DNA from: Crocinitomicaceae bacterium TMED16
GTDB taxonomy: Bacteria; Bacteroidota; Bacteroidia; Flavobacteriales_D; Crocinitomicaceae
NCBI GenBank assembly: GCA_002167775.1
Contig: NHBV01000026.1
Location: forward strand, 10,086-64,150
DNA length: 54,065 nucleotides
Direction of reading: 5' to 3'
The notes beneath the pieces are model-generated. The model was not told the DNA's origin and did not search any database. It saw only the letters and a program-made list of their open reading frames with translations. The position numbers were made by a program, and so were the translations under genes. Positions 1-54,065 of this stretch are shown piece after piece. Each line of letters starts with the position of its first letter. Positions within the stretch are counted from its first letter, which is position 1.

Positions 1-546
1 TGTTTCTTCGGTTGTGGCTTCTTCTGGAATCACAAAGGTTTCGCCAAGCTGAAGATTGAATTTTGTCGCAACATCTCTTGTCATTTCAATGTGCTGTTTT
101 TGGTCTTTTCCTACTGGAACAATTTGCGCATCATAAAGAAGAATGTCTGCCGCCATGAGCATGGGATAAGTAAATAACCCTCCATTTACGTCATCTAGGC
201 GATCTGCTTTATCTTTAAATGAATGTGCTAATGTGAGCCGTTTATAAGGGTAAAAACACAGCAGATGCCACATTAATTCAGTAACCTCGGGTATATCACT
301 TTGTCGGTAAAATGTGGTTTTCGATGGGTCTAACCCACAGGCTAGCCAGGCAGCAGCAGTTTTGTAGGTGTTTTCTTTTAGTAGGTCCGAGTCTTTCACT
401 TGTGTCAGGGAATGCAGATCTGCAATAAATAAAAAGGATTCATTTTGACTACTTTTCGCAAGTTCAATTGCAGGTATGATGGCACCCAAAAGGTTTCCTA
501 AATGCGTCGTGCCTGTGCTCTGTATTCCGGTTAAGATTCGTGCCAT
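1..546 (-). CDS. trpS: tryptophan--tRNA ligase, C-terminal part cut by window edge
   Basis: Charges tRNA-Trp with tryptophan in the cytoplasm (class I aminoacyl-tRNA synthetase). The 182 visible residues start MARILTGIQSTGTTHLGNLLGA, which carries the HIGH-type ATP motif (THLGN) of this family, and continue with the TrpRS stretches FLFIADLHSLT, NGGLFTYPMLMAADILLYDA and VPVGKDQKQHIEMTRD. The frame is open to base 1, so the KMSKS loop and anticodon-binding end lie outside the window. The start is the ATG at 544-546, the only start that keeps the conserved N-terminus. The gene is divergent from plsC with a 69-base gap, in which TACTTTTA (reverse strand, 565-558) is a 7/8 match to the -7 box. Family assignment is secure. 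Confidence 0.95.
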   Translation of the reverse strand, partial: MARILTGIQSTGTTHLGNLLGAIIPAIELAKSSQNESFLFIADLHSLTQVKDSDLLKENTYKTAAAWLACGLDPSKTTFYRQSDIPEVTELMWHLLCFYPYKRLTLAHSFKDKADRLDDVNGGLFTYPMLMAADILLYDAQIVPVGKDQKQHIEMTRDVATKFNLQLGETFVIPEEATTEET

Positions 547-615
547 AAGATTTAATGTAAAAGTAGAAAATATATTTCCTTTGATTTCCAAAACTTTTTC
601 TTAATTTTCTTTGTA

Positions 616-1383
616 ATGAAATTTCTATTTGGATTCTTGCGAAATTTATGGAAGATCTACATCTTTTTGGTGTTTTCTGTCTTTGCAGTATTGCTTTACC
701 CTTTTTTTCGTGTGGTCCTATTTAAAAAATCATGGAAGAAATATAGCTTTAAGCTATTTATGATTTGGAGCTGGCTGATGCGGATCTTTTGTTTTTATAT
801 TGTGCGCAATGTTCAAAGTGCCGAGCTTCCTGACGGACCATATATTATCGTAGCCAACCATACCTCTTATTTAGATATCTTCTTTATGTATTCGATGCTG
901 CCCAAGCATCCTTTTGTCTTTTTAGGTAAGAGCGAGATTTTAACCTACCCAATCATTCGTACCTACTTTAAAAATTTAAATATTCCAGTTTTTAGATTTG
1001 ACCGCAAAAAGGTTGGTCTATCCTTTACCCTTGCCGTTGAGGCAATTAAAGAAGGTTGGTCATTGGTTATCTTTCCTGAAGGCACGATACCCGCAGAAAA
1101 TATTCCTAAAATGGTACCATTTAAAAATGGAGCGTTTAAAATCGCAAAGGAGGCCAAGGTGCCCATTGTACCCATTACTTTTACCACGAATCATTTGCTT
1201 TTTTCTGATCCTACTGACATTTTTGGTCCAGCCAGACCCGGTTTGTCTAGATTCTATATCGGCCAATATGTCCCAAAAGAGGATGTCGAAAGCATGAGTT
1301 TCTTAGAGCTTAATAAAATCTGCTTTGATCGGGTAGAGGCTCCATTGAAAAAGGAATATCCTCATTTGTATTCAACTCAATGA
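616..1383 (+). CDS. plsC: 1-acyl-sn-glycerol-3-phosphate acyltransferase (PlsC family)
   Basis: Transfers an acyl chain to lysophosphatidic acid to make phosphatidic acid at the inner membrane, an early step of phospholipid synthesis. The 255-residue protein has a hydrophobic N-terminus (about residues 12-33, membrane anchor), the catalytic HX4D motif in NHTSYLD (81-87) and the substrate-binding FPEGT motif (153-157), which define the PlsC/LPLAT family. Length is usual. The start codon follows a TTTCTTTG stretch (606-613) by two bases, a near match to the Bacteroidota -7 box, so the transcript may have almost no leader. gatC follows after 18 bases on the same strand. Related LPLATs acylate other lysophospholipids or ornithine lipids, so substrate is inferred. 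Confidence 0.9.
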   Translation: MKFLFGFLRNLWKIYIFLVFSVFAVLLYPFFRVVLFKKSWKKYSFKLFMIWSWLMRIFCFYIVRNVQSAELPDGPYIIVANHTSYLDIFFMYSMLPKHPFVFLGKSEILTYPIIRTYFKNLNIPVFRFDRKKVGLSFTLAVEAIKEGWSLVIFPEGTIPAENIPKMVPFKNGAFKIAKEAKVPIVPITFTTNHLLFSDPTDIFGPARPGLSRFYIGQYVPKEDVESMSFLELNKICFDRVEAPLKKEYPHLYSTQ

Positions 1384-1389
1384 AATGCT

Positions 1390-1397
1390 TAACTTTG
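1390..1397 (+). promoter_or_regulatory. predicted -7 promoter box of gatC
   Basis: TAACTTTG matches the Bacteroidota -7 consensus TAnnTTTG. A TTTG at 1365-1368 lies 21 bases upstream, in range for the -33 TTG element. The box ends only four bases before the GTG start of gatC, so the predicted transcript begins at or next to the start codon. It overlaps the end of the plsC region. Confidence 0.55.
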
Positions 1398-1401
1398 TCT
1401 C

Positions 1402-1692
1402 GTGAAAGTAACAGACGAGATCGTAAAACATATTTCTCATTTAGCGCGACTGGACTTCAAAGGTGATGAACTAGATGCAATCAAAGGAGATATGGAAAAA
1501 ATAATTGGTTTCATGGATAAGCTATCTGAAATCGATACTGAAAATGTAGCGCCACTTATTTTCATGAATGAAAAGGTAAATGTCCTTCGTGAGGATATCT
1601 CTAACCAGACTTTAACCAAAGAAAACGCCTTGGCAAATGCACCAAAAAGCGACTCTGACTATTTTAGGATTCCTAAAGTTTTAGATAAATAA
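1402..1692 (+). CDS. gatC: Asp-tRNA(Asn)/Glu-tRNA(Gln) amidotransferase subunit C
   Basis: Small structural subunit of the GatCAB amidotransferase, which converts misacylated Glu-tRNA-Gln (or Asp-tRNA-Asn) to the correct amide form. The 96-residue sequence has the typical GatC pattern: an N-terminal ISHLARLDFKGDEL helix, a central MDKLSEIDTENVAPL segment and a C-terminal FRIPKVLDK tail. The start is GTG at 1402, which gives the family N-terminus; no in-frame ATG fits. A -7 box ends four bases upstream. gatA and gatB are not in this window, as is common when gatC is encoded apart. It converges on trmB with only one base between the stop codons. Confidence 0.92.
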   Translation: MKVTDEIVKHISHLARLDFKGDELDAIKGDMEKIIGFMDKLSEIDTENVAPLIFMNEKVNVLREDISNQTLTKENALANAPKSDSDYFRIPKVLDK

Positions 1693-1693
1693 T

Positions 1694-2359
1694 CTAAATT
1701 TCGAAACAACAATACTTTATAACCGATCCTCTACTTGCGAATAGCTCCTCGTAGTGTGTTTTGATTTTAAAAATTTCTTTTTCCTTATTGGTAAGCTTAG
1801 TTTGAAATGAACCATAAAGGTCCCAGGTGAGCGCATGACATTTATAGCCTTCTTCCTTGATTTGTTCCTCCGTATATTCAAATAACACATCACTGTCTGT
1901 CTTGACGTGAACCAAACCATTTTTCTTTAAGAATTTCTTATATCGTTTAATGAATAGGGGAGATGTAAGCCTTTTTCTTGGTTTTTTAGGCTGCGGATCC
2001 GAAAAGGTTAGCCAAATTTCATCAATCTCGTTTTCTGAGAAGAAGTTTTCTATAAAGTCAATTCTTGTACGTAAAAACTGCACATTATCCATGTTGTTTT
2101 CAAGTGCTTCTTTTGCACCAATGTACATTCTGTTTCCTTTGATATCGATGCCTAAAAAGTTCTTTTCTGGAAACATTTTACCCAATCCAACGGCATATTC
2201 ACCTTTGCCACAACCAAGCTCTAAAACAATAGGCTTGTCGTTTTTGAAAATTTCTTCTTTCCATTTTCCCTTTTTGGGAAACGTTTCTGAAAATGGCGCT
2301 TCTGTTACATTTGGAAACCTTTTTATTTCAGAAAACCGCCATAATTTATCTTTTCCCAT
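1694..2359 (-). CDS. trmB: tRNA (guanosine(46)-N7)-methyltransferase
   Basis: Methylates N7 of G46 in the variable loop of tRNAs using S-adenosylmethionine. The 221-residue protein shows the SAM-binding motif ELGCGKGEY (47-55), a following FLGIDIKGNRMYIGAK, and the TrmB hallmark SDPQPKKPRKRLTSP (about 120-133), the Bacteroidota form of the DPWPKKRH motif. Length is normal. It lies two bases downstream of the lipoprotein gene at 2362-3843 on the same strand, so the two are probably co-transcribed, and it converges on gatC. Confidence 0.95.
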   Translation of the reverse strand: MGKDKLWRFSEIKRFPNVTEAPFSETFPKKGKWKEEIFKNDKPIVLELGCGKGEYAVGLGKMFPEKNFLGIDIKGNRMYIGAKEALENNMDNVQFLRTRIDFIENFFSENEIDEIWLTFSDPQPKKPRKRLTSPLFIKRYKKFLKKNGLVHVKTDSDVLFEYTEEQIKEEGYKCHALTWDLYGSFQTKLTNKEKEIFKIKTHYEELFASRGSVIKYCCFEI

Positions 2360-2361
2360 GC

Positions 2362-3843
2362 TTATTGAAATATTGATCCTAGAACTAGACTTGGAATAAG
2401 GTTGGCTATTTGGGTCATTGAATTTTCTTTTTCATTTTTCATTGTAATCGTGAGTTCTCCACCCATTTGATCAGCGTTCAAAGTCATATGTTTTAGTAGT
2501 TCTAAAATACGCTCAGTTACTCTGTCATTTTTGAAGAATTCCTTGTAGGGATGTCGTTCAATATCCCAAAAAGCAGATATTGGTTTAGCACCTAGCACCT
2601 CAAAATCGGGTTTTAATTGCAATTTATTTACATTATTCTGAGGTCCATTTACTTCGGAAGTATATAGTTCCATTCTAGTGTCATCTATTTCTAATGAATG
2701 AAAAAATCCTTCTATTGGATTGAATTCATTTTTTAGTATTTCTTCTAATCCGGCACCAATGCCCAAATATGCGCTATATTCCATGTGTTTCTCATCAACT
2801 GAGTACTGCCCAAAGGCGAAATTCCCATCGATATAACGTTGAAGTCCATCTTTTTGAATGAACGCCTCAATGACTGATAGCTCTCTTGGGACTGAGCTTT
2901 TTATGCTAGCGTCAAGATCTGAATCCTGTATGGCATTTGATATACTTTTGGGGAGGTACTGCTTTCGTAATTTTTCAAGGCCTTCCATATTAAGCGCCAA
3001 TGTTATTGCAGCGCTGGGTGAACCTGCCCCTAGCTTCTTTAGCATAGCCTTACTATTTTCAGCAAATATATTCAATCCGATAGCCTGTTGAGATAAGTAG
3101 TTTTTATTCGTCAATATAATCTTTCCTTTTTCAAAAGATAAATGCATGGCAACCGTGCCTTTTGCAATTTGTTTGGATTTAGGGACTGGAGTACCGATCA
3201 GGGAATGAATAGCGCTTTGTATCTGTGCTATATTTAATGCAAAGGAAAGGTCAGATTTGTTAGCAATTGTTTGTGCTATTTCTGAATTTGTTTTTTTACT
3301 CTTCAATCCAATAATTGTGTTTTCAATTGCCGTTTGAGCCCGCTTATTGTCAATATTTTCAGACATAAAGACAATCATCTCGTTATCAGAAAGGCCAATT
3401 TTGAAATCGCTTGTAAATAGGAATTTCACTCCATTTTCTTCAATGATTTCGCCTATTTGGAAATCTTTTTTCATTGTCTCAATGGCCAAGGTTGCACTTT
3501 TTATTTTGCAAACCAAAACCACTTCAGGGGAGGTGATATCTTTTAAATTAGACTTGACGGCGTAATACATCGGTAATTCGGTGTAAATCACCTCTGAATA
3601 ATCCTCGATCATATCCAAAGGAACTAGTCCAGATTCAGATAATTTTGAATCATAAATGGCTTTTGTAAGTAATTGACCAAAGCGTATTGCACCGAATGAT
3701 ATTAGATTAGATTCGCTTGCTAGATAGGCTTCCGCTGATTTCTGCCAAATTTCTTTAGAAGGTACTTTAGCTTCACTTTCCTCCATGTTTTTGCATGAAA
3801 AAAGTAAACATACTGTACCTAAAATAGCGATGTAATTGCGCAT
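2362..3843 (-). CDS. lipoprotein, possibly DUF4836-like
   Basis: Predicted 493-residue lipoprotein of unknown function. The N-terminus has a short hydrophobic signal ending in a lipobox (LFSC, lipidated Cys17) followed by KNMEESEA. The body alternates short hydrophobic strands and helices (for example EVVLVCKIKSATLAIETMKKDF, LSFALNIAQIQSAIHSLIG, PSAAITLALNMEGLEKL), a layout that reminds me of the Bacteroidota DUF4836 lipoproteins. That family link is a recollection by pattern only. No catalytic motif is visible. A -7 box (TAATTTTG) lies 24 bases upstream of the ATG. It is upstream of trmB and divergent from the hypothetical at 3912. Confidence 0.75.
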   Translation of the reverse strand: MRNYIAILGTVCLLFSCKNMEESEAKVPSKEIWQKSAEAYLASESNLISFGAIRFGQLLTKAIYDSKLSESGLVPLDMIEDYSEVIYTELPMYYAVKSNLKDITSPEVVLVCKIKSATLAIETMKKDFQIGEIIEENGVKFLFTSDFKIGLSDNEMIVFMSENIDNKRAQTAIENTIIGLKSKKTNSEIAQTIANKSDLSFALNIAQIQSAIHSLIGTPVPKSKQIAKGTVAMHLSFEKGKIILTNKNYLSQQAIGLNIFAENSKAMLKKLGAGSPSAAITLALNMEGLEKLRKQYLPKSISNAIQDSDLDASIKSSVPRELSVIEAFIQKDGLQRYIDGNFAFGQYSVDEKHMEYSAYLGIGAGLEEILKNEFNPIEGFFHSLEIDDTRMELYTSEVNGPQNNVNKLQLKPDFEVLGAKPISAFWDIERHPYKEFFKNDRVTERILELLKHMTLNADQMGGELTITMKNEKENSMTQIANLIPSLVLGSIFQ

Positions 3844-3867
3844 AAAATGTGCGTTTTAAAAGTTCCT

Positions 3868-3875
3868 CAAAATTA
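3868..3875 (-). promoter_or_regulatory. predicted -7 box of the lipoprotein-trmB unit
   Basis: Reverse-strand TAATTTTG fits TAnnTTTG and would give a leader of about 20 bases before the ATG at 3843. It is one half of a compact divergent promoter region with the box at 3901-3908. No clear -33 TTG is seen. Confidence 0.45.
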
Positions 3876-3900
3876 ATAAGAATATGTCAAATCACTTGAT

Positions 3901-3908
3901 TAAATTTG
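3901..3908 (+). promoter_or_regulatory. predicted -7 box of the hypothetical gene at 3912
   Basis: TAAATTTG is a full match to TAnnTTTG and ends three bases before the ATG at 3912. A TTG inside the box (3906) is in frame with the gene and could be mistaken for its start, but it is part of the promoter. A leaderless transcript is predicted. Confidence 0.5.
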
Positions 3909-3911
3909 GGT

Positions 3912-4487
3912 ATGCACTTCATTGAGCCATATTATAATTGGAGAGGATATTACATTGCCTCAGAGGATCCGTCTTCGCCATTTTATCAGAGGGTTTACAG
4001 TGAATTTGAGTATTCTAATCGCATCTATAATTTTCTCATTCATCCACAATGGGATTTTTTTGGTTCACCTACGCTTTTTGTCAAAGTACTTTTCGTAGAT
4101 TACGATTTGGGGCACGCCGTTCTTGAGCTTATAGGAGAATGGAATGATGCCATTGAAAATGACATTATGTTGCTAAAAAGAGACGTAGTTGAGCCAATTA
4201 TGAAAGCAGGAATAGACAAGTTTATTCTTATTGGTGAAAATGTCTTGAACTTTCATTCCTCGGATGAATGCTACTATGATGAATGGTTTGACGATGTAGA
4301 GGATGGCTGGATCGCGATGGTGAATTTTCATGAGCACGTGGTCAAGGAATTTATGTCTGCGAACCTCGACCATTATTTTGCAATGGGTGGACAGCTAGAA
4401 GAGCTTGAGTGGCGGACTTTTAGGCCTTTACAATTCTGCCAAAAAGTAGAATCCCTCGTAAGTAAAAGAATAGGGACCTTTAACTAG
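3912..4487 (+). CDS. conserved hypothetical protein, acidic/aromatic-rich
   Basis: A soluble-looking protein of 191 residues without signal peptide, membrane segment or motif I can tie to a function. It is rich in Tyr, Phe, Trp and acidic residues (N-terminus MHFIEPYYNWRGYYIASEDP; central ECYYDEWFDDVEDGW). I recall similar proteins from many Bacteroidota genomes, always unnamed. Full-length codon structure, a matching promoter box just upstream and the absence of any overlapping ORF of better quality support a real gene. The start is set at the ATG at 3912, because the in-frame TTG at 3906 falls inside the promoter box. It converges on the DUF819 gene, 11 bases away. Confidence 0.8.
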   Translation: MHFIEPYYNWRGYYIASEDPSSPFYQRVYSEFEYSNRIYNFLIHPQWDFFGSPTLFVKVLFVDYDLGHAVLELIGEWNDAIENDIMLLKRDVVEPIMKAGIDKFILIGENVLNFHSSDECYYDEWFDDVEDGWIAMVNFHEHVVKEFMSANLDHYFAMGGQLEELEWRTFRPLQFCQKVESLVSKRIGTFN

Positions 4488-4498
4488 AAAATTCAGTT

Positions 4499-6115
4499 TT
4501 AAACGGAAAGTGCTTGCATCATCAAGGTGCACACAATCGCTCCAAATGTTCCAACGGCATAACCAAGGACTGCAAGCAGCACTCCAACGGGTGCTAATGA
4601 TGGACTGAATGCACTTGCTACGATAGGCGCAGAGGCCGCTCCTCCCACGTTTGCTTGACTTCCTACAGCTACATAAAAGAAAGGTGCCTTTATGATTTTT
4701 GCAACGACAAATAAGAACAAAGCGTGCACCATAATCCAAATTAAACCAATCGAGAGCAAGAATTTAAATACACCCCAATTTGCAATCAGTTCCATTATGT
4801 CCATTTTCATACCGATTGTAGCCACAAGAACATACAGGAATACACTTCCTATTTTTGATGCGCCAACTCCCTCGAATTCTCGGTATTTGGTAAAGGATAG
4901 TCCAACACCAAATAGGGTAGAAAGAACTACCAACCAGAAGAAACCATTACCAAAAGAAACCATTAATCGCGCTGCTGTCTGATTTTCCATTCCGTTGAGT
5001 ATTTCAGTTACCCATGGGCCAATATAGTCTGCTCCTAAATGTGCAATACCTACGCAGCAAAAAGTGATTCCTAACATATAAATGAGGTCATTGAAGCTTG
5101 CAATTTTAGAGACACTCATCTGAAATTCTTCCATTTTGGTTTTCAAGCTTTCAATAGCCGAGTCGTCGGCTTTAAAGAAACGGTTGAGTTTTTTGTTGTA
5201 TCCAGTTCCAAAAAGCAATACGGACATAAATAGATTGGCCACGAATACATCTACAACAATCATAGCAGAAAACATTTGGTCGCTAGCGCCATAAATCTCT
5301 TTCATAGCCGTTTGATTGGCTCCACCACCGATCCAAGATCCAGCAACAGTTGATAAGCCTCTCCAAATTTCTCCATTTAGGACCTCAGGGGCAAACAAAG
5401 AAACCACGTAAAGCGCTAGAGGGCCACCGACAACAATTCCTGCCGTAGCTGCGAAAAACATAATAATCGCTTTTGAGCCAAGTCTTTTGATTGCAGGAAT
5501 GTCTATACTTAAGCAAAGTAATATCAAACTGGCCGGCAACAGATACCGCGATGCTATAAAGTATAGATTGGATTCTTCTGAAGAAATAATTCCGAATGAG
5601 TTCAGCCCTGCAGGGATAAAATAGCATAGTAATAAGGCCGGTACGACCTTATAGAATTTCTTGAAGTAACTACGCTCACTTTTTGCTGTCTTGAAAACAA
5701 AAAATAGAACAATCATTAATAATCCAAATACTGTCGCATCATTTGAAAACCATGGTCTCGCGGCTTTAATCTTGAAAGATTTACTTATCTCTTCAGAATC
5801 TCCAGCTGCATTTACCTTCTTCAAGGTTATGGTATGGTCTCCTCTTTGCAAATCTTTCAGAAAAACATCTGTATTGGATAATAGCTCTGTATTTTTAGCG
5901 TCAAAGTAAACAGCATAATCATACATCTCTTCGAAGGTTATCGTCAAATTTGGATCTTCAGATGCATAGAATATTCCCTCTAGGTCATTAAATGAAATAG
6001 CCTTGTTTTTATCGCTGTTATTAAGATAGTTTGAAGTTTCAACTTTCGTTTGGCTAAAAAGTGAAAAAATCAGTCCACATATGAATAAGCTTACTAAACC
6101 GATTATTTTTTTCAT
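4499..6115 (-). CDS. DUF819 family membrane protein with secreted N-terminal domain
   Basis: Polytopic inner-membrane protein of the DUF819 (YjcL-like) family, whose substrate is not established. The DUF819 core, with roughly ten to twelve hydrophobic segments, starts near residue 125 (NDATVFGLLMIVLFFVF) and includes the conserved GSWIGGGANQTAMKEIYG and GSQANVGGAASAPIVASAF stretches, which look like the two re-entrant loops of an anion or carboxylate transporter fold. Ahead of it is a cleavable-looking signal (1-21, ending FSLFSQ) and about 100 residues of predicted extracytoplasmic beta domain (GDHTITLKKVNAAGDSEEISKSFKI). Usual DUF819 proteins are about 380-400 residues, so the 538-residue length is odd. 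The POT transporter gene upstream is separated by a terminator. Confidence 0.85.
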   Translation of the reverse strand: MKKIIGLVSLFICGLIFSLFSQTKVETSNYLNNSDKNKAISFNDLEGIFYASEDPNLTITFEEMYDYAVYFDAKNTELLSNTDVFLKDLQRGDHTITLKKVNAAGDSEEISKSFKIKAARPWFSNDATVFGLLMIVLFFVFKTAKSERSYFKKFYKVVPALLLCYFIPAGLNSFGIISSEESNLYFIASRYLLPASLILLCLSIDIPAIKRLGSKAIIMFFAATAGIVVGGPLALYVVSLFAPEVLNGEIWRGLSTVAGSWIGGGANQTAMKEIYGASDQMFSAMIVVDVFVANLFMSVLLFGTGYNKKLNRFFKADDSAIESLKTKMEEFQMSVSKIASFNDLIYMLGITFCCVGIAHLGADYIGPWVTEILNGMENQTAARLMVSFGNGFFWLVVLSTLFGVGLSFTKYREFEGVGASKIGSVFLYVLVATIGMKMDIMELIANWGVFKFLLSIGLIWIMVHALFLFVVAKIIKAPFFYVAVGSQANVGGAASAPIVASAFSPSLAPVGVLLAVLGYAVGTFGAIVCTLMMQALSV

Positions 6116-6146
6116 GATGATAAATTAAATTGTAAAGAGAAGGGCC

Positions 6147-6174
6147 TAAAAAAAAGGCTGCACTTGGCAGCCTT
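6147..6174 (-). terminator. rho-independent terminator of the POT transporter gene
   Basis: An 8-bp perfect stem (AAGGCTGC at 6154-6161 with GCAGCCTT at 6167-6174) and a 5-base loop. On the reverse strand it is followed by a run of eight or nine T (complement of the A-run at 6147-6155). It sits 20 bases after the stop of the peptide transporter gene. Confidence 0.85.
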
Positions 6175-6193
6175 AAAATATTTTAGTCGCGTA

Positions 6194-7687
6194 TTAGTGA
6201 ATGCCTTTCATGAACTTATTTAATAAAGGCGTTAAAAGAAGTAAGCATACTCCTGAAATCATCATCAGCATCGCAATAAAAGGATAAAGTTCAAATTCGT
6301 AGGTTTCAAGTATACTTTCAAGTGTTGCTGCTAGATAGTTACCAAGTGCAAAACTAGCCATCCAAACACCCATCATTACTGAGGTTATTTTTCTAGGGGA
6401 AAGCTTGGTTACCATGGACAAACCAATAGGTGAAAGCATCAATTCTCCAATGGTTAATAAAACATAAACCACAACCAACCACATTGGGCTAATGAGCGTG
6501 CCATCTTGTGCTAAATCAAATGCAATGGACATGATATAAAAAGCTGCTGCACCTATGAACATTGCCAAAGCAAATTTTATAGGTGTTCTTGGGTTTAAAT
6601 TTCGTTTTGAGAGTTTTAACCAAATCAAAGAGAAAATAGGAGCAAGGGTTACAATTGCAATCGGATTGATATTTTGAAACCACGTTGTCGGAATTGTAAA
6701 TCCTCCAACAACTCTATTTGTATTTTCTTGTGCAAATAAATTAAATGTACCACCAGCTTGCTCGAAACCTGCCCAGAAGACAATGTTAAAGAAGGCAAGA
6801 ATGATAATCACCAAGACACGACTCCATTCAACGTTACCGGTAGTTCCTTTAAAAATTGAAAAAGCCAAAAATCCACCACCAGCAATGCCTATGGTCCAGG
6901 CGGTAATACTGTGAATTAGCGCTCCTGTTGAGCCCCAAAATGCCATAATTGCATATACAAGGGTTAGGTTCGCTACAGAATAAAACAGTATGTCTCTCCA
7001 GTCTTTTACAACGAGCGATGTACTTCCCTTTTCTGCTTCTCCTGGTGGTAAACCAAGTGTGCCTAATGTATGCCTTCTCCAGTAAAACCAAATGACACCG
7101 ATGAGCATTCCTACACCTGCAGATAAAAACCCATAAGGCCATCCTACTTTTTCTCCTAAAGTACCTGCAATAAAAGGAGAAAGAAAAGCTCCAATATTGA
7201 TTCCCATGTAAAAAATAGTGAAACCACCGTCTTTTCTCGGGTCATCATTTTCATATAGGTCACCGACAATGGTAGATATATTAGGTTTGAAGAATCCGTT
7301 ACCTAAAATAAGTACTCCGAGGCCTAAATAAAATATACTCAATCTGCTGTCTATGTCCGAGATTATCGATGCAGTCGAACTAGCTGCAAGCAAAAATTGA
7401 CCAATTGCCATGGTAATTCCTCCAATATATATGGATTTCCTCTGGCCTATCAGATTGTCTGCAAACCACCCTCCGATAATTGGTGTTAGGTATACAAGTG
7501 CTGTGAAAACACCATATATAGCCAATGATTCGGCGCGATCCATCCCGAATCCCCCTGTTGCCAACTCGGCAGTTAGGAAAATTGTGAGTAATGCTCGCAT
7601 TCCATAATAGCTAAAACGTTCCCACATTTCTGTAAAGAATAAGGATGATAGTCCTTTCGGGTGTCCTTCTTTTACTGTTTCTGACAT
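6194..7687 (-). CDS. POT/PTR family proton-coupled peptide transporter
   Basis: Imports di- and tripeptides with protons across the inner membrane (proton-dependent oligopeptide transporter, major facilitator fold). The N-terminus carries the POT proton-coupling motif ExxERFxYYG (E20 to G29 in FFTEMWERFSYYGMR), and the PTR2 signature region FYMGINIGAFLSPFIAG is present. About 12-14 membrane segments are visible over 497 residues, the normal size. It is single, between its own terminator and a 179-base upstream region. Together with the secreted peptidases elsewhere in the window this suits a protein-degrading lifestyle, which is inference. Exact peptide preference cannot be read from sequence. 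Confidence 0.92.
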   Translation of the reverse strand: MSETVKEGHPKGLSSLFFTEMWERFSYYGMRALLTIFLTAELATGGFGMDRAESLAIYGVFTALVYLTPIIGGWFADNLIGQRKSIYIGGITMAIGQFLLAASSTASIISDIDSRLSIFYLGLGVLILGNGFFKPNISTIVGDLYENDDPRKDGGFTIFYMGINIGAFLSPFIAGTLGEKVGWPYGFLSAGVGMLIGVIWFYWRRHTLGTLGLPPGEAEKGSTSLVVKDWRDILFYSVANLTLVYAIMAFWGSTGALIHSITAWTIGIAGGGFLAFSIFKGTTGNVEWSRVLVIIILAFFNIVFWAGFEQAGGTFNLFAQENTNRVVGGFTIPTTWFQNINPIAIVTLAPIFSLIWLKLSKRNLNPRTPIKFALAMFIGAAAFYIMSIAFDLAQDGTLISPMWLVVVYVLLTIGELMLSPIGLSMVTKLSPRKITSVMMGVWMASFALGNYLAATLESILETYEFELYPFIAMLMMISGVCLLLLTPLLNKFMKGIH

Positions 7688-7866
7688 AATATATTTTTAA
7701 TAATTGAATCCGAATTTACTAAAAAATGTGGTGCAACAATCAAATTATATGAATTGTTCGTTTTAAATGATTTTTCATCAAAAATGACGATATTAGGGTC
7801 CGCTTCTTATTTTAAAGCGATTGCACTATTGCAACAATGAGATTTAGTTAAACTTAATTTAAAACA

Positions 7867-9912
7867 ATGAAAAAAACATTTCTACTATTTATGATGGCTT
7901 GCTTCGCCTCTTTTACATTTTCCCAAACCTTTTCGGATGATTTTGAATCCTATACAACGGGATCTTATTTGGGTTCTAGTTCTGCTGACTGGACGACTTG
8001 GAGCGGAACAGAGGGTGGTGCTGAAGACGTTCAGATTACCGATAATAACGCGAGCAGTGGTTCCAATTCAATTTATTTCAGCTCAACTTCACCAAATGGA
8101 GGGCCTGCCGATGTAGTACTCCCATTTGATCAGGTATACAATTCCGGAAATTTTTCTTTCGAGGCGAACTTTTATGTTGAAGCAGGAAAGGGTGCTTATT
8201 TCAATCTGCAGGGTACACTTGTTGTCGCTCAGGTTTGGGCGCTTGATTGTTATATGCTAGAAGACGGTACTTTAAAGCTTTCCAATCAGGGGACACCATA
8301 TATAAATGCAAATTACCCAAGCGCACAATGGTTTAACCTAAGAGTGGATATGGACCTTACATCAAATGTTTGGGAGCTTTTCATTGATAATGTTTCTCAA
8401 GGTTCTTTTTCAAATCCAACTGGGCAAATTGGAATTTTGGACTTATATCCAGTAAATCCAGCAGGCCAGGGTGGAAATGGTATCTCAGGATTCTTTGTAG
8501 ATGATATTAGCTACACCCATCTACCTGCCACCTTACCGCAATTAAACGGTGGAGTCTCTTTTATTACACAAATTAGTGGGATAGCTGGTTTGAGCTATGA
8601 TGTAGTGGCTACAGCAAGGAACCTTGGTCAGTCTGAGATCAATTCTTTTGATTTGACATATAATTATAATGGTGCAGATTTTACTGAAAATATTACCGGT
8701 TTAAATTTAGCTTCATTGGATACTTATGAGCATACTTTTGGAACGGCTTTAACACCTGTATTGGGAAACAACGATTTAACCGTAACAATCTCAAATGTTA
8801 ATGGAGTTAGTGCCGATGATGACGCCTCTGATGATTCTAAAGTGATTAGTATTGATCCTATTGTGCCCGCTGAAGGCAAAATGGTTGTTGGTGAAGAGGC
8901 AACTGGAACATGGTGTCAGTGGTGTCCGAGGGGAGCTGTATATATGGATTTATTTGAAGAACAGTATGGCGATTACTGGGTAGGAATCGCGGTTCACAAT
9001 GGTGACCCTATGGCAGACGCAGTTTATGATGCCGGAATCGGGGGTTCGATTGGTGGATACCCGAGTGCATTGGTTGACCGAGGAGCAGATGTGGATCCAT
9101 CAGCTATGAATGCTGACTTTTTAGACCGTCTTTTAACAGCGCCAGCAGGTGTTATAGTAAATGGTGCAAATTGGGATCCAGTTTCGAGAGTTTTAGATGT
9201 ATCTGTAAAATCTACCTTTTCTCAGGCTGTAACAAATTCATACAAATTAGCTTGTGCCTTGACAGAGGATGGCGTAACCGGGACGGATGCAGGTTATAAT
9301 CAATCTAATGCCTATGCAGGCGGCGGTAATGGTGTAATGGGAGGATATGAATCTCTTCCTAGCTCGGTGCCCGCTGCTCAAATGGTGTATGATCATGTTG
9401 CACGTTCAATAGCACCTAGCTTTGAAGGTTCCTCGATATCTTTTCCTGCAAATGTCAATGCGGGCGAAAGTGTAGTTAGTAATTATTCATTTACACTTCC
9501 TACGGATTGGGATGAGAACAATATGCACATCGTAGGTTTGCTTATATCTCCCGATGGAAGAATTGACAACGCAGCTTCAACATCAATTACAGAGGCAGTA
9601 GGCAATGGATATGAAGAGGGTCCAAACGTCGGTTTATTTGATGGATTTAACAATCAAATCGATGACAAACTGAAAGTGTATCCTAATCCTGCATCTACGA
9701 TACTGAACGTAACGATTGATATCGTCAAGTCTAATTCAAATCATTTAAGAATATTTAATGCTCAAGGTCAAGTCGTGAAAGATTTTGAAATGATTGAAAA
9801 TAATGGTAGTTGGAGCTATTCAATTGATATCTCTGATTTTTCACCTGGCGTTTATGCAATATCATATACGAGTGACAATGGAAATAAAATGAAGCGTTTT
9901 GTAGTCGAATAA
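7867..9912 (+). CDS. T9SS type A cargo with Omp28-like thioredoxin-fold domain
   Basis: Secreted or surface protein of 681 residues. A signal peptide (1-20, ending FTFSQ) is followed by a concanavalin/LamG-like beta domain (about 25-215, starting DDFESYTTGSYL), a CARDB-like beta segment (about 225-330) and an Omp28-related domain from about 335 (GEEATGTWCQWCPRGAVYMD). That domain contains a C350-x-x-C353 pair as in thioredoxin-fold proteins. The C-terminus (KVYPNPASTILNVTI ... MKRFVVE) is a type A T9SS sorting domain. Function is unknown; Omp28-type proteins have been described as surface or adhesion proteins. A hairpin terminator follows. It faces purK tail to tail. Confidence 0.88.
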   Translation: MKKTFLLFMMACFASFTFSQTFSDDFESYTTGSYLGSSSADWTTWSGTEGGAEDVQITDNNASSGSNSIYFSSTSPNGGPADVVLPFDQVYNSGNFSFEANFYVEAGKGAYFNLQGTLVVAQVWALDCYMLEDGTLKLSNQGTPYINANYPSAQWFNLRVDMDLTSNVWELFIDNVSQGSFSNPTGQIGILDLYPVNPAGQGGNGISGFFVDDISYTHLPATLPQLNGGVSFITQISGIAGLSYDVVATARNLGQSEINSFDLTYNYNGADFTENITGLNLASLDTYEHTFGTALTPVLGNNDLTVTISNVNGVSADDDASDDSKVISIDPIVPAEGKMVVGEEATGTWCQWCPRGAVYMDLFEEQYGDYWVGIAVHNGDPMADAVYDAGIGGSIGGYPSALVDRGADVDPSAMNADFLDRLLTAPAGVIVNGANWDPVSRVLDVSVKSTFSQAVTNSYKLACALTEDGVTGTDAGYNQSNAYAGGGNGVMGGYESLPSSVPAAQMVYDHVARSIAPSFEGSSISFPANVNAGESVVSNYSFTLPTDWDENNMHIVGLLISPDGRIDNAASTSITEAVGNGYEEGPNVGLFDGFNNQIDDKLKVYPNPASTILNVTIDIVKSNSNHLRIFNAQGQVVKDFEMIENNGSWSYSIDISDFSPGVYAISYTSDNGNKMKRFVVE

Positions 9913-9933
9913 ACGATTTGAAAATAAGTAAAG

Positions 9934-9955
9934 AGCCACTTCGGTGGCTTTTTTT
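9934..9955 (+). terminator. rho-independent terminator after the Omp28-like gene
   Basis: Stem AGCCAC/GTGGCT with a TTCG tetraloop (9934-9949), followed by seven T on the plus strand. It lies 22 bases after the stop codon. Its T-run overlaps the stop codon of purK on the other strand; in that direction the U-tract is poor, so the element mainly serves the plus-strand gene. Confidence 0.85.
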
Positions 9956-11090
9956 ATGCTTTTACTTTTATCGTTTCTTTGACCTCGTCTGCAATTCTTT
10001 TTACTTGGATAAGCGTCTCTCCTGTAATGGTGACATGTCCCATCTTTCGAAATGGTTTGGTATCACTTTTTCCGTAAATATGTGGATGTACCCCCGAGAT
10101 TCCTAAGATCTTTTCTAGACCTTCATAAATGGCAGGTCCAGTAAACCCTTTTTCTCCAAGGATATTGATCATGGCACCTGGAGTAATGAGTGTCGTATCT
10201 CCCAAAGGAAGGTTTAAAACAGACCTTAGGTGTTGGGCATATTGTGAGGTATTGCAACATTCAATCGTATGGTGACCGCTATTGTGAGGTCTAGGCGCAA
10301 TTTCGTTTACCAGTAGCTCACCATTCTTACCAAGAAAGAATTCTACGGCAAGCAGCCCAATCATGTCTAGCTTCTGAATTAGGTCCATGGCTATTGAATT
10401 TGCTTTTTGTGTTATTTCTTTTGAAATATTAGCTGGTGAGAATAAATATTCTACGAGGTTGGCCTCTGAGTTGAATTCACATTCAACGGATGGAAAACAT
10501 TGAACATCTCCGTTCTCATTTCTTGCTACGATAACGGATAACTCTTTATCGAAATCAATGAGTGATTCACAGAGGTTAGGGGCATCATAAGAATGGGAGG
10601 ATTGTTGAAGTAATTGAACACCTTTACCGTCATAACCTCCCGTTCTCATCTTTTGGATAATCGGATAGCTAATATTCGCTTCTTCTAGGGCATTTGCATT
10701 ATCATAAAGTGTAAAAGGAGCTGTCGGTATGTTGTGATCAACATAAAATTGTTTTTGGATTCCCTTGTCCTTAATAATTCTCAAAACTCTTGGCTGCGGA
10801 AAAATTTTCACACCATTTTGCTCAAGTGCCTCAAGAGCCTCAATATTTACGTTTTCTATTTCAACTGTAATTAGGTCCTTGTCCTTTCCAAATTCTATTA
10901 CTGTATCATAGTCCGTTATTGAACCGCACGTAAAGGAGTGTGCAATTAGTGCACATGGCGCATTTGGGTCGGGGTCAATCATATGCAGATGAACATCTAG
11001 GTCTATTGCCTCTTGAATTAGCATTCGCCCTAATTGGCCACCGCCAAGAACGCCAATTTTAAAATCTTTAGAATTCCATCTCCTATTCAT
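9954..11090 (-). CDS. purK: 5-(carboxyamino)imidazole ribonucleotide synthase
   Basis: ATP-grasp enzyme that carboxylates AIR with bicarbonate and ATP to N5-CAIR in de novo purine synthesis; PurE then isomerises the product. The 378-residue protein starts with the glycine-rich FKIGVLGGGQLGRMLIQEA of PurK and contains ATP-grasp stretches (YPIIQKMRTGGYDGKGVQL, LLAVEFFLGKNGELLVNEIAPRPHNSGHHTIE). Length is normal. It is transcribed away from hpt and adk, also purine genes, from a shared 69-base region in which each side has a perfect TATCTTTG box. The box for purK ends four bases before its ATG, which predicts a leaderless transcript. Confidence 0.95.
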   Translation of the reverse strand: MNRRWNSKDFKIGVLGGGQLGRMLIQEAIDLDVHLHMIDPDPNAPCALIAHSFTCGSITDYDTVIEFGKDKDLITVEIENVNIEALEALEQNGVKIFPQPRVLRIIKDKGIQKQFYVDHNIPTAPFTLYDNANALEEANISYPIIQKMRTGGYDGKGVQLLQQSSHSYDAPNLCESLIDFDKELSVIVARNENGDVQCFPSVECEFNSEANLVEYLFSPANISKEITQKANSIAMDLIQKLDMIGLLAVEFFLGKNGELLVNEIAPRPHNSGHHTIECCNTSQYAQHLRSVLNLPLGDTTLITPGAMINILGEKGFTGPAIYEGLEKILGISGVHPHIYGKSDTKPFRKMGHVTITGETLIQVKRIADEVKETIKVKA

Positions 11091-11094
11091 AATA

Positions 11095-11102
11095 CAAAGA
11101 TA
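11095..11102 (-). promoter_or_regulatory. predicted -7 box of purK
   Basis: Reverse-strand TATCTTTG (full TAnnTTTG match) followed by TATT and then the purK ATG. No convincing -33 TTG is found at the expected distance. Confidence 0.6.
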
Positions 11103-11143
11103 CGGCTCTAATCAAATTAATTTCATCTTCGAACCTAAAATTG

Positions 11144-11151
11144 TATCTTTG
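11144..11151 (+). promoter_or_regulatory. predicted -7 box of hpt
   Basis: TATCTTTG, ending eight bases before the hpt ATG at 11160. With the purK box it forms a divergent purine-gene promoter pair about 41 bases apart. The -33 element is weak (TTC rather than TTG near 11122). Confidence 0.6.
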
Positions 11152-11159
11152 CTGCTTCT

Positions 11160-11699
11160 ATGAAGCCAGAAATTCGTCTTCTTGACAAAACATTTTATCC
11201 ATATCTAGCTGCGGATGAAATAATGAATAGAGTTACAATCCTTGCAAATGATCTTGAACAGGATTATTCGGATAAAGATGTCATTTTTCTAAGTGTACTA
11301 AATGGTGCATTTATGTTTACATCTGATCTCATGAAATCTCTGGAGATGAATCTTGAAATCTCTTTTGTTAAGCTTGCATCCTATCAAGGGACTGAAAGCT
11401 CAGGTATTGTTCGAGAGCTGATTGGTTTAAATAAGAACATAAAAGATAAGCATGTTGTTATCCTTGAGGATATTGTAGATACGGGTAATACCATAGATAA
11501 ATTCATGGAGCTACTTAAACCTCATGGTGCCCACAGTATAGAAGTATGTACGTTGCTTTTTAAACCGACAGCATTTGAAGGTCAAAAGGTTCCAAAGTAT
11601 ATTGGATTCGAAATTCCTAATAAATTTGTCGTCGGATATGGCTTAGATTACGATGAAGCTGGAAGAAATATTAAAGAATTATATCAATTAAAAGAATAA
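11160..11699 (+). CDS. hpt: hypoxanthine phosphoribosyltransferase
   Basis: Purine salvage enzyme joining hypoxanthine (or guanine) with PRPP to give IMP or GMP. The 179-residue protein has the PRPP-binding signature VVILEDIVDTGNT (99-111), an upstream LSVLNGAFMF segment of the type I PRTase fold and the C-terminal FVVGYGLDYDEAGRN seen in HPRTs. Length is normal. It is the first gene of a compact rightward run with adk (4-base gap) and obgE (8-base gap), and sits divergent from purK, so salvage and synthesis of purines are set back to back. Confidence 0.93.
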   Translation: MKPEIRLLDKTFYPYLAADEIMNRVTILANDLEQDYSDKDVIFLSVLNGAFMFTSDLMKSLEMNLEISFVKLASYQGTESSGIVRELIGLNKNIKDKHVVILEDIVDTGNTIDKFMELLKPHGAHSIEVCTLLFKPTAFEGQKVPKYIGFEIPNKFVVGYGLDYDEAGRNIKELYQLKE

Positions 11700-11703
11700 A
11701 GTT

Positions 11704-12276
11704 ATGTTGAATATTGTGCTATTTGGCCCACCGGGAGCAGGAAAAGGTACGCAATCTGAACGATTGATAAATGAATTGGGTTTGGTGCACCTCTCTACAG
11801 GTGATATTTTCAGATCAAATATAAAAGGAGAAACCGAGCTAGGAAAGCTCGCTAAGAGTTATATGGATCAGGGAAAATTGGTTCCTGACAGTGTAACCAT
11901 TGATTTACTCCGTTCGGAGGTACTGAAACACAGTTCGCCAAAAGGGTTTATTTTTGATGGTTTTCCTCGAACAAATGCACAAGCAAAGGCTTTAGATGTT
12001 TTTCTTGAATCCATAGACACTTCTATTAAAATAATGCTTTCATTAGATGTTGAAGAGGAAGAGCTGAAAAAAAGATTGATTAAACGAGCTGAGGTAAGCG
12101 GACGGGCAGATGATGCAGATCCAAAGATCATTGACAATAGAATTGCCGTTTATCATAAAGAAACTGCGCCCGTTAAATCCTTTTATGAGCGACAAGGGAA
12201 ATTGGTTTCTATTGCAGGAATGGGCAGCGTAGATGAGATTACAGCGCGCCTGTTTACTTCAATAAACGCAATTTAA
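11704..12276 (+). CDS. adk: adenylate kinase, short form
   Basis: Converts ATP + AMP to two ADP in the cytoplasm. The P-loop GPPGAGKGT is at residues 8-16, followed by the AMP-binding HLSTGDIFR and GFPRT motifs. At 190 residues it is the short form: the LID region is reduced to [10 protein letters not shown] instead of the longer, often zinc-binding LID of 214-residue enzymes, usual in Bacteroidota. It follows hpt by four bases and precedes obgE by eight, so it is almost surely part of the same transcript. Confidence 0.95.
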
Positions 12277-12284
12277 TCCATCCA

Positions 12285-13289
12285 ATGGCTTCAGACAACT
12301 TTGTTGATTACGTAAAGATTCATGTCAAATCTGGAAATGGAGGAGGAGGATCCACTCATTTTAGACGAGAAAAGTATATACCAAAAGGAGGCCCTGATGG
12401 AGGGGATGGGGGTCGTGGTGGTCATGTGTATTTGAGGGGAAACAAACAGCTTTGGACGCTATTGCATTTGAAATTTAAAAAGCATGTTAAGGCGGACCAT
12501 GGCGCACACGGCTCTAGTAATTTGAAAACTGGGTCTCAGGGAAAGGACGTATATATCGATGTTCCCTTGGGTACGATTGTCCGTGATGAGGAATCAGATG
12601 AGGTTCTTTTTGAAATTACTGAAGATGGTGAAGAAAAAATTGTTCAGAAGGGTGGCCGCGGAGGTCTGGGAAATAACAACTTTAAGTCATCAACTCATCA
12701 AACGCCACGTCATGCGCAGCCAGGAGAGCCGGGTATTGAAGGATGGAAAGTTCTTGAGCTTAAAATTTTAGCAGATGTGGGGTTGGTAGGCTTCCCAAAT
12801 GCCGGCAAAAGCACGCTGCTTTCTGTTGTATCTGCTGCGAAACCAGAAATTGGCGATTATCCTTTTACGACCATTCGGCCCAATTTAGGAATTGTTTCGT
12901 ATCGAGAGCATCGCTCTTTTGTGATGGCTGATATTCCAGGAATTATTGAAGGAGCATCTAAAGGAAAAGGTCTAGGGTATCGTTTCTTGAGGCATATTGA
13001 ACGAAATTCACTTCTTTTATTTATGGTTCCCGCTGATGCTGATGATATAGCAGAAGAGTATCGCATTTTGAAGTCCGAGCTGAAGGCATATAATCCAGAA
13101 CTTTTACATAAAGAATCTATTCTCGCTATTACAAAATCGGATATGCTGGATCAAGAGCTTGAAGACGAAATTAGAAAAGAGCTTGACAATAGCTTATCAG
13201 GCATTAATTATTTGTTTATTTCTTCTGTGGCACAGTCTGGAATTGTTGAGCTGAAGGATGAGATTTGGAAACTTTTACAGGATGATTGA
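12285..13289 (+). CDS. obgE: GTPase Obg/CgtA, ribosome assembly
   Basis: Essential GTPase that binds the 50S ribosomal subunit during assembly and links it to stress signalling. The glycine-rich Obg fold (1-158, with [15 protein letters not shown] and [12 protein letters not shown]) is followed by the G domain with G1 GFPNAGKS (169-176), G3 DIPG, and G4 TKSD. The C-terminal OCT domain of some Obgs is absent; the 334-residue length is common in Bacteroidota. Its last codons overlap the start of the PAP2 gene (ATG at 13282, obgE stop at 13287-13289), so translational coupling is likely. Confidence 0.95.
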
Positions 13290-13860
13290 AAAATTAGAAT
13301 CCATTGATCATAGCTTAGTTTTGGCTATCAATGCAATGCATTCGACGTTCTTAGATTCATTTATGTGGTTTTTATCAGGTTCATATATTTTATTTTTTCT
13401 AATCCCTTTTGTTTTTTATTTCTTGTTCAAAGAGTATCGTTCGAAACAGTTGATCTGGATATTTGTAGCTATTGTGCTTACGATTATTTTAACGGATCAG
13501 CTATCTGTACACGCCTTTAAGGAGGTTTTTCAGCGGTATCGTCCCTCGCATAATTTATTGCTCAAATCTCAGCTTCACCTTCATGAGTACCCAGATGGTT
13601 CTTTTTATGGAGGAGGCAAGTTCGGCTTTGTATCTTCTCACGCCGCTAATTATTTTGGGATATTAACGATCATGTCTGGTTTAATAGCAAAGCGATGGGT
13701 TAAGATAATATTATTTGTGATTGCTCTTCTGGTCATCTATAGCCGCGTATATTTGGGGGTTCATTATGTGAGTGATGTCATTTGCGGTGCGCTTTTAGGA
13801 TTTGTCTTAGCTCAATTTGTTTTACAATTCATACTTTTAAAGAAAGTAAAGGTTTCATGA
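13282..13860 (+). CDS. PAP2 family membrane phosphatase
   Basis: Integral membrane phosphatase of 192 residues from the type 2 phosphatidic acid phosphatase superfamily. The three motifs are visible: [20 protein letters not shown] (variant of PSGH) and [13 protein letters not shown] (SRxxxxxHxxxD). About five or six membrane helices surround them. Such enzymes dephosphorylate undecaprenyl pyrophosphate or lipid A, but the substrate cannot be decided here. The start is placed at the ATG at 13282 ([17 protein letters not shown]), not at the upstream in-frame ATG at 13258, since 13282 overlaps the obgE stop by eight bases and gives the usual N-terminus. It overlaps fluC by four bases (ATGA). Confidence 0.88.
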
Positions 13861-14213
13861 ATTATCTATTGGTATTTCTTGGTGGTGGAATTGGCAGTAT
13901 GCTTCGTTTTGGCGTAGGTAAAGTTTTTGCCAAATGGGAGACTGATTTTCCATTGGCAACCTTGGTTTCTAATTTAACAGCTTGTCTCATTTTTACTATG
14001 ATTCTTTATTTTTGGACGAAAGAATTAAAGACTGAATGGATTTATCCCTTTGCCATTATAGGTTTGTGTGGGGGGTTCAGTACCTTCAGTACCTTTTCTT
14101 TTGAAAATTTCCAGCTTTACAATCAATCCAATTATTTTCTTTTAGCATTGAATATCTTGTTGTCCGTGCTACCCGGAATATTTTGCTTTTATTGGGTGTC
14201 AGATAGGTTGTAA
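13857..14213 (+). CDS. crcB: fluoride channel CrcB/FluC
   Basis: Small dual-topology membrane protein that exports fluoride ions. The 118-residue sequence has four hydrophobic segments and the family motifs GGGIGSMLRFGVG, a conserved Asn in SNLTACLIF and GLCGGFSTFSTFSFE, the Phe-box stretch that lines the pore. The start is ATG at 13857, which overlaps the PAP2 stop in an ATGA, and not the longer in-frame start at 13782 that would run through the PAP2 gene. I see no fluoride riboswitch, consistent with the gene being expressed from the hpt-obgE transcript. Confidence 0.93.
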   Translation: MNYLLVFLGGGIGSMLRFGVGKVFAKWETDFPLATLVSNLTACLIFTMILYFWTKELKTEWIYPFAIIGLCGGFSTFSTFSFENFQLYNQSNYFLLALNILLSVLPGIFCFYWVSDRL

Positions 14214-14261
14214 CGGAAACCTATTATGAGGTTAAATTGAATATTAATCGTTAAATAATTA

Positions 14262-15005
14262 ATGATGAAGTTTGTGAAAAAGTTAGTCCCGACTATTTTG
14301 ATTGGACTTGCCGTGATTGTTACAGGATATATATTAGGCAGCTCTTATTTGTCTCGAGGAAAATCTGACCCTTCCGTTACTGTTAAAGGCCTGGGTCAGC
14401 AATCTTTTGACTCTGATTTAATTGTTTGGCGTGCCAGCTTTTCTCGCAATGCCGTTGATTTGAAGCAAGCATATAAAGATTTGAATGCTGATATTTTGAA
14501 GGTCAAAAAGTTCCTTGCGAGTCAGGGTATAAAGGATGCTGAGGTTGTTTTTGATGCCGCTGACATTAGTAAGAATTATGATAATCAGTATGACGAGAAT
14601 GGTAATTTTACTGAACGCCTTTTTAGAGCCTACGATTTGAGTCAGTCTTTTGAGGTTCAGTCAAAGTCTGTAGATCTAGTAGAAAAAACGTCTCGTGAAG
14701 TTTCAAAGCTCATTGATGCGGGTATCGAGTTGAATTCATATGCTCCTGAGTATTATTACACAAAGCTTGCAAAGTTGAAAATTAAAATGATTGAGGCTGC
14801 AACCAAAGATGCTAAGAATCGCGCAGAAACTATTGCGGAGAACGGGGGAGGAAAACTTGGGGCATTGACATACGCCAGTATGGGGGTTTTTCAGATAACT
14901 GCCGAAAATTCAAGTGATGAATATTCTTGGGGAGGAAGTTTCAATACCTCTTCAAAGCGCAAAACCGCCAGCATTACCATGCGCCTTCACTATGAGATTA
15001 ATTAA
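14262..15005 (+). CDS. SIMPL domain protein (DUF541), periplasmic
   Basis: Predicted membrane-anchored or periplasmic protein of 247 residues. A single N-terminal hydrophobic helix (about 9-28) is followed by the SIMPL/DUF541 fold: SVTVKGLGQQSFDSDLIVWRASF, a helical LKQAYKDLNADILKVKKFLASQGI, and a C-terminal KIKMIEAATKDAKNRAETIAENGGGKLG with SITMRL at the end. Family members (such as E. coli YggE) are linked to oxidative-stress tolerance and cell-envelope functions, but no reaction is known. The first two codons are both ATG (14262 or 14265). It converges on the amidohydrolase gene with three bases between stops. Confidence 0.88.
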   Translation: MMKFVKKLVPTILIGLAVIVTGYILGSSYLSRGKSDPSVTVKGLGQQSFDSDLIVWRASFSRNAVDLKQAYKDLNADILKVKKFLASQGIKDAEVVFDAADISKNYDNQYDENGNFTERLFRAYDLSQSFEVQSKSVDLVEKTSREVSKLIDAGIELNSYAPEYYYTKLAKLKIKMIEAATKDAKNRAETIAENGGGKLGALTYASMGVFQITAENSSDEYSWGGSFNTSSKRKTASITMRLHYEIN

Positions 15006-15008
15006 ATA

Positions 15009-16031
15009 CTAACCAAGCCACATTAGCACATTATCCCGCCAGATCTCGTCGGCTTCTCTTTGTGTAAGTATATCTACTTCAACGGCGAAGTCAATTACCC
15101 TTCCTGGGAAAGAATTACCAACGCCTTCCATTTCTCCTAAGGGATATGGATCATCAAGTCCAGCTACAATTTGTGATACACCAACGCGGCGTTTTAAAAG
15201 TTCTAAGGTATACGAGTCATGTACTAAGGAGTCAAAAAATAAATTTTTATGTCCCAAAGATGCCCTGGGATTTTCAACATTTTCAAATAAATCGGGTCTA
15301 CCATCATATCCTTGTAGACGTCTTCCATAATTTGCAATTCCAAGCATACAGCCATGTGCGAAACAAGTTCTAATATTCGGGAATTTATTAGGGATATCAT
15401 TCAATGTATATAGATGAAGTGTGTCTGCGCACTGGGCCATCATCCAAACCAAATGAAAACGCCAGTATTGGTCTTTAAGATTTACTATTTTTTCACCATC
15501 ATATGGATGAATTTCTATCGCTAGATTATACTTGTTAGCGAGTTCATATATCGGAAATACGGACTGGTCAGCAATCGAGGTCCATTGATCATTGGCATTT
15601 AGAAAGTGTGTCGGGAGGCAAAGCAACTTAAGTCCAAGCTCGCTTACACATCGTTCGATCTCTTTTAAAGCATCATCCATGTAAAGCGGTTGTACGACAA
15701 ATCCGCTAGTGAATTTATCTGGGAAACCCTCCTGAACTGAAGCGTTAAAGTCATTTTGCCAAGTTATGGCATCTTTCGTGTCTTGTTGCCTCCAGCCATT
15801 ACAATATATTTGAGAGAGGTTCAGCATCACACCATGGTCAATATTGTACGTATCCATCCACTCTAGTTTTTCTTTCAAAAAGAAACTAGGATCGGTGATT
15901 GGTCTGGACCAATTGCCTTGCCGCATGAATTTTTTATCGTCATCAATCCAGAACAATTTCTTGTCCTTCATGAACTTCGGGATTTGATGAGGTTCTGGAA
16001 GAATATGACCGTGTCCGTTAATTCTTTTCAT
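15009..16031 (-). CDS. amidohydrolase family protein, ACMSD-like
   Basis: TIM-barrel metal enzyme of the amidohydrolase-2 group, 340 residues. The putative zinc ligands are visible: H-x-H in INGHGHILPEP near the N-terminus, a central His in IEIHPYDGE, a further His in CFAHGCMLG and an Asp in GLDDPYPLGEM. The pattern resembles 2-amino-3-carboxymuconate-6-semialdehyde decarboxylase (kynurenine pathway), the label I recall for close Bacteroidota relatives. No other tryptophan-catabolism gene is near, so the substrate stays open. It is downstream of the acyl-CoA dehydrogenase but separated by a strong terminator, so it needs its own promoter, which I could not identify. Confidence 0.85.
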   Translation of the reverse strand: MKRINGHGHILPEPHQIPKFMKDKKLFWIDDDKKFMRQGNWSRPITDPSFFLKEKLEWMDTYNIDHGVMLNLSQIYCNGWRQQDTKDAITWQNDFNASVQEGFPDKFTSGFVVQPLYMDDALKEIERCVSELGLKLLCLPTHFLNANDQWTSIADQSVFPIYELANKYNLAIEIHPYDGEKIVNLKDQYWRFHLVWMMAQCADTLHLYTLNDIPNKFPNIRTCFAHGCMLGIANYGRRLQGYDGRPDLFENVENPRASLGHKNLFFDSLVHDSYTLELLKRRVGVSQIVAGLDDPYPLGEMEGVGNSFPGRVIDFAVEVDILTQREADEIWRDNVLMWLG

Positions 16032-16084
16032 AGATTAGAAACAAGTTTGTGTATTCATACGACGCTTTCGAAACGAATATACAT

Positions 16085-16110
16085 AAAAAAAGAGCCTCAA
16101 AGGAGGCTCT
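16085..16110 (-). terminator. rho-independent terminator of the acyl-CoA dehydrogenase gene
   Basis: Perfect 8-bp stem AGAGCCTC/GAGGCTCT with a 4-base loop (16091-16110). On the reverse strand it is followed by seven T (complement of the A-run from 16084). It is 24 bases after the stop of the acyl-CoA dehydrogenase gene and 53 bases before the amidohydrolase start. Confidence 0.88.
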
Positions 16111-16134
16111 TGTTTATCTTGAATTATTTCTGCT

Positions 16135-17919
16135 TTAGAAATTATATTTACCGTCGGCAATTAGTTTCTGTGCAATGATTTGTCTAGCAGCTTTTGGATT
16201 GAATGCTTGTGTCTTCGTAAAACGTTTTAATCCCATAAGCATCATCCTTGCTTCATCTCCTTCGGCAAACGATTGAATTGCATCTTTGGCAGCCTTTGCA
16301 ATTTTGTCTGCTGTATCGTAAAAATAAGTTTTTGCAATGGCTATATCATGCTCACATGCTGCCTCTCCTTGGCTGTCTATTTTTTTCTGAACCCTCAGAT
16401 AAACCGATTCTGCAAGATAGGTCCATATGGCAACGTCTGCAATATTCATCAATACCTCTTGCTCTTTGGCTAGCGTCTGCATTAGCTTTTGAACAGCTGA
16501 ACCAGCCACCATTAGGATTGTCTTTTTAAAACCATCAAGCATATTTTGTTCGTCACCCAACGGGGAGTTTGAAGGTTCTTTTATTTCTGGAATGCTCATA
16601 AGCTCTCCAGCAACTTTCATTGCAGGACCCATTAAATCGAGCTCTCCTTTCATGGCGCGACGAAGCACCATATCGACAGTAAGCATTCTGTTGATTTCGT
16701 TTGTACCTTCAAATATTCTGTTGATTCTTGAATCTCGGTAGGCACGTTCAACTGATGATTCGGCTGAATAACCCATTCCGCCAAATATTTGAACAGCTTC
16801 ATCTACAACGTAGTCGAGGCATTCTGAACCGGCGACCTTGATTACGGCACATTCAGGAGCAAATAGCTCAATCCCTTGAAGCGTTGCTTGAGCTTTATCC
16901 ATTCCGCTTTCCATTAAGCCTTTAATAGCATCGTCAATGTTCTGACCTGCTCGGTAAGTTGCAGATTCAACGGCATATGTTTGTATCACTTGTTCGGCCA
17001 GCTTGTATCGAATTGCACCATATTTAGAAATAGATCTTCCAAACTGTTCTCTCTCGAGTGCATATCTCACAGACTCATCAATTCCGCCTTTTGCCCCACC
17101 CATTACGGCTGCGCCCAATTTAATTCTTCCTATGTTTAGAATATTTAAGGCTATTTTAAATCCATTACCTCTTTCTGAAAGCATGTTTGCAACTGGAACT
17201 TTAACATTATTAAAGAATACCTGTCTTGTGGATGAACCTTTGATTCCCATTTTTTTCTCTTCTGGGTTTAAGGTGATGCCTTCGCTATCTGCTTCTACAA
17301 GGAATGCAGTAAGGTTTTCATCATCTTCAATTTTAGCAAAAACGGTAAATAGATTTGCAAATCCACCATTGGTGATCCACATTTTCTGACCATTTATGGT
17401 ATAGTGCGAACCGTCCTCAGATAGGTCAGCTTTCGTTTTTCCAGAGTTGGCATCAGAACCTGATCCAGGTTCAGTTAAACAATAGGCTGCGGCCCATTCC
17501 CCTGAGGCTAATTTTGCTAAATACTTGTTTTTTTGTTCGTCATTTCCGTAATAGAGTAGCGGTAGGGTTCCAATTCCCGTGTGTGCCCCATAGGCCACAG
17601 AAAACGAAAAGCCTAACCCTAAATATTCTGTAGCGAGTAAGGTTGTTTTAAAGTCAACGCCCATTCCTCCATATTCTTCTGGTACGGAGAGGCCAAGCAA
17701 TCCAAGCTCACCAGCCTTTTTTAATAAGGATGGCATTAAACCTTCTTCAAGGCTGTCAATGCGGTCTAAGTGAGGAATGATTTCTTGCAGAATAAAATCC
17801 TCGCACATGCTTGCGATCATTTTATGTTCTTCTGTCCACTCTTCTGGGGTAAAAATGTCTTTAGGTGCGGTATCTCTGATGATGAATTCGCCACCTTTTA
17901 TAGGTTGATTGTCACTCAT
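16135..17919 (-). CDS. acyl-CoA dehydrogenase, long form
   Basis: FAD-dependent first step of fatty-acid beta-oxidation (acyl-CoA to trans-2-enoyl-CoA). The 594-residue protein has the ACAD signatures GEWAAAYCLTEPGSGSDA (substrate/FAD region), WITNGGFANLFTVFAK, QIFGGMGYSAESSVERAYRDSRI and the IFEGTNEINR loop that holds the catalytic Glu in the VLCAD-type subgroup. About 150 extra C-terminal residues form a helical domain as in VLCAD/ACAD9-like enzymes. A full -7 box lies 28 bases upstream, and a 20-bp perfect palindrome covers the expected -33 region, suggesting a dedicated repressor. A strong terminator follows, so the gene is a single unit. Confidence 0.93.
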   Translation of the reverse strand: MSDNQPIKGGEFIIRDTAPKDIFTPEEWTEEHKMIASMCEDFILQEIIPHLDRIDSLEEGLMPSLLKKAGELGLLGLSVPEEYGGMGVDFKTTLLATEYLGLGFSFSVAYGAHTGIGTLPLLYYGNDEQKNKYLAKLASGEWAAAYCLTEPGSGSDANSGKTKADLSEDGSHYTINGQKMWITNGGFANLFTVFAKIEDDENLTAFLVEADSEGITLNPEEKKMGIKGSSTRQVFFNNVKVPVANMLSERGNGFKIALNILNIGRIKLGAAVMGGAKGGIDESVRYALEREQFGRSISKYGAIRYKLAEQVIQTYAVESATYRAGQNIDDAIKGLMESGMDKAQATLQGIELFAPECAVIKVAGSECLDYVVDEAVQIFGGMGYSAESSVERAYRDSRINRIFEGTNEINRMLTVDMVLRRAMKGELDLMGPAMKVAGELMSIPEIKEPSNSPLGDEQNMLDGFKKTILMVAGSAVQKLMQTLAKEQEVLMNIADVAIWTYLAESVYLRVQKKIDSQGEAACEHDIAIAKTYFYDTADKIAKAAKDAIQSFAEGDEARMMLMGLKRFTKTQAFNPKAARQIIAQKLIADGKYNF

Positions 17920-17947
17920 GTTGGTTGATTATGATATAGAATTTCAT

Positions 17948-17955
17948 CAAATATA
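17948..17955 (-). promoter_or_regulatory. predicted -7 box of the acyl-CoA dehydrogenase gene
   Basis: Reverse-strand TATATTTG (full TAnnTTTG match), giving a leader of about 25 bases before the ATG at 17919. No TTG is seen at the -33 distance; that stretch is occupied by the palindrome at 17968-17987. Confidence 0.55.
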
Positions 17956-17967
17956 TGAAAACTAAAA

Positions 17968-17987
17968 GTATTATGCATGCATAATAC
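17968..17987. promoter_or_regulatory. 20-bp perfect palindrome, candidate operator
   Basis: GTATTATGCATGCATAATAC is identical to its reverse complement over all 20 bases. It begins 12 bases upstream of the -7 box of the acyl-CoA dehydrogenase gene and so covers the -33 region. Size and symmetry fit the operator of a TetR-type dimer, a class that often controls beta-oxidation genes. It could also be read as a hairpin after the acetyltransferase gene (stop at 17990), but there is no loop and no T-run. Confidence 0.65.
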
Positions 17988-17989
17988 AG

Positions 17990-18475
17990 TTAAATTTTTA
18001 TTTTCATTCTATAATCATTCATGAAGTAGCCGTTCCCGATATCTAAATCGATCGACTCTACTATTTCGAAGCCTATTTTTTGATAGAAATTAACTGCAGG
18101 ATTAGTGCGATTCACAAATAAATCAAGGGCATTCAATTTTTGCTTACGACCAACACCATAAATATACGCTAGTAGCTTTCGCCCCGAACCTTTATGGTGT
18201 CGTTTTGGATTTACGTATAGTTTATGTAGCCTTACACATGATTTTTCGTTTCTGATTTCGAAGGAGGCGAAGCCGATATTTTCTTCTTGTTCTCGAAGTA
18301 CAATGAATTCATGGCCTTTGTCAAAGTTTTGTTGAAGTTGCTTTAGGTTATACATCCATTCGAGCATATACTTGATCTGCTCTTGGCTAATCATTTCTTT
18401 AAAGCAGATGGGCCAAATTTCATGTGCCATTGTATGAATCAGTTCAAGCTTGTTTTTCGCTAATCTTTGAATCAT
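17990..18475 (-). CDS. GNAT family N-acetyltransferase
   Basis: Cytoplasmic acetyltransferase of 161 residues that would use acetyl-CoA. The GNAT core is visible: LHKLYVNPKRHHKGSGRKLL, where the basic HHKGSGR is the acetyl-CoA pyrophosphate-binding Q/RxxGxG/A motif A, and the terminal ALDLFVNRTNPAVNFYQKIGFEIV of motif B. The acceptor is unknown. The gene starts one base after the stop of the secreted subtilisin gene on the same strand, so the two are surely co-transcribed, although no functional link is evident. Confidence 0.9.
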   Translation of the reverse strand: MIQRLAKNKLELIHTMAHEIWPICFKEMISQEQIKYMLEWMYNLKQLQQNFDKGHEFIVLREQEENIGFASFEIRNEKSCVRLHKLYVNPKRHHKGSGRKLLAYIYGVGRKQKLNALDLFVNRTNPAVNFYQKIGFEIVESIDLDIGNGYFMNDYRMKIKI

Positions 18476-18476
18476 A

Positions 18477-20636
18477 TTAATGCTTAATGAATGTTAGCTG
18501 TCTCGTTTGTCCTTTATGCTTGAATTCAATGAGGTACATTCCTGCTGAATATTCCGTGCAGTCTATGCTGCCATTAACAATTTCAATTTCCCTTGATTTT
18601 CCTGAAAAATCTTTAAGTATGGCTTTCATACTCATGTTGTGAAGTTGATCTAAATACAATTTGTTGCGTACAGGGTTGGGGTAGACCTTAAAAGAGGATG
18701 CCTCGTTACTCTGACTTAAACCTAACTCTAAAGCTTCTCTCAAAGCGGCCATAGCATCTACTTTTCCGTGACCCCATTTAGGGTCTCCCTCGGCTGGAAG
18801 ATCTCCTGTTTTATTGTCCTCTCTGGCGGTTGATAGGAGAATTTGTTTTACCTCTGTTGCACTTAACTCAGGCTTTGCCTGAAGTAATAAGGCTGCTACA
18901 CCAGCGACTATAGGCGAGGCCATCGATGTTCCCGAAAGTTTCGCGAAATGGTATGTTCGTGTATTGAATTCTATACTCTCCACTGATGAAAAGGAAGCAT
19001 CTGTATAAGATGAAATAGCAGCACCAATAGATACGCCTGGGGCTGCAATGTCGGGTTTCATTAAGCCATCGTATCTAGGACCTTGGCTCGAAAAAGAGGC
19101 CATTGCACCACCTGTTGTCACTCCTGTAGGTGTTACCCATCCTGAAGCATAGGCAGCTACACTTATCACGTCCTCCGCACAAGAAGGTTCGCTAATTCCA
19201 TTTTCATTATCACCACTCATTGAACCGGTTCCATAAGCTGAAAATGGCATACCCCAATTTCCAACGTCATTGGTGAGTTCAGTAACATTCCAATTATGCA
19301 CTGTGCCTGAGTTAGCAGCTGATTTAAACATGACTCTGTAGGCACTTGAGGTACATTTTACACGCAAACGCATGTGAGGTCTTCCGTTCAATGGATGCAT
19401 GTTATCAGCAGAGATGTTGTACCAAATAGTGTCTATTTCATTGACTAGAAAAGTATCTATGTATGTATCAGTGTTTTGGGTTGAGTAATATGGCGTTTGT
19501 GCGACCACTTGACCACTTGTGTTTTTAATCTCTAATGCATTTGAAAATGTTTCTCCTACCTCGCCCCAGCTATGAATACTTTGTCCCCACATGTTTGGAT
19601 TTGCACTGTATGAGTAGAATTGTATTCTTGAGGCAATTGTATCTGATTCGAAAGTATGTTTAAGGTGAAAATTTACATTACCATTATTTCCTCCAGAATT
19701 CACAAAAACAACCCCTAAATCAGTGTATGCGGAAATAGCTGTGCTCAAAACGGAGTTTCCGTCTAGTGAACCAAGGTGATAAAGTCCCCAACTCATGTTT
19801 ATGACAAGTCTTTTTCCTTCCTCAACGGATTTTTGGTACATCCATTCCCATGCATCTAGCACTGCTCCCTCATCTACAAGGAATGTAACAAATAAGAATT
19901 GTACTCCAGGTGCAATTCCTTTGTAAGCTGTACCGACTGAACTTCCACCTGCAATGGAGGCGACATGCGTTCCATGTGTAGAATAACTATATATATTCGC
20001 TGTATCACTCCCGACAGAATTAAGCTCATTGGGCGTGTCAAATTCTGTTCCGTAGTCAAAATTATCTGGACTCGGTCCGCTGAGCTTATATTGGTCCCAT
20101 GCTGCCAAAATGCGTGTTTCTTGAAGGAGCGAGTCATAAAATACGGGAGAGCTATAATCGAACCCCCAATCTGTAACACCAATCAATATATTTTCACCAT
20201 CATATCCTTGTGGTAGGTTTCCAAGTCCTAGGTGAACTGAATCTGCATGGGTGTCAAAGAGTGCTTTGTCCAAGCATGGTTTTAACTTTCTTGACAGCGA
20301 AGCAAATTCAATATCTTCAAGCACTTTGAGCTTATTTATCTTTGAAAGAGGAAGTTTTAGATGCGCAAGACCGTTCACGCTAACATGCGCTTGACCTCCG
20401 AATGATTCAATTTGCTCCTGACTAAATCCATCCTTGGTCTTCGCTACAAGGCTCAAATAAAGTTTATTATGTTCATTGGTTAGTACATATTTGGTATTCA
20501 AGAGTTTCGTCGGGTCTTTTTTAAATTGTTGTTCAAGCGTGGATAAATCATGAAGATCCGCATTGCTCATAAAATTTTGCGCGTTCAGCATTCCGCATGC
20601 GCACAGAAATAAAGTAATATTTATAATGGTTTTCAT
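18477..20636 (-). CDS. secreted S8 family serine peptidase with T9SS type A sorting domain
   Basis: Subtilisin-like extracellular protease, 719 residues. A signal peptide (1-19, ending GMLNA) is followed by an inhibitor-like propeptide (about 30-120), then the catalytic domain with Asp156 (GVTDWGFD), His221 (STHGTHVASIAGG) and Ser571 (LSGTSMASPIVAGVAALLLQAKP). A long insert (about 320-470, beta-rich) lies between His and Ser. The C-terminus (FKVYPNPVRNKLYLDQL ... RQLTFIKH) is a type A T9SS sorting domain that would be removed on export. A -7 box ends four bases before the ATG, so the message is predicted leaderless. The acetyltransferase gene follows at once. Confidence 0.93.
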   Translation of the reverse strand: MKTIINITLFLCACGMLNAQNFMSNADLHDLSTLEQQFKKDPTKLLNTKYVLTNEHNKLYLSLVAKTKDGFSQEQIESFGGQAHVSVNGLAHLKLPLSKINKLKVLEDIEFASLSRKLKPCLDKALFDTHADSVHLGLGNLPQGYDGENILIGVTDWGFDYSSPVFYDSLLQETRILAAWDQYKLSGPSPDNFDYGTEFDTPNELNSVGSDTANIYSYSTHGTHVASIAGGSSVGTAYKGIAPGVQFLFVTFLVDEGAVLDAWEWMYQKSVEEGKRLVINMSWGLYHLGSLDGNSVLSTAISAYTDLGVVFVNSGGNNGNVNFHLKHTFESDTIASRIQFYSYSANPNMWGQSIHSWGEVGETFSNALEIKNTSGQVVAQTPYYSTQNTDTYIDTFLVNEIDTIWYNISADNMHPLNGRPHMRLRVKCTSSAYRVMFKSAANSGTVHNWNVTELTNDVGNWGMPFSAYGTGSMSGDNENGISEPSCAEDVISVAAYASGWVTPTGVTTGGAMASFSSQGPRYDGLMKPDIAAPGVSIGAAISSYTDASFSSVESIEFNTRTYHFAKLSGTSMASPIVAGVAALLLQAKPELSATEVKQILLSTAREDNKTGDLPAEGDPKWGHGKVDAMAALREALELGLSQSNEASSFKVYPNPVRNKLYLDQLHNMSMKAILKDFSGKSREIEIVNGSIDCTEYSAGMYLIEFKHKGQTRQLTFIKH

Positions 20637-20640
20637 AAAT

Positions 20641-20648
20641 CAAATGTA
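20641..20648 (-). promoter_or_regulatory. predicted -7 box of the subtilisin-acetyltransferase unit
   Basis: Reverse-strand TACATTTG (full TAnnTTTG match), then ATTT and the ATG at 20636. No clear -33 TTG. Confidence 0.5.
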
Positions 20649-20699
20649 ATGAAAACCCCTCATTATTGTTATGCTCATAAAAGGAGTATTTCTTCTGTT

Positions 20700-20707
20700 T
20701 AATTTTG
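20700..20707 (+). promoter_or_regulatory. predicted -7 box of the nucleoside-recognition membrane protein gene
   Basis: TAATTTTG matches TAnnTTTG and would give a leader of about 80 bases, the longest one predicted in this window. The leader has a short near-palindrome (TGCGTAAACGCA at 20753-20764) but no recognisable riboswitch. Confidence 0.4.
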
Positions 20708-20793
20708 CCCGAGCATAATCATCAATATCAGGATGTTGATAGCTTTTTAAGTTGCGTAAACGCATATTCGTAAAATAATTCGAAATTAGTGAT

Positions 20794-22020
20794 ATGGTAT
20801 TGAATCGAATTTGGTTTGGGATGTTTTTGATAGCAATCGCACTTGGATTTTATAAAACATTTGTTTTGGGCGATTATTCTGTCATGAAAGAAATGATTGA
20901 TAGCCTTTCTTCCTCTGCCAAGCTTGGTTTTGAACTTTCGTTATACCTCACTGGGGCAATGTGCTTGTGGCTGGGAATAATGAGAGTAGGTGAAAAAGGC
21001 GGTGCCATAGGACTATTAACCAGAGCAGTGACGCCATTGTTTTTAAGATTATTTCCTGATATTCCACAGAATCATCCTTCGATTGGCTCTATGATGATGA
21101 ATTTTAGTGCCAATATGTTGGGGCTTGATAATGCCGCAACTCCGCTTGGCCTAAAAGCAATGAAAGAGCTACAAGAAATTAACCCTTCAAAGGACCGTGC
21201 ATCCAATGCCCAAATTATGTTTCTAGTCTTAAATACCTCGGGACTTACCATTATACCGATTTCTATTTTTGCACTTCGATCAGGCGCAGAATCACCGACA
21301 GAAGTTTTTTTACCTATTCTAATTTCAACATTCATAGCTTCCCTTGCAGGATTAATATTCGTGGCAATCAGGCAAAGGATCAATCTTCTAAATGCAACTG
21401 TTCTGTCATATATTGGTGGTTTGTCTCTATTGATTGGTTTGTTACTCTATTATGTTATTGAACATCCGAGTCAAGGTGAAGCAGTTTCTGTTGTTGTGGG
21501 GGGAGGGATTATGTTTAGTATCATTTCAGCATTTATCATTTTGGCCATTAGAAAAAAGGTGAATGTCTATGAATCATTTATAGATGGGGCTAAGGGAGGT
21601 TTTAATGTGGCCATTAGTATTATTCCTTATCTGATTGCTATTTTGTGTGCTATAGCTTTATTTCGAGCTTCTGGTGCTTTGGACGGTATTCTCAACGGAG
21701 TGAGATGGTTTGTGCTGAGCGCCGGTTTATCAGTTACTGAATGGGTAGATGCGCTTCCTGTTGCATTTATGAAACCCTTAAGTGGAGGAGGGGCAAGAGG
21801 TGCTTACGTAGAGGTTATGAGTAATTTTGGTATTGGATCACTGCAAGAGCTTATTGCAGCAACGATGCAAGGCAGCACGGAAACGACGTTTTATGTGCTT
21901 GCCGTATACTTCGGTTCTGTGGGGATAAAAAAAACTAGGTATGCTGTTACAGCAGGTTTGTTTGCTGATTTGATTGGAATCATCGCGGCTATTGTTGTTT
22001 CGTATATTTTCTTCGCATAA
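20794..22020 (+). CDS. nucleoside recognition domain membrane protein, SpmA-SpmB fusion
   Basis: Polytopic inner-membrane protein, 408 residues, made of two related halves. The first (about 1-200; GAMCLWLGIMRVGEKGG ... MMMNFSANMLGLDNAATPLGLKAM) matches spore maturation protein A, the second (about 215-408; YESFIDGAKGGFNVAISIIPYLIAILCAIALFRASGAL ... PLSGGGARG ... STETTFYVLAVYFGSVGIKKTRY) matches SpmB. Both belong to the Gate/nucleoside-recognition superfamily. The fused form occurs across non-sporulating Bacteroidota, where its role is unknown; export or uptake of a small molecule is a guess. Start ATG at 20794. The next gene follows after 69 bases on the same strand. Confidence 0.9.
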   Translation: MVLNRIWFGMFLIAIALGFYKTFVLGDYSVMKEMIDSLSSSAKLGFELSLYLTGAMCLWLGIMRVGEKGGAIGLLTRAVTPLFLRLFPDIPQNHPSIGSMMMNFSANMLGLDNAATPLGLKAMKELQEINPSKDRASNAQIMFLVLNTSGLTIIPISIFALRSGAESPTEVFLPILISTFIASLAGLIFVAIRQRINLLNATVLSYIGGLSLLIGLLLYYVIEHPSQGEAVSVVVGGGIMFSIISAFIILAIRKKVNVYESFIDGAKGGFNVAISIIPYLIAILCAIALFRASGALDGILNGVRWFVLSAGLSVTEWVDALPVAFMKPLSGGGARGAYVEVMSNFGIGSLQELIAATMQGSTETTFYVLAVYFGSVGIKKTRYAVTAGLFADLIGIIAAIVVSYIFFA

Positions 22021-22089
22021 TTTTGTTTTTTGTTTCAAGTCAAAGGATTGTGAAGATTATTTTTAAGATATATTTTTTTAAATTGGAAA

Positions 22090-22578
22090 ATGGGTTGGTT
22101 CAAAAAAAGTAAAAAACCAAAAGAGACTACCTCGAAGGCGGAAAATTCTTCAAAGGTACCTTTGCGTCCTATTCAGTATTCCAATATGGTCATTTTGGCA
22201 TGGGCTAAAGCTGTTGATGGTAATATGGATTTACAAAAGTGGCTTGTTGAAAATGATTACGAAGAGCTGGTGCATGCCTCTTATGCAGTTCGACTTAAAG
22301 AAGACTCCCGGACTTGGCTCATGGATAATGGTTATGCGCATATTATGGCGATGATCAACGGCTGTGAAGGTAATGGTCAGGCGCAAAAATGGTTGCTCGA
22401 TTATGGCTTTCATAATCTCTATCATGTTGCACGCGCAATTGATTACGAGCAAGACAGCTGGAAGTGGCTCGCTATTAAAAAACTTCCCCAGCTTGCTATT
22501 TTAGCAAAAAGTATTCAACGGGTGAAAGACAAAATAGAAGAAACACACAACGATATTCACTCTATGAATAAGGATTAA
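22090..22578 (+). CDS. hypothetical protein made of four 25-residue helical repeats
   Basis: A 162-residue cytoplasmic-looking protein that I cannot assign to a named family. It has a basic N-terminus (MGWFKKSKKPKETTSK), four tandem repeats of exactly 25 residues (41-65, 66-90, 91-115, 116-140) and a charged C-terminal helix (KSIQRVKDKIEETHND). Each repeat carries a Trp-Leu pair at the same place (W51, W76, W101, W126), followed by a short turn with Asn/Asp and Gly or Tyr and then a hydrophobic helix, for example DLQKWLVENDYEEL and AQKWLLDYGFHNL. A two-helix solenoid, as in TPR- or HEAT-like proteins, is likely and would suit protein binding. It sits between two unrelated plus-strand genes. 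Confidence 0.8.
   Translation: MGWFKKSKKPKETTSKAENSSKVPLRPIQYSNMVILAWAKAVDGNMDLQKWLVENDYEELVHASYAVRLKEDSRTWLMDNGYAHIMAMINGCEGNGQAQKWLLDYGFHNLYHVARAIDYEQDSWKWLAIKKLPQLAILAKSIQRVKDKIEETHNDIHSMNKD
22210..22509 (+). repeat. four in-frame 75-base repeats coding for 25-residue units
   Basis: The protein repeats described for the gene at 22090 have an exact 75-base period with no insertion or deletion. DNA identity between copies is low, so the repeats are old and conserved at protein level: position 11 of each unit is Trp and position 12 is Leu. Confidence 0.75.
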
Positions 22579-22641
22579 TTGAGCTTTCGTAACCCTTTGC
22601 TTGCTTTTTGTTATTGGAATATCAAGTAGAACCAATCTCAA

Positions 22642-23634
22642 ATGAAATTTAGCCTCATTCTTTGCAATGCGTTTGTCTTCAGCATTGCAATGCACTTATT
22701 TTCTCAAACTAATCTAAAGCCTTCACAAACGCATGCGCTTTTGCATTTGAAATTTATAAACCCGGATGATACGCCTTTTAAAAGCGCTGAGGTATCATTA
22801 GTTCAACAAAAGAGTAAAGAAATTTTTAAGGCCAAAACAAATGAGTTTGGGTTAGTTCAAGTTTTAGTTCCAAAGGGTGAAAGCTACACGACAAGTTGTG
22901 GATCATATCAAAACACGGCACCCATTTCAATTCCAGATAGGGGGAATCTTCAGTGGAAAGGTACACGCTATACACACCCCACAGTTAAACTCATATTTGA
23001 ATATAAGGATTTATCAGGTCTTCTTGTGAAAGGTGAGCAAATTCGTATTGATACTAAGTCGGGATTGACGTTCGTAGGTGAAACAAATGCAGCAGGTGTC
23101 ACAACAATCTATTTACCTGGTCAAGATGCTTACAGCATTAGCTCGCCTACACAGGAACATTTTCACGATTTTGATTATCGCATTCCACTGAATGGTATGA
23201 CAACGCTTAAATATTATCATGTGGCCAAGAGTTCAGCGCAATTAGAAAAGGAAACAGCGCAAAAAATTGCAGTACAAAAGGCTACTGACGAAGCGAATAG
23301 AAAGGAACATGAAGAATGGAGAATCCGTGATTCAATTAGAGGAGCCACTCCGACTGTTGTCATCTTTATAAATAGATATGGGAAACCCATTGATATTTAT
23401 GATGGTGGTAAAACGGAGGCATTAACTGGTCGGGTTACTGATTATTTCTACAGTATTTGTAGAAACCGTCCTAATGAAAAGACAGCAGAGGTTCTTGTTA
23501 GAAAGCGAAGAGGAACGTATCACTATTATGCGCGATCAGAGGACCAAGAATGGACCGGAACCTATAAACTCTATGGTGGCGGAGTCCACTATATTTCAGT
23601 TGGCTTAGAAAAAGGAAAACCAATCAAAATATGA
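22642..23634 (+). CDS. hypothetical secreted protein with two Ig-like/carboxypeptidase-regulatory-like domains
   Basis: A 330-residue protein with an N-terminal signal (about 1-21, ending MHLFSQ). Two similar beta domains follow: 33-105 (LHLKFINPDDTPFKSAEVSLVQQ ... TNEFGLVQVLVPKGESY) and about 118-195 (VKLIFEYKDLSGLLVKGEQIRI ... TNAAGVTTIYLPGQDAY). Both have the xTNxxGxxxxxxPxG pattern of carboxypeptidase-regulatory or big-1-like folds. Then comes a charged coiled-coil stretch (about 200-240) and a C-terminal domain of unknown type (VVIFINRYGKPIDIYDGG ... YKLYGGGVHYISVGL). No sorting domain is present, so it probably stays in the periplasm. Function unknown. Confidence 0.75.
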   Translation: MKFSLILCNAFVFSIAMHLFSQTNLKPSQTHALLHLKFINPDDTPFKSAEVSLVQQKSKEIFKAKTNEFGLVQVLVPKGESYTTSCGSYQNTAPISIPDRGNLQWKGTRYTHPTVKLIFEYKDLSGLLVKGEQIRIDTKSGLTFVGETNAAGVTTIYLPGQDAYSISSPTQEHFHDFDYRIPLNGMTTLKYYHVAKSSAQLEKETAQKIAVQKATDEANRKEHEEWRIRDSIRGATPTVVIFINRYGKPIDIYDGGKTEALTGRVTDYFYSICRNRPNEKTAEVLVRKRRGTYHYYARSEDQEWTGTYKLYGGGVHYISVGLEKGKPIKI

Positions 23635-23643
23635 AATAGGAAT

Positions 23644-24402
23644 CTATTTCTTGTGCCTGCTCTGTTGCTCTTTGATACGAACATAAATCAACTTATGGCG
23701 GCTTTTGGCATTTTCTCTCTGCTCTACCTCAAATTCTCCTATGGATTTGATTAGAGGCGTTAGCTTCTCAAAACCAAAGTTTCGTGAGTCAAAGTTTGGT
23801 TGTTTTTTAACCATTAAACCTCCTACATCACCTAGAAATGCCCATCCATCATCGTCAGAGACATCAGAAATTGTCGTTCTGATCAACTGAATTACTTTCT
23901 TGGTGACAACATCAACACTTTCTTTGTTAGATGATTTTTCCTTATTCGTTTCTAAATTGGCTGCCCTTGATTTTAAAATCTCGATATAGATAAACTTATC
24001 GCAAGCTACAATGAAAGGGTTTGGTGTTTTCTTTTCACCTATTCCAATCACCTGCATTCCAGCTTCGCGAAGTCTTGTTGCGAGTCTCGTAAAATCACTA
24101 TCGCTTGAAACCAAACAAAAGCCATTTACTTTTCCCGAATAAAGAATATCCATCGCATCAATAATCATGGCTGAATCCGTCGCGTTTTTCCCTGTCGTGT
24201 AGCCATACTGCTGAATTGGGGTAATTGCATTTTCTAGAAGTAGGTTCTTCCATTTGGAAAGACGAGGTTTTGTCCAATCGCCATATATTCTTTTTATAGA
24301 TGGATTGCCATATTTTGCAATTTCTTCCATCATTTCTTTTACCTGTGCTGATGGTATATTGTCTCCATCAATAAGCACAGCCAGGTTTTTATTTAGATCC
24401 AT
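23644..24402 (-). CDS. NYN domain protein (PIN-like nuclease fold) with C-terminal OST-HTH/LOTUS-like domain
   Basis: Probable RNA-directed protein of 252 residues. The N-terminal NYN/DUF88 domain (about 5-145) has the acidic residues of the PIN-like metal site: D12 in VLIDGDNIPS, the Asp pair in NATDSAMIIDAMDILYS and the Asp residues of LVSSDSDFTRL. The C-terminal part (about 165-250; VIQLIRTTISDVSDDDGWAFLGDVGGLMVKKQPNFDSRNFGFEKLTPLIKSIGEFEVE) fits an OST-HTH/LOTUS domain, an RNA-binding module often joined to NYN in bacteria. Substrate unknown. Two strong hairpins lie within 80 bases upstream of the ATG and could form a structured leader. The gene is 164 bases downstream of the PLP enzyme gene. 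Confidence 0.88.
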   Translation of the reverse strand: MDLNKNLAVLIDGDNIPSAQVKEMMEEIAKYGNPSIKRIYGDWTKPRLSKWKNLLLENAITPIQQYGYTTGKNATDSAMIIDAMDILYSGKVNGFCLVSSDSDFTRLATRLREAGMQVIGIGEKKTPNPFIVACDKFIYIEILKSRAANLETNKEKSSNKESVDVVTKKVIQLIRTTISDVSDDDGWAFLGDVGGLMVKKQPNFDSRNFGFEKLTPLIKSIGEFEVEQRENAKSRHKLIYVRIKEQQSRHKK

Positions 24403-24416
24403 TATATTTGAATTTC

Positions 24417-24480
24417 GACAATCATTTTTTCCAATGCTAATTGATTGTCCTGTGTTTTCCGCTATTTTGAAACAATAGCG
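24417..24480 (-). other. two consecutive hairpins upstream of the NYN gene
   Basis: Hairpin one pairs GACAATCA (24417-24424) with TGATTGTC (24442-24449), 8 bp with a 17-base loop. Hairpin two pairs CGCTATT (24460-24466) with AATAGCG (24474-24480), 7 bp with a 7-base loop. Neither is followed by a T-run on the reverse strand, so they are not standard terminators for the PLP gene. They could be a structured 5' leader of the NYN-LOTUS gene. Confidence 0.5.
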
Positions 24481-24566
24481 ATTTTCTACTAAGTTAAGAA
24501 CTATATGATAAGATATGAAGAAGGAAATAAATCCTACTCAATTTGCGAACGAGATAACATTAATCT

Positions 24567-26423
24567 CTATATGTTTTTCACAAAAGATGCGAAGACCTCT
24601 TTGTGTTTATTCAAATCCATATCTGCTGATAAAGCGACACGGGCAATGTAATCTTTATCTCCCTCTTTAGTCGTTCCTTGAGTAGAAGTAGCGGGAATTG
24701 TCCAGTAGCAACCTTTTAGCTGCCCATAGGACACACAATATTTGCTTTCATTCGGGATTTCATTGATCATAAGTCCTATGAGCTTATGGTTGAGTATTCG
24801 CTTATTGGCCTCTCTTTCTTCATCCGTATTTCCTTTTGTTGGAAGGTCTAATGAGAATACTGAGGGGGTAAACCCTTTTTCCGCCAATTCTTCGGAAACA
24901 AAATTTATTTTGGCCTCAGGCAGTGTTTCCTTTATGAAGTTTACAAATTCACGCGTATTTATATAAGCATCATGAATTCTTGTATTCATTGAAGGTAATT
25001 GGGCTGCGAGTATTTCATACTGGAGTGCAGTCGCCTCATTGTCACAAATAGTCAAATGTTGCGTAATTTTTTGCATTAAAGGTTCAGCTTTTTGGTTCGC
25101 GACGCAGTATCCAGCTGTACATTTTCCTCCACTTGGGAATTTTGAACCACTTGCATAGGACAAAGCACGAACCGAAGATAATATCTCTCCATCTCCTAAA
25201 AAATGGATATTTGGACAAAATGTTTGGTCTAATATAAATACCGGTTTAACTGCATGTGTTCCGTTTTTTGTCTTTCTAACTTTACTTAAAGCCGCTTTTA
25301 GCTCGATAAGGTCTGGAACCTCAACCCTCGGGTTCGTAGGTATTTCCGCGATAATATAGGGTACTGCATCTTCTTTTGCGGTCTGCTCAAGGACCTGCTC
25401 AATGCTTTGAACCATATCATTTCCGCCATCGACAAGTAAATCTGTGATTTCAACACCCTCAATACAAGCTGCAACCCGTCGCGCTTGATCATTTGTTCCG
25501 CCATAGCAATTCGGAGGAACAATGATTTTTATTTTTTTTCCTTTGTGCTCTTCAAATGCATGATCAATTAGACCCATCAAAATTGCATATTGAATAGATA
25601 GTCCACTAGAGGCTACAACTGGGTTGATACGTGTTTCCGTAATCTCTTTGATTGAGGCTAGCACGCGCTCTTTATTACTTGCTTTTTGCCTTGAATCGAC
25701 TTGTTTTATTTGCTCACCAATGATGGCCTGTAGACCTCGAAATGAATTGATTGGTGTCATGGCTATTGTTTCTCTTCTCCTTACATGTTGTATTTCTGAA
25801 ATGTAATGCTCATTTTGTTGTCCATTGACGATGAGAATACTACCGAGATCATCGTGAATATTGAGTATGAAGTCAATATTTGAATTTACTTCAAAATCCG
25901 AAAGTTTATTTTGTTGAGAGAGCAATACCGTGCTTCCTTCAAAGGCATTAATGGTGTCGGTTTCATCTATTTTCTGAAGTGTGAATAAATAACCGTATAC
26001 CTTTGTAAGCTTTTCTGAGTTAAAAAAAATTGGAAGTGAATTTTTATATAGAATGCGTGTATTTTTTTGTTCAAATAAGTTCTTTCTTAGAATAGCTAAA
26101 ATTGGAGCCATCTTTGAGCCAAAGCTAATTAGAGAATCTGCTGGTAAATTATTGAGTCCTGCAATAGACCATTCCAATAAACATGACAAAGGATGACCTA
26201 ATCTGATATAATCGAAAGCGGTGGGTAGGTTATTTAATGCAGAGGCGTGAAGCTTGTTTTTTTCAATAAGCTCTTCGAAGTTTTCAAGAAATTGAGTTTT
26301 TGCTTGGCTTTCTTCATAAATATCCAGCCGATGAGTGGTTAGGTTTAACCAATCATTTGGCATGTTTTTCAGCACTTTACGTAGGTTTTTTATTACGCTT
26401 TCTTGTTCCATTACTTTTACCAT
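24567..26423 (-). CDS. PLP-dependent enzyme of Cys/Met-metabolism type with large N-terminal domain
   Basis: A 618-residue protein. Residues from about 265 on resemble the fold type I PLP enzymes of the cystathionine gamma-synthase group: SSGLSIQYAILMGLIDHAF, IIVPPNCYGGTNDQARRVA, YIIAEIPTNPRVEVPDLIEL (substrate and PLP positioning), VFILDQTFCPN with the PLP-contacting Asp, and SYASGSKFPSGGKCTAGYCV with Lys428 as likely Schiff-base lysine. The first 230 residues have no recognised domain. I cannot name the reaction. The alternative start MEQESV (ATG at 26411) is four codons downstream and equally plausible. Confidence 0.75.
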   Translation of the reverse strand: MVKVMEQESVIKNLRKVLKNMPNDWLNLTTHRLDIYEESQAKTQFLENFEELIEKNKLHASALNNLPTAFDYIRLGHPLSCLLEWSIAGLNNLPADSLISFGSKMAPILAILRKNLFEQKNTRILYKNSLPIFFNSEKLTKVYGYLFTLQKIDETDTINAFEGSTVLLSQQNKLSDFEVNSNIDFILNIHDDLGSILIVNGQQNEHYISEIQHVRRRETIAMTPINSFRGLQAIIGEQIKQVDSRQKASNKERVLASIKEITETRINPVVASSGLSIQYAILMGLIDHAFEEHKGKKIKIIVPPNCYGGTNDQARRVAACIEGVEITDLLVDGGNDMVQSIEQVLEQTAKEDAVPYIIAEIPTNPRVEVPDLIELKAALSKVRKTKNGTHAVKPVFILDQTFCPNIHFLGDGEILSSVRALSYASGSKFPSGGKCTAGYCVANQKAEPLMQKITQHLTICDNEATALQYEILAAQLPSMNTRIHDAYINTREFVNFIKETLPEAKINFVSEELAEKGFTPSVFSLDLPTKGNTDEEREANKRILNHKLIGLMINEIPNESKYCVSYGQLKGCYWTIPATSTQGTTKEGDKDYIARVALSADMDLNKHKEVFASFVKNI

Positions 26424-26481
26424 ATATTAAGGCAAGCAATATACATTAAATAGAAATTTTAAGAAAGTGTTAAAGCATGTT

Positions 26482-27897
26482 TTATTTCTCAATAAACCTC
26501 ACCTCTACGCGTCTATTTAGCTTTCGCCCTTCACTTGAGGAATTATCTGCAATCGGAACTTTTTCACCAAATGCCTCAATAATTATTCTATCGGCACTTA
26601 TTCCATTGGCTAGTAAGAAGTCTTGAACGGCTGACACTCTATTTTTAGACAACATAACGTTATAGTTTTCAGGTCCTTGGGCATCGGTATGCCCTTTCAA
26701 AGAGATTTTTAGCTCACTTTTTGCATTTAATATATTCACAATCGACTCAAGTGCACCAAAGGATCCTTTTTGAACAACAGCTTTATCAAATTCAAATAGG
26801 ACATTCTTTTCAATCGGAATGAAGTCTTTCTTTTCTGCTTCTGCCTGTTTCACCTCTGCAATTTCTTCAACGGCGGCCTCAATGTATACCGTATCCACAC
26901 GCGTAATTACAATAGTATCCATCGCTGGAAGCTCCGTTATTTGCTCATTTCGTAAGGCGTTATTTGTGGTGTCTTGAGCTTCTTTGTTTGTCTCTGCAAT
27001 TTCTGGAATAGTTTTGGGCTTCTTTTTACAAAATTTTATTCCCAATAGAATCTCATGCGAACCGGAGCTGTATGATGCTATATTTGACATGGGTGTTTCA
27101 TACGCATATCCTATAAAGAATAAATCTTGTACTTGGATTCCAGCTCTGGCGATAAGTCCAACTGACGTTCGATATCCGAGCCCTCCAGAAATATATTTTT
27201 TATAAGTGGCATCCGCGTTAAGGTCAAGCTGATAACCATTATTGGTTCCTTTCGTGTATATCGATGGTGTCAACATCCAATTATCACCGATTTTTTGGTT
27301 GTAAGCAACCAAACCATTTAAGTGTCTTCTGAGCCCAAATCCATCAATGCCCGAAAAAGACATATTACTAGTAGATTGAATAAGTTGTTGAGAACCAATA
27401 CTAATCTCTAGATTTTTCCATTGATATAAAATTCCGATATTCGAATTAAGAGTCCCACCAGCTTGCTCCCCACCTTCAATAATTGGGTCCCCATTTTCGA
27501 AGGCAATAGCATTAGTGGCGTCGATACGATATTGATTGTAACCAACTGATGCACCAAGTCGTATATTATGAGTTTTACCTATAGTCAGTCCATAGGATAG
27601 AGAACCCATAGCGGATACCTGCTGAATCATTCCAATTTGATCAACAAGAACTTGCCCTCCGACGCCAAGAGATTTCCCAATCAAACCATTGGCACTGATC
27701 ATACTTGTAAGCGGTGCTCCTTCAACCTTCAACCATTGATTGAGGTGTGAAAAATTAATTTGCGTACATCCACTGGCACCTGAATAAGCCGGGTTAATGG
27801 CGTATTTATTGTACCCATATAGATTGCGTTGTGGAGTCTGTTGGCTATAAGAAACCAACGATAGTAAACAGATACTAAGTGAAATGATTTTTTTCAT
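26482..27897 (-). CDS. PorP/SprF-type T9SS outer-membrane protein fused to OmpA peptidoglycan-binding domain
   Basis: Outer-membrane protein of 471 residues. After a signal peptide (1-18, ending LVSYSQ) comes a PorP/SprF-type beta barrel (about 20-290) opening with the family hallmark NLYGYNKYAINPAYSGASG. A linker of about 70 residues (291-360) leads to an OmpA C-terminal domain (about 362-471: NVLFEFDKAVVQKGSF, LKGHTDAQGPENYNVMLSKNR, LNRRVEVRFIEK), with the Asp and Arg that bind diaminopimelate of peptidoglycan. PorP/SprF proteins are usually about 300 residues without OmpA. It starts six bases after the stop of the 1249-residue type B cargo gene and is probably that cargo's partner for surface attachment or export. 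Confidence 0.9.
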   Translation of the reverse strand: MKKIISLSICLLSLVSYSQQTPQRNLYGYNKYAINPAYSGASGCTQINFSHLNQWLKVEGAPLTSMISANGLIGKSLGVGGQVLVDQIGMIQQVSAMGSLSYGLTIGKTHNIRLGASVGYNQYRIDATNAIAFENGDPIIEGGEQAGGTLNSNIGILYQWKNLEISIGSQQLIQSTSNMSFSGIDGFGLRRHLNGLVAYNQKIGDNWMLTPSIYTKGTNNGYQLDLNADATYKKYISGGLGYRTSVGLIARAGIQVQDLFFIGYAYETPMSNIASYSSGSHEILLGIKFCKKKPKTIPEIAETNKEAQDTTNNALRNEQITELPAMDTIVITRVDTVYIEAAVEEIAEVKQAEAEKKDFIPIEKNVLFEFDKAVVQKGSFGALESIVNILNAKSELKISLKGHTDAQGPENYNVMLSKNRVSAVQDFLLANGISADRIIIEAFGEKVPIADNSSSEGRKLNRRVEVRFIEK

Positions 27898-27903
27898 GGT
27901 TTC

Positions 27904-30900
27904 TTATTTTTTAAGTCTTAATAAATTAATAGATCCCGTATAATCGGTATCACATCCCGTTATCGAATAATAGTAAACCCCATCCGGGAGCTGTTCATCG
28001 TCTTTGGTTCCTGACCATGTGTTTTCATAGCTATTGGACTCAAAAACAAGCTGACCCCACCGATTGTATATTTGAACAGTGCATCCTTGAATTCTATCGG
28101 GATATTTAATATTCCAAGTTTCGTTTATATTGTCTCCGTTTGGTGTAACAATATTGCTAATCTCTTGGTCGCAGAATGCAACACTAAGTTCTAGTCTTAC
28201 AATAGAATCACATCCGTCGGCTGCCGCAATTGTATCGTAATACACCCCAGCTTCCGTAAGTATGGTCCCATTGAAGTCATAAGTCTCATCGCTGCAGATG
28301 GAAATATCTGCCATATATCCGATAGGTGGATCTGTAACGAATACCGATAAATAAACAATCGAATCACATCCCAGCGGTGTCGTTAAAGTTTCAATATAAA
28401 CACCCTCTGTTGTAATCGTATTACCATTGAAGTCGTAGGACGCTCCCATACAAATCGTCATTTCATCGCTCGCGGTGATGGTCGGTAATAAAAATAGAGT
28501 AGAGGTAACAATGCTATCACAGCCATTGCTATTCACAAGGGTATCTACGTATACACCTTCGGTGTCGTAGGAGCTTGTTCCCACAGCTATAGAGGCTCCT
28601 GTACAAATTGTATATTCAGGACTGCTCTCAGTATGCGGTAAAATTGTAAGCGCAGTGATGACCGTACTATCACATCCCTGTGGCGTTACATAAACTTCCG
28701 AATACGTTCCCGCTTCTGTTTGATTTGCTCCCTCCAGGAATGCAGATTGCCCTGCACAAATCGATAGGTTCACATTGTTAGTTGTGGGTTCACATGGGTT
28801 TCCACAATTTGATGCATCATAGGTAAAACCAACCGAGCAAGCACCATCAGTTATATCAACGGAGTATATGCCCGCTGTTGGCGATAAGTAGGTGTAACCT
28901 GCACCAGGACTGACTTGACCTTGTTCTACAATTTCACCCAATGGGCTCGTTATTGTAAAGTCGTATGGGGTTCCGTAAAAGCCATTTAATCCGCCATCTG
29001 CAATGAATGTAACTGTACAAGTTGCGTCATCATATGCGAAAACCGGGGTGAGTTCTTGTAAATAAACAACAGGTTGTCCGTCTGAGGCAGTGGAGGTGAG
29101 GCATGAAAATTGTGCCCAATCTGAAGGGATATCAGCAGCAGGTGACAAGAAGTATACAGTATTAAACAATGGATTGCCTAGTGTTCCTGAGCCATCTGTG
29201 TTATTGGTAAAGCTACCGGACCCTTCCAATGACGCGATAATTGAATTTTCAAGTCCTGAACCTGAAACTGGAACTGGAACGGGATTTTGTTCATGTAATA
29301 TGTATCCTGGAGAAAGACAATCTGGAAAGCTTGCTGTCGATTCTCCTATACCGTTAAGCATCACACTTGGTGTATAGCTATCAGAATAGCATATAAAACT
29401 TGTATCTAGGTCTGTAGTTTGTATTACGTTTCCATTTGCAAGTGTAATTTCGGACATACCGGCATCGCTTTCGACTTCTTGTATGTATTCAATAATGTAT
29501 TGCCCTTCATCTCCTGATGAACCGCCGTCAATTTGAATCGCATATAATGTTCCCGGCGTCATACAACATGCTGATTCTTGGTTTCCTTCAAATCCTGCCT
29601 CGCCCTGAATGACGGGAGTAATTAATGGAGTGGATTGTGTTCCGTCTTGTGTAAAGGTTGCCGGTCCCAGACCTCCATAACAATCCGTCCCATTGAGAAG
29701 CTCATATATGTTGTAACGAACTGTATCTAATCCAACATAGGCTCTAACACTAATCTCAACTGCTCCCGATGGTGGAGCTGTAAAGTAATGCCAAACCGTT
29801 TGATTTGCGCAATTTGCCGGATTCGTTGAAGCATCAGGTTCCCCTGCCAGGTATTCCTTACATGCGAGTACATTGCTTCCAGAAACAGCTTGAAAGGTAG
29901 GATCCGTTCCTGCGAGTATAACAGGGACCTCGTATAATGTATCTTGAAGTGCGAGGCAAAGAATATCATTCCCTGGGGAGTTGAATGATGGATCAGATAA
30001 ACTAGGGTCATACAACCAGCTTTTCATTTCTGTTGAGGAGAAAGGGTCGATAATATTGGCCGGATCAATCATTCCATAATAATTGTACCCCGGCTCTAGG
30101 CAATAATTGGAGACAATTGCACTTTCATTTCCGCCAAAGAATCCATTCAAGCCACCCTCAGCGCCGGATAAGAATTCAAGGTTTGCACAAGTGTAATCAG
30201 ATGGAGTTCCCGGTGCAAATCTTTTATCAAAGCCATATAATGCATTGTGCTCTGCATATAAAATACTGCCGTAATCCGCCTCAAAGACAACTCTTCCTGA
30301 GTTAGGAGCTGTAAAATTTAGCCAAATACTTTCGTTCATATTCCCATTATTCTGAGCACCTTGATCATAATCATAGGCGTGAAAGTTATTAGGATTGGTT
30401 CCGTTTGTGGCACCACCAGTTTCACCTTTATCATTTCCGGAGTTAAATGCACATTCAAAGTCAATGGTTGTTGTTTGCGTATCACCATTCGCAGCACTTA
30501 TTGCATTTGTTCCAAGTATAACATTACCCGATTGACAAGGTATATCGTCTCCAGAACCGGAGCTACCGCCAACATCATTGACGCGAATCTCCACAAGTCC
30601 CGATTGGTCATTTCCATCAGATGCCATTTGAACGTAGTAAGTCTCTCCTGCAATTAATTTGGTATAGCTGATAAGTGGAATGGGATTACAGGCATCAAAG
30701 GTGAGCTCGGCTTCAGGATCAATACCAAGAAGATCTATTCCATCAGCGAATTCGATATGAGAAAGATATTCGAATTTATCTTTAATTAAGTTACCTGAAA
30801 TAGGTTGCAATCCAGCAGAACAGTCTTGTCCGTCAGCGGCATGGTATAATTGGAAATAGGTACCTATTTCGGTACCTCCAAGATCGGAGGTGATCTCTAC

Positions 30901-31653
30901 TGAACCACTTCCTGGTGCTACGAATTTAAACCACGATGATGCGTCGGTATTGTCAACATCTCCTGCATTTGGTTCTCCCGTTTCAAGAGTAGCACTTGAG
31001 CAAACAGCTACGTTGTAGCTTGTGTTTGTATTCACGAGAAGCGCATCGCATATGTTATCAGGCAGTAACGTTATTCCTGTTGCTTCAACCACGGTAACTT
31101 CAAATACGATCTCATAATTCTGTGTTCCGCAGCCGCCGCCAGAACCATTAGCAGAAAAAGTGGTAACAGTGGATCCCGGAGCTCCGGAAACGGGAATGCT
31201 TACGTTTTGAGGTCCAGTTTGTAAATCTGAAAAACCTCCTGTCAAATCCCAATTGAAAAATGGATCGTCGTTTTCATAAGCTTGCCATGAAATATTTATT
31301 TGTGAAGGAATGTCTGATGGGCAGGCATACAGATGATTGAAGAACAGATCGTTGGGGCTGCTGTTCCAAGGTCCATTATTATTGTTGTTGTTTTGAAAGT
31401 TAAACTGTCCTGTTAAACCAAAAGCAACTGGGTTGTTGTTGCTAAAGCCTAGGGTGTTATCTGAGGCTGCGTATTCAAAAGCAAAATCAGAATCTCCAGT
31501 AATATCAAAGAACAGGTTATCGCAATCTATATTCTGAAGTACAGATACGCTTAAAGTACGGACCTCGATGTAGACTTGGGATATGAGTGTTTGGGAAATA
31601 AAAATGAAAATGGCACAACATGCCCAATGGATGGGGGTAAAAGTTTTTCTCAT
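27904..31653 (-). CDS. T9SS type B cargo, gliding-motility-associated C-terminal domain protein
   Basis: Large secreted surface protein of 1249 residues. A signal peptide (about 1-26, ending LISQ) is followed by an Asn-rich N-terminal domain (27-195) and several Bacteroidota beta modules with the WFKFVAPGSGSVEI, IWLNFTAPNSGRVVFEADYGS and VWHYFTAPPSGAVEISVR patterns (about 195-770). A middle region (about 780-960) precedes four repeats of about 51 residues (962-1158). The C-terminus (NIVTPNGDNINETWNI ... VQIYNRWGQLVFES ... LPDGVYYYSI) is the CHU_C/type B T9SS sorting domain. No enzyme motif is seen; adhesion is a reasonable guess. It heads an operon with the PorP-OmpA fusion. Confidence 0.9.
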   Translation of the reverse strand: MRKTFTPIHWACCAIFIFISQTLISQVYIEVRTLSVSVLQNIDCDNLFFDITGDSDFAFEYAASDNTLGFSNNNPVAFGLTGQFNFQNNNNNNGPWNSSPNDLFFNHLYACPSDIPSQINISWQAYENDDPFFNWDLTGGFSDLQTGPQNVSIPVSGAPGSTVTTFSANGSGGGCGTQNYEIVFEVTVVEATGITLLPDNICDALLVNTNTSYNVAVCSSATLETGEPNAGDVDNTDASSWFKFVAPGSGSVEITSDLGGTEIGTYFQLYHAADGQDCSAGLQPISGNLIKDKFEYLSHIEFADGIDLLGIDPEAELTFDACNPIPLISYTKLIAGETYYVQMASDGNDQSGLVEIRVNDVGGSSGSGDDIPCQSGNVILGTNAISAANGDTQTTTIDFECAFNSGNDKGETGGATNGTNPNNFHAYDYDQGAQNNGNMNESIWLNFTAPNSGRVVFEADYGSILYAEHNALYGFDKRFAPGTPSDYTCANLEFLSGAEGGLNGFFGGNESAIVSNYCLEPGYNYYGMIDPANIIDPFSSTEMKSWLYDPSLSDPSFNSPGNDILCLALQDTLYEVPVILAGTDPTFQAVSGSNVLACKEYLAGEPDASTNPANCANQTVWHYFTAPPSGAVEISVRAYVGLDTVRYNIYELLNGTDCYGGLGPATFTQDGTQSTPLITPVIQGEAGFEGNQESACCMTPGTLYAIQIDGGSSGDEGQYIIEYIQEVESDAGMSEITLANGNVIQTTDLDTSFICYSDSYTPSVMLNGIGESTASFPDCLSPGYILHEQNPVPVPVSGSGLENSIIASLEGSGSFTNNTDGSGTLGNPLFNTVYFLSPAADIPSDWAQFSCLTSTASDGQPVVYLQELTPVFAYDDATCTVTFIADGGLNGFYGTPYDFTITSPLGEIVEQGQVSPGAGYTYLSPTAGIYSVDITDGACSVGFTYDASNCGNPCEPTTNNVNLSICAGQSAFLEGANQTEAGTYSEVYVTPQGCDSTVITALTILPHTESSPEYTICTGASIAVGTSSYDTEGVYVDTLVNSNGCDSIVTSTLFLLPTITASDEMTICMGASYDFNGNTITTEGVYIETLTTPLGCDSIVYLSVFVTDPPIGYMADISICSDETYDFNGTILTEAGVYYDTIAAADGCDSIVRLELSVAFCDQEISNIVTPNGDNINETWNIKYPDRIQGCTVQIYNRWGQLVFESNSYENTWSGTKDDEQLPDGVYYYSITGCDTDYTGSINLLRLKK
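28180..28770 (-). repeat. four tandem protein repeats of about 51 residues (GCDS repeats)
   Basis: Within the type B cargo, residues 962-1158 hold four copies of the pattern ICxGxS-x(3)-NG-x(3)-TExGxYxxTL-x(4)-GCDSIV-x(3)-L. The distances between successive GCDS motifs are 51, 51 and 52 residues. Each copy has two Cys that may form a disulfide. Such units are typical stalks next to type B sorting domains. Confidence 0.8.
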
Positions 31654-31663
31654 AAAAATAGTT

Positions 31664-31691
31664 TAGTTGTAGAGGTTAGACTACACAACTA
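31664..31691. other. imperfect inverted repeat in the leader of the type B cargo gene
   Basis: TAGTTGTAG (31664-31672) is mirrored by CTACACAACTA (31681-31691) with a two-base bulge, 8-base loop. It is 11 bases upstream of the ATG at 31653, so it could be a hairpin in the 5' untranslated region or a protein-binding site. Confidence 0.4.
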
Positions 31692-31729
31692 ATATACTAT
31701 TAATATTAATTTACGATTGAAAAAAATAT

Positions 31730-31747
31730 AAAAACAACAGTGTTTTT
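31730..31747 (-). terminator. possible AT-rich terminator of the pdhA-pdhC unit
   Basis: Seven-bp stem AAAAACA/TGTTTTT with an ACAG loop, overlapping the pdhC stop codon. On the reverse strand it continues into TTTTTATATTTTTTTC. The stem has one G-C pair only, so strength is uncertain. Confidence 0.4.
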
Positions 31748-33017
31748 ATAATAGCATTGATACAGGATTCTCTAAAAACTGCTTAAAATCTTGTAAGAAC
31801 GCCGAACCCGTTGCTCCATCAACAACACGGTGGTCACAGGACAAAGTAACCTTCATGACATTGCCCGGAACAAGCGCACCATCTTTTACCACTGGTACTT
31901 GCTTTATTCCGCCAATCGCAAGGATACAGCTATCAGGTGGATTCACAATAGCGGTAAAGGATTCGATGCCAAACATACCTAGGTTAGATATGGTGAAGGT
32001 GTTTCCTTCCCAATCACTAGGCTGAAGTTTTTTATCTTTTGCTTTTTGCGCAAAGTCTTTGACTTCCGCAGAAATCTGCATGAGACCTTTGGTATCCGCA
32101 AACTTTACGACAGGTACAAGCAGTCCATCTTCCACAGCTACAGCCACACCGATATGTACATGGTCATTGCGACGAATAAAATCTCCCATCCAAGCGCTAT
32201 TTACATTTGGATTTTTCTTTAACGAATGTGCTACGGATTTGACAACCATATCATTGAAAGAAACTTTGACGCCTTCCATTGCATTCATTACTTTTCTTGC
32301 AGCAATGGCATTGTCCATATCAATATCTAGTGTAAGGTAGAAATGTGGTGCAGTAAATTTGCTGTCAGCCAATCTTCTTGCAATCGTCTTGCGCATTTGG
32401 CTCACTGTTTCATCTCTATACGATTCAGTTCCTGCTGGCGCACTTGAAAATTTAGCTGCCGGAGCTGAAGGTGTGAAAGGGATGTAATGGTCGATATCTC
32501 TTTTGATGATTCTGCCATTGTCACCTGAACCTTGAAGTGTATTTAGGTCTATACCTTTTTCGTTTGCGAGTTTTTTTGCAAGTGGGGAGGCAAAGATTTT
32601 TTCATTAGAGCTCGGAGAATTTGAAGGCTTAGAAGCGGGGCTAGGAGGGACAGCTTCGATCGGCTCTGGCTTTGCATCAGCTACAGGTGCATCAGCTTTC
32701 TTTTCTTCTTTAGGAGCCGGCGCTTTAGCCGCGCTTTCACCTGAACCTGCATTCTTGAGAATTTCAGCAATGTCTTCATCTTTTTCTCCGATTACAGCCA
32801 ATACAGAATTTACCGGAGCGGCACTTCCTGTTTCAACACCGATATGCAGAAGAACACCATCATAGAAAGATTCGAACTCCATCGTTGCTTTGTCCGTTTC
32901 AATCTCTGCAAGAATTTCTCCCTCTGTGACATCCTCACCAACTTTTTTGTTCCAAGCAGCAACCACACCTTCTGTCATGGTGTCGCTCAATTTCGGCATG
33001 TAAACTATTTCCGCCAT
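31746..33017 (-). CDS. pdhC: pyruvate dehydrogenase complex E2, dihydrolipoamide acetyltransferase
   Basis: Core subunit of the pyruvate dehydrogenase complex; it passes the acetyl group from lipoamide to CoA. Domain order in 423 residues: one lipoyl domain (1-80, lipoyl-Lys in IETDKATMEFE), an Ala/Pro/Lys-rich linker (about 90-140), the E3/E1-binding domain (FASPLAKKLANEKGIDLNTLQGSGDNGRIIKRDID, about 141-178) and the acyltransferase domain with the catalytic SCDHRVVDGATG. Many Bacteroidota E2 proteins have two lipoyl domains and about 540 residues, so this is the compact single-lipoyl version. It starts 15 bases after pdhA. The E1-beta and E3 genes are not in the window. Confidence 0.95.
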   Translation of the reverse strand: MAEIVYMPKLSDTMTEGVVAAWNKKVGEDVTEGEILAEIETDKATMEFESFYDGVLLHIGVETGSAAPVNSVLAVIGEKDEDIAEILKNAGSGESAAKAPAPKEEKKADAPVADAKPEPIEAVPPSPASKPSNSPSSNEKIFASPLAKKLANEKGIDLNTLQGSGDNGRIIKRDIDHYIPFTPSAPAAKFSSAPAGTESYRDETVSQMRKTIARRLADSKFTAPHFYLTLDIDMDNAIAARKVMNAMEGVKVSFNDMVVKSVAHSLKKNPNVNSAWMGDFIRRNDHVHIGVAVAVEDGLLVPVVKFADTKGLMQISAEVKDFAQKAKDKKLQPSDWEGNTFTISNLGMFGIESFTAIVNPPDSCILAIGGIKQVPVVKDGALVPGNVMKVTLSCDHRVVDGATGSAFLQDFKQFLENPVSMLL

Positions 33018-33032
33018 AATGAATTATATTAA

Positions 33033-34076
33033 TTAATTTTCTTTAATGTAAGGATAATCTTTCTGAGTGTATACGTCTTCATAAAGCTCTTTAGCCTCGG
33101 GATAAGGAGAGTTTTCTGCAAATTCAACAGACTCCTTTACTTCATTTTTTACCCATTCATTAATTTCTGTAATTTCTGAATCCTTCAGCCATTTATTGTC
33201 TTTAATGACATTGAGTACATGAAGAATAGGGTCTTGCTCTATCCATTCGGTTACCTCTTCTTTTGAACGGTATTTCTGTGGATCGGACATTGAATGACCT
33301 TTATATCTGTATGTTCTAATATCAAGTAGGGTAGGACCATTTCCTTTTCTTGCCCGGCTAGCAGCTTCCTCGATGGCATCATGAACAGATTCTGGAAGCA
33401 TCCCGTTTACAATCTTCGATGGCATTTCATATGACAAGCCAATCTTGGATAGGTCAGTTACATTTGTCGTTCGTTCTACAGATGTTCCCATTGCATAATT
33501 ATTATTTTCAATAATAAATACAACAGGTAGCTTCCACATCATAGCCATATTGAATGTTTCATGCAAGGCTCCTTGACGGACGGCACCATCACCCATTGAA
33601 ACGAAGGCAACATTTGATGTGCCATTGTATTGCTCTGCAAATGCGACACCGGCTCCCATGGCAATTTGGGCGCCAACGATTCCGTGCCCTCCCATGAAGT
33701 TTTTCTCTTTGTCAAAAAAGTGCATTGAACCACCTTTACCTTTGGAGCACCCTGTAATTCGCCCATAGAGCTCTGCCATTAATACTCTAGGGTCAGTTCC
33801 AAGTGCTATAGGATGTCCATGATCTCTATAAGCAGTCATATGTTTGTCGTCTTTTTTGCATGCACTCGCTGTACCTGCGACAATGGCTTCTTGACCAATG
33901 TATAAGTGACAAAATCCTCCAAATTTCTGTTGGATATATAATTGGCCAGTCTTCTCTTCAAATTTTCTGATAAGAAGCATGTCTTTGTACCATTTCACAT
34001 AAGTTTCTTTTGAAAACTTAGGCTTAGATTTCGCTTTACTTGATGAAGCTTTCGCTTGTTTCGTTTTTACTGCCAT
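33033..34076 (-). CDS. pdhA: pyruvate dehydrogenase E1 component, alpha subunit
   Basis: Thiamine-diphosphate enzyme subunit that decarboxylates pyruvate and acetylates the E2 lipoyl group, together with E1-beta. The 347-residue protein has a basic N-terminal tail, IRKFEEKTGQLYIQQKFGGFCHLYIGQEA, and the ThDP motif beginning VSMGDGAVRQGALHETFNMA and ending IIENNNYAMGT (GDG-x(n)-NN), then the RYKGHSMSDPQKYRSKEEV loop. Length is usual. A TATATTTG box lies 20 bases upstream of the ATG. pdhC follows after 15 bases. Confidence 0.95.
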   Translation of the reverse strand: MAVKTKQAKASSSKAKSKPKFSKETYVKWYKDMLLIRKFEEKTGQLYIQQKFGGFCHLYIGQEAIVAGTASACKKDDKHMTAYRDHGHPIALGTDPRVLMAELYGRITGCSKGKGGSMHFFDKEKNFMGGHGIVGAQIAMGAGVAFAEQYNGTSNVAFVSMGDGAVRQGALHETFNMAMMWKLPVVFIIENNNYAMGTSVERTTNVTDLSKIGLSYEMPSKIVNGMLPESVHDAIEEAASRARKGNGPTLLDIRTYRYKGHSMSDPQKYRSKEEVTEWIEQDPILHVLNVIKDNKWLKDSEITEINEWVKNEVKESVEFAENSPYPEAKELYEDVYTQKDYPYIKEN

Positions 34077-34095
34077 AAGACATCATTTTAGATAA

Positions 34096-34103
34096 CAAAT
34101 ATA
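34096..34103 (-). promoter_or_regulatory. predicted -7 box of pdhA-pdhC
   Basis: Reverse-strand TATATTTG, a full TAnnTTTG match, 19 bases upstream of the pdhA start codon. The -33 TTG is not evident. Confidence 0.5.
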
Positions 34104-34152
34104 TAAAGGAATTTCTAACTTTTAGCTAAGTGTAAGTTCGACACTAAGATAT

Positions 34153-35016
34153 TCACGTTTCTTTGGTGTCACCCTCTTTGTTTTTATTTGATATTGATCT
34201 GTAAATCAATGCGATACCAACGATTATAAACGGTATGCTTAAGAGCTGTCCTGTATTTAAAAATAGAACTTCATCTCTTGCCGTCTGGCCTACCTTAAAG
34301 AATTCTACAATTAATCTTGCACCGAAGATCAAAATAAGGAAACTTCCAAATATAAAACCAGGTTTTTTCCAAGCTTCTCTCTTCCAGAACAGAAACATGA
34401 GAATAAAGAAAGCGATGAGGTAACAAATTGACTCATAAAGTTGTGCTGGATGTCGAGGTGTGGCGTCAAATGCTTTCATAGAACTATTCCAATAGTTGTG
34501 AAACTTGAATGCCCACGGAACATCCGTAGGATGCCCAACGATTTCATGATTTACAAGGTTCCCAAGTCGAATGAAAACACCGCCGATTGCAACGGGCGCT
34601 GATATACGGTCTAAAATCCATAGGAATGGTTTTTTAACGGTGTATTTAGAAAATACATATAAGCCGATTAAGATGGCAATTGCCGCGCCGTGACTTGCCA
34701 ATCCACCCTGCCATACCTTAAAGATATCGAGTGGATGTGAAAAGTAACCCTCAACCAATCGGCCATCAATAACTTCATCATAATAAGGACCATAAAATAG
34801 AACATGTCCCAATCTTGCTCCTACAATGGTCCCTATAACCATATACATAACAAGTTTGTCTAAAACATCATCTTTGATTCCTTCTTTTTTAAACATTCGT
34901 TTGACTACGAAATATCCTAGTACCAATCCAGTAACGAATAAAATTCCGTATAAATTTGGCGTTTTATATCCAGGAATAATTTCCGGGCTCATTGTCCAAT
35001 CTATCGCTAAAATCAT
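34153..35016 (-). CDS. lgt: prolipoprotein diacylglyceryl transferase
   Basis: Inner-membrane enzyme that attaches diacylglycerol from phosphatidylglycerol to the lipobox Cys of prolipoproteins, the first step of lipoprotein maturation. The 287-residue protein has seven hydrophobic segments and the Lgt signature region RLGNLVNHEIVGHPTDVPWAFKF, plus HGAAIAILIGLYVF and a central RHPAQLYES. Length is normal. A near-match box TATCTTTA lies 22 bases upstream (35046-35039, reverse). The four lipoproteins encoded in this window would be its substrates. Confidence 0.95.
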   Translation of the reverse strand: MILAIDWTMSPEIIPGYKTPNLYGILFVTGLVLGYFVVKRMFKKEGIKDDVLDKLVMYMVIGTIVGARLGHVLFYGPYYDEVIDGRLVEGYFSHPLDIFKVWQGGLASHGAAIAILIGLYVFSKYTVKKPFLWILDRISAPVAIGGVFIRLGNLVNHEIVGHPTDVPWAFKFHNYWNSSMKAFDATPRHPAQLYESICYLIAFFILMFLFWKREAWKKPGFIFGSFLILIFGARLIVEFFKVGQTARDEVLFLNTGQLLSIPFIIVGIALIYRSISNKNKEGDTKET

Positions 35017-35052
35017 ATAGTTATTGTTTTAGTTTCGGTAAAGATATAGCTT

Positions 35053-36096
35053 TTAGCCCTTGTTTTTATAGGTAAGATGATCTGCACGACCTTTTTTAAA
35101 TATTTTATTGCTGTTGTCAATTCCTTTTCGCAATGCTTTTTGCTCTTCATGAGGAAGATGGTAAATCTCTTGGCACTCTGTTGAGCAGCAATTATCTAAT
35201 TTTTTTTTGCATTTATCACATTGAATAAAAAGCAGGTGACAAGCGCTATTGGCACAATTCGTATGCGTATCAGCGGGTGTTCCACACAAGTGACAAACAG
35301 AGACGATTTCTTCTGTGATTCGCTCTCCACGTCTTTCGTCAAAGACAAAGTTTTTTCCTTTGAATTTATTCTGAATACCCTGCTCTTGCACATCCCGAGC
35401 ATATTTAATGATTCCTCCTTCTAGCTGGTGAACATTCGGAAAGCCACGGTGCTTAAACCAAGCTGATGCTTTTTCACAACGAATCCCTCCCGTGCAATAC
35501 ATTACAATATTTTTATCTTCGTTTCCTTTCAGTATTTCTTCTTCTATTTTAGGCAATGAGTCCCGGAATGTATCAACATCAGGAAGAATCGCACCTTCAA
35601 AATAACCCACCTCTGATTCATAGTGGTTTCTAAAATCAATCAATAGGGTTTCTGGATCATTTGTCAGTGCATTGAACTCTTCGGCGTTTAAATGTTTCCC
35701 TTTTTCTGTCACGTCAAAAGTTTTGTCATTTAAACCATCTGCTAAAATTTTGTCTCTGACTTTTATTTTGAGTTTTAAGAATGGAAATTCTGCCTCTGTT
35801 TCGTCTACAGCGAAATTCAATCGAATGCCATTTAAAAATTCAATTTGATATAATTCCTCCCGGAATTGACTAATGTTTTTTGTCGGTACTGCGATTTGTG
35901 AATTGATTCCTTCCGAAGCGATGTAGGTTCGACCGACAACATCAAGTTTTGACCACATTAGAAATAGGTGGTCTCTGAATAAGCGAGGGTTTGCAATTTG
36001 TGCATACTGATAGAACGATATGGTCATAAATTCATGACCAATGTCTCTTAGTTGTTCTTCTAGCTCCTCCTTATTTAATTTGTTCCACAGTTGCAT
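35053..36096 (-). CDS. trhO: tRNA uridine(34) hydroxylase, rhodanese-like (TrhO, UPF0176)
   Basis: Oxygen-dependent hydroxylase that forms 5-hydroxyuridine at the wobble position of certain tRNAs. The 347-residue protein shows the N-terminal ferredoxin-like domain (about 20-115), a rhodanese domain with active-site Cys201 in VMYCTGGIRCEKASAWFKHRGF, and a Cys-rich C-terminal region (CHLCGTPADTHTNC ... CDKCKKKLDNCCSTEC), the form of TrhO found in Bacteroidota. A TAAATTTG box lies 25 bases upstream. It is followed by lgt after 36 bases. Confidence 0.92.
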   Translation of the reverse strand: MQLWNKLNKEELEEQLRDIGHEFMTISFYQYAQIANPRLFRDHLFLMWSKLDVVGRTYIASEGINSQIAVPTKNISQFREELYQIEFLNGIRLNFAVDETEAEFPFLKLKIKVRDKILADGLNDKTFDVTEKGKHLNAEEFNALTNDPETLLIDFRNHYESEVGYFEGAILPDVDTFRDSLPKIEEEILKGNEDKNIVMYCTGGIRCEKASAWFKHRGFPNVHQLEGGIIKYARDVQEQGIQNKFKGKNFVFDERRGERITEEIVSVCHLCGTPADTHTNCANSACHLLFIQCDKCKKKLDNCCSTECQEIYHLPHEEQKALRKGIDNSNKIFKKGRADHLTYKNKG

Positions 36097-36121
36097 GCTA
36101 TGTTGTATTAAATAATTTGGG

Positions 36122-36129
36122 CAAATTTA
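36122..36129 (-). promoter_or_regulatory. predicted -7 box of trhO
   Basis: Reverse-strand TAAATTTG, full match to TAnnTTTG, giving a leader of about 20 bases to the ATG at 36096. Confidence 0.5.
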
Positions 36130-36175
36130 GTTCCTATTTAGGAGAATAAAAAATGACAATAATTGAAATCTAAAT

Positions 36176-36655
36176 TTACGGTCTCCTCCAAATGATTACA
36201 ATGTCTCTGTTTAAAACATCGGGTAAAATCCAAGTACCTGAATGTGGAAGTCCATCCTTATTTACTACTTTTTTAGTCTTATCTCTACAATAGTAAACAT
36301 CAAAAGTATTTTTCGCTTTTACTGAAGCGTCAACCCAATTAGCTCTCTTTTCATCTGGAATATTTTTGTGGTGTATTTTAACATAATGAAATAAAACACT
36401 TCTAAAAGTTTCTTGTGAAATAGTAAAGCTGGAATCTGAAGGAAGTTGATTGTGGTTTGTATGTGCATAGGTTAAATAAATCGAATTCTTTATATCAGCA
36501 TTTAGCTGCAGTTTTGTAAGTGCTGCAATCGCCTCTTTTTCTTGAGTAGTTTGCTTTTTAACAAGGTTTGTTTCAGGTTTTGAATTCGACTTTACAGAAT
36601 TAGAACACCCGTGTAGAATTACACAAAATAAAATGAAAAGGATCAATGCCTTCAA
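36176..36655 (-). CDS. hypothetical lipoprotein, TTG start
   Basis: A 159-residue predicted lipoprotein of unknown function. The signal (MKALILFILFCVILHGC) ends in a lipobox with Cys17, followed by the Ser/Asn/Lys-rich SNSVKSNSKPETN. The mature part has mixed helical and polar stretches and ends RDIVIIWRRP. The start is a TTG at 36653-36655: no ATG is in frame upstream before dapD, and starting further downstream would destroy the lipobox signal. It lies 11 bases after dapD and is the last gene of the leftward run that begins near 43157. Confidence 0.7.
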   Translation of the reverse strand: MKALILFILFCVILHGCSNSVKSNSKPETNLVKKQTTQEKEAIAALTKLQLNADIKNSIYLTYAHTNHNQLPSDSSFTISQETFRSVLFHYVKIHHKNIPDEKRANWVDASVKAKNTFDVYYCRDKTKKVVNKDGLPHSGTWILPDVLNRDIVIIWRRP

Positions 36656-36666
36656 TTCAACTGAAA

Positions 36667-37473
36667 TTAAACGGCAACATTGTGTGTCCTCAATGCATCA
36701 TTTAATGAGGTCTTAAGATCCGTGGATGCCTTTCTTTGTCCTATAATCAGTGCACAGGGGACTTGATAGTCTCCCGCTGTGAATTTTTTGGTATAAGAAC
36801 CTGGGATAACCACGCTTCTCTCGGGCACGTAACCACGAATTTCTTTTGGTTCATTTCCTGTAACATCAATGATCTTCGTCGATTTAGTTAAGACCACATT
36901 TGCACCAAGAACAGCCTCTTTCCCAATGTGGACACCCTCAACTACAATGCATCGTGAACCTATGAATGCCCCATCTTCAACAATAACGGGTGCAGCTTGC
37001 AAAGGCTCTAATACGCCCCCAATACCAACGCCCCCACTAAGATGAACATCTTTTCCAATTTGTGCACAGCTTCCGACAGTAGCCCAGGTATCAACCATAG
37101 TTCCAGAATCTACATATGCCCCTATATTGATGTAGGATGGCATCATAATAACGCCAGCTGCAACATATGCTCCATAACGCGCTACGGCATGCGGCACTAC
37201 ACGAACACCAAGCTGTTTATAGTTGGTTTTGAGGGCCATCTTATCATGGAATTCAAATGGTCCGACCTCAATCGTTTCCATTTGGCGAATCGGAAAATAC
37301 AAAACGACTGCTTTCTTTACCCATTCATTCACTTGCCATGTCTCCCCATTTGGCTCTGCAACACGAAGCATTCCCTTGTCAATTTGCTCGATTACGGATT
37401 CTATGGCCTGAATGGTTTCTTTGTTTTTGAGAAGCTCTCGGTTCTCCCAAGCTTTTTCAATGGTTTCTTTCAT
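36667..37473 (-). CDS. dapD: 2,3,4,5-tetrahydropyridine-2,6-dicarboxylate N-succinyltransferase
   Basis: Succinylates tetrahydrodipicolinate with succinyl-CoA in the diaminopimelate/lysine pathway, supplying peptidoglycan precursor. The 268-residue protein has the family order: helical N-terminal domain (1-100), left-handed beta-helix with hexapeptide repeats (GAYVAAGVIMMPSYINIGAYVDSGTMVDTWATVGSCAQIGKDVHLSGGVGIGGVLEP) and a C-terminal tail. Length is normal. It starts nine bases after the MFS transporter gene, in the same run as a saccharopine/alanine-dehydrogenase-like gene. Other dap genes are not in the window. Confidence 0.95.
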   Translation of the reverse strand: MKETIEKAWENRELLKNKETIQAIESVIEQIDKGMLRVAEPNGETWQVNEWVKKAVVLYFPIRQMETIEVGPFEFHDKMALKTNYKQLGVRVVPHAVARYGAYVAAGVIMMPSYINIGAYVDSGTMVDTWATVGSCAQIGKDVHLSGGVGIGGVLEPLQAAPVIVEDGAFIGSRCIVVEGVHIGKEAVLGANVVLTKSTKIIDVTGNEPKEIRGYVPERSVVIPGSYTKKFTAGDYQVPCALIIGQRKASTDLKTSLNDALRTHNVAV

Positions 37474-37482
37474 TGATATAAA

Positions 37483-38808
37483 TTAAGTCGTTATGATTTT
37501 TTCTTCTTTCGGAACCTTGAAGAGATAAAACAATCCAATGACAAAGAAAATAGCAATTGAGATAACCGAGTACCTTATGTCATCAAAGTAATATTCCGTA
37601 AATGCAAAGAAGGCTGTACCCAAAACAATTCCTATTTTCTCGGAAACATCATAAAATGAGAAGTAGCTGGCATGATCTGTAGTTTCGGGTAGGTATTTAG
37701 AGTACGTTGATCGCGCAATAGATTGAATACCACCCATAACAAGACCTACACCTGCTGCCATAACGTAAAATTCAATCGGTTTTGTAATGATATACGCACC
37801 AATACACAGCAAAATCCAAAAGAAAACCGAGAGTTTTAGGGTCGAGATATTTCCGATTTTTAGTGATATTTTAGACATCAACTTTGCACCAAATGCCGCT
37901 ACGATTTGAATCAGTAATATGGCAATTATCAATCCTGTAGTTCCCTCTCCTTCAGGCCACTCTATGGCTTTACTTGCAAAAATAGTTGCTAAAAGCATTA
38001 CAGTTTGAACACCTGAATTGAAAAAGAAAAAGGCGTATAAATATTTTTTAAGGCGCGTCGTTTGCATGAACTCCTTGTAGACAATTTTTAGCTCTCGAAA
38101 GCCCTTCCAAATATAATCTGCTTCAGGTTTCTTTTTGTAAGGATTGCTGGGTAAGACGCGGTAGGTGCGCTGTGCAAAAACAACCCACCATAAACCTACG
38201 AGTATAAAGCTGTATTTAGTTAAATGAGCACCAACACCCATGATCATTGCTAGACAAATTACGAGCAGAATAATACTCCCAATATATCCCATGATAAAAC
38301 CTCGAGCAGAGATGTCATCTTGCTCTTCAAGCGGGGCGATTTCGGGTAAAAAGGCATTGTAAAAGACCAGACTACACCAAAAACCGATAGAAGTAAGCAT
38401 GACGGAGAGCATGCTAAGTTCCATATAGTTCGCATCAAACCAAAATAAGGTGCAGCAGAAGAACGCACCGAAGTAACAAAAGAATTTAAGGAATGCTTTT
38501 TTATTTCCTGTATAATCTGCAATTCCAGATAAAATAGGAGAGAGGAAGCTTACAATAACAAAGGATACGGAAATGGCTAGAGAATATAAAACACTAGGTG
38601 ATACATTGTATCCGAAAAAGTCTACTGTTACATCGTTGGCCTCAAATTGATTTGGAGCCAATCCTATTTTTTCTGAATAGGCAGCAGTTGTTTGCGCTTC
38701 ATAAAAGATGGGGAAAATTGCAGAAGAAATCACGAGACTATATACAGAATTGGCCCAATCATACATGACCCAACCTTTGATAACTTTCTTATCTCCTTTA
38801 ATAATCAC
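37483..38808 (-). CDS. MFS transporter, UMF1/Atg22-like
   Basis: Polytopic membrane protein of 441 residues with about 12 hydrophobic segments. The N-terminus WVMYDWANSVYSLVISSAIFPIFYEAQ is typical of the UMF1 (Atg22-like) subgroup of the major facilitator superfamily; yeast Atg22 exports amino acids from the vacuole, while bacterial members have no proven substrate. The middle (GVQTVMLLATIFASKAIEWPEGEGTTGLIIAILLIQIVAAFGA) and GIQSIARSTYSKYLPE agree with that group. It is nine bases upstream of dapD and 37 bases downstream of the dehydrogenase-like gene, so amino-acid export is a sensible but unproven idea. Confidence 0.85.
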   Translation of the reverse strand: MIIKGDKKVIKGWVMYDWANSVYSLVISSAIFPIFYEAQTTAAYSEKIGLAPNQFEANDVTVDFFGYNVSPSVLYSLAISVSFVIVSFLSPILSGIADYTGNKKAFLKFFCYFGAFFCCTLFWFDANYMELSMLSVMLTSIGFWCSLVFYNAFLPEIAPLEEQDDISARGFIMGYIGSIILLVICLAMIMGVGAHLTKYSFILVGLWWVVFAQRTYRVLPSNPYKKKPEADYIWKGFRELKIVYKEFMQTTRLKKYLYAFFFFNSGVQTVMLLATIFASKAIEWPEGEGTTGLIIAILLIQIVAAFGAKLMSKISLKIGNISTLKLSVFFWILLCIGAYIITKPIEFYVMAAGVGLVMGGIQSIARSTYSKYLPETTDHASYFSFYDVSEKIGIVLGTAFFAFTEYYFDDIRYSVISIAIFFVIGLFYLFKVPKEEKIITT

Positions 38809-38845
38809 GACCTAAAAGTATAAAATTATTAAAGACTTTGAGGCA

Positions 38846-40057
38846 TTATTCGAGCCCCTTTACATAATCCTCAAGGTAAGCAAAGTCTGGCATAAGATTG
38901 CCGTTTAGGTCTGTTTGACTTGCTCGTTCAATGATTCGTTTCGGATCACGACCAATTAGGGCTGGTAAAACATGCTTGATAAGTTCATTCCCAAAATCTT
39001 CTGAAGCATCTTTTGGTAATTCACAGGGCAGGTTATCAACCGCCATAACCGCAATTGCATTTTCATTCATGTAATCTACTTCTGAACCCGTAGAAGGATC
39101 ATAGCCATAAATGGGTGTGGCTACTTTAGATGGTCTTAGGGTTGAAGCTATAGGGTCTGCTATGTCACAGGATATGTCGGCGACAACAGAAATTCTGTTG
39201 TTGTCTTTTGCGAGATCGTCTTGCGTCAATATTTTGGGTGAACGGCTGCTCCAATAGTGACATGGAATATACATGTCGGTTTCTGGAACATATTTTTGGA
39301 AGCCTCGATCGTATAATTCTGGTTGCTTGTAAAATTCACTTCTTATAAATTCGGTTTCATCTCTCTTAACAAAGTAATGCTCAACCTCAAGGTGGGTGAA
39401 TACAGGTCCATTAAAATTACCAGTTAAATAATCCGCTGGTTTAACCTCTTGTATTGGGATTAAGTTCATTATTTCTCTTGCTCCATGTCCCACTCGGCCA
39501 AATCCAGTGAGCACCATCTTAAAGTTATCGGGAAGCTTTACTTTTTGCAGCTCAGATTCCACTTCTTTTCGATCATCGCATTCGTTTGCCGGTTTAAGTG
39601 AGTAAAGATTATGCTTCAGGCCATAAGTTCTAAATCCATTATAACAACCTACAATTCCAGCATATCGCCCAAATCCAATGAGTCGGATGTTATGTTCATC
39701 TTTGATGACCTCATAATCAATCAAACGTATATTCTTGTTTAAGATATCTTCTAATAAAACACGGTTGTAAGGTTGCTTTTTAAAGGTATGGGAGAAAAAC
39801 ATAAAGGTTTTACCAGGAATCAGGTCCTCTAGGTTGACCTCCTTTACTCCGATAATCACATCGCAATGTGATAGGTTGTCCACAAGTGGAAGCCCTAAGG
39901 CTTCATATTGGTCATCTTTATACGTTCTTATGGGACTGCGTTGTATGAATACCCCTACCTGAGGATAGGTGTCTACAATATGCTTGCATTGTTTGGGCGT
40001 CAAAGCCACTCTATAATCTGGTGGTACCTTTCCCTCCTTTATAATTCCTATTTTCAT
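38846..40057 (-). CDS. NAD(P)-dependent oxidoreductase, saccharopine/alanine dehydrogenase-like
   Basis: A 403-residue two-domain protein related to lysine-forming saccharopine dehydrogenase and alanine dehydrogenase. The N-terminal catalytic half starts MKIGIIKEGKVPPDYRVALTPKQC, the alanine dehydrogenase/transhydrogenase N-terminal pattern with the conserved Lys and Arg; GFGRYAGIVGCYNGFRTYG follows. The Rossmann part contains FKMVLTGFGRVGHGAREIM as nucleotide-binding loop, and VVADISCDIADPIASTLR is typical. Bacteroidota homologues are annotated variously and their reaction is not settled. The gene starts four bases after the HAD phosphatase gene, so it belongs to the epimerase-aldolase-phosphatase operon. 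Confidence 0.82.
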   Translation of the reverse strand: MKIGIIKEGKVPPDYRVALTPKQCKHIVDTYPQVGVFIQRSPIRTYKDDQYEALGLPLVDNLSHCDVIIGVKEVNLEDLIPGKTFMFFSHTFKKQPYNRVLLEDILNKNIRLIDYEVIKDEHNIRLIGFGRYAGIVGCYNGFRTYGLKHNLYSLKPANECDDRKEVESELQKVKLPDNFKMVLTGFGRVGHGAREIMNLIPIQEVKPADYLTGNFNGPVFTHLEVEHYFVKRDETEFIRSEFYKQPELYDRGFQKYVPETDMYIPCHYWSSRSPKILTQDDLAKDNNRISVVADISCDIADPIASTLRPSKVATPIYGYDPSTGSEVDYMNENAIAVMAVDNLPCELPKDASEDFGNELIKHVLPALIGRDPKRIIERASQTDLNGNLMPDFAYLEDYVKGLE

Positions 40058-40061
40058 AACG

Positions 40062-40730
40062 CTATCCTTTTAGAAGGTAATTGTCAATAAATTCTCTTAT
40101 ACAGCCCTCACCGCCTTTATGTTTTAGGATAACATGCGAGATGCTTTTAATTTCATCAACGGCGTCTGCAGGGCAAGCAGCCAATCCTATCCTTGACATA
40201 ACTTCTTTGTCATTAATATCATCGCCAATCATTGCGACTTGTTCGAAGTCCAGTCCTTTTTCAGTAACCCATGATTGAAGTATTGATATTTTGGCCTCTC
40301 TTCCCACATAGCAGTTTTCAATGCATAACATTTCGGCTCTTTTTTGTACTATTTCTGAGGAAAACCCTGAGGAAATGATACCCAATTCAATATCAGTATC
40401 TCGGAGTTTTAAAATCCCCATTCCATCTTTGGTATTGAATTTTTTTAGTTCATCACCTTGGGCAGTAAAAAGCATGCCTCCATCTGTCATCACACCATCA
40501 ACGTCCAAAATTAGGAGCTTTATATTTTCTAATTTCTTTTTTAATGAAGCCTCGAAGAATACGGCTTTGAAAAGAAGTGTATGCAAATCAATTTTGTATT
40601 CTTCGCATATCGCTTCAAGATCAAATAAGCTCATTTCCATGACATGATCTACTTCAAAATCCTTTAGAAATTCATTGAAGTCAAGCCCAAATTTGGAACA
40701 CATTCCTTTTATGTTTTGCTCTAGTGTCAT
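40062..40730 (-). CDS. KdsC-like HAD phosphatase with extra N-terminal helical domain
   Basis: HAD-superfamily subclass III phosphatase, 222 residues from the chosen start. The catalytic core (about 70-222) has motif I LILDVDGV (D76, D78), motif II ISSG, Lys147 in GREAKISI and motif IV GDDIND (169-174), matching KdsC (Kdo 8-phosphate phosphatase) and YrbI proteins, which are about 170-190 residues. The extra first 68 residues are helical (CSKFGLDFNEFLKDFEVDHVMEM, then LFDLEAICEEYKIDLHTLLF, which resembles the second half of an Xre-type helix-turn-helix). The start is the ATG at 40728-40730, two bases after the DAHP synthase stop; the in-frame ATG at 40757 lies inside that gene. Substrate could be a 3-deoxyulosonate phosphate. 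Confidence 0.85.
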   Translation of the reverse strand: MTLEQNIKGMCSKFGLDFNEFLKDFEVDHVMEMSLFDLEAICEEYKIDLHTLLFKAVFFEASLKKKLENIKLLILDVDGVMTDGGMLFTAQGDELKKFNTKDGMGILKLRDTDIELGIISSGFSSEIVQKRAEMLCIENCYVGREAKISILQSWVTEKGLDFEQVAMIGDDINDKEVMSRIGLAACPADAVDEIKSISHVILKHKGGEGCIREFIDNYLLKG

Positions 40731-40732
40731 AT

Positions 40733-41734
40733 TTATCTTATTTGTCTGCCAAGACATTCAGCCAAGGGCTGTAATTCATTATATAAATTTCTAAACGCTT
40801 CATAGTCTAATTGCTGAGAGGCATCTGATTTTGCGAGGGTAGGAGTTGGGTGTGTCTCAATAATGAGGCCTTCTACATTCATGGCCATGCATGCTTTTGT
40901 TAATGCAGGAACACCGTATGCATAGCCCATGGCGTGAGAAGGATCTAATATAACGGGTAAGTTTGTATGTTCCTGTAACCAGGCAACGCCACATAAGTCA
41001 AGCGTAAATCTTGTTTTCGTCTCAAAGGTACGAATCCCTCTTTCGCAAAGAATTACATTTGAATTCCCTCCTGATAAAATGAATTCAGCAGCTTGCGTAA
41101 ATTCTTGAAGTGTGGTTCCAAAACCTCTTTTAATCATTACGGGTTTTTGTGTTTTTGCACATGCACGTAATATACCTTGATCATACATCGCTTTTGCACC
41201 AATCTGAATGATATCCGTATGTTCAATAACTTCAGATACGTGTGTTGCGTCTCTGACCTCAGAAATAATTAAGTGACCAAATTCTTCTTTCATTTTAGAC
41301 AGAAGCTGAAGGCCCTCTAGTCCCATTCCTTGAAACGAGTATGGGCTTGTTCTTGGTTTATAACATCCTCCTCGAAGAACACTAAGGCTGAGGTCTTTTA
41401 GAAGCTCAGAGGCCGATCTAATTTGATCTTCTGACTCAACGGAGCATGGCCCACCGATGAGTAATGTGTTCTTTTGTCTTCCGCCAATAGACAAACCTTC
41501 TTTTAGCTTTATTTCTCTTGTAGTTTTTTTGAAATCTCTCGAGGAGAGTTGCATGTCATTTGCAAAAACCCATTGGTTTTCTGCATGCTTATTCAGCTCA
41601 TTGTCCAATTCTTTGACGGATGCACTTGTGATTAAGAAGTTTTTATCTTCATTAAAAATGTGAAAAGCACGGTGCTTATTGGCCAAACTTTCAATGGTCT
41701 CCTTACTTATATTTTTCTTTAGTTCAATAATCAT
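40733..41734 (-). CDS. aroF: 3-deoxy-7-phosphoheptulonate synthase, type I-beta with N-terminal regulatory domain
   Basis: Condenses phosphoenolpyruvate with erythrose 4-phosphate to DAHP, normally the entry to the shikimate pathway. The 333-residue protein has an N-terminal ferredoxin-like domain (1-75) like the feedback domain of Thermotoga DAHP synthase, then the TIM barrel with GPCSVES (95-101), KPRTS (126-130), CERGIRTFETKTRFTLDL and VILDPSHAMG. KPRTS is the DAHP-synthase form; Kdo 8-phosphate synthases have KANRSS at this place. No chorismate mutase domain is attached, unlike many Bacteroidota enzymes. Its ATG overlaps the epimerase-CBS stop (ATGA, 41731-41734), so translation is coupled. 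Confidence 0.88.
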   Translation of the reverse strand: MIIELKKNISKETIESLANKHRAFHIFNEDKNFLITSASVKELDNELNKHAENQWVFANDMQLSSRDFKKTTREIKLKEGLSIGGRQKNTLLIGGPCSVESEDQIRSASELLKDLSLSVLRGGCYKPRTSPYSFQGMGLEGLQLLSKMKEEFGHLIISEVRDATHVSEVIEHTDIIQIGAKAMYDQGILRACAKTQKPVMIKRGFGTTLQEFTQAAEFILSGGNSNVILCERGIRTFETKTRFTLDLCGVAWLQEHTNLPVILDPSHAMGYAYGVPALTKACMAMNVEGLIIETHPTPTLAKSDASQQLDYEAFRNLYNELQPLAECLGRQIR

Positions 41735-42735
41735 ATTTCTCCTTTAATCAGGTGAACAAAATTAACAATTCCAATTGCATTTCCTTCTTCATTGGTCACG
41801 GGTAAATACATGATTGGAAAAGGGCAGGATTTGATTTTTTTCAATAGCTCGTTTACGGTTGCAGTTCCTATAATAGAGATTGGGTTTTTATTGATTAAGT
41901 CTTCAGGCGTAATACTCTGATGGGTATCAATTTTGGCAAGAAGTGCTTTGCGAATATCCGCACTTGATACCAAACCATGTAGCATGTCATTTTCTTCCAG
42001 TACCAATGAAAATCCCATCTTTCCATTTTCAACACATTCTAAAATTGCTTTCGTTGAAGCTCTATTTATTTTAATATGTGGTGCTTCTGCCAATGGCGTC
42101 ATGAAGTCTTTTATACAATATTGCGATTCAATTTCTCTTTGGGTAAGGTTCATTAGTGCGTTTCCAACGCTCGCCTCACCAAAAAGATATGAGCCTGAAA
42201 CCGATGAACTAACCCCCATATTTCGCAAGATAAAAGATACCTCAGCATTTACACCTCCATCAACATGAATGGATTTTCTCGGGTAGGTGCGTCTGAATTG
42301 TCGAATCTTTGAAAAATTCTTTTGATCAAAAACACCACCGCTTTGGCCCGGTATTGTCGCCATAATGAGAATGAAGTCCATGCCTGAATACTTCTCAAAA
42401 ACTTCAACACTCGTTGGTGTGGTAATCGCCAATCCTTTTTTACCCGTAATGTCATCAGGAATCAAAAGCGGACCTGCTAGGTTTTCATATTGAAAGGTGA
42501 TGTATTCTACAGGGCATTCCTTCAGGAAAGGATAGAATTTTTCAGGATGATCCGTAATAATATGTAGATCGATAGGGGTGTCACACCATTCTCGAATATT
42601 TTGAATGTCTTCGAAAACGCTAGTGTCGTTATTACAATCGACATGCAATAAGTCGATTTGATGCCCCACTAAATCCTGAATGACTTTTTGAAGAGGTCGT
42701 TGCTTGTCACTGTATATAGACGCTGATATTTTCAT
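41731..42735 (-). CDS. ribulose-phosphate 3-epimerase-like domain fused to a CBS pair
   Basis: A 334-residue fusion that I do not know from characterised proteins. Residues 1-205 match the ribulose-phosphate 3-epimerase barrel: Ser6 (ISASIYS), metal ligands H31 and D33 (LLHVDCN), H58 (DLHIIT) and D159 (HVDGGV) are all present, as is PG in IMATIPGQSGG. The second Asp of the usual DxMD motif is Asn35 here. Residues 215-334 form two CBS motifs (IKDFMTPLAEAPHIKI ... MLHGLVSSADIRKALL; PEDLINKNPISII ... EGNAIGIVNFVHLI), close in style to the CBS pair of the Kdo-pathway isomerase KdsD. An adenosyl ligand is likely. It overlaps both neighbours by four bases (ATGA), so all three genes are coupled. Confidence 0.82.
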   Translation of the reverse strand: MKISASIYSDKQRPLQKVIQDLVGHQIDLLHVDCNNDTSVFEDIQNIREWCDTPIDLHIITDHPEKFYPFLKECPVEYITFQYENLAGPLLIPDDITGKKGLAITTPTSVEVFEKYSGMDFILIMATIPGQSGGVFDQKNFSKIRQFRRTYPRKSIHVDGGVNAEVSFILRNMGVSSSVSGSYLFGEASVGNALMNLTQREIESQYCIKDFMTPLAEAPHIKINRASTKAILECVENGKMGFSLVLEENDMLHGLVSSADIRKALLAKIDTHQSITPEDLINKNPISIIGTATVNELLKKIKSCPFPIMYLPVTNEEGNAIGIVNFVHLIKGEI

Positions 42736-43157
42736 TGTTCAGAATTTAAAGGAATCGGCGTACTAATGGTCTGGAATTTATTGTCGCAAATAACTAGCTC
42801 GCACTTTTTCTCTGTAAAAACGTGGGTATTTAGGTCTTGTTGTATTTGACCGAGACATTTTAACTCTTCAAAATTTATTTTCATTTCTGGGCTAAAATCT
42901 TTGCGAAGAATCAACCTAATTTGATATACCTCATTGGTTGTGTCCTCGGTAATTTTAATGTTTTGGGCACGTGCTCCAATATATTTTTCTTGTATCCAGT
43001 AATCAGCAAATTTTCCAATTATTTTTTCGTCCGTCGAATCAGAGAAGTAAACTTTTAGAGGGCCTTTATCAACTACTTTCTCACCTGTCATATTGCAGGC
43101 GGATAAAAGACCAATGAAGCACAAAATAACAAATGATTTTTCAATAGATTTCGACAT
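42732..43157 (-). CDS. hypothetical small lipoprotein
   Basis: A 141-residue predicted lipoprotein: hydrophobic signal with lipobox LLSAC (Cys21), then a polar beta-rich domain (LKVYFSDSTDEKIIGKFADYW ... YQIRLILRKDFSPEMKINFEEL) with two further Cys near the end (ECKC-type spacing: KCLGQ, KKCELVICDNK). No family recognised. The start is the ATG at 43155-43157; the preceding GTG is in frame but adds only one residue. It overlaps the epimerase-CBS start by four bases and begins 29 bases after the SRP RNA, so the operon may be fed by read-through from the ffs promoter. Confidence 0.75.
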   Translation of the reverse strand: MSKSIEKSFVILCFIGLLSACNMTGEKVVDKGPLKVYFSDSTDEKIIGKFADYWIQEKYIGARAQNIKITEDTTNEVYQIRLILRKDFSPEMKINFEELKCLGQIQQDLNTHVFTEKKCELVICDNKFQTISTPIPLNSEQ

Positions 43158-43170
43158 CACTTTTCAGAAA

Positions 43171-43186
43171 TAAATTCAAAAAAAGA
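43171..43186 (-). terminator. T-rich 3' end of the SRP RNA, possible terminator
   Basis: Directly after the closing 8-bp stem of the SRP RNA the reverse strand reads TCTTTTTTTG, a run of seven T. The closing stem of the RNA itself could act as the terminator hairpin. Read-through would enter the lipoprotein/epimerase-CBS operon. Confidence 0.5.
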
Positions 43187-43284
43187 GGGGTAAGCTACTT
43201 CTATCGCACCGCTACAACCTCACACCTTTGCTACGTTCCCGTCCTGGAGGATTCAGAGGGAGCTGGTCGTAAAAGACTTACCCC
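43187..43284 (-). ncRNA. ffs: signal recognition particle RNA, small bacterial (4.5S) type
   Basis: RNA of the signal recognition particle, which binds Ffh and targets membrane proteins to the translocon. On the reverse strand the ends form a perfect 8-bp stem (GGGGTAAG at 43284-43277 with CTTACCCC at 43194-43187). In the middle lies the conserved domain IV: CCAGG, a 3-bp stem ACG/CGT capped by a GGAA tetraloop (43239-43236), then AGCA. This CAGG-GGAA-AGCA arrangement is the Ffh-binding signature. Length is about 98 bases, and a full -7 box lies just upstream. Exact ends are approximate. Confidence 0.88.
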
Positions 43285-43287
43285 GCG

Positions 43288-43295
43288 CAAATATA
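43288..43295 (-). promoter_or_regulatory. predicted -7 box of ffs
   Basis: Reverse-strand TATATTTG, full TAnnTTTG match, three bases before the GGGG that opens the RNA. Spacing puts the transcription start at or just before the first paired base of the SRP RNA. Confidence 0.65.
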
Positions 43296-43322
43296 TTAAG
43301 AACTTTCGAATAAGTAGAAGAA

Positions 43323-43805
43323 TTATTCTTCAGAAGTTGAACGATTTAGCAAAGCAACCATAGATAAACAAACAATAAAAAGCTGAGATGCTGTTTCATC
43401 ACTTAATGTGGTTCCATCATCGTCCTCAGTCGAGACTTCTATCGCCATAAATTTTGAAAGATTGGGTTGGTCTACGTATGAGTCAATGACTTCTTCATCG
43501 TTATTTTCGAAATAGGCATCGAGCATTTCAAAATAGGGTTCCTGATGTGCCTCAATATCATCTTCAGATATACTGTTGGTTTTGATTCCTTCTTGATTGA
43601 AACATTCACAGATCAAACAGAAATAATAAACAAGTAAACCCTCAAGCTGCTCATTTTCATATTCTTTTGGTGCAGTCATTGCATAACCCAGAAGTGTTTC
43701 CTGTTCATTTGCATAGGTTTGAAATACTTTTTCAAGCTGCTCATCATTTAATTCGTCAATAACACTTATTGCTTTGTCAATACTTTCTTGTGAAATATGT
43801 TTCAT
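43323..43805 (-). CDS. conserved hypothetical acidic protein
   Basis: A 160-residue acidic, soluble-looking protein without signal peptide or known motif. The N-terminal half is helical (SQESIDKAISVIDELNDEQLEKVFQTYANEQETLLGYAM), followed by YYFCLICECFNQEG, a very acidic stretch (SEDDIEAHQEPYFEMLDAYFENNDEEVIDSY) and a C-terminal helix (SQLFIVCLSMVALLNRS). The start is set at the ATG at 43803-43805 (MKHISQES), four bases after a TATTTTTG box; the in-frame ATG five codons upstream is within that promoter region. It is divergent from the rhodanese-like gene and ends 28 bases before the ffs promoter box. Confidence 0.75.
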   Translation of the reverse strand: MKHISQESIDKAISVIDELNDEQLEKVFQTYANEQETLLGYAMTAPKEYENEQLEGLLVYYFCLICECFNQEGIKTNSISEDDIEAHQEPYFEMLDAYFENNDEEVIDSYVDQPNLSKFMAIEVSTEDDDGTTLSDETASQLFIVCLSMVALLNRSTSEE

Positions 43806-43809
43806 GCTG

Positions 43810-43817
43810 CAAAAATA
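43810..43817 (-). promoter_or_regulatory. predicted -7 box of the acidic hypothetical gene
   Basis: Reverse-strand TATTTTTG (full TAnnTTTG match), then CAGC and the ATG at 43805. It is one half of a divergent promoter pair in a 52-base intergenic region. Confidence 0.5.
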
Positions 43818-43845
43818 CAATACTTTTTAGTTACTACTTTCTTCT

Positions 43846-43853
43846 TACTTTTG
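43846..43853 (+). promoter_or_regulatory. predicted -7 box of the rhodanese-like gene
   Basis: TACTTTTG (full TAnnTTTG match), then TTTT and the ATG at 43858. With the box at 43810-43817 it makes two leaderless-type promoters back to back. Confidence 0.5.
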
Positions 43854-43857
43854 TTTT

Positions 43858-44094
43858 ATGAAACCAATAATTATAGACGTTAGGACTGTCGAGGAGTTTG
43901 AGCAGAGCAGTGTTGAAGGTTCGCTTAATATCCCCGTCCAAGAAATTGTTCAGCATGCCGAGGAGATTAAAAATATGGAAGGGCCAATTATCTTTTGTTG
44001 TAAGTCGGGTCAGAGAAGTGGACTCGCAACAGATTATTTTAAAGCTCTTGGCGTTGATTGCTCCAATGGTGGTTCGTGGCTAGACCTTATGTAA
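43858..44094 (+). CDS. small single-domain rhodanese-like protein
   Basis: A 78-residue cytoplasmic protein, a minimal rhodanese (sulfurtransferase) domain. It opens with PIIIDVRTVEEF, the CH2A motif of rhodaneses, has NIPVQEI in the middle, and carries the active loop CCKSGQRSG with Cys48 (CxxGxR). Usual single-domain rhodaneses are about 100 residues; here the N-terminal part before DVR is very short, though the core is complete. It would carry persulfide sulfur for an unknown partner. It is single on the plus strand and converges on the peptidase gene. Confidence 0.87.
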   Translation: MKPIIIDVRTVEEFEQSSVEGSLNIPVQEIVQHAEEIKNMEGPIIFCCKSGQRSGLATDYFKALGVDCSNGGSWLDLM

Positions 44095-44107
44095 TAATTT
44101 CTTCTGG

Positions 44108-46237
44108 CTACTTGTTATGATCAAGAATGTAATTTAGTACCTTTTTCATTAGGTGGACTCTGTCTTTTCCATAGACATTATGTTCGTGCATCGGATAGGG
44201 GAAAAAATCAATTTGCTTTTCACTTTCAATGAATTTCTGTACTAGCTTGAGGTTGTGTTGCATGACAACTACGTCATCAGAGGTCCCATGAATTAGTAAT
44301 AGCTTCCCCTTTAGCTGGTCCGTTTTATTCAGTAACGATGCTTTTTCATAACCTTCTTCATTCTCTTTTGGTTGGTCCATATAACGCTCTCCATACATGA
44401 TTTCATAATACTTCCAGTCTGTAACCGGTCCTCCTGCAACTCCTGTTGTATAAATTTCTGGTGTTCTTAGCATCATTGAGGTTGTCATAAATCCACCAAA
44501 TGACCATCCGTGGACGGCAAGTCTATTTCCATCAACATATGGGAGGCTTTTCAAGAAGCTGACTCCTGTCATTTGATCTTCAATTTCCACAGTTCCTAAT
44601 TGACGGTGTATTTGAGATTCAAAGGCAAAACCTCGATTGCCTGAGCCTCGATTGTCCAATGTGAATACAAGATAACCTTGGTTCGCCATCCAATGCATCC
44701 AAAGACTTGCTCCATAAAGCCAGGAGTTCGTTACAAGTTGAGCATGAGGTCCACCATAGACATAATTTAATACCGGATATTTTTTTGATGGATCAAAGTC
44801 AGCAGGTTTGATCAATCTATAGTGAAGTGTTGTTCCGTCTTTGGCTTCCAAAGTGCCCAGCTCAGTAGATGCAATATTGTAATTATTTAATTTTTCCTCA
44901 GCATTAAGAAGAAGTTTAGCCATTTTCCCGTTACTGGTATATAATAAGGCTTTTCTAGGGGTGTCACCATTGCTGTAGCTGTCATATATATAGGTGCCAT
45001 TGTCAGATATGCTTACATTGTGGGTTCCTTCAACAGGTGTAAGCAGTTTAGATTTTTTCTTTTTAAAGTGGTACTCATATACCATCGTATTCATTGGGTT
45101 TTTTCCTGTAGCCATGTAATACAAATGCTTTTTGTCCTTGCTCGTTCCAATAATATCTTTGACTACAAAATCATGGTTTGTCACAACATCAATCAACTTG
45201 CCGTCAAAGTCATAGTAATAAAGATTCATAAATCCATTTTTTTCAGACATCCAAACAAAGCTGTTTTCATCTGGACAGGGAAAGAAAGCCGGGTGCTCAG
45301 GTTCGACCCACCTTTCATTGGTTTCCTCAAGTACTGTTTTTATATATGCTCCAGTTTTGGTGTTATATACATTAAGCCACATGTGGTTCTGTGCCCTGTT
45401 TACCTCAGCTACAAAAAGATATTTTTCATCAGGAGTAAAGCTCACATTCGTTAAATATCCATCATCATCATTTTGTGTTTCTATATAAACCGTTTTTAAA
45501 CTGTTGGTATTGTATATCCCCACTCGTGCTTTTTCTGAAGTTTGTCCTGCCATTGGATACTTGGTGAGATTCAGGCTACCCGGAGTGTCGTTGATGTCAA
45601 GTAAGGGATAATCATGCACCTTTGATTCATCTTTTTGATAAAAAGCAAGGTAGTTTCCTTTCGGTGACCAAAACAAGCCTCCTGTTATCCCAAATTCACT
45701 TCTGGCAATGGCTTGTCCCGAAACAATATTTGGATCATTATTTTGTGTTACGGGTAGTATTTTACTTTTGGCATCTCGCATCATTACATTATTATTGATG
45801 AGGTAAGCCAATTTTTTCGTAACCGGCTCAAAGAGCGGACTGCGCGCATTTTCCTCAAGGGTATGAAGCGTTTTACCTGTCCTTTCTTTTAAGTTGACCT
45901 CATAGAAAGAAGTTCCATCGTTCATGAAAAAACTATGCTCGTCAGTAAATTCAAGGGGGTAGAATCCCCAAAGATTGGTGCCTAGGAGCTCGTTTAATTC
46001 CTTTATGTTTAATAAGACTTCTTCCTTTTTAGTCGCGTGACTTGATTTGTAGAGATTTCCTCTGTCCGTGCTTAAATAGACATATTTTGTCGTATTTGGT
46101 AGCCAGCTGAAACCAGTAATTCTTTCTGGATAAAATTTCCTGTATTGTTGCATAACGGCATCATCAAGTGTTAATTCTTGTTGTGCAATTATATGGCCAA
46201 ATACAGCTATAAAAAGTAGGCTTATAAAATGTTTCAT
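44108..46237 (-). CDS. S9 family prolyl dipeptidyl peptidase, DPP-IV-like
   Basis: Exported serine peptidase of 709 residues that would remove N-terminal X-Pro dipeptides in the periplasm. It has a signal peptide (1-18, ending GHIIAQ), a DPP-IV-type beta-propeller domain (about 60-440; SPKGNYLAFYQKDESKV, SFTPDEKYLFVAEVNR) and an alpha/beta-hydrolase domain (about 450-709) with Ser in HGWSFGGFMT, Asp in GTSDDVVVMQHN and His in MHEHNVYG. The product would suit the POT dipeptide importer encoded at 6.2-7.7 kb. It is ten bases downstream of the MscS-type channel gene. Confidence 0.93.
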   Translation of the reverse strand: MKHFISLLFIAVFGHIIAQQELTLDDAVMQQYRKFYPERITGFSWLPNTTKYVYLSTDRGNLYKSSHATKKEEVLLNIKELNELLGTNLWGFYPLEFTDEHSFFMNDGTSFYEVNLKERTGKTLHTLEENARSPLFEPVTKKLAYLINNNVMMRDAKSKILPVTQNNDPNIVSGQAIARSEFGITGGLFWSPKGNYLAFYQKDESKVHDYPLLDINDTPGSLNLTKYPMAGQTSEKARVGIYNTNSLKTVYIETQNDDDGYLTNVSFTPDEKYLFVAEVNRAQNHMWLNVYNTKTGAYIKTVLEETNERWVEPEHPAFFPCPDENSFVWMSEKNGFMNLYYYDFDGKLIDVVTNHDFVVKDIIGTSKDKKHLYYMATGKNPMNTMVYEYHFKKKKSKLLTPVEGTHNVSISDNGTYIYDSYSNGDTPRKALLYTSNGKMAKLLLNAEEKLNNYNIASTELGTLEAKDGTTLHYRLIKPADFDPSKKYPVLNYVYGGPHAQLVTNSWLYGASLWMHWMANQGYLVFTLDNRGSGNRGFAFESQIHRQLGTVEIEDQMTGVSFLKSLPYVDGNRLAVHGWSFGGFMTTSMMLRTPEIYTTGVAGGPVTDWKYYEIMYGERYMDQPKENEEGYEKASLLNKTDQLKGKLLLIHGTSDDVVVMQHNLKLVQKFIESEKQIDFFPYPMHEHNVYGKDRVHLMKKVLNYILDHNK

Positions 46238-46247
46238 TTGATAATAT

Positions 46248-47513
46248 TTAAGATTTTAATTTTTGGATGTCATTTCCACTTGGACTCTCAAAGGTGTATA
46301 ATTCAAAATCCTGAACGACAGAGAAAAAGTGGTCGAAAAGATCAGCCATAAGAAGCTCATATTCTTCCCATACTTTTGAAAGACTAAAACAATATATCTC
46401 CAATGGAAGCCCTTTGTCTGTTGGTTGAAGCTGTCGGACCATTAGCGTCATATCTGAATTTACACCAGGATGATTTTTGAGATAAAACTCAATATAGCGT
46501 CTGAACAAACCAATATTTGTGAATTTTCTTCTATTAGGTTGCTGACCCAATTCATACTTTTGGTTGTAAGTATCAATTCGTTCAATTTCCTCTTGAAGGA
46601 AAGGGCCCAAGAGCTGGCTTTCTTTTAGGGTTTTAATTAATGAATCTGATGCTGTACATATGCTATCGGCTTCAATGAACATCGAGCGTTTTATTCGGCG
46701 GCCTTGAGACTCCTCCATGCCTCTCCAGTTGTTGAATGAATCTGATATAAATGAATAGGTTGGAATAGTGGTGATGGTTCTGTCGAAATTTCGGACCTTT
46801 ACGGTAGTTAAATTGATCTCCTCAATATTTCCATCAGCTCCATAGCGTTCCATAGTAATCCAATCGCCCTTTCGAATCATATCATTAGCGGAAAGTTGAA
46901 TGCTTCCTACAAAGCCAAGGATCGTATCTTTAAATACGAGTAAGATAACGGCAGAAAATGCACCAAAATACGCTAGAAAGCTTGCTGGAGATTGTCCTGT
47001 TATTTCCGAAAGGATGAGTAAGAAAAAAACAATGCCCATGAAAATCTTGAAGATTTGGAAATAAGAATCTATGGGCTTGTCTTTGAATTTTTCATGTTCG
47101 GCAAAAAACATATTGATCGCAGAAATCGTTCGATTAACCGTGATCCATACGGTAATAATGATAATGATATCAATCAATTTTGATGCAATATCAAAAAGGG
47201 TAGGGTAGGCGAATAATGAAATCGATAAAAAGGTGTACAAAGCACTCAGTGGAACGATGTGGGCTAGGGAGCTAAAAACTTTTTTAGAGACGAGATAATC
47301 ATCTAACATTGTCTTACTTCTGGAAGCCAAAGAATGAACAGTTACGCGCATCACAACACGTGAAACGTACCATAGAACAAGAAAAGCTAGAGCAGAAATT
47401 GCAATGAGGAGTAAAGAAATCCACGGGGTATCATTTTCAAATGTTTGCTGCATAAAAACACCATCTGAGTCCTTGTAAAAGGATTGTATCCAGGTAATGA
47501 CTTGTTTCTCCAT
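46248..47513 (-). CDS. mechanosensitive ion channel, MscS family
   Basis: Inner-membrane channel that opens under membrane tension to release solutes. The 421-residue protein has about five hydrophobic segments (about 30-200), then the MscS pore-lining and beta region: ILLVFKDTILGFVGSIQLSANDMIRKGDWITM, followed by GNIEEINLTTVKVRNFDRTITTIPTYSFISDSFNNW, which is the conserved Lsm-like middle beta domain, and a C-terminal alpha/beta domain. The longer N-terminus fits the YbdG-like subgroup more than small MscS. It is ten bases upstream of the peptidase gene, probably one transcript without a known functional link. Confidence 0.9.
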   Translation of the reverse strand: MEKQVITWIQSFYKDSDGVFMQQTFENDTPWISLLLIAISALAFLVLWYVSRVVMRVTVHSLASRSKTMLDDYLVSKKVFSSLAHIVPLSALYTFLSISLFAYPTLFDIASKLIDIIIIITVWITVNRTISAINMFFAEHEKFKDKPIDSYFQIFKIFMGIVFFLLILSEITGQSPASFLAYFGAFSAVILLVFKDTILGFVGSIQLSANDMIRKGDWITMERYGADGNIEEINLTTVKVRNFDRTITTIPTYSFISDSFNNWRGMEESQGRRIKRSMFIEADSICTASDSLIKTLKESQLLGPFLQEEIERIDTYNQKYELGQQPNRRKFTNIGLFRRYIEFYLKNHPGVNSDMTLMVRQLQPTDKGLPLEIYCFSLSKVWEEYELLMADLFDHFFSVVQDFELYTFESPSGNDIQKLKS

Positions 47514-47591
47514 TTAAGGCTTATTTTTGAGGCTAAAATAGAAATAAATTGTGTGCTGAAGATGAAAGAAAATCATTAGCGCATATTAATG

Positions 47592-47622
47592 TTGTTCATT
47601 CTATAAAAATTAAGTATCTTTG
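47592..47622 (+). promoter_or_regulatory. promoter of the rpsF-rpsR-rplI operon
   Basis: TTG at 47592-47594, 20 bases of spacer and TATCTTTG at 47615-47622: the best complete -33/-7 Bacteroidota promoter in the window. The transcription start would be near 47626, leaving a leader of about 27 bases. Confidence 0.8.
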
Positions 47623-47652
47623 CACCCCAATTATAAATTAAAAAACACATTT

Positions 47653-48006
47653 ATGACATCTTATGAAACTGTTTTCATTTTAACTCCCGTTTTGTCTGAA
47701 GATCAGGCGAAGGAAGCAGTCAAGAAGTACGAAAGTGAAATTAAATCTTTTGGTGCAAAAATTAAGCACTCTGAATCTTGGGGCCTTAAAAAAATGGCAT
47801 ATCCAATTCAGAAAAAATCAACTGGTTTTTATTTTCTTTTCGAGTTCGAGGCTACCAACACAACTGTTGCTGACTTTGAGGTTTTACTGAAGCGCGATGA
47901 AAGAATTCTTCGATTCTTGACCGTGAAAATGAATGAAGACCACTTAGAGTACGCAGAAACGAGAAGAAACAAAAAATCAGGTAAGGCAGCTCCTGCTGAA
48001 GCTTAA
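47653..48006 (+). CDS. rpsF: 30S ribosomal protein S6
   Basis: Small-subunit ribosomal protein that binds the central domain of 16S rRNA together with S18. The 117-residue protein has the S6 pattern: [18 protein letters not shown], then [24 protein letters not shown] and the C-terminal [13 protein letters not shown]. The start is the ATG at 47653; an in-frame TTG at 47620 lies inside the promoter box. Leader is about 27 bases. It heads the classic rpsF-rpsR-rplI order with a 20-base gap to rpsR. Confidence 0.95.
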
Positions 48007-48026
48007 ACAAACTAAAATTTTTAAAT

Positions 48027-48287
48027 ATGGCAAACGATATTAGATATCTAACTCCGATTAATATTGATATTAAAAAAGAAAAATATTGTCGGTTCAAGAA
48101 AAGCGGTATAAAGTTCATCGATTATAAAGATCCTGACTTTCTATTGAAATTATTAAACGAACAAGGGAAAATCCTGCCCAGAAGAATCACTGGAACTTCT
48201 GCTAAGTATCAATCTAGAGTGAACAAAGCGATTAAAAGAGCGAGACACCTCGCCATATTGCCATATGTTGGTGATATGTTGAAGTAA
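48027..48287 (+). CDS. rpsR: 30S ribosomal protein S18
   Basis: Small-subunit ribosomal protein that pairs with S6 on the platform of the 30S subunit. The 86-residue sequence includes the S18 core [59 protein letters not shown]. One Cys is present (no zinc-ribbon set). Usually this order has ssb between rpsF and rpsR in other phyla; here rpsR follows directly, as is common in Bacteroidota. Confidence 0.97.
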
Positions 48288-48308
48288 TCCTCTATTAAAA
48301 CTTAAGTT

Positions 48309-48755
48309 ATGGAAGTTATTTTAAAGAAAAATGTAAACAAGTTGGGTTACACCAATGAAATTGTAAAGGTGAAGCCTGGTTACGGCCGTAATTTTTTAAT
48401 TCCTCAGGGTTATGCGGTATTAGCGACTGCTAGTGCTAAAAAGGCCCATGAAGAAATTTTAAAGCAAAAGTCGCATAAGGAAGAAAAGTTGTTGAATGAG
48501 GCGCAAGCAGTTGCTGATAAATTAGCAAGTCTTGAAATCTCAATAGCAACAAAAGCTGGAGACAAAGGTAAGATCTTTGGATCCATCAATACAATACAAT
48601 TATCAGACGCATTGAAGAATGCTGGTTTTGAGGTGGATAGAAAGTCATTGAAGATTAAGGACGAGCCAATTAAAGAGCTTGGTACTTATGAAGCTGAAGT
48701 AAACCTGTTTAAGGGAGTCGTTCAGACATTGAAATTCTCAGTTGTTGAGGAGTAA
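48309..48755 (+). CDS. rplI: 50S ribosomal protein L9
   Basis: Large-subunit ribosomal protein that spans from the L1 stalk base and affects reading-frame maintenance. The 148-residue protein has the L9 N-terminal signature (MEVILKKNVNKLGYTNEIVKVKPGYGRNFLIPQGYA), the long connecting helix (about 42-75) and the C-terminal domain with GKIFGSINTIQLSDAL. Length is normal. A strong terminator follows 19 bases after the stop. Confidence 0.97.
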   Translation: MEVILKKNVNKLGYTNEIVKVKPGYGRNFLIPQGYAVLATASAKKAHEEILKQKSHKEEKLLNEAQAVADKLASLEISIATKAGDKGKIFGSINTIQLSDALKNAGFEVDRKSLKIKDEPIKELGTYEAEVNLFKGVVQTLKFSVVEE

Positions 48756-48774
48756 AACCAAATTATAATACTGA

Positions 48775-48799
48775 AAAGCCTCCTTGCGAGGCTTTTTTT
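48775..48799 (+). terminator. terminator of the ribosomal protein operon, probably bidirectional
   Basis: Perfect 8-bp stem AAAGCCTC/GAGGCTTT with a CTTGC loop (48775-48795), followed by a run of T to 48799. In the opposite direction it is followed by four T after the histidine-kinase-like gene, whose stop codon (48798-48800) touches the T-run. Confidence 0.88.
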
Positions 48800-51713
48800 A
48801 TGCGTGGTATTTTTCCTTTTTCTGCGGTATGGAGATCGTAAATATGTTTTTTTCTGGAGCAGAGTCGATTTCCAGCTCGCCTTTTATTTCAGCAACGATT
48901 TTTCGTACAATTTTAAGGTTTAGATTTAGTTTTCTGTCCTTATTTTCGTCATTTCCGCCAATATTTTGAATGTCGTCAACAATATATTTTTCGATTTGTG
49001 GACCATTAAAGGCGTAACGAACAATGTCTTGGCCATTCTCTGACGAGTAGTCAAAGTTTATGATTCTTTCATCATTATCTGTATTGAAGTTATTGCATGC
49101 CATCATAAACATATTTTTCCAAAGCTGATGTAATTTTGATTCTACGGCTTTAATTTCTGCATTCTCTGGAATATTGATTGAAATTTGAGCATTGTCCATT
49201 TTATATTTATACACTGCAAGAATGGATTGTATGTTCTCGGCTAGCTTTACAGCTACTTTTTCATTCTTATCTTCTTTTTTCGCGAGCTTTGTGAGCTCCT
49301 TAACGACATCTGTTGCGCGTGAGCTTGTCTTCGAAATAGTTTCTGAAAAGGACATTGATTGTTGTATTCTTTTGATTAGGTCCAGCAACTGAATTGGATA
49401 CTCATGTTGCAGGACGTAATCCATCTCCTTTGATTTATACATAGGAAAACTAGATTCAACAAATTTCGTGGCAATCGTATCGATTGAATTGTTGGAATAG
49501 GATTTTGATTCAAGAAGTAATTTGAATTCAAGTGCTCTTTTTCGTTTTTCTCTTCCATTAATGAACTGCTCCATTTCATTTGACTTTGCAAATTTAAGTG
49601 CGAATTCAAAATCTTCATGGCTTAAGGAGCCATTTAATTTAATTTCCAGTATATCTCTGATAATATCTTTCATGGCCGTAGCACCCGAATTTATTATACC
49701 AAAGGGAGTGTTTAGCTCATGGGAAATGGCATTGGCCATATCTGCTAGTAGAGATTCCTTTTCTTGTTCATGATACTTATGGGTTAGCTCATTGATTTGC
49801 TTAGATTTCAAGAAAACTTCGTCTTCCAATTTCTGATTCATTTCATAGAGCTGTTTTTGAAGAATTTCTTTTTGTTTTTGCTCTTGTATTTTATCGAGAC
49901 GGCTGGCAAGTAAAGATGATATAGAGGTCAGAACCTTAATGTGCGATTCGTTAAAAAAGTGTGCTTCGACATGTTCTAAACGAATATATCCCACAAGCAA
50001 ACTGGATATGCGCAGAGGTACCGTCAGCTTTGACTTCATGATCTCTCTATTATAATTGTGGTCATCCTGCAAGATATATTTTGCATCTCCGATACTTTGA
50101 ATGAATCCTTCTGCGATGCTCTTATTTTTAAAATTTGTGATTTCAAAGACACCATCATTTTCATTCTCAAACACATGGATACCGCATTTCGAAACCTCAA
50201 AGTCTCTAATGATATGGTTGCTTATGGTGTTTAGCAGACTATAGTAATCCGTTTCGTCATGAATGGTCTGGGACAGAAGGTTTATGGTTGTTTGGGTTTT
50301 TAGATCTCTTGCTTTTCTTTCTTCGGATTCTATTTTCGCTGTAACATTACTAATGAAAGCGACACCTTGACTGTTTCCATTGGTATTAATCTTTGTGAAA
50401 GCTACTTCAAAAAATAAGTTATTTTCAATCGACCTCATTCTATGCCGTTTGTTGTTAAGGTCGTTGTGTCCGTCCTTATATAATTTTTTGATAAACGTTT
50501 CCAAGTCCTTGTCCGCAAGAAACATGAGTATATCACAAATGTTTGTAGGTTTAGCGCTACTTTCAAGGTTAAAATACTTAAGGGACTTTCGATTGTAATC
50601 CAAGACCTCACCGTCCCAATTGAAAAACAAGATAGCGTCAATTGCATTTTCAATGACAAGTCTTGTGTTCTGTTCTTTTAGCTGAAGATCACTAAGCGTT
50701 TTTTCAAGTTCCTGCGTCCTTTGACTCACAATTGTTTCTAATTGCGATATTTCCATACGAAGCTCGATGCTTTCATATTCCTGTGTGTATTTTTGCTCAT
50801 TGAGCTTTGCTTCGATTTCTTTATGTCGCTTAAATGCATAAAGCGCATTTTTAAGGTTCCCATCAACTTCGCTCAGTTCTCCATAATGCTTATATACTTC
50901 AGCTTCAATATCCATTGATACTTTTAGAAGCGCTGGAGAGGTAAGTCCACTATTTTCTTTAAAATCTATTTCTTTTGATGCGTTATGTACAGTGTCTATT
51001 TCATCTATTGCCATTCTTATAACTTCAATTGCTTTGAGATTGCGATTCATTTTATGTAAGCACCTTGAAATAAATAGAATATTGGTAACCTCGATACCTT
51101 TCGAATTATTAAGTATTGCGTTCTTTTTGCTTTGCTCGAATTGAAGTATGGCCTCGTCATATTGTTTATTGTAATAATAAACTTCTCCAAGATTACATGT
51201 TACAACCGAGTGCATAAAACAATCATCAATATTCAACAGCGAAAGACATTCTTTAAAAAATGAAATGGCTTCCTGATATTTTTCGAGCTTTGTATAGCAG
51301 TCTCCCGTATTATTTAATGTTCGAAGAATCCAATCCTCTTCATTTAACAGGCGACTTATCGCCAAACATTTTTGATTTACCTCAAGACGCTCCTCTTGTT
51401 TGCCCAGGTGATCGAGTATAAATCCAAGCGTATGATAGACATGAGCAAGGTTTTTTTGATCCCCATTTGCTTCGAGTACTTTAATGGCTTTTGTGGCATA
51501 TTGGTATCCTTCAGGGATTAATCCGAGAAGCTGGCTCGCAAAAGCGAGATTTCTCAGTGATTCACCTATACCTTGCCCGTATTCAATATCTTCTACTTTT
51601 TTCAGTAGCTCTATTGATTTATGGAATCCTACTTTTGGGTTGGTTTTACATATAGAAAGGTATTCAGCATTCTTCTCATCAATTTCACTTTGGACCTTAT
51701 TTCCCTTGATCAT
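48798..51713 (-). CDS. TPR-PAS-GAF sensor histidine-kinase-like protein with degenerate ATP site
   Basis: A 971-residue cytoplasmic sensor-like protein. Domain order: TPR repeats (about 10-300; GYQYATKAIKVLEANGDQKNLAHVYHTLG, YQEAISFFKECLSLL), a coiled coil (about 310-345), PAS (about 345-465; AIDAILFFNWDGEVLDYNRKSLKYF), GAF (about 480-610), a second coiled coil and a histidine-kinase dimerisation domain with intact H-box (ISHELNTPFG, His665). The ATPase region is poor: the N-box reads WKNMFMMACNN with Met where the Mg-binding Asn should be, the G1 box DxGxG is replaced by FNGPQI, and the G2 glycines are lost (LNLNLKIV). No response regulator is adjacent and no membrane segment is present. Confidence 0.88.
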   Translation of the reverse strand: MIKGNKVQSEIDEKNAEYLSICKTNPKVGFHKSIELLKKVEDIEYGQGIGESLRNLAFASQLLGLIPEGYQYATKAIKVLEANGDQKNLAHVYHTLGFILDHLGKQEERLEVNQKCLAISRLLNEEDWILRTLNNTGDCYTKLEKYQEAISFFKECLSLLNIDDCFMHSVVTCNLGEVYYYNKQYDEAILQFEQSKKNAILNNSKGIEVTNILFISRCLHKMNRNLKAIEVIRMAIDEIDTVHNASKEIDFKENSGLTSPALLKVSMDIEAEVYKHYGELSEVDGNLKNALYAFKRHKEIEAKLNEQKYTQEYESIELRMEISQLETIVSQRTQELEKTLSDLQLKEQNTRLVIENAIDAILFFNWDGEVLDYNRKSLKYFNLESSAKPTNICDILMFLADKDLETFIKKLYKDGHNDLNNKRHRMRSIENNLFFEVAFTKINTNGNSQGVAFISNVTAKIESEERKARDLKTQTTINLLSQTIHDETDYYSLLNTISNHIIRDFEVSKCGIHVFENENDGVFEITNFKNKSIAEGFIQSIGDAKYILQDDHNYNREIMKSKLTVPLRISSLLVGYIRLEHVEAHFFNESHIKVLTSISSLLASRLDKIQEQKQKEILQKQLYEMNQKLEDEVFLKSKQINELTHKYHEQEKESLLADMANAISHELNTPFGIINSGATAMKDIIRDILEIKLNGSLSHEDFEFALKFAKSNEMEQFINGREKRKRALEFKLLLESKSYSNNSIDTIATKFVESSFPMYKSKEMDYVLQHEYPIQLLDLIKRIQQSMSFSETISKTSSRATDVVKELTKLAKKEDKNEKVAVKLAENIQSILAVYKYKMDNAQISINIPENAEIKAVESKLHQLWKNMFMMACNNFNTDNDERIINFDYSSENGQDIVRYAFNGPQIEKYIVDDIQNIGGNDENKDRKLNLNLKIVRKIVAEIKGELEIDSAPEKNIFTISIPQKKEKYHA

Positions 51714-51837
51714 CTTATTGAAATTTAGTATTTCTCAGCTCAAATGAAAAGGAATAGAGGATTGTATTTCTACTTTCAAGGTGAAGTTCAGGCCCATGTA
51801 TGTAAATAGGGTTTCCCAGTTTTGGAGTGGTCATCAT

Positions 51838-51881
51838 TTAATAAGAGCTATAGTTTAGTGCTATAAATTTATTCTTATTAA
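51838..51881. other. extended imperfect hairpin between the sensor gene and glyA
   Basis: TTAATAAGA (51838-51846) pairs with TCTTATTAA (51873-51881), and within it TATAG (51849-51853) pairs with CTATA (51861-51865). It is AT-rich and lies about 85 bases past the glyA stop and 125 bases upstream of the sensor gene. The rest of the 253-base gap (51714-51966) shows no gene or promoter that I can support. Confidence 0.4.
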
Positions 51882-51966
51882 GAGACTTGTGACAGTCCTC
51901 AAGTAAAAGTTATGAATACACAAATGTTGATACGCGCTAAGCTTGAAGGGTTTATACTTCAGTCTA

Positions 51967-53238
51967 TTACCACTTAAACAAAGGCATATCCGACATTAGA
52001 TTCGAGGTTTCAACTTTAGCTTCAGCTAATATTTTTTCATCACCACCTGACATTAATGCTTTATCAATAATATTGACAATTTTTGGTATGTCAGATTGTG
52101 TAATCCCTCTGGTCGTTATAGCAGAAGTCCCTATTCTAATTCCCGAGGTCACAAAAGGAGACTCTGAATCAAATGGAACCATATTTTTATTCACGGTGAT
52201 TTCGGCCCTTCCAAGCAATTCTTCTGCATCTTTACCGGTGATTCCCTTCGACCGTAAATCAATAAGCATACAGTGATTGTCTGTTCCTCCGGATACAATA
52301 TGATAACCCTTATCTATGAAAATTTCCGACATTAGTTTCGCATTGGCTTTAACCCGTGTCATGTACGCTTTGAATTCAGGCTTCATTGCTTCGCCAAAAG
52401 CAACAGCTTTCGCTCCAATTACATGTTCCAATGGTCCGCCCTGAGTCCCTGGAAATACCGCTGCATCTAATAGAGCACCCATTGACTTGAGATTTCCATT
52501 TTTCCATTTGAGTCCAAAAGGGTTCTTAATATTTTCGCGCATCATGATAATACCTCCTCTCGGCCCACGAAGGGTTTTATGCGTTGTAGAGGTAACGATA
52601 TGACAATAATCGAGTGGGTCGTTCAAAAGCTTAGTAGCGATCATCGCTGATGGATGAGATATGTCAGCAAGAATCAAGGCGCCAACTTCATCGGCCACTT
52701 TTCTAATTCTGGCATAGTCCCAATCTCTAGAATAAGCAGAAGCACCACATATAATAAGTTTGGGCCTTTCCTTTTTCGCTGTTTCCTCTAAAGAATCATA
52801 GTCGATTAGTCCAGATTCTTTATCTACACCATAAAAATAGGGGTCATATAATTTACCTGAAAAATTAACCTTCGAACCATGTGTTAGATGCCCTCCATGG
52901 GATAAGTCAAAACCAAGAATTTTATCTCCTGGATTGAGGCACGCTAAAAAAACAGCCGCATTTGCCTGTGCGCCAGAGTGGGGTTGGACATTGGCCCATG
53001 ACGCATTAAATAGCTCACACAAGCGATCGATTGCCAATTGTTCAATTTTATCTACAACTTCACAACCTCCATAATATCGCTTTCCTGGAAGTCCTTCTGC
53101 GTATTTATTGGTTAGAATGCTACCCATTGCAGAAATCACCTCCTGGCTAGCATAGTTTTCTGAAGCGATAAGCTCCAGTCCATTTGTTTGTCTCGTTTTC
53201 TCCTCGTCGATTAACGAGAAAAGCAATTCATCTCTCAA
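51967..53238 (-). CDS. glyA: serine hydroxymethyltransferase
   Basis: PLP enzyme that converts serine and tetrahydrofolate to glycine and methylene-tetrahydrofolate, the main source of one-carbon units. The 423-residue protein has the GlyA hallmarks [56 protein letters not shown], the PLP lysine in [14 protein letters not shown] and the C-terminal [15 protein letters not shown]. Length is normal. Its ATG overlaps the stop of the upstream sugar epimerase gene by four bases (ATGA), an unusual coupling for a housekeeping enzyme. Confidence 0.95.
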
Positions 53239-54065
53239 TTCTTTACAGCTTTTGGGTAATTGATTTCATAGATTTTCTGTAATCCCTCTCTCAGTTCAGT
53301 ATCTGGTTTGTATTTGGTCAGCTTGTAAAGTTTTTCAGAGCTTCCAACCCGTCTCTCAACCTCGTAGTCGTACCTTTTCTTTGGGGCATCCAAATAGGTG
53401 ATCTTGGACGTTGCCTTTGTAATGCTTTTAATTTCACTCGCTAATTCAGTAATACACCATTCGGATTCGTTAGCTATGTTCACGATGTGAGAGCCTTTAA
53501 TTCCAATCAGCTTATAGCAGGCCTCAATAGTATCCTCTATATATGTGAAATCGCGCGTCTGTTCACCGCTTCCGAATACCGTGATATCTTCTCCTTCCTC
53601 ACATTGTTCAAAAAATCTAGGAACAACCATTCTGTTGTCTTGATTCCATCCATAAACATTAAAGAACCTTATTGAAATTACATTAATACCTCTTTCCTCA
53701 TGATGTGAAGCGAGGTAAATTTCGTTATACCTCTTTGCCATTGCGTATGACGTTCTTGGGTCAACAAGAACTTCTTCTGTTAGCGCATTTTTTACAATTG
53801 CCGAATGACTATAAATGCCACTAGTCGATGCGTACAATATGTATTTGACATTATTGGTTTCTGAGGCCTCAACTACGTTTCTCGTTCCCACAACTTCAAC
53901 ATCCATGGTTTCTACTGGATTGTCGGCAACAATATCTACTCCCAAAACAGCTGCTAAATGGAAAATGACATCACATCCTCTCGATGCCTCAAGTACGAGC
54001 TGTCTGCTTCGCACGTCACCTTTGAAAAATTTTACTTTCGCAAAAGTGTCTTTGTCTAACTTGTT
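53235..54065 (-). CDS. NAD-dependent nucleotide-sugar epimerase/dehydratase, N-terminus cut by window edge
   Basis: Extended short-chain dehydrogenase acting on a nucleotide sugar. Visible are [13 protein letters not shown] (after the missing Rossmann GxxGxxG), [12 protein letters not shown], the catalytic YxxxK in [38 protein letters not shown] and [14 protein letters not shown], all typical of UDP-glucose 4-epimerase-like enzymes. The frame is open through base 54065 (codons for [17 protein letters not shown] precede the GTG at 54012-54014), so that GTG is not the start. It is coupled to glyA by a four-base overlap. It may be the edge of a polysaccharide locus, which is inference. Confidence 0.88.

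Follow-up and report, generated by a model that had tools for sequence, protein, structure and literature searches.

A PorP/SprF-type barrel with its own OmpA domain, encoded behind a type B T9SS cargo gene: a candidate one-polypeptide wall anchor

On the retention of type B T9SS cargo at the cell surface, two ideas have been published: a separate PorE wall anchor for static cargo, and, for gliding adhesins, a disulfide to a track. The first is illustrated by the PorE-PorP-PG1035 complex of Porphyromonas gingivalis, in which type B cargo sits on a PorP barrel linked to an OmpA-type wall binder; PorK and PorN co-purified with this complex in small amounts, and it has been speculated that PG1035 caps PorP (PMC9143113). 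Two type B cargos have been shown to rely on cognate carriers, and static wall-bound complexes have been speculated for such cargo (PMC12618676). Wall anchoring of type B cargo via a separate PorE has thus already been published or proposed (PMC9143113, PMC12618676). In the case of the second idea, SprF bonds to GldK on the moving track through the cysteines of a Cys-X-Cys tail (PMC12635249). A further wall-binding module, the SPOR domain, recognises denuded septal glycans (PMC6895207).

The window examined here, the whole stretch of 54,065 nucleotides, encodes a PorP/SprF-type carrier that has a wall-binding domain in the same chain. We consider it probable that this carrier is dedicated to a single type B cargo and fixes that cargo to peptidoglycan in cis; it would then unite in one polypeptide what the PorE-PorP-cargo complex divides between PorE and PorP. 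It is this cis form of the wall anchor that is new; anchoring by a separate PorE was already known or proposed. No mention of a PorP/SprF-OmpA or PorP/SprF-SPOR fusion was found in the accessible parts of the literature searched, which included few subscription papers and no preprints, and the architecture may be on record in domain databases.

Both genes lie on the minus strand, with the cargo first. The cargo gene (27904..31653) encodes 1249 residues that look adhesin-like by eye, with Cys-Asp-Ser repeats ahead of a C-terminal sorting domain (residues 1164-1233; 27955..28164, minus strand). This domain matches Pfam CHU_C (PF13585; 3e-23, 82.2 bits, cut-off 27) and the NCBIfam type B model TIGR04131 (59.5 bits, cut-off 35). 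The match to TIGR04183, the type A model, is far weaker and barely above its cut-off (23.6 against 23). Assignment as type B cargo is based on this domain scoring above the cut-off and on an SprA translocon encoded in the same genome (TIGR04189, 2355.3 bits). After a gap of six bases (27898..27903, minus strand) follows the carrier gene (26482..27897, minus strand; 471 residues). The original prediction had described exactly this arrangement, a PorP/SprF-linker-OmpA protein six bases behind a CHU_C cargo, and the open reading frames, Pfam and NCBIfam all bear it out. The pair is flanked by metabolic genes and includes one cargo only. Scanned for promoters and terminators, the pair yielded site numbers about equal to those in shuffled sequence.

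The carrier begins with 18 residues that look like a signal peptide by eye. The barrel then occupies residues 19-290 (27028..27843, minus strand), and its PorP/SprF membership is established by curated cut-offs passed along the barrel, both for Pfam PF11751 (residues 18-286; 3.8e-57, 194.3 bits, cut-off 22.3) and for NCBIfam TIGR03519 (211.2 bits, cut-off 90.55). A linker (residues 291-362; 26812..27027, minus strand) leads to the OmpA-like peptidoglycan-binding domain (residues 363-471; 26485..26811, minus strand), which is recognised by Pfam OmpA (PF00691) at residues 367-462 (3.5e-18, 66.2 bits, cut-off 27.2). The full-length PorE model NF052230 matches the OmpA part only, at 66.5 bits against a cut-off of 600, so the protein does not qualify as a PorE.

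An AlphaFold model of the carrier, built from 46 aligned rows (mean pLDDT 75.6, pTM 0.54), has 14 strands in the barrel, from the first at residues 45-53 to the last at 280-289, a disordered linker with pLDDT below 50 at residues 293-358, and an alpha/beta domain at 363-470. In structure comparison the predicted barrel aligns best to FadL (Z 25.4), followed by T9SS translocon entries 8gl6 chain F (Z 25.2) and 6h3i chain F (Z 24.2), both of which we take to be PorV. The barrel is therefore predicted to be of the 14-strand FadL type. The OmpA domain matches 3td5, an OmpA domain solved with a wall peptide (Z 18.1), and also the C-terminal domain of PorE (6top); 5u1h and 3td3-5 are among the structural matches.

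Orthologs were sought in 80 related genomes, including the window's own, of which 48 belong to the same genus. Full-length carriers with 47-95% identity occur in 22 of these 48, which rules out a frame or assembly artefact as the source of the fusion. Beyond these, one copy is split over contig ends, one is a fragment, and one, at 31% identity, is in another family. In all 25 loci that were compared (L013-L037, the window itself being L013), the preceding gene ends in a type B-like sorting domain, judged by its C-terminal pattern. Some of the same-genus genomes that lack a full-length ortholog are incomplete assemblies. Genomes rated 99-100% complete (for instance G011, G015, G020, G022 and G048) are also without a close ortholog, and this indicates that the fused carrier is not a core component. 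It bears on the suggestion that the protein is a part of the T9SS or gliding core, its OmpA domain attaching secretion rings or tracks to the wall irrespective of cargo, as has been put forward for PorE-PorP together with PorK/PorN. The small amounts of PorK and PorN found with PorE-PorP-PG1035 (PMC9143113) would fit such a role; the patchy occurrence of the carrier (full-length in only 22 of 48), its position with a single cargo between metabolic genes, and the fact that it is other PorP copies of the genome that adjoin GldK-like and GldJ-like genes, all speak against it, and we regard it as improbable.

The pairing with type B cargo extends further. A scan of named genomes, in which the best 80 of 171 matches were kept, gave 78 loci, and 62 of these are OmpA fusions. 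Type B cargo lies 1-45 bp upstream of the fused carrier in 61 of the 62, and the remaining locus is cut by a contig end; the pairing seen in the window is thus conserved. Two more loci (L230 and L249) are cut off before the OmpA domain is reached; the PorP genes of L250-L263 are unfused and likewise lie downstream of type B cargo. The named loci are mostly from uncultured Flavobacteriales, with Crocinitomicaceae and Crocinitomix among them and one from UBA952.

Of the 53 cargo open reading frames in the core clade, 42 align with the window's cargo at 47-96% identity, starting near the N-terminus and reaching the end; the remaining 11 are truncated or shorter frames. At the eight distant loci L240-L245, L247 and L248, the match of the cargo is confined to the sorting-domain end, which suggests that carrier and sorting domain are kept while the passenger can change. 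OmpA domains generally tether the outer membrane, and this lends some plausibility to a different reading, namely that the fused protein is mainly a structural tether between outer membrane and wall, a stand-in for OmpA, with the cargo as a cap or minor passenger. The speculated capping of PorP by PG1035 (PMC9143113) offers a parallel. Conservation of the cargo over its full length in the core clade would be needless for a mere cap, the barrel is of the PorP/SprF family with 14 predicted strands, and related carriers have a SPOR-like domain in place of OmpA; we consider a purely structural tether unlikely.

The cis-anchor reading is supported by residues of the OmpA domain. In an alignment of 60 complete fusions (L207 and L219, cut at the 3' end, and L238, cut at the 5' end, were left out), Arg420 (26638..26640, minus strand) is present in all 60 rows, and Asp405 of the GHTD motif (26683..26685, minus strand) in 52. 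These are, we assume, the meso-DAP-binding positions, mapped from A. baumannii OmpA, and the window's carrier has both the Asp and the Arg expected. The remaining eight rows have Cys at position 405 and are exactly the eight distant loci; in seven of them Asp is the next residue, and peptidoglycan binding may differ there. Taken together, the conserved type B pairing and the retained wall-contact residues make wall anchoring of carrier and cargo the best reading. The original prediction that the fusion fixes itself and its cargo to peptidoglycan holds to this extent, while the load-bearing attachment that it suggested goes beyond these findings; as a general principle, such anchoring had already been published or proposed for a separate PorE.

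Between Cys290 and the OmpA domain lie 58-80 residues across the 60 rows, including two D-T-x-x-I elements (D327 kept in 53 rows, D335 in 55). None of the 60 linkers contains a cysteine, and a Cys-X-Cys tail of the SprF type is absent. Cys44 (27766..27768, minus strand), immediately ahead of strand 1, and Cys290 (27028..27030, minus strand), immediately past strand 14, are the sole cysteines of the mature protein in the window, and both are present in all 60 rows. They tend to occur together: among 123 barrels both are found in 32, one in 7 and neither in 84, and in a set of 93 the corresponding numbers are 20, 6 and 67. On the tree this co-occurrence amounts to six independent pairs (3.2 the same way, 0.2 the other way, 2.6 with no difference) and is not significant. 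Since strands 1 and 14 should adjoin in a closed barrel, a Cys44-Cys290 disulfide at the barrel seam is likely on the basis of the model.

These cysteines also bear on whether the carrier moves on the gliding track as SprF does, with the OmpA domain serving assembly, stability or transient braking. Membership of the SprF family and the position of Cys290 just past the barrel could be taken in favour of this. SprF, though, uses a Cys-X-Cys tail (PMC12635249), and the fusion linkers have no cysteine in any row. The distribution of Cys290 follows that of Cys44, as would be expected for an internal disulfide, and Cys290 was rejected as a track cysteine on this ground, with the tree giving only the six independent pairs. 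Movement on the track thus appears very improbable. Conversely, because the carrier lacks the tail cysteines of SprF, its complex with the cargo is probably static.

The proposed mode of action of the cis anchor is as follows. The 471-residue protein would be the dedicated PorP/SprF-type carrier of the 1249-residue cargo encoded just ahead of it. At the SprA translocon the barrel would pick up the cargo via the C-terminal sorting domain of the latter and then retain it on the cell surface, and the OmpA domain, on its flexible linker of 58-80 residues, would grip peptidoglycan and so hold the cargo in place. Both the recognition between carrier and cargo and the binding of peptidoglycan are putative steps that were derived from sequence.

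Fusions of this kind are not confined to the window's lineage. A fusion profile was searched against 296 genomes of the class and the hits were sorted by score, so that the following numbers describe best hits and not frequencies; barrel, OmpA, type B and SPOR domains were identified with local HMMs built from sequences of the present analysis. Besides the window, 29 loci were obtained: 16 OmpA fusions, 12 SPOR-like fusions and one unfused carrier. Type B cargo is encoded upstream of 23 of the 28 fused reading frames, and the other five, all OmpA fusions, have no cargo within the flank examined, which weighs against the cargo-carrier reading. The spacer between barrel and wall domain varies, from TPR (L293) to coiled-coil-like stretches (by eye, with weak Pfam hits). 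In L289, PorP is followed by two CarboxypepD_reg stretches and an OmpA domain; PorE has these same domain types at its C-terminus (PMC9143113).

SPOR-like tails were found in seven proteins of the same order and in the 12 class-level loci, and type B cargo is encoded upstream of all 19. That the plan recurs with a wall binder of another type speaks for the cis-anchor reading. Six of six such tails matched Pfam SPOR at E values up to 1, the best at 4.5e-9. When nine whole proteins were scanned, three (L044, L282 and L285) were above the Pfam SPOR cut-off, and L043 had no SPOR match at an E value of 0.05. A profile of six tails, compared with PDB sequences, matched only 1x60 among SPOR proteins (E 0.069). 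These uneven matches are the reason for the label 'SPOR-like'.

In a tree of 123 barrels, one starred set is made up of OmpA type I (14 rows), the SPOR-like type (7) and three further rows; the TSP3-OmpA type is placed elsewhere. Two separate origins of the OmpA fusion are favoured, with a log-likelihood better by 34, but a single origin is not rejected (AU p 0.074). The phylum sample contained few PorP genes and was little informative.

The window's own genome has 12 PF11751 matches, some of them at contig edges, duplicated or fragmentary. Two are OmpA fusions: the window's carrier and L002, in which PorP is followed by TSP3-like repeats and an OmpA domain, downstream of type B cargo; TSP_3 is above the Pfam cut-off in its relative L048. 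A split form is also present (L001/L060), in which cargo and PorP are followed by a separate protein with PD40, SprB repeat and OmpA domains, matching the PorE model at 109 bits, under the cut-off of 600. In L007/L061, PorP has no visible cargo and is followed by a protein whose N-terminal part scores against the PorE model, under its cut-off, and in which Pfam recognises no OmpA domain. Other PorP copies adjoin GldK-like and GldJ-like genes. The notion of the fusion as an isolated oddity therefore has to be abandoned, given the second fusion and the split form in the same genome and the OmpA and SPOR-like fusions across the class. The original prediction was to fall if the fusion proved both widespread and described; widespread it is, and a description was not found in the literature searched. 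The genome also has 35 CHU_C matches, 30 of them over the cut-off. As these outnumber the 12 PorP matches, carriers must be shared, and the term 'dedicated' refers to adjacency.

The relation between fused and separate wall binders was examined in seven genomes from the order, two of which share the window's genus. The best 91 of 114 matches were used, and 91 PorP reading frames were counted; one 599-residue frame in L104 was left out, as were the hand-picked L184 and L185 from the tail counts, and L063-L092 are outside every count. Three of the 91 are fused and 63 are cargo-linked, 60 of the latter being unfused. Downstream of 30 of these 60, a separate OmpA gene begins within 200 bp, overlaps allowed; by the same criterion it follows none of 61 fused frames (54 OmpA, 7 SPOR-like), for which at least 2.5 kb of downstream sequence was required, so that 14 fused loci with less were left out. 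With overlaps limited to 60 bp in both sets, the numbers are 0 of 61 against 28 of 59. As the sequences are related, with many orthologs among the 61, Fisher values near 1e-11 make the difference look stronger than it is. These counts argue for cis (fused) and trans (separate gene) wall anchors that can replace one another, as do two Rosetta-stone cases: the split locus L001/L060 beside two fusions in the window's own genome, and the PorE-like domain set joined to PorP in L289. Half of the unfused cargo-linked carriers (30 of 60) lack an adjoining OmpA gene, and an adjacent wall binder is thus no general rule.

A broader, tentative idea, which we judge possible but rather doubtful, is the following: the C-terminus of PorP/SprF proteins might be a modular address tag. 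OmpA would direct the carrier to static wall sites, a SPOR-like domain to septal or young-pole wall with stripped glycans, and a cysteine tail to the moving track; a short P-R-[F/Y] end would dock a separate PorE-like anchor, and the window's protein would be one of the self-anchoring class. Among the 91 carriers, an OmpA gene follows 19 of 27 with a P-R-[F/Y] tail, against 15 of 64 without (Fisher p 4e-5), the pattern, P-R-[FYWIHV] near the end, having been defined after the tails had been inspected. On the tree this reduces to four independent starred pairs (on average 2.4 the same way, 0.0 the other way, 1.6 with no difference), which is not significant, and to three when restricted to cargo-linked carriers. 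Cysteine-tailed carriers have an OmpA neighbour in 5 of 29 cases, against 29 of 62 for the others (p 0.01), with no trend in six independent pairs on the tree.

A carrier and a wall-binding domain in one chain support the PorE-anchor idea by gene fusion; with only two genes involved, deletion of a single domain would suffice to test the anchoring. From the SPOR-like fusions, surface proteins would be expected at the septum, because SPOR domains recognise denuded septal glycans (PMC6895207).

Among described systems, the locus is most readily compared with four. Like PorE-PorP-PG1035, it combines type B cargo, a PorP barrel and an OmpA-type wall binder (PMC9143113); here the carrier itself ends in the binder and has neither TPR nor propeller, whereas PorE is a separate lipoprotein. 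As in the type B operon Fjoh_3952-3951-3950 of F. johnsoniae, the cargo gene is directly ahead of the carrier gene; the F. johnsoniae type B operons consist of three genes (PorE homolog, cargo and SprF-like carrier), and the window has two (PMC12618676). With SprF-SprB it shares a PorP/SprF barrel paired with a type B adhesin, but the fusion has a wall binder and no tail cysteines, in contrast to SprF, whose C-terminal Cys-X-Cys bonds to GldK (PMC12635249).

In porins of the OmpA/OprF type, an outer-membrane barrel is joined to a periplasmic OmpA domain. The carrier resembles these two-domain proteins in its overall plan, and differs from them in that its barrel is predicted to be of the 14-strand FadL/PorV type and is paired with a secreted cargo.

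In eight of the 60 complete PorP/SprF-OmpA fusions, the wall-contacting aspartate of the OmpA domain (Asp405 in the window protein) is replaced by cysteine. All eight are distant loci outside the core clade (L240-L245, L247 and L248), and their cargo is also divergent outside the sorting domain.

Two further genes of the window lie on the reverse strand. The product of one (18477-20636) is a subtilisin-like S8 peptidase that carries a T9SS sorting domain of type A; the other (48798-51713) encodes a TPR protein of 971 aa, whose matches to GAF and histidine-kinase ATPase domains are weak and below the cut-off.

Elsewhere in the same genome, PorP genes adjoin Gld-like genes at L004/L005 and L006; the neighbouring ORFs are truncated, and their profile matches to the GldJ and GldK models score below the cut-off. 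The PorP protein beside the GldJ-like gene ends in I-S-C-P-S-F, with a third cysteine, and that beside the GldK-like gene in H-P-R-W-L. On contig C16, a reverse-strand ORF of 560 aa (locus L010, 160-1842) is PorP-like in its C-terminal half and unrelated in its N-terminal half; the adjoining gene resembles a sigma factor by eye. Since matches score equally or nearly equally across the contig pairs C28/C49, C19/C27, C4/C8 and C12/C36, a strain mixture or unresolved repeats are suggested for this assembly.

Many short-tailed PorP/SprF proteins of the seven-genome survey (91 ORFs, L093-L183) end in P-R-[F/Y]-[F/L], for example L114, L127, L128 and L133. Where such proteins are cargo-linked, that is, with type B cargo upstream, an OmpA-domain gene overlaps or directly follows in 19 of 20 cases. 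The P-R-[F/Y]-[F/L] end may be a docking tag for PorE-like proteins, although independent pairs are too few for proof.
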